IMG/VR virus record: IMGVR_UViG_3300030329_000056
Span: 1 to 36,747 of that record
Direction: 5' to 3' (one strand)
Length of the DNA: 36,747 nt
From: a virus
Below the pieces are notes generated by a model that saw only the letters and a program-made list of their open reading frames with translations, ran no database searches and was not told where the DNA came from. A program made the translations under genes and the position numbers. Positions 1 through 36,747 of the stretch are shown piece after piece (within the stretch, counting starts at the first letter, position 1; each line of letters starts with the position of its first letter).

Positions 1-354
1 CACCGTTGGTTTGACAGTGGAGACTTACAATCGCTTGAAATGCTACAGGCTATCGTGGAAGTTTGTAAGCTAACTCCACACGTAAAACACTGGCTACCCA
101 CTCAGGAACGTGCTATCGTAAAAGAGTTCAAATCTGGTGGTGGTATTATACCTGATAACTTAGTCATACGGGTATCCGCTAGCTTATTGAATGGTGATAT
201 GCCAAGTGGAATTGACAATGGCTCACAAGTGTTTACCAAAGACAACACGCCTAAGGGCTTTGAGTGCAAGGCGAGACACAATAACAACGCTTGTGGAAGT
301 TGTAAGGCATGTTGGACGAAGGAAGTTAAGTTTGTAAGTTACCCCAAACACTAG
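1..354 (+). CDS. Gp88-like phage protein, 5'-truncated by the window edge
   Basis: The reading frame is open from base 1 to the stop at 352-354, so only the C-terminal part is present; the Met at 40 is internal. The visible part starts with HRWFDSGDLQSLEM, followed by a TPHVKHWLPTQE stretch and NLVIRVSAS, a C-x2-C pair within CGSCKACW and a terminal VSYPKH. This succession matches the C-terminus of the phage Gene product 88 family as I know it. The molecular function of that family is unknown. The paired cysteines suggest metal binding. An SD-like AGGAAGG after its stop leads into the next gene, so the two are probably cotranscribed. Family call is fairly sure; function is not. Confidence 0.8.
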   Translation, partial: HRWFDSGDLQSLEMLQAIVEVCKLTPHVKHWLPTQERAIVKEFKSGGGIIPDNLVIRVSASLLNGDMPSGIDNGSQVFTKDNTPKGFECKARHNNNACGSCKACWTKEVKFVSYPKH

Positions 355-365
355 GAAGGAAGCAT

Positions 366-542
366 ATGTATAGCAAATATAACCACTCTAACAAGTGTCC
401 ACGCTGTAAGATAACTCTGGAATACATCTACACTAAGGATTATGTAGACGAGTTCTATTGTCCAGAGTGCAAAGTGTCCGAATATAGAACGCTTGAGGTG
501 TGGAACTACGAGAAACGCTTGAGCGATCGCTTAGGAGAGTGA
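366..542 (+). CDS. Small zinc-ribbon protein (58 aa)
   Basis: ATG at 366 follows an AGGAAGGA ribosome site at 353-360. The 58-residue product has two CPxC knuckles, CPRC at residues 11-14 and CPEC at 32-35, separated by 17 residues. This is the pattern of a zinc ribbon. The rest is rich in Tyr, Glu and Lys. It lies 11 bases after the Gp88-like gene and just before the palindromic non-coding island, so it probably ends the leftmost transcription unit. Role unknown; nucleic-acid or protein binding is an inference from the fold type. Confidence 0.7.
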   Translation: MYSKYNHSNKCPRCKITLEYIYTKDYVDEFYCPECKVSEYRTLEVWNYEKRLSDRLGE

Positions 543-604
543 CAATTTTGCAACACCTCTGAAAAAAACGACAAGGAAGGAAAGATTTTTATAGACAACC
601 AATC

Positions 605-632
605 TTGCCTAGTGTAAAATATACACTATAGT
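605..632 (+). promoter_or_regulatory. Possible sigma70-like promoter inside the palindromic island
   Basis: TTGCCT at 605-610 and TATAGT at 627-632 are separated by 16 bases. They lie upstream of the small-gene operon that starts at 750. The -10-like hexamer sits within the left arm of the inverted repeat at 620-661, so a protein bound there would cover it. Only partial consensus, so weak evidence. Confidence 0.35.
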
Positions 633-661
633 GAACACATTAGTGAACACTATAGTGTATA
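620..661. repeat. 14-bp perfect inverted repeat (element 1)
   Basis: Arms 620-633 and 648-661 are exact reverse complements, with a 14-base loop. Each arm contains the 10-bp palindrome CACTATAGTG (624-633 and 648-657), so the element is also two copies of one palindrome 24 bp apart. It could be a paired operator for a dimeric regulator or a hairpin in the transcript. It overlaps the next inverted repeat at 655-661. Confidence 0.85.
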
Positions 662-703
662 CTATATAGTTTATATATATATCTTAAACTATATAGTATA
701 CAC
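655..703. repeat. 19-bp perfect inverted repeat (element 2)
   Basis: Arms 655-673 and 685-703 are exact reverse complements around an 11-base AT-only loop save one C. Each arm holds the 10-bp palindrome ACTATATAGT (661-670 and 688-697). The left arm shares bases 655-661 with element 1, so the two stems cannot form together in one strand. Being almost wholly A/T, it could equally be a melting site, an operator or a transcript switch. Confidence 0.85.
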
Positions 704-709
704 CATTGT

Positions 710-724
710 TCCCCCATTGGGGGA
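710..724. other. Short GC hairpin (CCCCC-ATT-GGGGG)
   Basis: C5 at 711-715 and G5 at 719-723 flank ATT, and T710/A724 extend the stem to six pairs. No T-tract follows on either strand, so it is not a standard intrinsic terminator. It lies 12 bases before the ribosome site of the gene at 750 and may shape the 5' end of that mRNA. Confidence 0.5.
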
Positions 725-749
725 CTCATAACTTTAAGGAGTGACTAAA

Positions 750-908
750 TTGTTCTTAGCTAAGTGGTATGAAACAGAAGACATAAAAGAGTTCGTAGAA
801 AATTACTACGATCGCTACGGTCTTTATCCCCAAGAGGTAAGGACTGAGAATAATCTCTACACCTATGACGAGTATTGGACTATCCTAGAGAAGGAGTTTA
901 CTAAATGA
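750..908 (+). CDS. Small hypothetical protein, TTG start (52 aa)
   Basis: AAGGAG at 736-741 is eight bases before TTG at 750. An in-frame GTG at 741 overlaps the ribosome site and is less likely. The product is acidic and aromatic, with WYETEDIKEF near the start and YDEYWTILEKEF near the end. Its TGA at 906-908 overlaps the ATG of the next gene in an ATGA junction, typical of coupled phage genes. I do not recognise a family. The tight packing and good ribosome site make it a likely real early gene. Confidence 0.65.
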   Translation: MFLAKWYETEDIKEFVENYYDRYGLYPQEVRTENNLYTYDEYWTILEKEFTK

Positions 909-1099
909 AATACATTAACGGAAGCCCTAGAGATAGGGGCAGTGCTGATAGATACTATGGTCGCTTATTTGAGCCTCACTACTACCCCAATGGGACGTAT
1001 AAAGGCTACAGAGTGACAAAGAATGACATGTCTCCCGAACAGGTGTCCGAGTATACTCTTGGTTGGGAAGAAGAAACAGACAGGAAGGATTGGGGATAA
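905..1099 (+). CDS. Conserved small phage protein (RGSADRYYGR type, 64 aa)
   Basis: The product begins MKYINGSPRDRGSADRYYGR and continues PHYYPNGTYKG, then MSPEQVSEYTLGW. I recognise this arrangement from small conserved proteins of many phages: an N-terminal DRGSADxYYGR block, an HYxPxGT block and a C-terminal EQxxEY block. Their function is unknown. It overlaps both neighbours (ATGA at 905-908, TAATG at 1097-1101), so it is translated as part of the small-gene cluster. Probably cytosolic; there is no signal or membrane segment. Confidence 0.8.
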   Translation: MKYINGSPRDRGSADRYYGRLFEPHYYPNGTYKGYRVTKNDMSPEQVSEYTLGWEEETDRKDWG

Positions 1100-1254
1100 T
1101 GCGTTGCTCAATATGTGATGCCCGATTGCCCACTGGACAATGTATTGAGGATGACCTGTGCTCCACCTGTAGCCATGAAGTTCGCATGGCACTTGGCATG
1201 GGTGACCCTCTGGAGGAGTTAGTCAACACACTTGACGAGGAGAAAGAGTTTTGA
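1099..1254 (+). CDS. Small zinc-ribbon-like protein (51 aa)
   Basis: The ATG at 1099 is preferred over an upstream in-frame ATG at 1063 because it overlaps the previous stop and has AGGAAGG at 1082-1088 ten bases upstream. The product has CSIC at residues 3-6 and CSTC at about 22-25, giving a four-cysteine zinc-binding arrangement. An acidic tail ends in DEEKEF. The second of three such very small CxxC proteins in the window. A role as a host-directed early protein is inference only. Confidence 0.65.
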   Translation: MRCSICDARLPTGQCIEDDLCSTCSHEVRMALGMGDPLEELVNTLDEEKEF

Positions 1255-1340
1255 TAGGATATATAATAGCTTATATTCTCGGAAACGCTTACATCATGGA
1301 ACACCGTATTAGAAACAAGAAAAGAAAAAGGAGAGTGTAG
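1251..1340 (+). CDS. Tiny membrane peptide, TTG start (29 aa)
   Basis: TTG at 1251 overlaps the preceding TGA and has GAGGAG at 1237-1242 eight bases upstream. The frame runs to TAG at 1338-1340, directly abutting the next ATG. The product has a hydrophobic stretch of about 14 residues (IGYIIAYILGNAYI), then a strongly basic tail with KKRKRR. This fits a single-span inner-membrane peptide with a cytosolic basic end. Exact fit between its neighbours supports it. Function unknown; small phage membrane peptides of this kind often act on host membrane processes. Confidence 0.55.
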   Translation: MIGYIIAYILGNAYIMEHRIRNKKRKRRV

Positions 1341-1661
1341 ATGCGTAATATTGTAGAGGAGACTACAGAGTATAAAATGCCAGAGATGGTAGAAATTGAC
1401 GAGGCTATAGAGCAATTGAACAATGCTATAGCAGAGCTGACTGAAGCAGTAAAAAAAGTAGAGGATGATAATGGCAATAGAGATGAAGGAAGTAGCATGA
1501 AGACATATAATATAACCACTACTTTTATTGTGGAAGTAGAAGCAGAAGATGAGGACGAAGCGTTCCAAAAAGTCAATCGTGATAATGATTATGGAGATGT
1601 TGTCGACCAAAATATAACTGCTGAGAAGTTTGTAGACATATGGGAGAAGGAGGTAGCATGA
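1341..1661 (+). CDS. Hypothetical acidic protein with a possible internal second start (106 aa)
   Basis: GGAGAG ahead of ATG 1341 gives the full-length product. Residues 1-45 are a predicted acidic helix or coiled coil (EIDEAIEQLNNAIAELTEAV). From residue 53 a separate module begins, MKTYNITTTFIVEVEAEDED, which looks like the start of a small beta-rich phage protein. Its in-frame ATG at 1497 has AAGGA six bases upstream. The locus may therefore give a long form and a 54-residue short form, or record a fusion of two small genes. Its stop overlaps the next ATG. No family recognised. Confidence 0.65.
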   Translation: MRNIVEETTEYKMPEMVEIDEAIEQLNNAIAELTEAVKKVEDDNGNRDEGSSMKTYNITTTFIVEVEAEDEDEAFQKVNRDNDYGDVVDQNITAEKFVDIWEKEVA

Positions 1662-1957
1662 CAACTAACCCATTAGGCAAAAGCCGTGATATTGAAGACC
1701 CGTATGCTATTTTTACAGCGGGAGGTTTTGAACTTAGGCTGTTGAAAACATATAAGCTGGCAAAGAATGAACTTAAAGACCCGCTTGTTAGGTGGCATAC
1801 AGTAGGCAGATCGCCTATGACATACGGGTCGTGGGAGTATGGGGACATTTACCGTAGCGAGGTCTTAAATAATTTCCATCTAACCTATGCTTCGCCAGAG
1901 TTTATGGACGCATATCTGGATGACCCTATTATATCTAAGGAAGGTAAAAACCTGTGA
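1658..1957 (+). CDS. Hypothetical protein (99 aa)
   Basis: The start is taken at ATG 1658, directly after AAGGAGG (1647-1653) and overlapping the previous TGA, rather than the in-frame ATG at 1640, which lies upstream of that site. The product begins MTTNPLGKSRDIEDPYAIF and includes GGFELRLLKTYKLAKNE and WEYGDIYRSEVL. It is soluble and of mixed charge. I do not recognise the family. Tight linkage to its neighbours places it in the early small-gene operon. Confidence 0.65.
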   Translation: MTTNPLGKSRDIEDPYAIFTAGGFELRLLKTYKLAKNELKDPLVRWHTVGRSPMTYGSWEYGDIYRSEVLNNFHLTYASPEFMDAYLDDPIISKEGKNL

Positions 1958-2199
1958 TGACAACATACAAATGGAACTATGAAGAAGAAGTAACCATACA
2001 AGAATACGTTAAACGCTTATCACCTCTTGTCTGTGCTCCTGTTCTTAGTATGTGGGAGTTTGAAGGAGATATGCTTATGTCTGACTTTCAAAAATTAAAC
2101 GAAGCGTCTAACCGTTTGACAAACTTGATAGAACAAATTGAAAACAACAAACCAGACCTTAAGGTGGTGGAAGACAATCCTGATAGCGAAGGAGCTTAA
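1954..2199 (+). CDS. Hypothetical protein (about 80 aa)
   Basis: GTG at 1954 and ATG at 1957 both overlap the previous stop. AAGGAAGG at 1938-1945 lies 8 bases before the GTG and 11 before the ATG, so the start is undecided by one codon. The product begins MTTYKWNYEEEVTIQEYVKRLSP-like and ends with an acidic low-complexity tail. Its central part is helical with a LIEQIENN segment. Family unknown. It is part of the same overlapping small-gene cluster. Confidence 0.6.
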   Translation: MMTTYKWNYEEEVTIQEYVKRLSPLVCAPVLSMWEFEGDMLMSDFQKLNEASNRLTNLIEQIENNKPDLKVVEDNPDSEGA

Positions 2200-2202
2200 A
2201 AG

Positions 2203-2469
2203 ATGCACAGAGATAAATACCTAGAACAAGCAAATAATCTTATTAACGGACAGAGGCAGGAGGACTATGGCACTGCTTTGGAAAACCATAACAGAATTGC
2301 CTCCCTATGGTCTGTCTATACCGGCAAGGAGTTCACACCTGTAGATGTGGCTATGATGATGTTACTGGTCAAGGTTGCCAGAACAATGGAACGTCCAAAG
2401 GACGATAGCTTTGTAGACATATGTGGATATGCTGCTCTTGCTGGTGAAATGTCGAGCATGGATTTTTAG
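2203..2469 (+). CDS. DUF6378-type phage protein (88 aa)
   Basis: The product reads as a conserved phage family: an N-terminal GQRQEDYGTALENHNRIA block, then WSVYTGKEFTPVDVAMMM, then KVARTMERPKDDSFVDICGYAALAGE. The order DYG-(E)N-RIA, DVAxMMxLLKxAR and D-S-xxDxxGYAALA is what I associate with DUF6378. The helical D/E-rich layout resembles all-alpha NTP-pyrophosphatases such as MazG, but the MazG metal motif is not clearly present. A housekeeping role around nucleotides is therefore a guess. GGAGC lies before the start. Confidence 0.7.
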   Translation: MHRDKYLEQANNLINGQRQEDYGTALENHNRIASLWSVYTGKEFTPVDVAMMMLLVKVARTMERPKDDSFVDICGYAALAGEMSSMDF

Positions 2470-2471
2470 AC

Positions 2472-2564
2472 ATGGATAATTTAGTCTTGACAGATTTGGA
2501 AATGTATATGATAATAGTAGGAGTAGCAATTATCGTAGGAGCAATTAAGTGGATGACAAAATAA
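2472..2564 (+). CDS. Tiny membrane peptide (30 aa)
   Basis: ATG at 2472 starts two bases after the previous stop. The product has a short acidic N-terminus, then a hydrophobic run MIIVGVAIIVGAI and the terminal KWMTK. This is one membrane span with positively charged residues behind it, giving a probable N-out orientation. It overlaps the start of the next gene by 16 bases. No strong ribosome site is visible; coupling to the preceding gene is likely. A promoter-like sequence lies within it. Second tiny membrane peptide of the early region. Confidence 0.45.
   Translation: MDNLVLTDLEMYMIIVGVAIIVGAIKWMTK
2487..2515 (+). promoter_or_regulatory. Putative sigma70 promoter ahead of the replication genes
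   Basis: TTGACA at 2487-2492 and GATAAT at 2510-2515 are 17 bases apart, 11 of 12 consensus positions. Start of transcription would fall near 2522, about 27 bases before the gene at 2549 and just ahead of the primase-helicase. It could let the replication operon be read apart from the small early genes. Confidence 0.5.
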
Positions 2565-2788
2565 AATTACCAGTTGCCACAGAGTATGGAAACCAGTTGG
2601 CACTGGAGTATCTAAACTTTCTAGTAGCAGAGCAGTATATGCCAGAGGAAGCGGCACTGTTCTATCTTGAAATCTCTAGGCTAAATGAGAAGCCTATTCA
2701 TTATTTTATCACGGAATCCTTAGTAGAATATTTCTTGTATCTTAGCCAAGAGCCAGAAGAGGAAGAAAATGCAGATTCGATACACTGA
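2549..2788 (+). CDS. Hypothetical acidic protein, GTG start (79 aa)
   Basis: GTG at 2549 has GTAGGAG at 2536-2542 six bases upstream. The product is helical and acidic: LALEYLNFLVAEQYMPEEAALFYLEISRL, then a tail of glutamates (EPEEEEN). It overlaps the primase-helicase start by 20 bases, which suggests coupled translation and perhaps a partner role. I do not recognise the family. A small acidic replication-associated protein is one possible reading, not shown by sequence. Confidence 0.6.
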   Translation: MDDKIKLPVATEYGNQLALEYLNFLVAEQYMPEEAALFYLEISRLNEKPIHYFITESLVEYFLYLSQEPEEEENADSIH

Positions 2789-4430
2789 GGAGGAGACATC
2801 AAAGGCTGTTAAAACACATCAGCCATGTCATATGTGTGGGTCTACAGACGCTGGCTCACACTATGACGATGGACACTTTTATTGTTTCGCATGTAAGGGA
2901 TATGAAATGGAGCAACAGGAAGAGAAGCAGTATATTGCACTCTCTCCCAAGTTTAAGGAGAAGGTGAAAGAGGTTGTCTGGTCTGAGAGAAACATCAGCG
3001 ATGCAGTTAAGGATTACTACGAGGTCACTGCTAACGATGCTAAGGTTGTCTTCCCCTATTACGATTCGGCAGGGGTAAGGAAAGCCAGTAAGATACGCAA
3101 CATTGGCAAGCTATTCACCACAGACGGTGACTTTAAGAATTGCACACTGTTTGGTATGCACACCTTGAACAAGACCGTAGCAGGTGATTCAAAGTCCAAG
3201 ACCATCATAGTAACAGAGGGAGAGGCAGATGCACTTGCCGCTTTCCAGATGGCAAATAGCATTAGCCCTGATGCCAAGACTATTACAAGGCGAGGCAATG
3301 CCATTGTCCCTGCCCTGAGTATCAAGAGTGGTGCAGGTAGTGCAGAGAGAGATTTTAAAAACCACTTGGAGTTCCTTGAGAGATACGATCGTGTGTTTAT
3401 ATGCTTCGATTCTGACGGTGCAGGAGAGAAGCCTGTAGAGAGGTGTGCGAAGCTACTTAGCCCCAGCAAGGCGTATATTGTTAAGATGGAACATAAAGAC
3501 CCCTGTGAGTATACCATGAGGGGCATGTCAGAGGAGTTCGTAGCCCATTTGAAAGACGCTACCTGCTACACCCCTGCTGGTATATCCAATGCAGCAGACA
3601 ACTTTGAAGGTCTGTGGTCAGAGCAGAACTTGTCCAGTATAGATTTCCCTTGGGATAAGCTACAGGCAAAGACACTAGGCACTCGTAGCAGGGAGATCGT
3701 AACTTGGGCAGCAGGGACAGGAGTAGGAAAGAGCAGTATTCTCAGAGAGTTACAGCATTATTACTTGAAGAACACGGATTGTAACATGGGTATCATAGCT
3801 TTGGAGGAGTCGGTAGACAGAACACGCAGAGGTATCTTAGCTGTAGAAGCAAATAAAAAACTACATCTAAACGAAGTATTCTCTAAGTATAGCAAAGAAG
3901 AAATTAGGAAACACTTTGACAATACTTTAGGCACTGGTAGGGTGTTTATCTACGATCATTTTGGTAGCTTGGAAATGGACGACTTGCTCAACCGTGTCAG
4001 GTATATGGTTCAAGGTCTGGACTGTCGAATCATATTCATAGATCACCTTAGTATTCTTATCAGTGGTCTTGACATAGCAGATGAACGCAAGTCTATTGAC
4101 AGGACTATGACCATGCTCAGGCAGGTTACAGAGGAAACAGGCTGTAGCATACATTTGGTCACACATTTGCGTAGGCTAGGCTCTGATAGGAGTCACGAAG
4201 AAGGAGTAGAGGTTAACTTAGGACACCTTAGAGGCTCTCACGGCATAGCACAGATCAGTGATAGCGTTATAAGCCTAGAGCGTAACACGCAGAGCGATGA
4301 CCCTGTAGAGTGTAACACTACCACGCTCAGAGTTCTCAAGTGTAGATACACAGGCGATGTTGGCATGGCAGATAAACTTTTCTATGACAAGTCAACAGGA
4401 AGAATGTCAGAACTAAAGGAGGAGTTCTAA
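2769..4430 (+). CDS. T7 gp4-like DNA primase-helicase
   Basis: A bifunctional primase-helicase of 553 residues, close in length to T7 gp4 (566). Order: zinc ribbon with C20, C23, C39 and C42; TOPRIM primase core with VTEGEADA (E150) and FDSDGAG (D213, D215); then a RecA-like DnaB-type helicase with Walker A GTGVGKS (316-322), EE of ALEES near 345 and Walker B IIFIDH (421-426). It unwinds DNA at the fork and lays down RNA primers in the cytosol. AGAGGAAG precedes the ATG at 2769. The neighbours downstream are the polymerase and SSB, completing a T7-type replisome. No oddities seen. Confidence 0.95.
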   Translation: MQIRYTEEETSKAVKTHQPCHMCGSTDAGSHYDDGHFYCFACKGYEMEQQEEKQYIALSPKFKEKVKEVVWSERNISDAVKDYYEVTANDAKVVFPYYDSAGVRKASKIRNIGKLFTTDGDFKNCTLFGMHTLNKTVAGDSKSKTIIVTEGEADALAAFQMANSISPDAKTITRRGNAIVPALSIKSGAGSAERDFKNHLEFLERYDRVFICFDSDGAGEKPVERCAKLLSPSKAYIVKMEHKDPCEYTMRGMSEEFVAHLKDATCYTPAGISNAADNFEGLWSEQNLSSIDFPWDKLQAKTLGTRSREIVTWAAGTGVGKSSILRELQHYYLKNTDCNMGIIALEESVDRTRRGILAVEANKKLHLNEVFSKYSKEEIRKHFDNTLGTGRVFIYDHFGSLEMDDLLNRVRYMVQGLDCRIIFIDHLSILISGLDIADERKSIDRTMTMLRQVTEETGCSIHLVTHLRRLGSDRSHEEGVEVNLGHLRGSHGIAQISDSVISLERNTQSDDPVECNTTTLRVLKCRYTGDVGMADKLFYDKSTGRMSELKEEF

Positions 4431-4433
4431 TAG

Positions 4434-4577
4434 ATGGCTAAAAGGGCTACGTTTAAGTATTCTCCCAGAACAAAGGTAAGACGTAGGAGAAAGCCAAGAC
4501 CGTTCAATCATTCAAAGAGGATTTCAAAACGATCACCTTTTTACGGACAAAAAAAACGCAAGAGAGGTCAGGGATAA
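4434..4577 (+). CDS. Small, very basic protein (47 aa)
   Basis: ATG at 4434 is 15 bases after a GGAGG-type site and ends in a TAATG overlap with thyX. Around two fifths of the residues are Lys or Arg, including VRRRRKPRP and KKRKRG; there are no acidic residues. Such a peptide should bind nucleic acid or an acidic protein. Family unknown. Its place between primase-helicase and thyX, with an exact stop-start overlap, supports a real gene rather than chance. Confidence 0.65.
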   Translation: MAKRATFKYSPRTKVRRRRKPRPFNHSKRISKRSPFYGQKKRKRGQG

Positions 4578-5227
4578 TGAAAGTTGCTATGGTAGATAGA
4601 ATGGGCAGTGATTTATCAGTAGTTAATTCTGCCAGAGTTAGTTTCAGTAAGGTAAAAACAGAGATTGACAAGTCAGATGAAAGTCTGATAAAATATCTAG
4701 CAAAACACAATCACTGGTCGCCTTTCGCTCATACCAGTGTGCAGTTTCGCATACATGCTCCTATCTTTATAGCTAGGCAGTTAGCCAAGCACCAAGTAGG
4801 GCTGGTCTGGAACGAGGTATCTAGGCGTTATGTTAGCGACTCTCCTGTGGTATGGGCTATAAAACATAGCGACAGGTCGTTCTATTGGAGGAAGGCTTCC
4901 GAAGATAAGAAACAGGGCAGCAGTGAAGAAGAAGTTCCTAGTCAGAGTATAATTAGACATATATATGACGATGCCTGTAGACATAGCGTTGATGCGTATA
5001 AACAAATGGTAAAGCTAGGAGTATGTCCAGAACAGGCTAGATCAGTTCTGCCTCAGTCTGCCTATACCGAGTGGTATTGGACAGGCTCAGTGTATGCGTT
5101 TAGCAGGGTATGCAAATTACGCATGGCTGATGATGCACAGAGGGAGACACGATACATAGCCGAGCAGATAAGTGAACGCATGAAGATAGATTTTCCGCTG
5201 AGTTGGGCGGCTCTCAATGAAGGATAA
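4577..5227 (+). CDS. thyX: Flavin-dependent thymidylate synthase ThyX
   Basis: ThyX makes dTMP from dUMP using FAD, NADPH and methylene-tetrahydrofolate, supplying dTTP for phage DNA. The 216-residue product shows the family order: NSARVSF near the start, WSPFAHTSVQFRI (47-59), then RQLAKHQ...NEVSRRY (67-85) and, near the end, ARSVLPQSAYTEWYWTGS and LR...AQRETRYIA. The signature is normally given as RHR-x7-S; here it is KHQVGLVWNEVSRRY, a divergent form. The start overlaps the preceding gene and the end overlaps the Fe-S assembly gene by 11 bases. It pairs with the class II ribonucleotide reductase downstream. Confidence 0.93.
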   Translation: MKVAMVDRMGSDLSVVNSARVSFSKVKTEIDKSDESLIKYLAKHNHWSPFAHTSVQFRIHAPIFIARQLAKHQVGLVWNEVSRRYVSDSPVVWAIKHSDRSFYWRKASEDKKQGSSEEEVPSQSIIRHIYDDACRHSVDAYKQMVKLGVCPEQARSVLPQSAYTEWYWTGSVYAFSRVCKLRMADDAQRETRYIAEQISERMKIDFPLSWAALNEG

Positions 5228-5507
5228 AATCATACAACAAATTAAGACAGTATTTGATCCAGAGATACCTGTAGATGTCTATGAATTAGGGTTGATCTAT
5301 GATATAAAAATACACGATGCTAGTTGTTTTATTCTAATGACATTGACTACTATGTGGTGTCCAGAGGCAGAAGTAATACCTGAGAGAGTGAAGCAAGCAG
5401 CACTTAATGTTGAGGGCATAAAAGAGTGTGAGGTAGAGGTTACATTTGACCCACCTTGGTCAGTAGAACATATGTCAGAGGCAGCAAGATTGGAGACAGG
5501 ATTATGA
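5217..5507 (+). CDS. MIP18/DUF59-family Fe-S assembly protein (SufT-like)
   Basis: The 96-residue product is a complete single DUF59 domain: VFDPEIPVDVYELGLIYDI (residues 12-30), MTLTTMWCPEAE with the conserved cysteine at 48, and the C-terminal FDPPWSVEHMSEAARLE. Family members (SufT, PaaD, MIP18) help mature Fe-S proteins, probably by carrying or targeting clusters. It overlaps thyX by 11 bases and ends in an ATGA overlap with the polymerase gene, so it is embedded in the replication operon. The likely local client is the cysteine-bearing nuclease at 8218-9072; this is inference. Family call is firm. Confidence 0.9.
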   Translation: MKDKIIQQIKTVFDPEIPVDVYELGLIYDIKIHDASCFILMTLTTMWCPEAEVIPERVKQAALNVEGIKECEVEVTFDPPWSVEHMSEAARLETGL

Positions 5508-7150
5508 AAGCTGTATTAGATATAGAAACTGATGCTTTAGATGCTAGTGTTATACACTGTCTTAGTTCTAAACAGGTGGGAGTAGACGGTGTTAAGACCT
5601 TTACTTCTCCCACAGGGGTGCAGGAGTATTTAAACTCTTTCGACACGGTTATTGCACACAACGGGTTAAGTTTTGATTTCCCTGTCCTTGCTAAGTTATG
5701 GGACATACAACTGCCTCTGGAGAAGATGCTGGATACTCTGGTTCTCTCTATGATGGACAACCCATCTAGAGAAGGAGGACACAGCCTCAGAGCATGGGGT
5801 GACAGGTTAGGCTTTGCAAAGATGCAGTATGGTGGTGACTTTTCATTTATGAGTCACGAACTTAAACAATACTGCGAACAGGATGTAAAGGTTTGCGAGA
5901 AAGTTCACGACACACTTCTAGAATCCATGAAGGATTTTACCAAGCAGTCTGTCAGGGACGAGCATCGTATGCGTATTGTGGCAGACCGTATCAGCGACAA
6001 CGGTTTTAAGATTAACCGTGACAAGACCGTAGATTTGTTCAACGATTTAATGAGGGAGCAAGACCGTATCAGTGTAGAGTGCAAAGGTCTTTTCCCCGAC
6101 CAAGTTGTGGAAAGATACTCAGACAAGACAGGTAAGAGGCTCAAGGATAAGGTCGTAGAGTTTAATCCAGCCAGCCGTAAGCAGATAGGAGAGAGGCTTG
6201 TAGAGCTGGGGTGGAAGCCAAAGGTATTTACAGATACAGGTTTACCAAAGGTAGATGAAAACACTCTATCGGACTGTGACTTGGAGGTGGCACAGAAGCT
6301 GGCAAGATACTTTCTCTTACAGAAACGAACCAGCCAGATTAAATCTTGGCTAGAACTATGTTCAGAGGAGGAAAGAGTTCACTGTCAGTATAGAACATTG
6401 GGTGCTATCACCAACCGCATGAGCAGTATCAAACCTAACCTACAACAGATACCCTCTGTTAGAGTAGAGTATGGGACAGATTGCAGAGAAGTTTGGGAAG
6501 CAGGAGAGGGTAACAAACTCATAGACACTGATGCCAGTGGATTAGAGTTGAGGGTTCTTGCCCACTATATGAACGATGATAAGTTTACACAGGAGGTTTT
6601 ACATGGCGATATTCACACATCTAATCAGAAAATGGCAGGATTGGAGACAAGACCACAGGCTAAGACGTTTATTTATGCGTTACTATACGGAGCGGGAGAT
6701 GCGAAAATAGGCTCTGTGGTGGGTGGAACTGCCAGAGATGGTGCGGAACTAAGACACAGGTTTCTGTCAAACCTACCCACCTTTAAACGCCTCTCAGAGG
6801 CTGTTCAGAGGAAGGGTCAGGCAGAGGGTAAACTAAAGGCTATAGATGGTAGAGTTCTACGTGTGAGACATCCCCACGCCAGCCTGAATACTCTTATACA
6901 AGGCTCTAGTGCAGTGCTTATGAAGAAATGGTTTATGTATGTGGATCACCACTTGAGGAGGAGAAATCTTAATGCGAAGATCGTAGCAATGGTTCACGAT
7001 GAATTAGTTTTGGAATGTTGCAAAAAAGATGTTGACCCTGCTGAGGAATGTGTTATACTATCTATACGTCAGGTCAATGAATCGTATAAACTACGTTGCA
7101 AGTTAGACTGTGACGTTCAAACTGGAAACAACTGGAGTGAAATACACTAA
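5504..7150 (+). CDS. Family A DNA polymerase with 3'-5' exonuclease
   Basis: Replicative DNA polymerase, 548 residues, shorter than T7 gp5 (704). The start at ATG 5504 overlaps the preceding stop; an in-frame upstream start at 5456 is rejected. Exonuclease: DIETD (6-10), HNGLSFDFP (52-60), and YCEQD (123-127). Polymerase: motif A DASGLELR with D343, O-helix KTFIYALLYGAG (387-398) and motif C VHDE (497-500). Tyr391 lines up with T7 Tyr526 and E. coli Pol I Phe762. The KTFIY-LLYGAGDAKIG run resembles T7 closely. It presumably works with the primase-helicase at 2769 and the SSB just downstream. Confidence 0.95.
   Translation: MKAVLDIETDALDASVIHCLSSKQVGVDGVKTFTSPTGVQEYLNSFDTVIAHNGLSFDFPVLAKLWDIQLPLEKMLDTLVLSMMDNPSREGGHSLRAWGDRLGFAKMQYGGDFSFMSHELKQYCEQDVKVCEKVHDTLLESMKDFTKQSVRDEHRMRIVADRISDNGFKINRDKTVDLFNDLMREQDRISVECKGLFPDQVVERYSDKTGKRLKDKVVEFNPASRKQIGERLVELGWKPKVFTDTGLPKVDENTLSDCDLEVAQKLARYFLLQKRTSQIKSWLELCSEEERVHCQYRTLGAITNRMSSIKPNLQQIPSVRVEYGTDCREVWEAGEGNKLIDTDASGLELRVLAHYMNDDKFTQEVLHGDIHTSNQKMAGLETRPQAKTFIYALLYGAGDAKIGSVVGGTARDGAELRHRFLSNLPTFKRLSEAVQRKGQAEGKLKAIDGRVLRVRHPHASLNTLIQGSSAVLMKKWFMYVDHHLRRRNLNAKIVAMVHDELVLECCKKDVDPAEECVILSIRQVNESYKLRCKLDCDVQTGNNWSEIH
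7032..7059 (+). promoter_or_regulatory. Putative internal promoter before the SSB gene
   Basis: TTGACC at 7032-7037 and TATACT at 7054-7059 are 16 bases apart, with TGT directly before the -10 (an extended -10). The 13-mer TGTGTTATACTAT (7049-7061) occurs again in the promoter of the heat-shock gene at 11490-11502. It lies within the end of the polymerase gene, about 90 bases before the SSB start. Confidence 0.45.
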
Positions 7151-7151
7151 G

Positions 7152-7601
7152 ATGGCTAATACATATACATATCTAGAAGGCGTTATGTTTTTCCCCTTTA
7201 TCTTTGACAGTAAAGACAAGTTCGACAGGTATTCTGTGGCTCTTGGTCTTGAGGGGGATCAGGTCAAGCAAGCTAGGAACATCGGACTGAATGTCAAACA
7301 GGTTGACGATAAGTATGACGGCATGGCTTACGTCTTGCTTAAGAGTAACTACAAGCCTGATCTATTTAACGCAGATGGTAAAGAATACGATGGAGCAAGG
7401 ATGCTCAGTAACGGTTCTAAGGCTGTGGTGAAGCTAACGCAGCGTCCGTATAATAACAAGTATGGAACAGGTATGACTACCTTTATGAACGCTGTGAAGA
7501 TCACAGACCCTATTGAGTATATTCCAGAGGGTGGTTCTAAGAAGTCATTTTCACCCGATGATAGCGAAGTTTTTGAATCCTCTGGCGAAGTACCCTTCTA
7601 G
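7152..7601 (+). CDS. T7 gp2.5-like single-stranded DNA-binding protein
   Basis: ATG at 7152 just after the polymerase stop gives a 149-residue product; an in-frame ATG at 7110 lies inside the polymerase gene. The body has a beta-rich layout starting TYTYLEGVMFFPFIF and including a VVKLTQRPY strand. The last 14 residues carry five acidic residues and end in Phe (EVPF), the hallmark of gp2.5-type SSBs whose tail contacts polymerase and helicase. It would coat single strands at the fork. Length and neighbours fit T7 gene 2.5 well, although sequence identity is not judged here. Confidence 0.75.
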   Translation: MANTYTYLEGVMFFPFIFDSKDKFDRYSVALGLEGDQVKQARNIGLNVKQVDDKYDGMAYVLLKSNYKPDLFNADGKEYDGARMLSNGSKAVVKLTQRPYNNKYGTGMTTFMNAVKITDPIEYIPEGGSKKSFSPDDSEVFESSGEVPF

Positions 7602-7607
7602 GTTGTT

Positions 7608-8231
7608 ATGTCAGCACCTAAATATGGGCATTGGGATATTAGTCTGGTGGGCAGGTTCGATCCGGAAGAACATCTCGGATTTGTCTATCAGATTACCCAT
7701 ATAGAAACAGGCAAAAGCTACATAGGATGCAAACACCTTTGGAAGTTTAAAAAGAGAAAAAAAGTTAAAGCAAGTGAGTGGAGATACTATTGTTCTAGTT
7801 CTAATTATCTTAAGCCTGATATAAAAAAGCATGGTAAGAGGTCTTTTAAGTTTGAGATACTTATGCTTTGTCCTAATAAACGTGATCTGTATTATAACGA
7901 AGCAAAGATACAGATGGAACTAGGTGTTCTGGAGAGTGAAGACTACTATAATGCTAATGTGGGTGGCAAGCGTTTCTTCCGACCAGTTAGCAGTTACATG
8001 AACGATAACATTAGAGAAAAATTATCTGGGACTAAGAACGGAAGGTATGGTGGAACTTTCTACCTATACTTTGAAGACGGGACAGTTAAGAAGGTGAAGA
8101 ACAAAACCGTTTCTCAATATTGTAAGTGTAACGATCTCTGTCGTAGAACATTATACCGTCTAAGACAAGGCACTAGAAAGAAACCGTATAAGGGAATAAT
8201 CAAGCTGGAGTATGAACATGAGCGAAGCTAA
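7608..8231 (+). CDS. GIY-YIG family endonuclease (possible homing endonuclease)
   Basis: The N-terminal half shows the GIY-YIG layout: GFVYQITHI (24-32), GKSYIG (35-40), an Arg near 59, KHGKRSFKFEIL (74-84) and YYNEAKIQMEL with Glu98. Phage proteins of this build include free-standing homing endonucleases such as the Seg type. The C-terminal part, about residues 135-207, is basic and probably binds DNA. The first motif is VYQ rather than GIY, common in the family. It sits between SSB and the exonuclease, where T7 has its gene 3 resolvase, and overlaps the next gene. A job in recombination is possible but unproven. Confidence 0.75.
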   Translation: MSAPKYGHWDISLVGRFDPEEHLGFVYQITHIETGKSYIGCKHLWKFKKRKKVKASEWRYYCSSSNYLKPDIKKHGKRSFKFEILMLCPNKRDLYYNEAKIQMELGVLESEDYYNANVGGKRFFRPVSSYMNDNIREKLSGTKNGRYGGTFYLYFEDGTVKKVKNKTVSQYCKCNDLCRRTLYRLRQGTRKKPYKGIIKLEYEHERS

Positions 8232-9072
8232 GAAAAACATAGATACGCTGGTTGATGACATATACCAGCTACTTGAAAACGGAAATAAGAAACCAAATCA
8301 GGAAGCACTGTTTGGTCTTGCTGCTAGCATTATGGACTCGGTTCGTAGGCAGTTATGGGTTAGTGCTAATGGAAGCAAGGGTGGATCGCTACGCATGTCT
8401 AATATAGGCAAGCCATGCACACGATCGCTCTGGTATGACATCAACGGTGACGATGAAGCAGAGAAGTTGCGTCCTGAAACAAAACTTAAGTTTATGATGG
8501 GAGATATTGTCGAGGCTCTACTCCTATATCTGGCAAAAGAAGCAGGGCATGAAGTAACAGAGCAACAGGCAGAGATAGAAATAGATGGTATCAAGGGACA
8601 TATAGATGCTATAATAGACGGAGAACTTGTAGATGTTAAGTCTAGCAGTTCCTTCGGAATGAAGAAGTTTAAGAACGGGACTCTGCCAAATGACGATCCC
8701 TTCGGATACATTGACCAGATAAGCGGCTACGGTAATGCTCTGGGCAAAACCACTGGAACTTTCCTTGCCTTTGATAAGAGCAGTGGTGAACTTGCAACAT
8801 ACACTCATAGGAAGTTATCTGATACTGCTAGCAGGATAGACAAAGTTAAGAGAGATACATCTGGAGAGTCCCCACCTCACCGTGCATTTTCTGCTGTTCC
8901 TGATAAGCAAACGGGTGGGAAGAAGCTAAACGTAAACTGTTCCTACTGCTCTCACAAGAAAACATGCTGGTCTGACCCCGGACTTGTTACTAAGTTTAGA
9001 TCAGGTAGACCAGTATTTTTAGTGAAAGGTAGTGTATCCAAGGGGGAAGACAATGCAAGTCGCTCTTTCTGA
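8218..9072 (+). CDS. Cas4/RecB-like PD-(D/E)XK exonuclease with Fe-S-type cysteines
   Basis: Two ATGs, 8212 and 8218, are possible; 8218 has GGAG seven bases upstream and is preferred (284 residues). Motifs, numbered from 8212: GKPC with Cys69; GDIVEALLL with Glu101; HIDAIIDG with Asp132; VDVKSS with Asp141 and Lys143; DQISGYG with Gln169 and Tyr173; and C243, C246, C252 near the end. This is the RecB-family nuclease order. One N-terminal plus three C-terminal cysteines match the 4Fe-4S staple of Cas4 and AddB. In the T7 plan it takes the place of the gene 6 exonuclease, degrading host DNA or processing phage ends. Confidence 0.8.
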   Translation: MSEAKKNIDTLVDDIYQLLENGNKKPNQEALFGLAASIMDSVRRQLWVSANGSKGGSLRMSNIGKPCTRSLWYDINGDDEAEKLRPETKLKFMMGDIVEALLLYLAKEAGHEVTEQQAEIEIDGIKGHIDAIIDGELVDVKSSSSFGMKKFKNGTLPNDDPFGYIDQISGYGNALGKTTGTFLAFDKSSGELATYTHRKLSDTASRIDKVKRDTSGESPPHRAFSAVPDKQTGGKKLNVNCSYCSHKKTCWSDPGLVTKFRSGRPVFLVKGSVSKGEDNASRSF

Positions 9073-9232
9073 GGAACAACTTATAGATATTTCTTTAGCG
9101 TATAACAACGAAGAAATATTAGACATACTACAAATAGAAACCATTGAACTTGTGCATATCTTGCAAGAACAAATAGAAGAAAATATTCTTAAGTTTAACC
9201 TTAGACCTGTGGACTGTAACTATGACTTTTAA
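9053..9232 (+). CDS. Hypothetical acidic protein (59 aa)
   Basis: ATG at 9053 follows AAGGGGGAAG and overlaps the end of the nuclease gene; an earlier GTG start at 9032 is less likely. The product is helical and acidic: LSEEQLIDISLAYNNEEILDI, then LVHILQEQIEENI. The ending NYDF overlaps the reductase start by 11 bases. Family not recognised. Small, acidic partner proteins often sit before a larger enzyme in phage operons, but nothing in this sequence fixes a role. Confidence 0.6.
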   Translation: MQVALSEEQLIDISLAYNNEEILDILQIETIELVHILQEQIEENILKFNLRPVDCNYDF

Positions 9233-10904
9233 ATCTAACGAAAATCCAATGTTCCGATCAAAGTTTAGTGAGGACATTTTCAAACAAAAATATGCACATC
9301 AGGGGTGCTACACTTGGGCTGACTTGGCAAAGACTTTGGTAGAGGATGTTTGCAAAGGATTGTTAGCTGAGGATGAAGTGTCTGAACTCATACAGATGAT
9401 TACAGACCTTAAGTTTATTCCGGGTGGTAGGTATCTCTACTACGCAGGAAGACCTAATAAGTTTTTCAATAACTGTTTTCTGCTCAAGGCAGAGAAGGAC
9501 ACCAGAGAGGATTGGGCTAACCTAAGTTGGAAAGCAGAGTCATGTCTTATGACAGGTGGTGGCATAGGTATTGACTATTCTGTTTATAGACCGGAGGGTT
9601 CGGGGTTGAAATCTACAGGAGGAATTGCTAGTGGTCCAATTCCTAAGATGCAGATGATTAACGAGATTGGGCGTAGAGTGATGCAGGGTGGAAGTCGTAG
9701 GTCTGCTATCTATGCTAGCCTAAACTGGAAGCACAGAGATATAGAAAAGTTTCTGACCTGTAAGAATTGGTATGATATGCCAGTAGGGGATACAGGTTTT
9801 AACATAGGTCAGGTTAAGGAACAGGACTTTAACTTTACTGCCCCGATGGACATGACCAATATAAGTGTCAACTATGATACAGATTGGTTAATTAACTACT
9901 GGAAAACAGGAGATGTAGGAGATGTCTTCAGGACTAATATACATCAGGCTCTTAGAACTGCTGAACCGGGATTCAGCTTCAACTTCTTTGAAAAGGAAAA
10001 AGACACCCTTCGCAATGCTTGCACTGAGGTATGCAGTGCTGACGATTCTGATGTGTGTAATCTTGGTAGCATTAATTTGGGCAGGATTAATAATATTTCA
10101 GAGTTCTCAGACGTAGTAAATTTAGCAACCAAGTTTCTTCTATGCGGAACAAAGAAAGCAAAGCTGCCCTATGAAAAGGTATATGATGTTAGAGAAAAGA
10201 ACAGGAGGTTGGGTCTGGGACTTATGGGTATGCACGAATGGCTGGTTAAGAGAGGTAGCAAATACGAAGTTACAAAGGAACTTCATCAGTGGCTTTCTGT
10301 TTATAAGGGATGTTCTGACGCTACCAGTGCTAGCTTTTCTGATACTCTTGGTGTTTCCCGTCCTGTGGCTAATCGTGCTATTGCTCCTACAGGCAGCATT
10401 GGTATTCTTGCAGGGACTTCTACTGGTATCGAACCTATTTTTGCAGTTGCGTATAAGAGGAGGTATCTTAAGAACGGAAATAAGTGGCACTATCAATACG
10501 TTGTGGACAGTGCTGCTCAGGAAATCATAGACCTGTATGGAATCAAACCTGACAAGATTGAATCAGCATTGGACTTGGCTAGTGACTATCATAGACGCAT
10601 CAAGTTTCAAGCAGACGTTCAAGACTATGTAGATATGTCCATATCCAGCACCATTAACTTACCAGCGTGGGGGACTGAATTAAACAATGAAGATACTGTG
10701 GATAAGTTTGCTTCTACTCTTGCCAGTTATGCTCACAGGTTGCGAGGTTTCACCGTGTACCCTGACGGATGTAGAGGGGGACAACCTCTTAGCAGTGTGC
10801 CTTATAGCGAAGCTGTAGACAAGCTGGGTGAGGTGTTTGAAGAGGGCGTTGAAACCCACGACATCTGTGACATTACTGGTCACGGTGGAAGCTGTGGAGT
10901 TTAA
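9222..10904 (+). CDS. nrdJ: Adenosylcobalamin-dependent (class II) ribonucleotide reductase
   Basis: Reduces ribonucleotides to deoxyribonucleotides. The 560-residue product carries FNNCFLL with Cys85, NACTE with Asn265, Cys267 (thiyl-radical site) and Glu269, then CNLGSINL with Cys279, followed by RLGLGLMGMHEWL and APTGSIGILAGTSTGIEP. The end is GGSCGV. There is no ATP-cone at the N-terminus and no separate small subunit gene nearby, as expected for a compact class II enzyme that makes its radical from B12. Such genes are common in marine phages. With ThyX it forms a dNTP supply pair. It would depend on host cobalamin. Confidence 0.9.
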   Translation: MTFKSNENPMFRSKFSEDIFKQKYAHQGCYTWADLAKTLVEDVCKGLLAEDEVSELIQMITDLKFIPGGRYLYYAGRPNKFFNNCFLLKAEKDTREDWANLSWKAESCLMTGGGIGIDYSVYRPEGSGLKSTGGIASGPIPKMQMINEIGRRVMQGGSRRSAIYASLNWKHRDIEKFLTCKNWYDMPVGDTGFNIGQVKEQDFNFTAPMDMTNISVNYDTDWLINYWKTGDVGDVFRTNIHQALRTAEPGFSFNFFEKEKDTLRNACTEVCSADDSDVCNLGSINLGRINNISEFSDVVNLATKFLLCGTKKAKLPYEKVYDVREKNRRLGLGLMGMHEWLVKRGSKYEVTKELHQWLSVYKGCSDATSASFSDTLGVSRPVANRAIAPTGSIGILAGTSTGIEPIFAVAYKRRYLKNGNKWHYQYVVDSAAQEIIDLYGIKPDKIESALDLASDYHRRIKFQADVQDYVDMSISSTINLPAWGTELNNEDTVDKFASTLASYAHRLRGFTVYPDGCRGGQPLSSVPYSEAVDKLGEVFEEGVETHDICDITGHGGSCGV

Positions 10905-10907
10905 ACA

Positions 10908-11468
10908 ATGTATGGAGAAGTCTGGTATTCTGGCTCTAGCGTTCCCGATATGCAGGAGGATTTTAGACAGGCTGTTATATCGCTGTGTAATAACTTAGAG
11001 GAACAGGAAGGCAAGGTCAACGATGGAGAACGAATAGAGAACATACGTTCAAATTCCACATATGCCATAGATCATCCAGATTTTAAGACATTGGTGTTTG
11101 AGTGGACTAAGAAAGCCAATGAAGAAACTGGATGGAACTTTGATTTATCTGGTATAGAGAACCTACAGCTTAGTAAGTATGGTGAGGGTGAAAAGTATAG
11201 CTGGCACATGGATATACAACCCTCTGATCCCATGCGTAAGCTAACTTATAATGTGGTTCTGAACGATGACTTTGAGGGGGGAGACTTTCAGTTTAGTTGG
11301 GGAAGCCCCTCTGCACCTTATAAGAAGAGGACACGACCTGAGCCGCAGCTTAAGATACCGGGCAGGATGGTAGTCTTCCCTAGCTACTACTACCATAGAG
11401 TCACGCCTGTAACCTCTGGAATTAGGTATAGCCTAACAGGTTGGGTAACAGGTAATCCTTTTAGATAG
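10908..11468 (+). CDS. 2-oxoglutarate/Fe(II)-dependent dioxygenase, prolyl-hydroxylase type
   Basis: The 186-residue product has the Fe(II)-binding triad His100-x-Asp102 (WHMD) and His163 (YYHRV), and Arg173 for 2-oxoglutarate (GIRYSL). Between them are KLTYNVVLND and FEGGDFQF, typical strands of the double-stranded beta helix, and PGRMVVFPSY before the distal His. The best family match is the P4Hc/PKHD type, which hydroxylates protein or small-molecule substrates using O2. The substrate is unknown. It follows the reductase by three bases and ends the replication operon; the next gene has its own promoter. Confidence 0.88.
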   Translation: MYGEVWYSGSSVPDMQEDFRQAVISLCNNLEEQEGKVNDGERIENIRSNSTYAIDHPDFKTLVFEWTKKANEETGWNFDLSGIENLQLSKYGEGEKYSWHMDIQPSDPMRKLTYNVVLNDDFEGGDFQFSWGSPSAPYKKRTRPEPQLKIPGRMVVFPSYYYHRVTPVTSGIRYSLTGWVTGNPFR

Positions 11469-11471
11469 GGG

Positions 11472-11500
11472 TTGCAGTCCTTATTAAAGTGTGTTATACT
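11472..11500 (+). promoter_or_regulatory. Sigma70-like promoter of the heat-shock gene
   Basis: TTGCAG at 11472-11477 and TATACT at 11495-11500 are separated by exactly 17 bases, and TGT before the -10 makes it an extended -10. It lies in the 88-base gap before the gene at 11557. It shares the 13-mer TGTGTTATACTAT with the putative promoter at 7032-7059. Confidence 0.65.
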
Positions 11501-11556
11501 ATTAGTGGAAGTGCTAATTACGGGCTTCCAAACTTCTTGCTTATAGGAGAAATAAA

Positions 11557-11991
11557 ATGCAAGACATGACTTATTCACAGATGCTAACTGTTGCCGAGCG
11601 TTCCTCGCTAGGGTTAGAAAACCTTTTTAATAATATGTGGGAAATGGCAAGTAGCCAAGTAAAAACTTCCCCCAACTTCCCTCCACATGAACTTATTAAA
11701 ACGGGGGAAAATTCTTGGCGTATTTCTATGGCACTTGCTGGCTATACAAAGGAGGATGTAACGATCGAAGTTAAGGAAAACGTCTTAACCGTATCTTCAG
11801 AAGGAGTCAACAACAAGGACAAAGGTAAGGTAATACATTCCGGTATTGCATACCGACAATTTAAAAGAGAATTTATGTTAGGAGAGTTTGTGGAAGTTAA
11901 AGACGCTTCTCTAAAAGAAGGGATATTAAAGATTGATCTAGTTCAGAAACTTCCCGATCACAAGAAACCAAAAACAATTAACATCAATTAA
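11557..11991 (+). CDS. Small heat-shock protein (IbpA/Hsp20 type)
   Basis: An ATP-independent chaperone that holds unfolding proteins. The 144-residue product has the IbpA layout: a short N-terminal arm with LENLFNNMW, then an alpha-crystallin domain from about residue 46 (HELIKTGENSWRISMALAGYTKEDVTIEVKEN is spread over the first strands), HSGIAYRQFKREF and the GILKIDL strand, and a short tail ending TININ. AGGAG lies seven bases before ATG. It stands alone between its own promoter and terminator, unlike its operon neighbours, so it may be expressed separately and strongly. Hsp20 genes are known from large marine myoviruses; here it probably aids virion protein folding. Confidence 0.92.
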   Translation: MQDMTYSQMLTVAERSSLGLENLFNNMWEMASSQVKTSPNFPPHELIKTGENSWRISMALAGYTKEDVTIEVKENVLTVSSEGVNNKDKGKVIHSGIAYRQFKREFMLGEFVEVKDASLKEGILKIDLVQKLPDHKKPKTININ

Positions 11992-12020
11992 CTGCTAGGG
12001 TGATGCCTTAATACATCCGT

Positions 12021-12052
12021 GAGGAGCCTATGGTTAGCTCCTCTTTATTTTT
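12021..12052 (+). terminator. Intrinsic terminator closing the plus-strand genes
   Basis: GAGGAGC at 12021-12027 and GCTCCTC at 12037-12043 form a perfect 7-bp stem around a 9-base loop, followed by TTTATTTTT (12044-12052). It stops plus-strand transcription before it runs into the convergent late genes. The minus strand has no T-tract after the stem, so the element is one-directional. The last codons of the minus-strand gene lie against its T-tract. Confidence 0.85.
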
Positions 12053-12380
12053 GTGGGTGTGACCCGTTGTGCATGTGCATTAGTTTATCTACGTCCCGCC
12101 TGAGAGATGACACATCTGCTATGATACTGGCTGTTTCTCTAGCCCTTGCTTCCCTCTCTTTAGGGGCTAACATTCCAGACATCACCTCTAGTCTTTGAGA
12201 ATGATTCTGAATTGCAACTTCTTGGGTATCTGTTGTCCTGTCCTGTTGCCTTAACCTAGCCTCTATATCAGACAACTCGTCTATCACTGCTTGCAGCTTT
12301 GTCTTTACTATGACAAAGGCAGTTACCACGCTTACCAGCATGCCTGCCAGCGTTAGTATCATTCGTGCGTCTAGTTCCAT
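12045..12380 (-). CDS. Membrane-anchored coiled-coil protein, i-spanin-like candidate (111 aa)
   Basis: The N-terminus has one membrane span, about residues 8-25 (LTLAGMLVSVVTAFVIVK), followed by a long charged coiled coil with LQAVIDELSDIEARLRQQ and a later SLRRDVDKLM segment. This layout, N-terminal anchor plus periplasmic coiled coil, is that of an inner-membrane spanin (Rz type). Its place at the end of the late operon, after the putative transglycosylase and holin, fits a lysis role. No partner lipoprotein is seen, so the call is tentative. It overlaps the preceding gene in a TAATG junction. Confidence 0.6.
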   Translation of the reverse strand: MELDARMILTLAGMLVSVVTAFVIVKTKLQAVIDELSDIEARLRQQDRTTDTQEVAIQNHSQRLEVMSGMLAPKEREARARETASIIADVSSLRRDVDKLMHMHNGSHPQK

Positions 12381-12553
12381 TACACATCTTCTTCAAAATC
12401 AAAAGCTGTTCCACACGTTACGCATCTGAATGAGCCATCATCGTATAAAAGCCAATGTGCTGATAGCATATCCCATTGTTCGCAAACGTGGCATATGATA
12501 GGATTTGCGTCTTCTTCTTGTTCAGCGGATTCAAACTGAACTACCGTATTCAC
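12380..12553 (-). CDS. Small zinc-ribbon protein, GTG start (57 aa)
   Basis: GTG at 12553 overlaps the previous TGA; the frame is closed just upstream, so no earlier start exists. The product has CHVC at residues 21-24 and CVTC at 44-47 around a WDMLSAHWLLYDDGSF core, the spacing of a zinc ribbon, and acidic ends. AAAAGG abuts the start too closely to be ideal, so translation is probably coupled to the upstream gene. Function unknown. It lies between the metallothionein-like peptide and the coiled-coil membrane protein. Confidence 0.6.
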   Translation of the reverse strand: MNTVVQFESAEQEEDANPIICHVCEQWDMLSAHWLLYDDGSFRCVTCGTAFDFEEDV

Positions 12554-12669
12554 CTTTTATACATTTCCTTACATTTACAATTTGTGCATTTACAGTTTTT
12601 GCAGTCACCGTTGCAGTGACATTCCCTATCCTTGCAGTGACAGTCTACGCAAAAGTTATCACTTCCCAT
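12550..12669 (-). CDS. Metallothionein-like cysteine-rich peptide (39 aa)
   Basis: The product has 10 cysteines in 39 residues (7, 10, 12, 17, 19, 23, 26, 28, 31, 33), two histidines and many Lys. Four CxC pairs (10/12, 17/19, 26/28, 31/33) spaced by CxxC steps are the metallothionein hallmark. The only aromatic residues are Phe6 and Tyr37, both outside the cysteine core. AGAAGGAAG precedes the ATG at 12669. It overlaps the holin-like gene by 11 bases and the next gene by four, so it sits in a real translated array. It should bind Zn(II), Cu(I) or Cd(II) in the cytosol. There is no signal peptide. A redox or other role cannot be excluded. Confidence 0.75.
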   Translation of the reverse strand: MGSDNFCVDCHCKDRECHCNGDCKNCKCTNCKCKEMYKR

Positions 12670-12829
12670 TTTCTTCCTTCTTTTTTCTTTTGATTTCTAG
12701 GACAGCCTGATAGATACGAATCGACATCCACACCACTGTTAACAAACTTGCCAAGGCAGGTAGCCATTCAAACACACTTCCTACGGCAACTGCTCCGGCA
12801 GCTATGTCCACTGGTGTTTTACTGTCCAT
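12659..12829 (-). CDS. Putative holin, small membrane protein (56 aa)
   Basis: ATG at 12829 begins a 56-residue protein with a membrane stretch at about residues 9-38 (AAGAVAVGSVFEWLPALASLL then TVVWMSIRIY, which may form one long or two short spans) and a very basic C-terminus with KRKKKEE. The WLPxLAxLLTVVWxxIRIY pattern resembles small holins of T7-like and marine podoviruses. Its place directly after the putative cell-wall hydrolase supports the call. It would pore the inner membrane at lysis. Another holin candidate lies at 33674-34081. Confidence 0.7.
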   Translation of the reverse strand: MDSKTPVDIAAGAVAVGSVFEWLPALASLLTVVWMSIRIYQAVLEIKRKKKEENGK

Positions 12830-13532
12830 TTTCTAAACTCCGTTTGTATCTTTCATGGTTTGCGTTGAAAACCCTTATCCTGTCTTCCCTATCTTTTTTG
12901 TTCCCTTGCCACCAGTTTTCTAGCCAAAAATCTAATATACTTTGTTTACCAGAAAATACCTTAGACATATCTGCATCTGGGTGCTCTATTAAATCATAGA
13001 CACCAAGAGCCATTTGCTGATCGCCAGTTAATGATGTAGCAATGTCCTTTTCTCTATTTATACTCTTTAACCATTCTGGCTGCGGTAAATTTTTTCTTTC
13101 TAGATAATTTCTAGCTCTTTGCACCGCTGTTTTAAATCTTTCTCTTTCAAACTGTAGTAATCCTCTTCCCAGATTTCTATTTTTCTCAGTCCCTTTTTGT
13201 ATCATATTTGGATTATAGGTTCCACCAGATTCGTGAAATGCCATTGGTTTAATTATATTGTTAATTATAAAAGAAGAATCGATCCCTTTCTCTTTACCCG
13301 CCAAAGCTGCTGCCCTTTCTGTTTCGGTAAGGTCTTTCAAATTAAATGACGGTTTAGGATCAAAAAAATCAAGAACATCTAAGGCTTCATCCAGTAAGCC
13401 TACACTAGACAAACTACGTTTTATTAGAGGTTTTATTTCATCTAATAATCCTACCACTTGAACAGGGTTTTGTTCACGTTTTTGCTGCTGTATTGCTTTA
13501 GCAGCACCTAAAGATTGTCCAAAAGCTACCAT
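12819..13532 (-). CDS. Lytic transglycosylase-like cell-wall hydrolase (237 aa)
   Basis: The start is placed at ATG 13532, next to the previous stop, with GGAAAG about ten bases upstream. An in-frame ATG at 13604 would add a hydrophobic stretch that overlaps the end of the preceding gene and is probably false. The C-terminal half has the virion-transglycosylase layout: FHESGG with the candidate catalytic Glu101, NLGRGLLQFE, TAVQRARNYLE, GDQQMALGVYDLIEHPDAD and DFWLENWWQG. It would cut peptidoglycan, either during DNA entry or, given the adjacent holin, at lysis. The N-terminal third is helical and not recognised. Confidence 0.75.
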   Translation of the reverse strand: MVAFGQSLGAAKAIQQQKREQNPVQVVGLLDEIKPLIKRSLSSVGLLDEALDVLDFFDPKPSFNLKDLTETERAAALAGKEKGIDSSFIINNIIKPMAFHESGGTYNPNMIQKGTEKNRNLGRGLLQFERERFKTAVQRARNYLERKNLPQPEWLKSINREKDIATSLTGDQQMALGVYDLIEHPDADMSKVFSGKQSILDFWLENWWQGNKKDREDRIRVFNANHERYKRSLENGQ

Positions 13533-13533
13533 A

Positions 13534-14085
13534 TTAAAAGTTCTTTCCAACCCTGAAACCAAGGTTCCATATATTACCAGTGCGATTAGTATTGTTCCAA
13601 TCATATCCTGCGTTTACGCTTCCTGTAAATCCTCCCGGCAGTTGAAACTCTCTAGAAGCAGAGACACCTTGAGGGTTTACGTTTAATATACCACCACTGT
13701 CCAGAACTGCCCTAAAATATGGATTATTTATTACACTATTTCTGTTGACAGTAGTTCCTGCTTCTATATTACCATAGGGAATGTCCATATTTAACTTTAC
13801 ATCAGCGGAGGAGGACATAGGGTCTAGAGGCTTAATATTAGGGTCTATGGAAACTTGCTCAGGCAAGGCTGATTCAATTTCTGTAAAAGCAGGTTTTGCA
13901 AAATTTAGCACAGGGTTTACAACAGTGTCTTTAATGTCCTGTATATTTTCTTTCCCTACTGCTGCTGCTGCACTCCCCAGACCTAGTTTTAAACCCTCTC
14001 CCTTAAGCCTGTCGAGTTCAGCACCTCCCCCTGCTTCTTCAAATTTATTTTCAATATTTTTAACAACTTTAAATATATCAACCAT
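13534..14085 (-). CDS. Virion or ejection protein with beta-barrel-like C-terminus (183 aa)
   Basis: ATG at 14085 follows GGGGAA and the previous stop; an in-frame start at 14109 would overlap the preceding gene. Residues 1-60 are helical and Ala/Gly-rich. The C-terminus, LPGGFTGSVNAGYDW and IWNLGFRVGKNF, alternates polar and non-polar residues and ends in Phe, which resembles the last strands and the terminal aromatic signal of outer-membrane beta barrels. With the large protein upstream it may form part of the channel that DNA passes through at infection. The family is not recognised; the barrel idea is from pattern only. Confidence 0.55.
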   Translation of the reverse strand: MVDIFKVVKNIENKFEEAGGGAELDRLKGEGLKLGLGSAAAAVGKENIQDIKDTVVNPVLNFAKPAFTEIESALPEQVSIDPNIKPLDPMSSSADVKLNMDIPYGNIEAGTTVNRNSVINNPYFRAVLDSGGILNVNPQGVSASREFQLPGGFTGSVNAGYDWNNTNRTGNIWNLGFRVGKNF

Positions 14086-14086
14086 G

Positions 14087-17000
14087 TTAATTCCCCGCTC
14101 TTGCAGCACCCTCGTCTAAGGCAGTTACTCCTGATCCAGCCACAGGTGTTTGACTAGGGCGTATCATGCTTGCAATTTGTTTAATAGCATCTACACCCAT
14201 ATCCACTGGAACTACTGGTTGTGTATTATCTACCTGCTCCTCCTCCATAACCAGTTCTGAACCGGCTGGAGCTTGTGCTGTGTATTCATCACCAGCCAAG
14301 GTTCTAACAGCAATTTCGTATTCGCTAGGATAAACTTCATTAGCCTCTTCAATGTAGTTTGCAATGGAAGCTGCAAACAACCCGTTTCTACCAGCCAAGG
14401 CTAAGGAACCTGCTTCCCTACCTTTAGAAATAGCTGTATTAAGTGCCTGAGCAGCTTTTGTAGACCCTTTTCCTTTTGCCGCTGCCATTTCTTTAGCAAG
14501 TTCTTCTGCATTTAGAGAACCCTTAGTCATAAGTTTTTCATTTAAGGCTTTCCAAGCCGGTGCGTAAGGAGCAAACTGCCTAGTAGCAAACATATAGCTT
14601 AGTGGTTTTATAGCACCTTTTACGTCAAGCCTGAGTATAGCCCTTATAGTGCTAGGAATAATTTCAGCAGTAGACAACGCACCACTTACAGGGTCTATAT
14701 TAGCTCCCTTCTGCACCACAATAGCCAAATCCTTCATTCCAGCGTGAACACCGTCTGGCATTACTGCTGCTACAGTTTTGTCTCCATGCTGTGCAATCGC
14801 CCCAATATAGTCATCTGCCCAGCTTTTTATAGCAGACAGTGCTTTCGTAGGTTCAGCAACGTTAGCCGAGTTAATAACTTTGCTCCAATTTTCTGCAAAA
14901 ATCATTTGCCTAGCTAATTCTTCATTTCTAGGGTCTAGAGCTTTTAACCTAGCAAGTTCTTGTGGAACATCCCTTAACTCATTGCTTCTAAGATTGTTGC
15001 CAATCTTGGCAATTCTTTCTACAAAAGCACCTGCTTCCTTAAAAGACATGATATTGTCAAGGTTTTTAACAGCATTAGGTTTACCAGTTGATATGTCAGT
15101 TAGTATGCTTTTATATTCCTCTAGATGTTTGTTACCGAATATTCTGTTAATAGTGTTTCTTACGGTTGTTTTACCAGCCTCAGTGCTAGGATACCTTTTT
15201 TTCAAAGTATTTTCAAGATTTTCAATTTTATTTAGCTCTTTTTGGGCTGCTGTTTTAACATTTTCGGGACTAATTTTTGATAAGTTTATTTTAGACTCTC
15301 GAATAAAGTTAAAGCCCATTGAAGAAATCATATCATCCTTGGCTTTCTTTTGCTGTTTCCACAAGGAAGGGTCTGATTTTTTCAACTCTTTCATAGCAGC
15401 ACCTTTGCCAGAAAAAGCATCGTCTAGCTTTTTAAGCATAGTGTCAATTTCTGCAAAATTTTTACCGCTTACAAAATCTTGCAAATATTGGTCAGCATCT
15501 ACTTTTTCATTTTGAGTGGTAAGTCTGCTAAACAAGCCCTTTCTGCCCCTATATGGAGACACGAATGTACCATATTGTTTATTTAGTTTTTTAAAATCTC
15601 TTAAACTTGCACCGCTTGGAAGGTAGTTTTCTAGCGTGTCCAAAGCAGCTTTAGAAACCTCAATTCCATTACGAGTTGCTACAGCATCAGCGGAATTAAA
15701 TGTAGCCCCCCTTATTGCTTGGTCTGCCCTTAATAAAGCTCCGCTAGTTATGTTCTCCCCAACATAAGGATTAAAGCTAGGGTCTTTTTCCATTTTTTTT
15801 CTAACCGCTTTAGAAAGTTTTTTAACCTCGAACTGCCCACTCCTAGTTACGTATACACGGGAACCTATTCTGTTTCCTAAGCCACCTGTTTTAGAAAAAG
15901 CAAAAAGAACATCGTCAGCCTCTATATCGCTTTTTCTGACAATAGCGTTCATATAATCAGCAACTTCTTTGTTGGAAAGAACTCTGTTAGAGGCTGCTCC
16001 TCCACTGTTCCACAGTGCATATTTTTGTTCAAAATGAGCCATTCCTATTTTATACTGTGCTCTAAGTTTTTCTTGCATGAATTTTTTCATGGTAGACAGC
16101 GTGGAAGCTGCATCATCGGTAAGACCAGCAGGAGAATTAGGAAACTCGTCTAGTTGCTTTATAGTTTTCTTAAACAAATCTCTTTCAGATTTGGTTAAAC
16201 CCTTTTTTACCATTTGAAGATAAACGTCATCGCTCATACCAGCAGATGCCCTGAGTATGTCTCTATATCTATTCATTGCATCGCTAATTCTAACGGGAAA
16301 CTTTTCTTTCATTTGCCTAGCACCAAGACCCTCCATTATTTTAAGGGTTTGCCCTACCGCAGTATTTTCTTCGCCTACCAAACTTCTAAGGCTTAGAAAA
16401 AGAGCATCCTCCTCTCCTAATACATTTCTTACTCTTCCCTGTGCTTTTACTGCTTCTTCTAAATCCGCAGCTTTAATAGATGGAAACATCTTTGCTGCAT
16501 CATCTGGTGCTAAATTTTTAGACGCTTTTATAACTTTGCTGGCACCTCTTGTAGCAGCATGAATAGGAGCACCCAAGACTACAGAGGCAAGACCTATGAT
16601 AGTGGCTTCTGCTCCCGCCCTTCCAAATATTTCTCCTGCCGATTCTTTCTGACCGCCTCGCATAGTTTGAATACCTTCTACGCCTAGACTGCCCACTCCT
16701 GCACCTATCCCTGCTCTGCCACTGCGAGCAATTAAACCCCTGCCTGTTAAAAGGGACAAAAGACCTCTAGCACCGGCAGCACCTGCTGCTCCAGTGCCGG
16801 GAGCAAAAGGAAGTGCTAATTCAGCTACCAAAGATGCAGCACCTATGGCAATCTCTGGAGAAGCATCAATAATATCGTAAAAACTATTCTCGTTTCCCGT
16901 TAGCGTTACTTTTCTGTCGTCTTTAGGTTCTATTCCAGCCTTACGAAGACCATCTGGCGTTACAAATGGAATAGTGGTGTTAGGAGTAATGCCCCAATTA

Positions 17001-17260
17001 CCTTCTCCAAAATTTTCATCCATAGCAGCAGCTATTTCTTCCGGATTCCCTCTAGCCAAGGCTGCGTCAAATCTTGCTTTAGCATCGGGTATTCCAGATC
17101 GTATGTCGTATTCTTTTTCTATATCGTATAAAACGCCATACTTGCTCATTCTAGCTGGCATAGCTGCTGCTAGTGCGTTCTCTACCTCAACATCGCTTAG
17201 TCCTGCTGGCAGAATTGCAGTCGTTCCGTCTGGCAAGGTAATTTTTTCTTTATCCGCCAT
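14087..17260 (-). CDS. Large internal virion / DNA-ejection protein (1057 aa)
   Basis: The longest gene of the window. It starts MADKEKITLPDGTTAILP and contains a Gly/Ala-rich membrane-like region near residues 137-190 (EIAIGAASLVAELALPFAPG, then GAAGAAGARGLLSLL). Long helical stretches rich in Lys and Ala follow, as in T7 gp16-like and other podovirus ejection proteins that leave the capsid and cross the cell envelope. I see no enzyme motif. The putative transglycosylase, which in T7 is fused to gp16, is here a separate downstream gene. Its place after the tail genes and before lysis fits. Strong as an ejection-type protein by size and context, weaker by sequence. Confidence 0.65.
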   Translation of the reverse strand: MADKEKITLPDGTTAILPAGLSDVEVENALAAAMPARMSKYGVLYDIEKEYDIRSGIPDAKARFDAALARGNPEEIAAAMDENFGEGNWGITPNTTIPFVTPDGLRKAGIEPKDDRKVTLTGNENSFYDIIDASPEIAIGAASLVAELALPFAPGTGAAGAAGARGLLSLLTGRGLIARSGRAGIGAGVGSLGVEGIQTMRGGQKESAGEIFGRAGAEATIIGLASVVLGAPIHAATRGASKVIKASKNLAPDDAAKMFPSIKAADLEEAVKAQGRVRNVLGEEDALFLSLRSLVGEENTAVGQTLKIMEGLGARQMKEKFPVRISDAMNRYRDILRASAGMSDDVYLQMVKKGLTKSERDLFKKTIKQLDEFPNSPAGLTDDAASTLSTMKKFMQEKLRAQYKIGMAHFEQKYALWNSGGAASNRVLSNKEVADYMNAIVRKSDIEADDVLFAFSKTGGLGNRIGSRVYVTRSGQFEVKKLSKAVRKKMEKDPSFNPYVGENITSGALLRADQAIRGATFNSADAVATRNGIEVSKAALDTLENYLPSGASLRDFKKLNKQYGTFVSPYRGRKGLFSRLTTQNEKVDADQYLQDFVSGKNFAEIDTMLKKLDDAFSGKGAAMKELKKSDPSLWKQQKKAKDDMISSMGFNFIRESKINLSKISPENVKTAAQKELNKIENLENTLKKRYPSTEAGKTTVRNTINRIFGNKHLEEYKSILTDISTGKPNAVKNLDNIMSFKEAGAFVERIAKIGNNLRSNELRDVPQELARLKALDPRNEELARQMIFAENWSKVINSANVAEPTKALSAIKSWADDYIGAIAQHGDKTVAAVMPDGVHAGMKDLAIVVQKGANIDPVSGALSTAEIIPSTIRAILRLDVKGAIKPLSYMFATRQFAPYAPAWKALNEKLMTKGSLNAEELAKEMAAAKGKGSTKAAQALNTAISKGREAGSLALAGRNGLFAASIANYIEEANEVYPSEYEIAVRTLAGDEYTAQAPAGSELVMEEEQVDNTQPVVPVDMGVDAIKQIASMIRPSQTPVAGSGVTALDEGAARAGN

Positions 17261-17261
17261 A

Positions 17262-18539
17262 TTATTTTACCAACTCTCGTTTAAAAGTAAATTTGCCCTG
17301 ACTTGCGTCTGTATCTGATAAGATTGATTCCACCATTCGCTCGCCACCCGGCTGTGATCTTATTATAGCTGCGGCATCAAAAGCACGAGCTTGGATATTT
17401 TTCATTAGATTCTCAAACTGTTGTTGTACCGCTGCCTCGCTTTTAAATAAACCGGGGGCAGAAACCATTTTATCCAAAAATTGCTTAATTTCCTGTCTAC
17501 TAGCCGAGTCCCCGAACATTCCTGACGCAGCTATGTTTGCTTTAATCAGTGCAACTATCTCTTTTATCTGACTTTTACCTGCTGCTTCGTTACCAAGTCC
17601 TATAAAAGTTGCAATATTTTTCAACCCACCTACTAATCCACCCCATCCACCTTCTGTAGTGCTCTCCAACATAAGAGTTTTCATTTTTTGTAAATACGGA
17701 TTTATATTTTTAGGTAATAGCATTGTATTAACTAGATCAACTGACTCGGCAGTAATTCCCGGAGGTTTTACTGGCTTAATTCCGGCTATTACTTTTGCAA
17801 GCTCGTTCTGTCTTTTAAGCTCCTCCTGAGCAGCAGCAGCTTCAGCAGCATCAACTTGCTGACTACTAACTGCAAATGCAGTAGCAGGAGTTCCCTGATA
17901 AGGATACGCCATCTCTGCTGCTGGCATACCTGCCATAATCTTAAACAACCTGCTCCAATCAAATCCCTTAGCTATGCCCTGTTCAGACGGAGTGCCGTTG
18001 CCACTGATTTTATCTATAGCATTGTTGGCTTCTGCAACCGCAAGATCATCTGTAGATAGCTGTTTTTTTCCTGTGAGCGTTGGTAATACATTGGTGTTAT
18101 ACCAATCAGCAAAAACCCTAACTCTTTCTTCCGCTCGATTTCTTTCTTTTATTACAAAAGGACTAAGAGAACCTTCTAAAAAACCTTCTGGCAAAGATTC
18201 ACCCGGAAAAAGTTCCTTAAATTTGTTAACAGCAAAGTTTGGGTCATCCTCATATCCCCTAGCAGCTAGCAAACTTTGTGCAGTGTTGATTCGTATAGCA
18301 TACCCTTGATCTATAGATGCGTCCTGCTCGTTGTATAAACCTTCATTCAGAAGTCGTTGTCTATAACTTACTGGCATAACTTGCTCTGTCCCAGAGTCGC
18401 TCATCTTTGTTACATAGCTTGGATTAGGTTTTTCTTCAAAAGTCCAAGCGTCATATATAGTGGATTTCGCAGAAGAAGGATCGTTTCTCTCAACAATCTG
18501 TTTAATTAAACCTGTGTCTACTACTGGAAGAACTGCCAT
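17262..18539 (-). CDS. Probable internal virion protein (425 aa)
   Basis: A soluble helical protein beginning MAVLPVVDTGLIKQIVE, with SYRQRLLNEGLYNEQDASID and a long Gln/Ala-rich middle (AAEAAAAQEELKRQNELAKV). The C-terminal half is helical with FMxKMxSAPGLFKSEAAVQQQFENL-type text. No catalytic motif. It lies directly before the 1057-residue ejection protein and after two other unassigned virion genes, so it is probably one of the set ejected with DNA, like T7 gp14-gp16. It ends one base before the next start. Family not recognised. Confidence 0.55.
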   Translation of the reverse strand: MAVLPVVDTGLIKQIVERNDPSSAKSTIYDAWTFEEKPNPSYVTKMSDSGTEQVMPVSYRQRLLNEGLYNEQDASIDQGYAIRINTAQSLLAARGYEDDPNFAVNKFKELFPGESLPEGFLEGSLSPFVIKERNRAEERVRVFADWYNTNVLPTLTGKKQLSTDDLAVAEANNAIDKISGNGTPSEQGIAKGFDWSRLFKIMAGMPAAEMAYPYQGTPATAFAVSSQQVDAAEAAAAQEELKRQNELAKVIAGIKPVKPPGITAESVDLVNTMLLPKNINPYLQKMKTLMLESTTEGGWGGLVGGLKNIATFIGLGNEAAGKSQIKEIVALIKANIAASGMFGDSASRQEIKQFLDKMVSAPGLFKSEAAVQQQFENLMKNIQARAFDAAAIIRSQPGGERMVESILSDTDASQGKFTFKRELVK

Positions 18540-18551
18540 TTTACTTTATCC

Positions 18552-19103
18552 TTATATCAAACTTTTTAATATCATTGGTCTAATTTGATATTTACTCATT
18601 TGATTTATAATGTTTTCTGCATTTGTGTTGTAAGAACCTGCACCTTGTAATCTACGAATAGAACTCAAACCTTCTTCATAAGGGTTTTGAACTGGTCTAT
18701 ACCCCACACTACCTCTCGGAATCGCCACAGGATTTGGAATACTTCCACTACCTTTAGGAGAAAACTTAGGAGGAGCTAACAGACCCTGCACACCCTCTGC
18801 TGCCTCTGAAATACGCTCACTCCTTGTCTTTTCTTTAAATACACCTTCTACTTCCCCTTCTTCATTTGTCTTTAGAAAGTATCCGGTTTTTTCTCTAAAA
18901 GCCTGTCTTTCCTCGTCTGTAGAAAAACTGTTATATTTTTCTTTTATCTGATCTGCGGTTTCTCCAAAAACTTCTGTACTTTTAGGGTCAAAAATGTCCC
19001 CTGTTAATACATCATCTTTTATAAAACTTTCAACATCTCCTAGAAGACTATTATTACCGCTGCCAAATAAATAGTTACCTTGTCGCTCTAGCCATCCTGA
19101 CAT
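18552..19103 (-). CDS. Hypothetical virion-module protein (183 aa)
   Basis: GGAGG six bases before ATG 19103 is among the best ribosome sites of the operon. The product starts MSGWLERQGNYLFGSGNNSLL, has an acidic, helical middle (ETADQIKEKYNSFSTDEERQ) and a Pro/Gly-rich linker near residues 110-145, then a Ser/Asn/Gln-rich end. It has no membrane span or enzyme motif. Its neighbours are the S74-bearing protein before it and the ejection proteins after it, so a virion role is likely. I do not recognise the family. Confidence 0.5.
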   Translation of the reverse strand: MSGWLERQGNYLFGSGNNSLLGDVESFIKDDVLTGDIFDPKSTEVFGETADQIKEKYNSFSTDEERQAFREKTGYFLKTNEEGEVEGVFKEKTRSERISEAAEGVQGLLAPPKFSPKGSGSIPNPVAIPRGSVGYRPVQNPYEEGLSSIRRLQGAGSYNTNAENIINQMSKYQIRPMILKSLI

Positions 19104-19104
19104 T

Positions 19105-20190
19105 TTAAACCTCCAACATAGAATAGTTTACTCGGAGGTATCCATCGCTGCCTCGCATAACAGCCTCTGGCATAATCTTTTCTACTTCTTGAGCAATAAC
19201 TCCAAACTCTACCTGATTGCCAACAATTTCCTTGCCCTTCTCAGTCCACTCCCACTTGTAGAGTTTAATACCGTTGGCTAGTCTGCCTACAAGTTTGATC
19301 TTATTTTTTAGACGTTTATCCGAACTAAAGAACGGAGCAGCAGCACCGACCAGACCAGCAATTTGACTAATAGAACTAGCTCCACCCGGCATTACCTGAG
19401 AACCAGTTCCCCTAGTTGTCTGTTGCATCTGAGTGCTACTACCCAGACCAGCCAAACCGCCAAACAAGTTAGCCATTGTAATAAGCTGTGCTCTGCGAGC
19501 TTCTTGCTCTTGCTGTGCAAGCCTAGCAGCGTCTTGCTGTAGAGCAGCCTGTCTGGTTTCTACATCCCTTCCTATGGCTTCCTGAAGCGTTGCAGGAGTC
19601 ATCTGAGCCTGTAACTGTGCCTGAGCTAAACTGCCTAGTCGTCCCTGTGCGTTTGATCTACGGGCTTCTGCTTCTTGCAGTGACTTAGCCAACTGTTGCT
19701 GTGCCAAGTCTTCTCTGCGGATTTGCTGATTAGCCTCAAATTCTTTCAGGGCAGTGCTGCCTAGTCCAAATTGACCGGCTTGAATAGCCTGTTGCTGTGC
19801 TGTTAGTTTATCACGCTCTGTCATTTGCCTAGCTTGGTTAGCTATAGCTTGAGTCCTAGCTAGGTGGAGAGGGTCTTGGTTAATATCTCCAGTTGCTATT
19901 CCTAAATCCTGCTGGAACAAGTTTTGATAAATAGGTGCAAAGGCTGCTGCCTGTTGACCAACCTGATCGTAAATGTTTCTAGCAGCCAATGTCTGTGCAG
20001 AATCCGTAGGCACAAGACTTCCCGTAAACAGTGCGGGATCAGCACTAAACTGCTGCTGTATAGGATCAAGAAGACCTTCTATAAAAGGTATAACAGGTTT
20101 AAAAGGCTTGATCTCAGTTGATCCAGAAGTAGCTGACTGTTGCGGAGTTGAAACAACTACCGGAGGAGGTGAACTAAATAATCTAGACAT
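19105..20190 (-). CDS. Gln/Ala-rich virion protein with C-terminal S74 chaperone domain (361 aa)
   Basis: The last 75 residues are a peptidase S74 / intramolecular chaperone domain: SDKRLKNKI with the self-cleaving Ser at about 290, LYKWEWTE, FGVIAQEVEKIMPEAV and the end VNYSMLEV. In tail spikes this domain drives trimer folding and then cuts itself off. Here it is joined to a helical body full of Gln and Ala (AQQQAIQAGQFGLGSTALKEF, EEQEARRAQ-like text), not a beta-helix fibre. The domain is also short, lacking the usual long C-terminal helix. The protein is probably a trimeric virion or ejection component. S74 call is firm; the role is not. Confidence 0.8.
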   Translation of the reverse strand: MSRLFSSPPPVVVSTPQQSATSGSTEIKPFKPVIPFIEGLLDPIQQQFSADPALFTGSLVPTDSAQTLAARNIYDQVGQQAAAFAPIYQNLFQQDLGIATGDINQDPLHLARTQAIANQARQMTERDKLTAQQQAIQAGQFGLGSTALKEFEANQQIRREDLAQQQLAKSLQEAEARRSNAQGRLGSLAQAQLQAQMTPATLQEAIGRDVETRQAALQQDAARLAQQEQEARRAQLITMANLFGGLAGLGSSTQMQQTTRGTGSQVMPGGASSISQIAGLVGAAAPFFSSDKRLKNKIKLVGRLANGIKLYKWEWTEKGKEIVGNQVEFGVIAQEVEKIMPEAVMRGSDGYLRVNYSMLEV

Positions 20191-20191
20191 T

Positions 20192-20680
20192 TTATAATTT
20201 CTTTCTCAGCGTTATAGTTTTAAATTCGTACCCGAGCGGTTTCATTATTTTTTCCCAGCCTTTTCGACCCGACATTTCAAAAAAATTAAACCCCAGTTTT
20301 TTATAATACTTTTCCAACATTGGAACTAATTTATAAAAATCAAACTTGCCTTCTATCGCCTCCGCACATATTCCCTTACCTCTTGGCATTTGCCCGAAAC
20401 CTATTATAAGGCATCCCATAATGTTATCGTCACCGTCTGTAGAAATCCAAAAGTCGCTTTCTTTATTTATAATTTTTTTAATTAAATCGTCTGCTGTATA
20501 TAAATCTTCGCACTTTACTTTTTCTACCATGTGTTCTATTCTGCTATAACACTCTGCTAGTTTTTTTCTAAGAAGTGGACTATTCGCATTAACTAGTTTA
20601 TAGCTTAACCCAGTTTCCAGCAGCGTTGTAAAAATATATTCCTTCTCCGCTTCCGGGGTTCCAGTTACTGCCATCAGCAT
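20192..20680 (-). CDS. GNAT-like acyltransferase (162 aa)
   Basis: The start is set at ATG 20680 because AAGGAG lies exactly nine bases upstream; an in-frame GTG at 20707 precedes this site. The product has the fold order of small phage N-acyltransferases: DFWISTDGDDNIMGCLIIGF (strand pair), FDFYKLVPMLEKYYKKLGFNFFEMSG (helix and strand) and KIMKPLGYEFKTITLRK at the end. The acyl-CoA loop is not a clear RxxGxG/A. Proteins like this sit among tail genes in several podoviruses and may modify a virion protein. It overlaps the preceding gene by 83 bases, unusually long here. Moderate confidence. Confidence 0.6.
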   Translation of the reverse strand: MLMAVTGTPEAEKEYIFTTLLETGLSYKLVNANSPLLRKKLAECYSRIEHMVEKVKCEDLYTADDLIKKIINKESDFWISTDGDDNIMGCLIIGFGQMPRGKGICAEAIEGKFDFYKLVPMLEKYYKKLGFNFFEMSGRKGWEKIMKPLGYEFKTITLRKKL

Positions 20681-20858
20681 ATCTAATATCTCCTTGTTGC
20701 GGATCACTAGGCACTACATTAGATACATCTAAGTGACCATCCCTTACCAAGTCTAATACTGTTCTAATTTCTAACAGCATTGAATCTATAAAGCTAGGAA
20801 TTTCTTCCAGCGTTACCGGACAAGTAGTAGGATCAAACCTGAGAAATTCTCTAGTCAT
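20598..20858 (-). CDS. Small tail-associated protein (86 aa)
   Basis: Begins MTREFLRFDPTTCPVTLEEIP and has a helical N-terminal part (FIDSMLLEIRTVLDLVRDG). The C-terminal part, DIRYADGSNWNPGSGEGIYFY and NAAGNWVKL, is a short beta motif that I know from tail-fibre and tail-adaptor proteins. It overlaps the upstream large tail protein by four bases (ATGA) and carries, within its own 3' end, the start of the GNAT-like gene. Probably a virion protein. Family name not known. Confidence 0.6.
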   Translation of the reverse strand: MTREFLRFDPTTCPVTLEEIPSFIDSMLLEIRTVLDLVRDGHLDVSNVVPSDPQQGDIRYADGSNWNPGSGEGIYFYNAAGNWVKL

Positions 20859-22444
20859 CTGTCTGATACAACCTCTGATTCTATAGCGTATCCGGACAGG
20901 TTAAACTGAGAAGACGCAGAGCTTTCGATCTTAATAGCAGCATATCTGCCTTTAACTCTACAGTCTACTTTACTGTCTTCTCCTATTGTAAACGATACAG
21001 GATCGTTATAACTTACACCAGAGCCGGGAGACATCTCTGCTCCCACGCTAATATTAACAGTGCCAGTTCCTTCCAATCTTGGATACACTCTGCTAATACT
21101 TTTAATAGCGTCTGTTCTTCCAGCGTTTAATCCCCTACGTTCTAAAGTTGCTGTAAAGGTTGTTCCTGCAAAAGTAGTTCCAGAGTCTGCAAAATAAAAT
21201 TTATTATCAGATGTTCCACACATTAACAAAGAATCAATGGCCGGGTTATACTCCTGCTGCCCCCAGTTAAGGGTATTGCCCTCATACGTTCCAGTAGCAG
21301 CAGCCCATGTATTTGTCAGAACAGGGTTTACCAATCCTTTCGCTATATAATTTACACTTGGTAAGTCTCTTGTAGCCCAAGTGTTTTCAATATAGTTCCA
21401 TATCAAAGCTGTGTCTGGATAACCACCGCTTGCTCCAGTAGCTGGAAAACAAATCCATACTTCGTTTTTAATTTTGTTATGAGCCAAGAATGTTTTATAG
21501 TAGTAAGTAGAATCAATCTTGGAAAACAAAAATGTTTTCATCTGGTCGTCTATCACACTTGTAATAGAGTTTCCGTTATGGACTACTACATCGTTAGTAG
21601 TAACCATAACGTGCTTACCATCACCCAAGTCTACTACAGCATCCCTGCTAAACAATCCTGTATCTTTAAAAACTTCACGCACGTTAAATGTAAACGCACC
21701 ACCGACATAGTTAAGAGAATATACACTATCCTCTTTATATACCATTAATAAGTTACCAAGCTGCACTGCGTTAAGTATATGTCCTTTTGTACCCATTAAG
21801 GAGGTTTCGGCAGCTTCGCTAGCAGCAGAACTTGTATCCCAAGTAGTGCTACCGTTGTTATCAGTGCCTACTGGTATGGCATCGCTCCACCGCAAGGTAA
21901 AAGGTTTTGATACTGCTGAACCACTAGCACTGTCTGTAAGATTTAAAGCTATTAAATGATTACGGAACGGAATAATTGCTTTACATTTTAACGTAGATGG
22001 CCAGTGAGTAAGGTCTGCAAATTGCGAACCACCTTGAGTAAAACTCTGAGGAGCATCTATGCCATTACAAGCTAAGAGAACACCGCCTAATACACCTCCC
22101 TGCCAGTTATTAGTAGTGCTGGCAATAGTCGTATACGCACCGCTAGAGCGTGTAACATCTGCGTGGGTAGTTCCTGTAATCTTTCTAAGACCTGTTGCTG
22201 TTCCGTATATCCACAACTCTGTGCTACCTTGAAGCCAACTTGTAGCCCAATAGGGATTATTGCTAGAGCCGGGATCGCCAAATATTTGTATATGCCCGTC
22301 TATCTTACCAGCTTTACCGTCTAGAAACCTTACGTTATTGCCATAGCTAAAATACGAAGGAGGCATGTCATATGGAGACAAGTCGGTATTTATACTGAAA
22401 CGTGGGGCTTGCTTACCATTTATGTCAAATAATTCTTTAGCCAT
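20855..22444 (-). CDS. Large beta-rich tail/virion protein (529 aa)
   Basis: The start is taken at ATG 22444 (MAKELFDINGKQAP), which overlaps the preceding small gene by eight bases; an in-frame start at 22498 lies inside that gene. The body is built of many short beta strands with Ser/Thr/Gly turns (NNVRFLDGKAGKIDGHIQIFG, ELWIYGTATGLRKI, FRNHLIALNLT), suggesting a beta-propeller. Similar proteins occur next to the head-tail adaptor in marine podoviruses and probably stabilise the tail hub, a role played by gp10-type proteins in P22. Structural role likely, exact assignment uncertain. Confidence 0.6.
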   Translation of the reverse strand: MAKELFDINGKQAPRFSINTDLSPYDMPPSYFSYGNNVRFLDGKAGKIDGHIQIFGDPGSSNNPYWATSWLQGSTELWIYGTATGLRKITGTTHADVTRSSGAYTTIASTTNNWQGGVLGGVLLACNGIDAPQSFTQGGSQFADLTHWPSTLKCKAIIPFRNHLIALNLTDSASGSAVSKPFTLRWSDAIPVGTDNNGSTTWDTSSAASEAAETSLMGTKGHILNAVQLGNLLMVYKEDSVYSLNYVGGAFTFNVREVFKDTGLFSRDAVVDLGDGKHVMVTTNDVVVHNGNSITSVIDDQMKTFLFSKIDSTYYYKTFLAHNKIKNEVWICFPATGASGGYPDTALIWNYIENTWATRDLPSVNYIAKGLVNPVLTNTWAAATGTYEGNTLNWGQQEYNPAIDSLLMCGTSDNKFYFADSGTTFAGTTFTATLERRGLNAGRTDAIKSISRVYPRLEGTGTVNISVGAEMSPGSGVSYNDPVSFTIGEDSKVDCRVKGRYAAIKIESSASSQFNLSGYAIESEVVSDR

Positions 22445-22580
22445 CGCCAGCACTCGTTTGCTCAGTCCATGTAGTCGAATCCCATTCTTGTAAAGCAATA
22501 TAGTCAGAATCTTCTAGCAGAATGTTTCCACCAGATTCCTGTATAAGACAAAACTCTTCTACTACCCAATTAGTAGGCAT
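22437..22580 (-). CDS. Small hypothetical protein between adaptor and tail genes (47 aa)
   Basis: ATG at 22580 overlaps the stop of the adaptor gene (TAATG) and the frame ends by overlapping the next ATG by eight bases, so it links the two genes exactly. The product starts MPTNWVVEEFCLIQESGGN and continues with DSDYIALQEW and DSTTWTEQTSAGDG. It is Trp- and Glu-rich, with no membrane span. It resembles short beta-strand repeats found in tail proteins. Function unknown. Confidence 0.6.
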   Translation of the reverse strand: MPTNWVVEEFCLIQESGGNILLEDSDYIALQEWDSTTWTEQTSAGDG

Positions 22581-23233
22581 TAAGCACCTCTACGAACAAG
22601 ACCACCGGGATCGCCTTGAACTGACATTTGCATAACAGTTCCGCTATATCTGGCTGCTTCCTCTGCTGCCATTACGTCTTCCATTGCTTTCTGATAAATA
22701 GCCATAAATCTCTGAGTTTGCTCTGTATCGTTAAGATAAATTGCTCCTTCTAAACATGCACCAAATAAATACAAGTCTGGAAAAGAAGTCAGTATATCGT
22801 TAGTAGTAACACTATCAGACAGTGGGCTAAGTTTTTTATAGTAGTTAATACCCAAGGTATAGGTAGAATCTGGAGTTGGATATAGTTTAATATCCTTGCC
22901 CAAATTTGTATATGCTCTTGGATAACCGCTAGTATACGCTCCATACTCCCTGCTTCCAGATTCTGGACTGAGGTAGTTTAAAGCATAGCTGTTTGAATCA
23001 GAAGTTTCGTATGTAACATTTCTAAGTTCAATTAAATCAGTAGGCAAGTTATAAAAAGGTATGTCAGCAGTTGTAGTAGTTTCTGCTCTGACCATGTTAG
23101 CTCTTACCCTAAGCTCACGGTCTAACCTGTTTTCTGTTAAAGATATAAAATCAGGTATAACACTTGTAAGATCATCTCTGTTAAGATAATTTGCTACACT
23201 TGTTTTTATTTCTGAATAGGTTGAAAGACTCAT
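22580..23233 (-). CDS. Head-tail adaptor protein, SU10-like (217 aa)
   Basis: The product begins MSLSTYSEIKTSVANYLNRDDL and goes on with IPDFISLTENRLDRELR, then LPTDLIELRNVTY, LYPTPDSTYTLGINYYKKL and FGACLEGAIYLND. This order, an N-terminal helical bundle with LTE-RLxRELR and a beta-rich middle, is the one I know for phage adaptor proteins of the SU10/DUF6682 type. Adaptors dock on the portal and begin the short tail. Length (217) is ordinary. It follows the capsid genes and precedes tail genes, as expected. Confidence 0.75.
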   Translation of the reverse strand: MSLSTYSEIKTSVANYLNRDDLTSVIPDFISLTENRLDRELRVRANMVRAETTTTADIPFYNLPTDLIELRNVTYETSDSNSYALNYLSPESGSREYGAYTSGYPRAYTNLGKDIKLYPTPDSTYTLGINYYKKLSPLSDSVTTNDILTSFPDLYLFGACLEGAIYLNDTEQTQRFMAIYQKAMEDVMAAEEAARYSGTVMQMSVQGDPGGLVRRGA

Positions 23234-23553
23234 TAGATATTACTTTCATGTGTCCGTAGAAATCTATATTCAGGGTCATTCAAAAGTTTTTTAATTTTAG
23301 GCCAGTGATCTTTATTCATAATATCCACGCCATGTTCAGCTTTCCACTTTTCGATAATAATAAGCGGAATACTGGCAACTTTACGCATACCACCTTGAGT
23401 TTCCACGCCACCGTGTATGTAGTCTTTGTTAAACTCTTTCTTATTGAGTTCTAGAAGTGGCGAAATATCCTGAACAGAGTGTTGAACAATCTTGTCTTCG
23501 GAGTGGTCATAGGAAGTACCACGTTTAATAGGAGAGGAATCAGTCATTTTCAT
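23233..23553 (-). CDS. Conserved small virion-module protein (106 aa)
   Basis: Of several in-frame ATGs, 23553 is preferred: AAGGA lies five bases upstream. ATG 23580 has no ribosome site and sits inside a stable hairpin. The product contains KIVQHSVQDISPLLELNKKEFN, GMRKVASIPLIIIEKWKAEHG and a DPEYRFLRTHES end. The block MRKVASIP-hydrophobic-EKW is familiar to me from small proteins next to capsid genes of marine phages, but I know no function. It ends one base into the adaptor gene. Probably a head-completion or connector component by place. Confidence 0.6.
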   Translation of the reverse strand: MKMTDSSPIKRGTSYDHSEDKIVQHSVQDISPLLELNKKEFNKDYIHGGVETQGGMRKVASIPLIIIEKWKAEHGVDIMNKDHWPKIKKLLNDPEYRFLRTHESNI

Positions 23554-23568
23554 TTGTTTCCTTAAAGT

Positions 23569-23593
23569 GGGGAGAGCCATTACAGCCCTCCCC
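23569..23593 (-). other. GC hairpin downstream of the capsid gene
   Basis: On the minus strand GGGGAG and CTCCCC, extended by one G-T pair and two G-C pairs, close a nine-pair stem over a seven-base loop. It begins 14 bases after the capsid stop. No T-tract follows. It could protect the 3' end of capsid mRNA or partly stop transcription, as the terminator after T7 gene 10 does. It also hides ATG 23580. Confidence 0.5.
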
Positions 23594-23606
23594 GATTAAG
23601 AACAGT

Positions 23607-24560
23607 CTAGCTTAGGTCGTAGACAGCACCGTGAGCTTTTTCGTTATCCACCTGCAAGGTGTATTCCGTAATAATAGCTCGCTGCTCGCCATCAGACGTA
23701 GAAGCCACTTCACGCTGGAAGAAAGGACGTAGGTAAGCCAGTTTGTAATACTCAGGATCAAGAAGCCATACATCCCGTGAACGCTGTAGGCGGTTCGGGA
23801 CAACAGCCATTTCACCAAAGTCACTTACATATACATCCATACCACCGACAATACGCTGGTCGGCAACATCAACGAAGTTAGAAACTCCGGATGCTCCACC
23901 AACGCCCACGAAGCTAGAGAAGGTCTGCTTCTGTGCAGGAGCCATCATCAAATACTTGATGTCAGCACCGTTGTTGTAGGAAGTTAGGATAACTGCCTTA
24001 AGCAAGGTTTCGGTAAAGGCTCGCTGAGTACCATCGGTACGAGCTGCACCAGCACCCGCACCAGAACCGCCACTACCGGCACTTACGTTTGTGGAAACCC
24101 ACGAAGTAAGACTGCCAAGTTTACGCACAGTAGAATCAGCAGACATGGCAGTCTTGGCGGTGTTAGCACCTACCAAGGTTGATTCCATATCACGCTTGAG
24201 TTCTTTAGCACGTTTGGACATCTGATAGGCAAGCTCTTCTTTACGACCCGCTTTCGATACAGCATCAAGCGTACCGGAAACAAGCGTGGTTTTCAAGCTG
24301 ATCTGACAGATGTTGCCAAGACGGGTAGTAGCCGAAGGTTCGGCAGCAGTAAGAGTTGAACCTTCTTCGTGGTAGTTAGTAGTGGCTGCGGCTGTAAGAG
24401 CATCCGTCTGCCACTCATGGTTTACTGCAATCGCATCTCCACGACCACCCATAGACATAAAGGGCGTTTCAGTCGGAGAGATGTCGTAAATTACATTTTC
24501 CAAGTCTTCACGAAGACCCTTTGCGGAGAATGTAACGTACACTCCTGTTGGTTGTGCCAT
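23607..24560 (-). CDS. Major capsid protein, SU10/DUF5309 family (317 aa)
   Basis: The coat protein of the icosahedral head, HK97 fold by family. The sequence follows the SU10 major head protein order: LREDLENVIYDISPTETPF, NHEWQTDAL, TRLGNICQISLKTTLVSGT, KAGRKEELAYQMSKRAKEL, then TQRAFTETLLKAVI, MDVYVSDFGEMAVVPNRLQR, YYKLAYLRPF and EYTLQVDNEKAHG near the end. Residues 160-175 form a Gly/Ala/Ser-rich insert (SAGSGGSGAGAGAA). GAGGT precedes ATG 24560. The scaffold-like gene lies just before it and a hairpin just after, the usual capsid setting. Codon use looks more GC-rich than in neighbours, consistent with high expression. Confidence 0.92.
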   Translation of the reverse strand: MAQPTGVYVTFSAKGLREDLENVIYDISPTETPFMSMGGRGDAIAVNHEWQTDALTAAATTNYHEEGSTLTAAEPSATTRLGNICQISLKTTLVSGTLDAVSKAGRKEELAYQMSKRAKELKRDMESTLVGANTAKTAMSADSTVRKLGSLTSWVSTNVSAGSGGSGAGAGAARTDGTQRAFTETLLKAVILTSYNNGADIKYLMMAPAQKQTFSSFVGVGGASGVSNFVDVADQRIVGGMDVYVSDFGEMAVVPNRLQRSRDVWLLDPEYYKLAYLRPFFQREVASTSDGEQRAIITEYTLQVDNEKAHGAVYDLS

Positions 24561-24584
24561 TTGAGTTACCTCATTGTTTGAAAG

Positions 24585-25619
24585 TTAAGACTCTAACAAG
24601 TCCAGAAAAACATTTGCTGCATCACGGGTATGACCTGTTTTCGCTAATCTTTCTCGTTTAGCCTGAACACCCTTCTTGGCTTTTTGAGCCTTAGTTTGAG
24701 GTGTTCCTGACTTTACAACCTTTGGAACAGATTTAGATTTTTTAGTGGAAGCCGATTTAATTCCCTTGTCTGCCATCATAGCTTTATGCAATACTAGGAC
24801 AACTTTGTGATCGGTTATTCCATCTACATCCTCTGGAGAGAAACCAAGACCTAAAGTATATTGTCTAATGTCGTTTCTCAAAGTTGAGGAAGGGTCTGCA
24901 TATTCAGGAAGAGCTTTAGAAAGTTTTTCAGCTTCATCTTTAAGTTTTTCAGAAATAACTTGATTCATTTCTTCTTGTTGATGCTGCTGAAGCCTAAATT
25001 GTTCTTGCTTTATACGTTCAACCCTGTCTTTTGCATCCTGAAATTCAATACGCTTTTCCATATACTCCATCGGGTCATCTTCTTTAAGAGTTGCCCAATC
25101 TGTATTATCAAAAGCTGAAAGTTCTGCCTCTTGACCTTTAGATAAAACATCAAGAGCCTGAGCGTATTGTTCTCTCTCGGACTGAACAGCCTGTAAATTA
25201 GCTTCATAGGCTTTTCTCTGTTCCGCTAAAGATTGCGATTTACGGGTATAATCCGCTTGTCGCTGGTATCCGTTTCGTAGTTCATCCAGAGTAACCTCTT
25301 GTTCTTCACCGTCTACTTTAATAGTATAAGTGCTAGGGGTTTCTGTTTCAACTACTTCTTCTTCTACCTCTTCTATTTTTTCCTCCGGCTGGTCTTCGAC
25401 ATCTGTAGCTTCCAACTCTTCAGAGTCTTCAACTTCTTCTACCTCCTCAGTTTCTTCTTGTAACTGCGAAACTAATTCAGATTCTGACTGAACCTTGCCT
25501 TTGGGGTTTTCGACTGCTTGTTCTGGATTGGTGTTTTCGTCACTTCCAAACATGACATCGAACATGTTAAGTTGTGGCTTGTTGACTTCCCCTTCGGGAT
25601 TGGTCTGTGCCTCACTCAT
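24585..25619 (-). CDS. Capsid scaffolding-like protein (344 aa)
   Basis: Residues 40-95 are extremely acidic (runs of E such as QEETEEVEEVEDSEELEA). Residues 95-125 form a small beta segment (TYTIKVDGEEQEVTLDELR), then comes a long coiled coil to about 240 (KSQSLAEQRKAYEANLQAVQ, then DRVERIKQEQFRLQQ), and a basic C-terminus with KKSKSVPKVVKSG. This layout and its place directly before the capsid gene are those of podovirus scaffold proteins, with the basic tail touching the coat protein. It would direct procapsid assembly and then leave. No protease gene was noticed. Confidence 0.82.
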   Translation of the reverse strand: MSEAQTNPEGEVNKPQLNMFDVMFGSDENTNPEQAVENPKGKVQSESELVSQLQEETEEVEEVEDSEELEATDVEDQPEEKIEEVEEEVVETETPSTYTIKVDGEEQEVTLDELRNGYQRQADYTRKSQSLAEQRKAYEANLQAVQSEREQYAQALDVLSKGQEAELSAFDNTDWATLKEDDPMEYMEKRIEFQDAKDRVERIKQEQFRLQQHQQEEMNQVISEKLKDEAEKLSKALPEYADPSSTLRNDIRQYTLGLGFSPEDVDGITDHKVVLVLHKAMMADKGIKSASTKKSKSVPKVVKSGTPQTKAQKAKKGVQAKRERLAKTGHTRDAANVFLDLLES

Positions 25620-25621
25620 TT

Positions 25622-25855
25622 TTAGTTACCTCGTTTATAGTTGTTTACAATTTTGTCATTGTGGATGACTGCTTTTAGGTCTTCCTGTATGGAACGCAAA
25701 GCATTAAGTTTCATCCAACATATTTCTCGTTCATCTGTGGTTTCGGCAATGCTCCATTGAGATATTAAACTATTTTGTATGTTTTCCATGACTTCCTTAA
25801 AAACCTCATTGTTAAGGATAGCCTTGGCTTCATTAGCTTTTTCTCTAGAGTTCAA
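25622..25855 (-). CDS. Small conserved helical protein before the scaffold (77 aa)
   Basis: All helical: NSREKANEAKAILNNEVFKEV, ENIQNSLISQWSIAETTDERE and WMKLNALRSIQEDLKAVI. Phages with this gene order often have a 75-100 residue protein that starts with REKAxxAxxLLxxxxF and includes IxxxLixQW; this one fits that description. The usual role is unknown, though its place between scaffold and small head proteins suggests assembly of the head. It ends two bases before the scaffold start. Confidence 0.6.
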   Translation of the reverse strand: MNSREKANEAKAILNNEVFKEVMENIQNSLISQWSIAETTDEREICWMKLNALRSIQEDLKAVIHNDKIVNNYKRGN

Positions 25856-25858
25856 AGT

Positions 25859-26038
25859 TTAATACTTTACTGATGCTGTTTTGCCAAGATTTTGATGGGA
25901 TTTACCAGCGTTTTCTCCTTTAAAGAAACGATTTCCGCTATTGCCTTTGCTAGGAATAGTAGGAGAATTACCACCGGCAGGGGGCTTGGCTCGGTTGCCA
26001 ACCTTGCCCGATACATTACCTGAATACGCTTTAGGCAT
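25859..26038 (-). CDS. Low-complexity basic protein (59 aa)
   Basis: ATG at 26038 follows AAAGGAA five bases upstream; an in-frame start at 26065 lies inside the previous gene. The product is mostly Gly, Lys, Asn, Ser and Pro (GNVSGKVGNRAKPPAGGNSP, later GNRFFKGENAGKSH), thus disordered and positively charged. It may be a DNA-touching or flexible internal head protein. No family is recognised. Its tight fit between neighbours, and its ribosome site, support it as real. Confidence 0.55.
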   Translation of the reverse strand: MPKAYSGNVSGKVGNRAKPPAGGNSPTIPSKGNSGNRFFKGENAGKSHQNLGKTASVKY

Positions 26039-26049
26039 TTTATTTCCTT

Positions 26050-26301
26050 TCACCATTTTTTGCAAGACCAGTATCTTGCTGTTAATTTACTAGGAGGGTT
26101 AGTGTCACATTTATGTCTAGCCCTGAAACTTTTACGTCTCTTTGGCTGGTCTTTTTTTATAGACATATTAGGATCGCCAAATCTTACAAGTTTGATTTTG
26201 CTTCCTTGTTTTGCCAAGACTGCAAATTTCTTACTCTTACCGGGAGTTCTTTTAGGTTTGTTATACCCGGAAAACCTTTCACCTCTGTAGTTAATACTCA
26301 T
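26050..26301 (-). CDS. Small conserved basic protein, FGDPNM-type (83 aa)
   Basis: The product includes KFAVLAKQGSKIKLVRFGDP then NMSIKKDQPKRRKSFRARHKC and ends ARYWSCKKW. I know this block, VRFGDPNMxIKKDxPxRRKSFRARHxCD ... KARYWSCxxW, as a widespread small domain in marine phages. It is linked to DUF-type families whose function is not known. Two Cys plus His may bind a metal. It sits among the head-assembly genes and overlaps the preceding gene by four bases. Family recognition is good; the name is uncertain. Confidence 0.7.
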   Translation of the reverse strand: MSINYRGERFSGYNKPKRTPGKSKKFAVLAKQGSKIKLVRFGDPNMSIKKDQPKRRKSFRARHKCDTNPPSKLTARYWSCKKW

Positions 26302-26786
26302 GTTTTTATAATAAAGTTAATAGGCTGGGCTTTCAACACTGCTGATCCGGAAGCTGCACTAGCAGACACTGCTGTTCCCAATGAAAACCCCGAACCAACT
26401 CCTACTGGAAAATATGTTCTATAGTCAGGAACTCTAAAGTTTGAACCAGATGTTCCAAACACCGTTCCTATAACAGAGTAAAGAGCAGAGTAAGTAGAAG
26501 TAGAATAATCGCTACCATCACACAGTAGCCAATCTCTGATTCCACTAATTGTTTCAGTAGTAGGGATACTATTGGAAGCATACATACAAACAGTTCCAGT
26601 TTCAAACCCTAGCTTGTTCATCTGTGCTGAAGTTTGAGTTACAGCCGTAGTAGCCAAGTTAGGAAATTGAGTTTGCAATACTGATTTAATTAGTCGTAAA
26701 TGGTCGTCACCCTCAGAGATATTATCGCTAGCTGCGGGGTTTGACGTATTTAACTGACTAATATAGCTAGCAGATTCTACCGTCAT
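26298..26786 (-). CDS. Phage tail-collar domain protein (162 aa)
   Basis: From about residue 65 the product has the tail-collar (PF07484-type) pattern: GTVCMYASNSIPTT, RDWLLCDGSDYSTSTYSALY, VIGTVFGTSGSNFRVPDYRTYFPVG, and finally AQPINFIIKT. The W-LLCDG and NFRVPDxRxxFPVG motifs are diagnostic. Such domains sit at the tips of tail fibres and help bind receptor or assemble the fibre. The N-terminal 60 residues (VESASYISQLNTSNPAASDNI) probably anchor it to the virion. AGGAAAAGG is before the ATG. It belongs to the fibre cluster that continues to 31309. Confidence 0.85.
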   Translation of the reverse strand: MTVESASYISQLNTSNPAASDNISEGDDHLRLIKSVLQTQFPNLATTAVTQTSAQMNKLGFETGTVCMYASNSIPTTETISGIRDWLLCDGSDYSTSTYSALYSVIGTVFGTSGSNFRVPDYRTYFPVGVGSGFSLGTAVSASAASGSAVLKAQPINFIIKT

Positions 26787-26816
26787 TTTTTTAGTCCTTT
26801 TCCTATTGTATCATTA

Positions 26817-27140
26817 TTATGCGGGTGTGTCAAGAGTATTTGTCCAATTTTTTCCCCAAGTTAGGGGACAAGCCTTATTAGTGTTATCTGGTGGAATAAT
26901 TATTATATGAAAATCTCCATCGGGTTCTTTATAAAACTGTAGCAAACCCCCTCCAGAATCTATTCCCATTCCTATTAAAACTGCGTTCTCACTTTTTAAC
27001 AGTTCCTCTGACATTTTTCTATCGTAGCATACAATACTACCTATTTGATTAGCAAATGCAAAAGCATTTATGCTGAAAAAAACAGCAGCTAAAAACAAAA
27101 CAAGTGCTATAGATTTAGTTATCCAGCTTAGACCAATCAT
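26817..27140 (-). CDS. Exported protein with signal peptide (107 aa)
   Basis: GGGAG six bases before ATG 27140 marks the start. The N-terminus is a clear signal peptide: WITKS, then a hydrophobic run IALVLFLAAVFFSINAFAFA, with likely cleavage after AFA. The mature part has two cysteines (VCYDR and KACPL), probably disulphide-linked in the periplasm, and beta strands GGLLQFYKEPDGDFHIIIIPPD. Similar short proteins, with C...PDG-x-W/F-x-III... , occur in marine bacteria and phages without known function. Its presence in the tail-fibre cluster is odd and suggests a periplasmic role such as blocking superinfection, which is only inference. Confidence 0.7.
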   Translation of the reverse strand: MIGLSWITKSIALVLFLAAVFFSINAFAFANQIGSIVCYDRKMSEELLKSENAVLIGMGIDSGGGLLQFYKEPDGDFHIIIIPPDNTNKACPLTWGKNWTNTLDTPA

Positions 27141-27651
27141 AGAGAACTCCCGTCTTTGTTCGATTTCCGTCCCCGTCAGTAGTATGTTTTAAAAATAGTG
27201 CAGCTACAGCATCGGTATCAGACGCATCATCAATGGCGTTTTCCATCGCAGTTGCTTCAGTGCGGATCGCGTCCCGATACGTTTGAATGTTTGAGGGGAT
27301 AGCCGTTCCCTTGTCCGCTTTCCTAACAATCGCCCAATCTGTTTCAGCCAACTTGCGGTATTGCTGTGCCTTAACTTCTCGCTTTAAAGCTGTTTTGACA
27401 CCTTCGCTAGTAACACCATCAACAGTTGTGTCTGCTAAGTTTTTAGCCGTTTTCTCAATCGTTACACCATCAGCAGCATAGTTCCATGTATACAGGCGAG
27501 AGTCCGGGGGAGCTTCAGGATTAACTTCTGTCATCCCTGCGTCTTCTTTTTCAGACTTAGACCAAATGTGCCAATTAGAGGGATGTTGAATACCGTTACT
27601 ATCAGTCCAAGAACTCCCCTCTCGAATAATTTTTCCGTCATATTTCCACAT
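27115..27651 (-). CDS. Tail-fibre-assembly-like protein (178 aa)
   Basis: Residues 1-50 include GIQHPSNWHIWSKSEKEDAG and DSRLYTWNYAADGVTIEKT, followed by a helical part with REVKAQQYRKLAETDWAIV and YRDAIRTEATAMENAI. A W-x-Y-strand head and an RLxxTDWxxxR helix with a YRxxLR motif are the features of phage tail-assembly chaperone (DUF4376-like) proteins. Those normally fold or attach the fibre next door, here the large protein at 27657. It overlaps the exported protein gene by 26 bases. Moderate confidence. Confidence 0.65.
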   Translation of the reverse strand: MWKYDGKIIREGSSWTDSNGIQHPSNWHIWSKSEKEDAGMTEVNPEAPPDSRLYTWNYAADGVTIEKTAKNLADTTVDGVTSEGVKTALKREVKAQQYRKLAETDWAIVRKADKGTAIPSNIQTYRDAIRTEATAMENAIDDASDTDAVAALFLKHTTDGDGNRTKTGVLYDWSKLDN

Positions 27652-27656
27652 AATTA

Positions 27657-29993
27657 TTACCTCGCATTTGCATATTTGAAGGGAAATTCAGCAAACGCCA
27701 TATATGCAAATTTATTACTTGCGTTAATTGTTGCGTTTGATGTTCTTAGTTTAAACCCGCTGCTAAGTATGTCTATTTCTCGACCACTTCCAGAATACTC
27801 AGCAGCATTGCTATCCATTCGTAATATAGTATCAGATATGTTAATCGGATCACGCTTGCTATCGTAGATTACCCAATCATCTGCATTGGGCATTTCTTTA
27901 AGTACAATCCACGCTGGGCGAAACCCGGTTGATACAAAAGTTCCATCATTACTAGAATTTCCCGTGTAATTGCCAAAAGCCGAATACCCCGGAACAGGAG
28001 CCCAACAATACGCTACATAATTTTCGGCTTTATTCATGTTTGCTGCAGCAGTGAACGTGGTAGAAGATACTGCTGTAATTCTGTCAGAGTCAGCAGATTC
28101 TCCACTGTTTGTATTAAGAAACAACGTATTATCTGCACCGCCCGTTAAACCTTGATTAAACACACGCCAATCTTGCGAAGAATCTCGGTTTTTCACCCAA
28201 ATAAGTCCCGGTGTCGCTCCTAGCCCATGCCCATAAGTGTCGTCACCAGAGCCATCTCCTGTATAAGTGACAAGACTAAACCCATGCGTGGTATTTACCA
28301 TTACACTTGAATCACGGCTACCGTCTGTATTAGTTGCAGCAGAGGCACTATCAGTTGACCATTGCCAAGCACAGTAAGTTCTGCCCGATCCGTTGTAATT
28401 TATATCAGTTGTGTCAATGTCAAATCCATTGCTTTCAAACGTGACAAGTGCAGGACTGTCTGTTGTATCTCCTCCCGCTTCATTTGTGCGAAGACGTTTT
28501 GTAGTACCCCTTTGAGAATCCCAAACAGTATGATGATCTCCATTAGAGCGAGGTGCAATAATTAACAAGTCAGGTTTTAAATCTCCTGCTTGGGCATCAT
28601 TGGTAATTGCATGACCAGAAGTATCATTGCCCGTGTAAAGCTGGGTATGAAAATACTTGCTGGGATTTTTTACTTGTGGGTCATCTAGCCCTGCTGTAGA
28701 CCAAGGATTAAAACCAGCAGGAATTGTGTGCGAAAAACTGGACTGACCAAAATTAAAAGTAGAGCTACCGCTAATCACACCATACCACGGGGAAAGCGAA
28801 TACCCTAACCTTGCAGACCAAGTTCCTGTAGCATTTGTTCCGTTGGCTGGATCACCGCTGTTATACCAAGTTCCATTAACACCTACCCAAAACTTCATAG
28901 TGTCAATGTCAATAGCCATCATAATTATATCGTTAGTGCTAAAGTTAGCTGGTCCTGTATCGGGGGAACCATCTCCTATAACCACGCCACGCCCTGCTGT
29001 TCCTATGCCCCTGTAGTATGTGGTATCTGGATCACTTTCTTCTTCAACATGATCGCTACCAGCAACATCGGTCATCCAACCTGCCTCGGCATAAGAGCCA
29101 CTGGTAGATTTCCATTCGTAATACCATTTGCCAGATGAAACAAAATGCGTTCCACGCCCGTGATGCCACCCGCTTCCACTTGTAGTTATAAGATTGCCAT
29201 CGCTTAGAACTACGTCTGGGCTGTATTTATCAATGGGCGAAAGTGTGCAAAAGTTATCAGTTGGGCTGTCGGACATCTGATCCGCTGCTGCCAAGTTACT
29301 GCTTGCAAAATCATTTCCATTACCACTTTCATCATCACCTAAATCAGAGCTATCTCTGCCATCTATATAAAAGCCATTTGTTCCGTAGCTACCTGAATAA
29401 GCCTTCGGCACCCACTGACCTGTAGCACTATTAGTTTCACCGAAGTCTGTTGCTGCTTTAGCTGTTCCATCAATGACATGAATTTCTGCAAGGTAGCCGT
29501 CAAAAAACTGACTGCCTCCTCCACCCTCTGTTCCAATGCGATGAATCACAGCGTTCATAAATTCTGTGTCAGCGTCTTGGCTTGGCACACTATAACTAGA
29601 AAAAACTATCGCTTCGTTATTCCACCACGCTTTAAGCCTGTTGGTGTCGGTTGATTGCGTTGTGTCACGAACAATGAACAAATGCCCCCAAGCTCCAACA
29701 TCCCGAAAAACACGATCTGTTGTGCTGTCAGCGTTTCCAACTCGAATCATCATTGTATCGTTTGAATTGAATCGAATTGTGTCCAAGTTGCTTGAGTTCA
29801 CCCCGAACACATCCATGGTTGCAGAAATGTTTGCTCTTTTGATCCACATTGAAATAGATGCTGTTTTGCGATTGCCCGCCCCAGAATAAGTTTTTGATAG
29901 TTGGGCTGAATCGTCATCGTTAAAACGAATAGACTGATCTATTGTATAAGCCGTATCGGGTGCAGCGAACCACTGTGATCCAAACATAGTCAT
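27657..29993 (-). CDS. Large receptor-binding tail fibre protein, DUF7483/SPRY type (778 aa)
   Basis: Domains in order: an N-terminal LamG/concanavalin-like part (SIRFNDDDSAQLSKTY, KTASISMWIKRANIS); a SPRY-like middle with GWHHGRGTHFVSSGKWYYEW and LGYSLSPWYGVISG; then the DUF7483-type C-terminal region, NYNGSGRTYCAWQW, TGDGSGDDTYGHGLGATPGL, IWVKNRDSSQDWRVFNQ and FVSTGFRPAWIVLKEM. I know this last arrangement from large marine phage fibre proteins. It is almost entirely beta. It should be the main host-binding protein. Its partner chaperone-like gene follows. The family call is sound; which domain binds the receptor is unknown. Confidence 0.8.
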   Translation of the reverse strand: MTMFGSQWFAAPDTAYTIDQSIRFNDDDSAQLSKTYSGAGNRKTASISMWIKRANISATMDVFGVNSSNLDTIRFNSNDTMMIRVGNADSTTDRVFRDVGAWGHLFIVRDTTQSTDTNRLKAWWNNEAIVFSSYSVPSQDADTEFMNAVIHRIGTEGGGGSQFFDGYLAEIHVIDGTAKAATDFGETNSATGQWVPKAYSGSYGTNGFYIDGRDSSDLGDDESGNGNDFASSNLAAADQMSDSPTDNFCTLSPIDKYSPDVVLSDGNLITTSGSGWHHGRGTHFVSSGKWYYEWKSTSGSYAEAGWMTDVAGSDHVEEESDPDTTYYRGIGTAGRGVVIGDGSPDTGPANFSTNDIIMMAIDIDTMKFWVGVNGTWYNSGDPANGTNATGTWSARLGYSLSPWYGVISGSSTFNFGQSSFSHTIPAGFNPWSTAGLDDPQVKNPSKYFHTQLYTGNDTSGHAITNDAQAGDLKPDLLIIAPRSNGDHHTVWDSQRGTTKRLRTNEAGGDTTDSPALVTFESNGFDIDTTDINYNGSGRTYCAWQWSTDSASAATNTDGSRDSSVMVNTTHGFSLVTYTGDGSGDDTYGHGLGATPGLIWVKNRDSSQDWRVFNQGLTGGADNTLFLNTNSGESADSDRITAVSSTTFTAAANMNKAENYVAYCWAPVPGYSAFGNYTGNSSNDGTFVSTGFRPAWIVLKEMPNADDWVIYDSKRDPINISDTILRMDSNAAEYSGSGREIDILSSGFKLRTSNATINASNKFAYMAFAEFPFKYANAR

Positions 29994-31309
29994 TAGCTAA
30001 ATGCCTTTTGTATAGCTCCTAGCTGAATTGAATTTGCAGCCTTGACAAAATACGGAACGACATCCACCGCTGAAGCTGCGGTGCTAAGAGTAATACCAGC
30101 CCCTCCAGCAGTCTCGTAGTCCGTGCCTAAACTTAAAGTTCGTGATCCAGTTCCGTCTTGAATAAACACAAACACTCCTGCCTGACCTACTGATTCTGTG
30201 CTGGGATTAGCTAAAGTCACGTTGCCCGTAAGAGTAAGCACAAAATTCTGATGGGCTGAGAAGTCAATCGTTACACTGCCTGTGTTTGATGTGTCGGTGT
30301 CAGTCTCTGCAAGAATGATCGTTCCACCGTTAAACTGCCCAGCGACCGTCACATTTGTGGTTCCAGTTGGTATCTCAATAACGTCAGCATCAGCATCGTT
30401 TTTAATAGTAACATCGTTAGTCGAACCTTGACCTGTGAGAATCAAACCTTCAGCAGCGGTGTAACCAATGGCTGCAGAATCCCCAGCAGCAGTATCCCCA
30501 TCTGGAGTAAACGTACCAGCGGTAAGGTCTCCAACAACATCAAGTGTACCCTGCATTGTGACGTTCTGTGTTCCCGTGGGAATTTCAATTACATCAGCGT
30601 CAGCATCGTTCTTAATAGTAACGTCATTAGTTGACCCCTGACCCGTAAGGATCAGACCTTCCGCAGCAGTGTAACCAATGGCTGCATCATCACCTGCGGC
30701 AGTGTCTCCCGCTGGCTCAACTGTTCCAGTTGCTGTTACATTTCCAGAAACAGCAAGAACACTCCCGTCAAAAGTTAGGTTAGCTTCCCCGTTAATTGTT
30801 GACGAGTCTACGCTGGTAATAACACGATTGTCGGCAGCATTGGTATAGGAAGTTACTGCACCGGTACTCTCTGATGCCCATTCAACTCCCAAAGTTTCGG
30901 AGCTATTAGCTTTAAGAACCGTTCCGTTACTTCCTACCGAAAGAGCTTGCGGGTCTGTGGAGCCATCTCCTACTATGATTTGACCCTTTGAAAGTGCCGA
31001 CATAGCAGTAACTGCACCAGTGCCAGAACCTAGAAGCACACCGCCATCTGTTAGTGTCGTAGTTCCGGTTCCACCGCTAGAGACAGGAATAGTTCCTGTG
31101 CTGACTGTAACTGCACCCGTAGACTGGTTAACTGCAATGGGGGTGGTAGCACTAATGCTGGACACGCCTGACAATGCAGATGCCAAGGTGTCCTTTCTTA
31201 CTTTATGAGTTGTTCCAGCACTAACATCAACAATAGGAAGAACATCGTCATTAGCAAGACTAGCTTCACTAAGTTCAGAAAGGTCTGTAATTTTTTTATT
31301 AGTTGCCAT
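29993..31309 (-). CDS. Tail fibre protein with tandem repeats (438 aa)
   Basis: A Gly/Thr/Val-rich beta protein. The N-terminus ITDLSELSEASLANDDVLPI is the usual fibre-attachment start. Residues about 200-330 contain two copies of a 70-residue repeat with GDTAAGDDAAIGYTAAEGLI and TGQGSTNDVTIKNDADADVI. The C-terminus (GVFVFIQDGTGSRTLSLGTD) is of the type that caps trimeric fibres. It ends one base into the DUF7483 gene, so the two fibre genes are probably cotranslated. It likely forms the proximal fibre shaft, carrying the receptor-binding protein. Confidence 0.75.
   Translation of the reverse strand: MATNKKITDLSELSEASLANDDVLPIVDVSAGTTHKVRKDTLASALSGVSSISATTPIAVNQSTGAVTVSTGTIPVSSGGTGTTTLTDGGVLLGSGTGAVTAMSALSKGQIIVGDGSTDPQALSVGSNGTVLKANSSETLGVEWASESTGAVTSYTNAADNRVITSVDSSTINGEANLTFDGSVLAVSGNVTATGTVEPAGDTAAGDDAAIGYTAAEGLILTGQGSTNDVTIKNDADADVIEIPTGTQNVTMQGTLDVVGDLTAGTFTPDGDTAAGDSAAIGYTAAEGLILTGQGSTNDVTIKNDADADVIEIPTGTTNVTVAGQFNGGTIILAETDTDTSNTGSVTIDFSAHQNFVLTLTGNVTLANPSTESVGQAGVFVFIQDGTGSRTLSLGTDYETAGGAGITLSTAASAVDVVPYFVKAANSIQLGAIQKAFS
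30358..30716 (-). repeat. Two tandem DNA repeats in the fibre gene, 210-bp period
   Basis: Bases about 30358-30506 and 30568-30716 are near-identical at protein level and diverged mostly at third codon positions. For instance GTAACCAATG occurs at 30461-30470 and 30671-30680, exactly 210 bases (70 codons) apart. Duplicated modules are a usual way for fibres to change length. Confidence 0.85.
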
Positions 31310-31333
31310 GTTGCTGTTCTCCGCTTTTGCTAC

Positions 31334-31645
31334 TTAACCCTCTAGCCAAGTAATATTAACCGTAGCACTACCACTTGCAGTAATAGCTGCAATTTTATCG
31401 CCCTCTACTACTGTTACAGTAACGGGTTCGCCTACGTTTACTTGCACTCCTGCAGCTACAGTAGCAGTTGGTGTAGCACCCTGTCCCCCGGAACAAGCTA
31501 CATATGCTAGAGCAGAGGAGGAAATACGAGCTTTTGTAATCTGTGCAGGACATGCTCCTGAACGAGTTGCCCCTGTGCCAGTTCCTGCTGCTAAGTTTTC
31601 GCTGGAATTAACACGGTAAAAATTATTCTGTCTTCCGATTGCCAT
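31334..31645 (-). CDS. Small beta-rich structural protein (103 aa)
   Basis: Begins MAIGRQNNFYRVNSSENLAAG, then alternates short strands with Ala/Thr/Gly turns (GATPTATVAAGVQVNVGEPV, TVTVVEGDKIAAIT) and ends SATVNITWLEG. There are two cysteines and no membrane span. It lies between the portal and fibre genes. This layout, short and strand-rich with no catalytic motif, suits a head-decoration or fibre-attachment protein. I do not recognise the family. Confidence 0.55.
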   Translation of the reverse strand: MAIGRQNNFYRVNSSENLAAGTGTGATRSGACPAQITKARISSSALAYVACSGGQGATPTATVAAGVQVNVGEPVTVTVVEGDKIAAITASGSATVNITWLEG

Positions 31646-31655
31646 TTTACTTTCC

Positions 31656-33674
31656 TTATGCTTTAATGTTTTTGTCAGAGTTCATTTCAAAACCTAGCTC
31701 AATACCCTTGAGCTTCAGTTCTTCTTGCTTGATTGCCATTTCGTGTTCGGTTTCTATACGTTCTAGTTCTAACTTAGCTGCTTTAATTTCTAGCTCCTTG
31801 GCTTTTACCTGAGCTTCTAATTGAGTTGCCTGAGCAATAGTCATCTGAGCTTGGGCTTGAGCCTGTGCTAATTGTTCCTGTGCAGACGGAGGAGGTGGTT
31901 CAGTAGGAGGAGAGGATACAAACTTGTCTACATTTTTAATGTTCATCTCGTCTGCTACTTCACGCATTAGATTATATACGTTGTCAGGCTGAATAATGCC
32001 CTGAGTTTGCTGACCGACCTTTTCCATTAGCATAGCATAATTATTTAGATTTTGTAGCCTAATGTCCTGATCTCCGTATCCAATGCCTACCTCAATGTCT
32101 ACATCTAGGTCTTCTCTCCAACTAGAAGGGTCTATTGGAAAATATGTGTTATTAAGTCTGACAAGTTTTTGCCTGTCTTCGTATCGTTGCACTAAGTTAT
32201 AAATAGATTTAAAGATATTGCGAACACCCGTATCTGCAAAAACTCTGGCTATAAGTTCTAGCCTACCCTGAGCATTTGTCAACGCTGCGTTGGCTGCACC
32301 TTGCGTAACATGCGATTTTAAAACGTCTGCACTAAGACCCTGTGTTTGAGGGTTTACTCCGGTGCGTCCAGATTTAATATCTTCCCAATACTGCAACATG
32401 CGGAAAGCCTCTGGTTGCAGTGCTGGCGTTTGAATAGGCTGGAGAGCATTTGGACTCCGAGTCCTTACAATACCTCCCGGTCTATTAGTAAGAAGATCGT
32501 CTACATTAACCTGACCTTCTACAATCTGAAATCTTCCGTTATTAGCCAGATACATATTATCTAGCAAGTTACGGGTCAGTGTTGACCTGATTAGCTGTAT
32601 ATCCTCTACAGTTTCTGCAACGCTAAGACCGTAAAACTTATGCGGAATAGGTATGGGACATACTGTGCTAAAGGGTATATAGTCAATAGGTTCTAAATCT
32701 AAAATTTCTGAACCACTGTGACAAACTTTGTGAAGAACACTTACTCCTGAACCGTCTATATCTAGTTTAATATAGGACTCGTTAATCTCCACCATTACTT
32801 CTGAATCTGCACTAGCCTGATTAGGGTATACGTCTGTGCTATCGTATGAGTGGCGAGCCATGTATTCTTGGCTAGTTGTAATAGCGTCTGCTTCTGAGTT
32901 ATATCCGGGCAGCGACTCTACCAAGTCAGTATCATACCCCATTTTAATTAGATCGCTTTTAGATTTATGCGACCTGTGACAGATAAACCTAGCTTCTTCT
33001 AAAGTTTTAGCACCCCTGTTAATGAGAAACTCTTCCGGAGGCACGTTTTCAATAGTGACTTTTCCAGAGTAATCTGTGCGAGCAAATACCGCATCGTGAT
33101 ATATTTCCTCGATTTCCTCCGCTTGTCCTGTTTCGGGGTTTAAAATTTCCCGTATTGTAGACACTTGTTCGTGTTCTATAACTTCCAAGTCTTCGTCTTG
33201 GCTAAGAACACTGAACTCCTGCTCTGTTAGATTTTGATAGCTTTCGCTAGTTGTTTTTTCTACCTCTTCCCAATAGTGCTTAACAACGCCTACCTTTTGC
33301 ATAAGAGCGTCTAGGAACATATTATATAAAATCATAAAACCATTGTTCTGTTTGTAGAACACATGATTTATATACTTAGTAGCCTGTTCTGCAACTTCTT
33401 CATCTTCTGGACTTTCGGGAACAAACCTTACTACATTGTCTCCACCTGTGAAGATACGCATAAGACTAGGCATCATCCACATTAGCGTGTCTTGTACGTC
33501 TGTAACTACAACCTGTGACCGGCCATCTTCCTCGTTGCCGAAAGGCTCGCCATAGAAATATTCCATGGCCTTTGCTTGCTGAGAACTAATCTCAGAATCT
33601 AGATAGTCAGCACTGCCGTTTATTTCTCCCTCTACAAGGGAAATAATTTCTTGGTCGTCTAATTCTCTAGCCAT
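31656..33674 (-). CDS. Portal protein (672 aa)
   Basis: The dodecameric channel through which DNA is packed and ejected. The N-terminal part, SSQQAKAMEYFYGEPFGNEE and RSQVVVTDVQDTLMWMMPSL, is a well-known portal start in marine podoviruses. Further on, YIPFSTVCPIPIPHKFYGLS then ETVEDIQLIRSTLTRNLLDN belong to the core. The last 80 residues are a Gln/Ala/Glu coiled coil, AQEQLAQAQAQAQMTIAQAT, that may be the barrel or crown region. It follows the terminase genes and a holin-like gene and comes before the fibre and head genes. It starts one base after the preceding gene ends. Confidence 0.9.
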   Translation of the reverse strand: MARELDDQEIISLVEGEINGSADYLDSEISSQQAKAMEYFYGEPFGNEEDGRSQVVVTDVQDTLMWMMPSLMRIFTGGDNVVRFVPESPEDEEVAEQATKYINHVFYKQNNGFMILYNMFLDALMQKVGVVKHYWEEVEKTTSESYQNLTEQEFSVLSQDEDLEVIEHEQVSTIREILNPETGQAEEIEEIYHDAVFARTDYSGKVTIENVPPEEFLINRGAKTLEEARFICHRSHKSKSDLIKMGYDTDLVESLPGYNSEADAITTSQEYMARHSYDSTDVYPNQASADSEVMVEINESYIKLDIDGSGVSVLHKVCHSGSEILDLEPIDYIPFSTVCPIPIPHKFYGLSVAETVEDIQLIRSTLTRNLLDNMYLANNGRFQIVEGQVNVDDLLTNRPGGIVRTRSPNALQPIQTPALQPEAFRMLQYWEDIKSGRTGVNPQTQGLSADVLKSHVTQGAANAALTNAQGRLELIARVFADTGVRNIFKSIYNLVQRYEDRQKLVRLNNTYFPIDPSSWREDLDVDIEVGIGYGDQDIRLQNLNNYAMLMEKVGQQTQGIIQPDNVYNLMREVADEMNIKNVDKFVSSPPTEPPPPSAQEQLAQAQAQAQMTIAQATQLEAQVKAKELEIKAAKLELERIETEHEMAIKQEELKLKGIELGFEMNSDKNIKA

Positions 33675-34081
33675 TATTTACTGACTCCTTTGAACTTCTC
33701 GAATGTACGAAGACCACCAAGACCAAGCATACCGAGTAATACAGGCATCATCTGACTCATATCAAGAGATGGTAAATCTATAAGGTGTCCTGTTTGAGCT
33801 AATATAAACTGTAAAATAGGCGTTCCTACATACGTCCAAGCAAGGGCAATTCCGCATGTCCAACCGATAAATGGCCGCCAACCAGCGATAAAAATATTTC
33901 TCGACTTAGCTTCTTCCCGGTTAATAGCCATCTGAGCTAGATCAACCTTAGCCAAGTGTGAAGCAAGCTCTGCTTCTATTTTACGCTCTGCCTTTGCACG
34001 TTCCTCTTTATCTTCAGGTAGAAACCTACCTATAATATCGGTAACGGCTGGCAGTATAGATGGCAGCAGTGCTTGAAGCAT
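33674..34081 (-). CDS. GTA-type 3-TM holin-like protein (135 aa)
   Basis: Shows the holin (GTA_holin_3TM, PF11351-type) pattern: a helical head (LLPSILPAVTDIIGRFLPED), a charged coiled coil (KEERAKAERKIEAELASHLA), then RNIFIAGWRPFIGWTCGIAL and the hydrophobic ALAWTYVGTPILQFILA, and near the end MPVLLGMLGLGGLRTFEKF. In related phages this gene also sits near the terminase rather than in the lysis cassette. It overlaps the portal start by one base. Holin or another membrane role remains open, as a smaller holin lies at 12659. Confidence 0.8.
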   Translation of the reverse strand: MLQALLPSILPAVTDIIGRFLPEDKEERAKAERKIEAELASHLAKVDLAQMAINREEAKSRNIFIAGWRPFIGWTCGIALAWTYVGTPILQFILAQTGHLIDLPSLDMSQMMPVLLGMLGLGGLRTFEKFKGVSK

Positions 34082-34085
34082 TATA

Positions 34086-34331
34086 CTATTTCCTGCTTCT
34101 TAAGATACGTGCAGCTTTTCGTGCGTGACGCATAGACCGTGCTTCGTCTTCTCCTCTAAACTGACGAATAACATCGTTTATGCCCTGCATCATTGTTCGT
34201 TTAACAGGACCGGGATAGTTTTCAGAAAGCATGGTGTTCATAAAAACTTCGTTCATTTCTCTAAGTTTTTTAGTTTTCTTCTTGTCAATTTTGCCATTCT
34301 TTTTGACAAAGTATTTTACTGTTTTGTCCAT
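34086..34331 (-). CDS. Small basic protein next to terL (81 aa)
   Basis: A lysine- and arginine-rich helical protein: KYFVKKNGKIDKKKTKKLRE at the start, FMNTMLSENYPGPVKRTMMQ in the middle and EDEARSMRHARKAARILRSRK at the end. The basic character suggests nucleic-acid binding. It begins at the last base of terL and ends four bases before the holin-like gene, so it belongs to the packaging part of the late operon. Function not known. Confidence 0.6.
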   Translation of the reverse strand: MDKTVKYFVKKNGKIDKKKTKKLREMNEVFMNTMLSENYPGPVKRTMMQGINDVIRQFRGEDEARSMRHARKAARILRSRK

Positions 34332-35776
34332 TATACTATCCCTGCGTTTGAATATTCAATTTCTTTATCAAACCCGTATTTACGATACAAAGTTTTAGTT
34401 TTCATACGCTCGCCAAAGCGTTCTACGCTTAAAGCACCGTATCTCATTGCACTTAATAGGTCGTCTTTGATTGCGACCACTTTACCGTTCTTTCGATGGT
34501 AGAGACGCATTTCTTCAAGAGTTTCAACACAGGATTCAAAGATATGTAGACGACTAGTTTCCATGCGTTGCAGAAGGCTGCTAATACCCGCTTCCACAGA
34601 ATTGTTACCATTTAATGCTCCATCCACTGGTGGGTTTTTAAAATGTTCAGCCAGCATATATACGCCCAAATCCCTATATTGCTGTGCCAGTTGTATGCCT
34701 GAGCCTTTATCGTGCTGTAAACCATCGTGTGGGAAAGCAACTGGTATTCCCGGTGTTCGTGCATTTAGTGCGGAGGCATGTGTTATAGGCGTTTCCTTGC
34801 TTCTTCGATATTCGTCATAGACATATATTACATCGTTATCCGGGTCTAGTGCGACCCAACTTATAGCAGTAGGATGGTCAAATCCAAAGTCTATACCTGC
34901 AATTCTCAGGTAGTGTTCCGGCAGGTCAAAATCTTCGCAAACTACGTCATCTTCGCTTACCGGATATACCAAGCCACTACCAAATACTGGTATACCCTTG
35001 CTCCGCATATCTCGCTCGGCAGGGCTGTATACCGCTAGAAGCTGCTCTTTTGTAGATTCGTCTAAATGTTCTACATCGTCCCAAGTGGCTGTTGTTAGGC
35101 TTTGTCCCGGTTTTAATTCGTTTAAGAAACTGCTTACTACGCTGGTCATGCCTCGCTCTGGAGTAAACGTCATGTAGACAATTCCGTTTGTGTCTGCTGT
35201 TCTGGTTATACACTGGCTAAAAATTTCTTGCTTAGGTTCCTCATCCAACCAGACAACATCTATAGCCTCTCCCATAAATTTTTCAAAACCTTGCTCATAC
35301 GCTTTAAAATTAATCTGACTATTGCCACCAGATTTATGCCGAACCAAAGCACTTGAATGAGCATTTGGAACTCCCGGCTTACGAATAGTTTCTACAATCT
35401 TGTTTAGCGGTATTGCTCCTGTCCCTTTCTTTAAAGGGTCTTGCGGATTGCCAAATAGCTCCTTCTGTATAATGTCCCGTGTGGTGTCGTTAGACTCACC
35501 AGCAGCCCATACACGCACAGGTCTTTTAAATTTATGCCCCTCCCACCATTCCGGATAGTCTCCGGTCAGGTGATAGGCAGTCTCAGCCGCTCCGCAGAAG
35601 GTCTTGCCTACTCGGTTAGCAGCCATTAAAATTCTTTGAGCGTTTCCCTTGCCCTGCTGGTGAAACTTGCGTTGATACTCATACGGCTCATAACCCTTGA
35701 GCCTGTTTGTTTCCAAACGTCTCTGTTTTTCTTTCAGCAGTTTGAGGACACCCTCCTTATTGTTACTTACTGTCAC
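34331..35776 (-). CDS. terL: Terminase large subunit
   Basis: The packaging motor and DNA-cutting enzyme, 481 residues. ATPase: Walker A MAANRVGKT (51-59), Walker B VVWLDEEP (174-181), coupling motif YMTFTPERG (201-209). Nuclease, RNase H fold: GIDFGFDHPTA with Asp296, and DDLLSAMRYGAL near residue 440. The overall order follows T7 gp19-type and related enzymes. It overlaps terS by 14 bases and works with it to recognise, cut and pump genome copies into the procapsid via the portal. Nothing is missing. Confidence 0.95.
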   Translation of the reverse strand: MTVSNNKEGVLKLLKEKQRRLETNRLKGYEPYEYQRKFHQQGKGNAQRILMAANRVGKTFCGAAETAYHLTGDYPEWWEGHKFKRPVRVWAAGESNDTTRDIIQKELFGNPQDPLKKGTGAIPLNKIVETIRKPGVPNAHSSALVRHKSGGNSQINFKAYEQGFEKFMGEAIDVVWLDEEPKQEIFSQCITRTADTNGIVYMTFTPERGMTSVVSSFLNELKPGQSLTTATWDDVEHLDESTKEQLLAVYSPAERDMRSKGIPVFGSGLVYPVSEDDVVCEDFDLPEHYLRIAGIDFGFDHPTAISWVALDPDNDVIYVYDEYRRSKETPITHASALNARTPGIPVAFPHDGLQHDKGSGIQLAQQYRDLGVYMLAEHFKNPPVDGALNGNNSVEAGISSLLQRMETSRLHIFESCVETLEEMRLYHRKNGKVVAIKDDLLSAMRYGALSVERFGERMKTKTLYRKYGFDKEIEYSNAGIV

Positions 35777-36239
35777 TGAGCTTTACTACGTTGCTTAACA
35801 TTGCAATCTGTTCGTCCAGTTCTTCATCGCTAAGTTCTGTAACTTCTTTTATGGTAGTTTCCTGCTTGGTTACTGCATCGTAACCTGCCCTAGACAAAAT
35901 ATCCCTTGCTGCGTTGAGTTTCACGTTTTCGCTCTCTGCCCCTCGCATCAGGTTTTCTAAAACAGATAAAGCCAGCGTTGCTGTTTCGCTGACCTTTTGC
36001 TGTATTCTTCGTTCAATATGTTTCCAAAGGTGGCGTTGTAAACGCTTTGACCTGTTGGCTGGACTAGACCTTGTAGCTGTATAGCCAGCTTCAAAGAACG
36101 CATCCTTTGGCTCCATATGGTTGTCTACCAAGTTAACTATAAAGTTATACTCTTTCTCCGTAAGCTCTGCTTCTAACGGTTTAGGTTCTTCCAGACTTGC
36201 ATACAAACCAGTGTTAGGATGTTTCTTTCCTCTAGCCAT
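35763..36239 (-). CDS. terS: Terminase small subunit
   Basis: The first gene of the late operon. The 158-residue product has an N-terminal DNA-binding helical part, LTEKEYNFIVNLVDNHMEPKDAFFEAGYTA is spread over the first 55 residues with the K-x-AFxEAGY feature typical of terminase small subunits. A middle helix (RIQQKVSETATLALSVLENLM) is for multimer formation, and VKLNAARDILSRAGYDAVTKQ matches the C-terminal part. GAAGGAAA precedes ATG 36239. It overlaps terL and is preceded by a strong promoter. It would bind the packaging site, possibly the repeat region next door at 36405-36698. Confidence 0.85.
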   Translation of the reverse strand: MARGKKHPNTGLYASLEEPKPLEAELTEKEYNFIVNLVDNHMEPKDAFFEAGYTATRSSPANRSKRLQRHLWKHIERRIQQKVSETATLALSVLENLMRGAESENVKLNAARDILSRAGYDAVTKQETTIKEVTELSDEELDEQIAMLSNVVKLSDSK

Positions 36240-36287
36240 TTACTTTCCTTCTCTATTGTGGTAAATAGTTCACCACTATTATAAGCT

Positions 36288-36316
36288 ATTATACTATTTT
36301 ATTAACACTGTGTCAA
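36288..36316 (-). promoter_or_regulatory. Perfect-consensus sigma70 promoter of the late operon
   Basis: On the minus strand TTGACA (36316-36311) and TATAAT (36293-36288) are 17 bases apart: both hexamers are exact. Transcription would start near 36281, giving a leader of about 40 bases with the terS ribosome site. It implies that host sigma70 RNA polymerase reads the late genes, unless a phage factor blocks it early on. Confidence 0.8.
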
Positions 36317-36404
36317 CCCCCTTTTTCAGTGATTTTAAAATTGTCCCCAAAAATGAACGAAAAGGACAACATAACAATTCAGAGTGCGGGGGGGGTTTGC
36401 AATA

Positions 36405-36536
36405 TTGAGAATGATTCTCATTTGCACACAAACTTGCCCAGAGTTGCGAACGATTCGCATTTGCAGACAATGTTGACCAGTGTTGAGAATGATTCTCATT
36501 TGCAACAATGGTGTTGCAGAATTGCAACATTGTTGC
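36405..36536. repeat. Array of four dyads at exact 39-bp spacing, Fur-box-like
   Basis: Dyad centres lie at 36413, 36452, 36491 and 36530. Arms are GAGAA/TTCTC, GCGAA/TTCGC, GAGAA/TTCTC and GCAAC/GTTGC, each around three bases. Units 1-3 share a 22-base core (36405-36426, 36444-36465, 36483-36504) ending in CATTTGCA. Units 1 and 3 contain TGAGAATGATTCTCA, a perfect 7-1-7 palindrome resembling Fur boxes. Arms change in pairs, so symmetry is kept. It lies about 90-220 bases upstream of the late promoter's -35. No gene is seen here. Confidence 0.85.
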
Positions 36537-36660
36537 TCAGGTGTCACTGTGTCTGAAATACAACAATGTTGCAAATGTGCAACACAATGGTGTTGCAAAA
36601 TTGTCACACTGTTGCAGACCGGTTACTGTTGCAGGATTGCACCGGTGTTGCAAAATTGAG
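36505..36660. repeat. TTGCA-rich imperfect repeats
   Basis: The near-identical 20-mers at 36505-36524 and 36584-36603 differ at one base (ACAATGGTGTTGCA then G/A-AATTG). GTGTTGCA occurs again at 645-652 of the same kilobase (36645-36652), and GTTGCA several more times. Two ACCGGT palindromes are at 36618-36623 and 36641-36646. With the phased array it fills the non-coding 36317-36747, where I see no convincing gene on either strand. It may be an origin, packaging site or regulatory region. Confidence 0.7.
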
Positions 36661-36676
36661 ACAAGTGTGTGTGAGA

Positions 36677-36698
36677 GTGAGAATGATAATCATTTGCA
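36677..36698. promoter_or_regulatory. Isolated Fur-box-like site
   Basis: The 19 bases starting GAGAATGATAATCATT at 36679 match 16 of 19 positions of the classical E. coli Fur box. It aligns with the cores of the 39-bp array but lies 194 bases after the third core, one base short of five periods. It could belong to a gene to the right of the window. Confidence 0.5.
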
Positions 36699-36747
36699 AG
36701 TAACATATTGGAATTGTTCTAAACTGCTTATTTAATAGGCAAAGGTC

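Follow-up and report, generated by a model that had tools for sequence, protein, structure and literature searches.

We found that a stretch of viral DNA of 36,747 nucleotides (hereafter the window), part of a 38,021-base virus record, carries a real gene under selection for a 39-residue, cysteine-rich, metallothionein-like peptide that appears to be a divergent member of a family carried by viruses. Judging by the pattern of its candidate ligands, the peptide very probably binds metal, and it is rather likely to hold several metals in a cluster. The whole reading, in which it buffers metal autonomously late in infection, has in our estimate a probability of about 0.5.

Sequence, orthologs and selection all support the gene, which lies on the minus strand at positions 12550..12669 of the window. 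Its ATG start codon at 12669 is preceded at 5 nt by a ribosome-binding site (AAGGA, 12675..12679, minus strand) that falls within the 3′ end of the upstream gene. The translated peptide, MGSDNFCVDCHCKDRECHCNGDCKNCKCTNCKCKEMYKR, contains ten cysteines (residues 7, 10, 12, 17, 19, 23, 26, 28, 31 and 33; 25.6% of the sequence), which form four CxC pairs (10/12, 17/19, 26/28 and 31/33), and two histidines (His11 and His18), and its sequence shows no obvious signal or transmembrane segment. The gene overlaps the upstream gene, encoding 56 residues, by 11 nt and the downstream gene, encoding 57 residues, by 4 nt. In all these respects, size, cysteine and histidine content, CxC pairs and overlap with both neighbours, the first-pass annotation had described it correctly. 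Among the open reading frames of the window with at least 30 residues this one has the highest share of cysteine (25.6% vs. 16.9% for the next), and none of the 34,759 ORFs in 100 third-order Markov copies of the window combined at least 20% cysteine with at least three CxC pairs.

A tblastn search with the 39-residue peptide gave no match, probably owing to the low-complexity filter, and its relatives were found by means of degenerate DNA patterns. The pattern CVDCxC...CHC matched the loci L212 and L321-L325, in which the class II ribonucleotide reductase (RNR) is 82-83% and the oxygenase 59% identical to those of the window; on the contigs that are long enough, the DNA polymerase is 68-76% and the transmembrane (TM)-coiled-coil protein 29-30% identical. 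In all of them the peptide lies, as in the window, at the convergent end of the late operon, although loci picked by pattern are silent on how often the gene is absent. A further version of the peptide was identified in L156, L315, L317 and L318, for which synteny with the window was not detected. Every distinct version (window, L212/L325, L321, L322-324 and the L156 type) has exactly ten cysteines in the same order. Between the window and L212 synonymous differences are saturated (17 at 16.7 sites), while non-synonymous differences amount to 27 at 94 sites (0.29 per site); all ten cysteines are kept, yet five of the ten cysteine codons differ silently. The first-pass annotation had let its proposal stand or fall with a homologue conserved in related phages, and these relatives, with their ten of ten cysteines, provide one. 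The antisense ORFs that overlap the gene might speak for a chance ORF, but with no comparable ORF in the randomized copies, purifying selection and syntenic orthologs that explanation is negligible in probability; conservation in the orthologs already refutes it and we rejected it.

Metallothioneins in the broad sense are peptides of fewer than about 100 residues with more than 15-20% cysteine, several CxC pairs and cysteines kept under selection. The window peptide has 39 residues, 25.6% cysteine, four such pairs and ten of ten cysteines kept against saturated synonymous sites; like its orthologs, it is viral and encoded among late genes, next to candidate lysis genes.

Next, we considered the genomic setting, naming genes without a cited family match from a reading of their translations. 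Replication genes (primase/helicase-like, ThyX-like, DNA polymerase A, class II RNR-like at 9222-10904, a 2OG-Fe(II) oxygenase and HSP20) read rightward in the left part of the window, and in the right part the genes for packaging and structure and the candidate lysis genes read leftward; the two sets meet at ~12.0 kb. The convergent neighbour at this point, the HSP20 small heat-shock protein (11557..11991, plus strand; Pfam 6.1e-18), found no relatives when used as a search anchor. The leftward operon ends, in order, with five genes on the minus strand: a 261-residue candidate peptidoglycan hydrolase with an N-terminal hydrophobic anchor (12819..13604; weak Phage_lysozyme2 match, E 0.13), a 56-residue holin-like protein with one hydrophobic segment and a lysine-rich tail (12659..12829; weak PHROG holin match, E 0.022), the 39-residue peptide, a 57-residue zinc-ribbon-like protein with two CxxC motifs and a GTG start (12380..12553; weak zinc-ribbon match, E 0.013) and, as the last gene of the late operon, a 111-residue Rz- or holin-like protein with an N-terminal hydrophobic helix and a probable coiled coil (12045..12380). 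The latter assignment relies on weak matches and on the relatives' homologs, which in L321-L325 are 29-30% identical (E about 1e-18). The zinc-ribbon-like gene was not seen in the relatives examined; its overlap with the peptide gene places two candidate metal-binding proteins side by side.

The late-operon position put forward in the first-pass annotation was thus borne out, and its lysis cassette has support, though not proof, in the window genome itself. Matches close to the peptide gene are weak (holins, E 0.022 and 0.0066; Rz-like spanins, E 0.015), and the only confidently recognised holin of the genome, of the GTA_holin_3TM type (33674..34081, minus strand; Pfam PF11351, 2.8e-19; phrog_3427, 4.3e-30), lies far away. 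In the relatives, the slot of the lysin holds a clear hydrolase: in L325 a Pesticin-type muramidase (6e-37), after which come, in this order, a TM-coiled-coil gene, a 146-residue membrane protein and the peptide, and in L323, with the same gene order, a Phage_lysozyme2 enzyme (2e-6). In L002, whose tail protein is 98% identical, the N-terminal anchor of the window lysin is kept and the catalytic part is a different one, SLT-like at E 0.0069 (below the cut-off). This contig (L002/L136), the closest one by tail protein, lacks the peptide position because it stops 41 nt past the lysin gene. Since the hydrolase differs among L325, L323, L002 and the window, the region is predicted to be a cassette with an exchangeable peptidoglycan hydrolase, and the clear, curated-level hydrolases in this slot of the relatives make the lysis setting sound. 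The domain swap itself is visible between 12819-13604 of the window and 3001-3783 of L002, which share an anchor of ~73 residues and differ in the catalytic part.

To look for more distant relatives we used the patterns CKCxxCKCKxxY and CHC-gap-CxCxxCKC, and found, in viral contigs and isolates of SAR11 phages, at least about 105 distinct short ORFs that have a pattern in common. The supposition of the first-pass annotation that peptides of this sort are very rare in phages is thus not supported. Their common frame is C-x2-C-x-[C/H]-x-C-H-C ... (LHxDxYG) ... C-x-C-x2-C-K-C, and the core consensus of 95 sequences among the matches listed reads K-C-K-x-C-x-[C/H]-x-C-H-C-x5-L-H-x-D-x-Y-G-x-C-x-C-x2-C-K-C, where x5 is approximate as the loop varies. 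In the core sequences among the matches listed, eight cysteines and one histidine are invariant or nearly so, a second histidine is 94% conserved, family position 7 is Cys in 61, His in 50 and Asn in 4, and each sequence has 8 or 9 cysteines and mostly 2-5 histidines. The median dN/dS was 0.31 over 743 comparable pairs among the matches listed, which are not independent of each other. The cultured carriers are SAR11 phages: HTVC106P (gp36, QGZ18079), Gjalp (gp42, QLF88234), Eyrgjafa (gp29, QLF88175) and HTVC041P. The HTVC041P member is unannotated in the deposited genome (L133 4983-5153; about 17805-17975 of the record).

When 84,980 bacterial and archaeal species genomes (257 billion bases) were searched with the CHC-gap-CxCxxCKC pattern, 47 stretches were returned, and on inspection none was of the family. 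Within the reach of this pattern, which admits only one of the two codons at one cysteine, the family is therefore confined to viruses. No match to the family was found in Pfam, PHROGs or NCBIfam, and at E<=1 neither Pfam nor NCBIfam gave anything for the window peptide or its relatives. Two contigs have paired members (L143, 3386-3556 and 5167-5319; L172, 10010-10207 and 10192-10374), which suggests duplication.

The window peptide has every residue of the frame C-x2-C ... C-H-C ... C-x-C-x2-C-K-C. When it was aligned with 49 members among the matches listed, it broke none of the invariant columns of the 50 sequences (C7, C10, C17, H18, C19, C26, C28, C31 and C33). Against a profile built without the window subfamily it scored 41.0 bits, while none of 300 full shuffles exceeded 34.2; when the cysteines were kept in place, 10 of 300 shuffles scored as high as the peptide, and other cysteine-rich viral peptides score too. 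Sequence comparison showed that the LHxDxYG loop is absent from the window peptide and its ten-cysteine subfamily; where it is lost in this way, extra cysteine is present and the ligand frame persists. Because of the frame, the intermediates (L031, L239 and L212) and the position, we consider the window peptide a probable divergent member on a separate branch, and it may have converged with other cysteine-rich peptides.

Conservation in the family is nearly confined to cysteine and histidine, and the two exchange at one position, which argues for metal coordination and not for disulfides; the conserved cysteines would then act as metal ligands. A disulfide-rich peptide that acts outside the cell after lysis, like a bacteriocin or a defensin, would agree with the small size, the many cysteines, the basic tail and the adjoining lysis genes, but there is no secretion signal, and the CxC pairs and the Cys/His exchange speak against it. 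In PDB sequence searches, no solved disulfide-rich peptide was better than E 1 with the window peptide, and with a main-family sequence the best hit had E 0.16 and nothing was convincing. We regard this explanation as very unlikely. Somewhat more plausible, though still improbable, is a redox or thiol buffer or sacrificial reductant of the late infected cell, for which metal binding would be secondary. The peptide is cysteine-rich and the class II RNR-like enzyme and the small heat-shock protein make up a stress-type neighbourhood; on the other hand, a thiol buffer needs neither an invariant histidine nor a Cys/His exchange, and no oxidoreductase family match was found in Pfam or NCBIfam. AlphaFold, which carries no metal, gave models of low confidence (pLDDT 61.6 and 60.4), and these are uninformative because the peptide would be organised by metal.

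We then compared the positions of the family members. Among the matches listed three settings recur, with lysis-block, capsid or DNA-polymerase-like neighbours: at least 10 members precede the capsid gene of Fussvirus/Stopavirus-like phages by ~130 bp, and many others lie downstream of a DNA-polymerase-like gene, at a distance of roughly 0.5-1.4 kb. A lysis-block gene was found within 300 bp of 43 of 105 members among the matches listed, whereas random positions in the same loci gave a mean of 15.4 and a maximum of 28 in 1000 draws. If only holin or endolysin is counted, the figures are 23 members among the matches listed vs. 8.2 at random. In the lysis-block counts contigs are treated as independent, with relatedness uncorrected, and the reference genes phrog_20984, phrog_24646 and phrog_2524 are of 'unknown function'.

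This over-representation could mean a job specific to lysis, and the main rival to an autonomous metal buffer is accordingly a structural zinc module that docks on the holin-like or TM-coiled-coil protein and tunes the timing of lysis, perhaps by sensing metal or redox state. The 11-nt overlap of the start of the peptide with the preceding membrane-protein gene fits such a module, as it is the same in the window, L321 and L323, where the membrane proteins differ in length. So does HTVC106P, where an amphipathic helix is joined to the Cys domain: homologs of this helix that lack the domain, or have a short tail of Cys instead, adjoin lysis genes in other SAR11 phages. In HTVC021P a helix of this type ends in a short CKCKDKGKCQCK, and in HTVC201P, HTVC119P and others it terminates in lysines. 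In addition, the conserved LHxDxYG loop of the main family, with its Y and G, is more suggestive of a specific folded module than of a sponge. Against a lysis module stand the loss of this loop in the window lineage, the members before capsid genes or downstream of DNA-polymerase-like genes and the several reference lysis-block genes without a proven role in lysis; as members also occupy non-lysis positions, the function need not be lysis-specific. Overall, we hold the lysis module to be possible but clearly less likely than the buffer.

Near their lysis genes, SAR11 phages have in common a small amphipathic-helix peptide (MIDKI..FFGWLDKF; L307 2501-2623, L309 2501-2620, L310 2501-2620, L137 11152-11349), whose tails are exchangeable: lysine-rich, a short Cys stretch or the full Cys domain.

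In the reading that we favour, autonomous metal buffering, the product would be a cytosolic, metallothionein-like peptide with a metal cluster and would belong to a family specific to viruses; its ten cysteines and the conserved histidine (11 ligands) probably wrap three to four Zn(II)/Cd(II) or a larger number of Cu(I). The peptide would be translated from the late operon, presumably late in infection and in coupling with the lysis-block membrane protein, so that it would accumulate just before lysis. Most likely it works alone as a metal (and thiol) buffer, which may protect late viral processes from Zn/Cu that is released or in excess. The recurrence of members at several genome positions suits such an autonomous function. 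The candidate roles named in the first-pass annotation were protection of virion assembly, stripping of zinc and retention of metals.

Of the metallothionein pattern invoked in the first-pass annotation, what holds is a pattern of metal ligands; assignment to a known metallothionein family does not, given the empty searches of Pfam, NCBIfam and PHROGs. Cyanobacterial SmtA has a Zn4Cys9His2 cluster (11 ligands). SmtA and BmtA resemble the window peptide in being short and cytosolic, with a CxCxxCxC motif and about 11 Cys/His ligands. BmtA, with which it also has the marine setting in common, is expected to bind as many as four zinc ions (PMC9337993). Unlike both, peptides of the window type are carried, as far as seen here, only by viruses; the order of motifs differs and the zinc-finger-like segment of SmtA is missing. 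We rejected membership of the SmtA family: the PF02069 (Metallothio_Pro) profile of Pfam gave no match to the window peptide at E<1, while the SmtA control matched it at 1.5e-20. With eukaryotic metallothioneins (vertebrate and yeast CUP1 types) the peptide shares abundant cysteine, CxC pairs and a Cys core devoid of aromatic residues; it differs in its conserved histidine and matched no Pfam metallothionein family. Vertebrate metallothioneins are also longer than 39 residues. Small zinc-ribbon and zinc-finger proteins of phages, such as the 57-residue neighbour, are likewise Cys-rich zinc-binding candidates of similar size, but zinc ribbons use paired CxxC for one zinc and the peptide has CxC pairs and 11 candidate ligands, so that this identity was rejected too. 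The closest likeness is with the main viral family (HTVC106P gp36, Gjalp gp42, Eyrgjafa gp29, HTVC041P), which has the same C-x2-C ... CHC ... CxCxxCKC frame in marine phages, often among late genes. That family has eight invariant cysteines, one Cys/His site, a second conserved histidine and LHxDxYG, whereas the window subfamily has ten cysteines and no such loop.

Metallothionein-like peptides in general are already known; what is apparently new is that a family of them is specific to viruses, recurs in marine phages and has no name in Pfam, PHROGs and NCBIfam. In the open literature, with subscription journals mostly uncovered, we found no paper on phage metallothioneins or on this viral family. 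Annotation easily misses the family, since its members are very short, of low complexity and without a name. If they do bind metal, some of the commonest viruses of the ocean make metallothionein-like peptides of their own, in waters where zinc and copper may be in short supply or at toxic levels, and phage lysis would be tied to the release of trace metals. SAR11 bacteria are abundant, and the cultured isolates HTVC106P, Gjalp, Eyrgjafa and HTVC041P make the idea testable. More speculatively, marine phages, including those of SAR11, might share a dedicated, virus-born metal-cluster module, free or fused to membrane-active lysis peptides, that couples the zinc/copper state of the cell to lysis or late assembly; such a metal-controlled regulator of lysis or late infection, unlike any described, is doubtful but conceivable.

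Finally, other viral Cys-rich ORFs are more classically metallothionein-like, with CKCxxCKCxxC repeats (L039 484-690, L091 1262-1618, L117 2542-2835, L028 217-297 and L082 2210-2293); L091 has two blocks of this type and L117 has one, behind an unrelated N-terminal segment. A protein of a Clostridia MAG (L295 336-980) has a Cys/His-rich N-terminal extension (CKCEDKECHC...CECKDCKC), and its C-terminal part resembles GrpE on reading of the translation.
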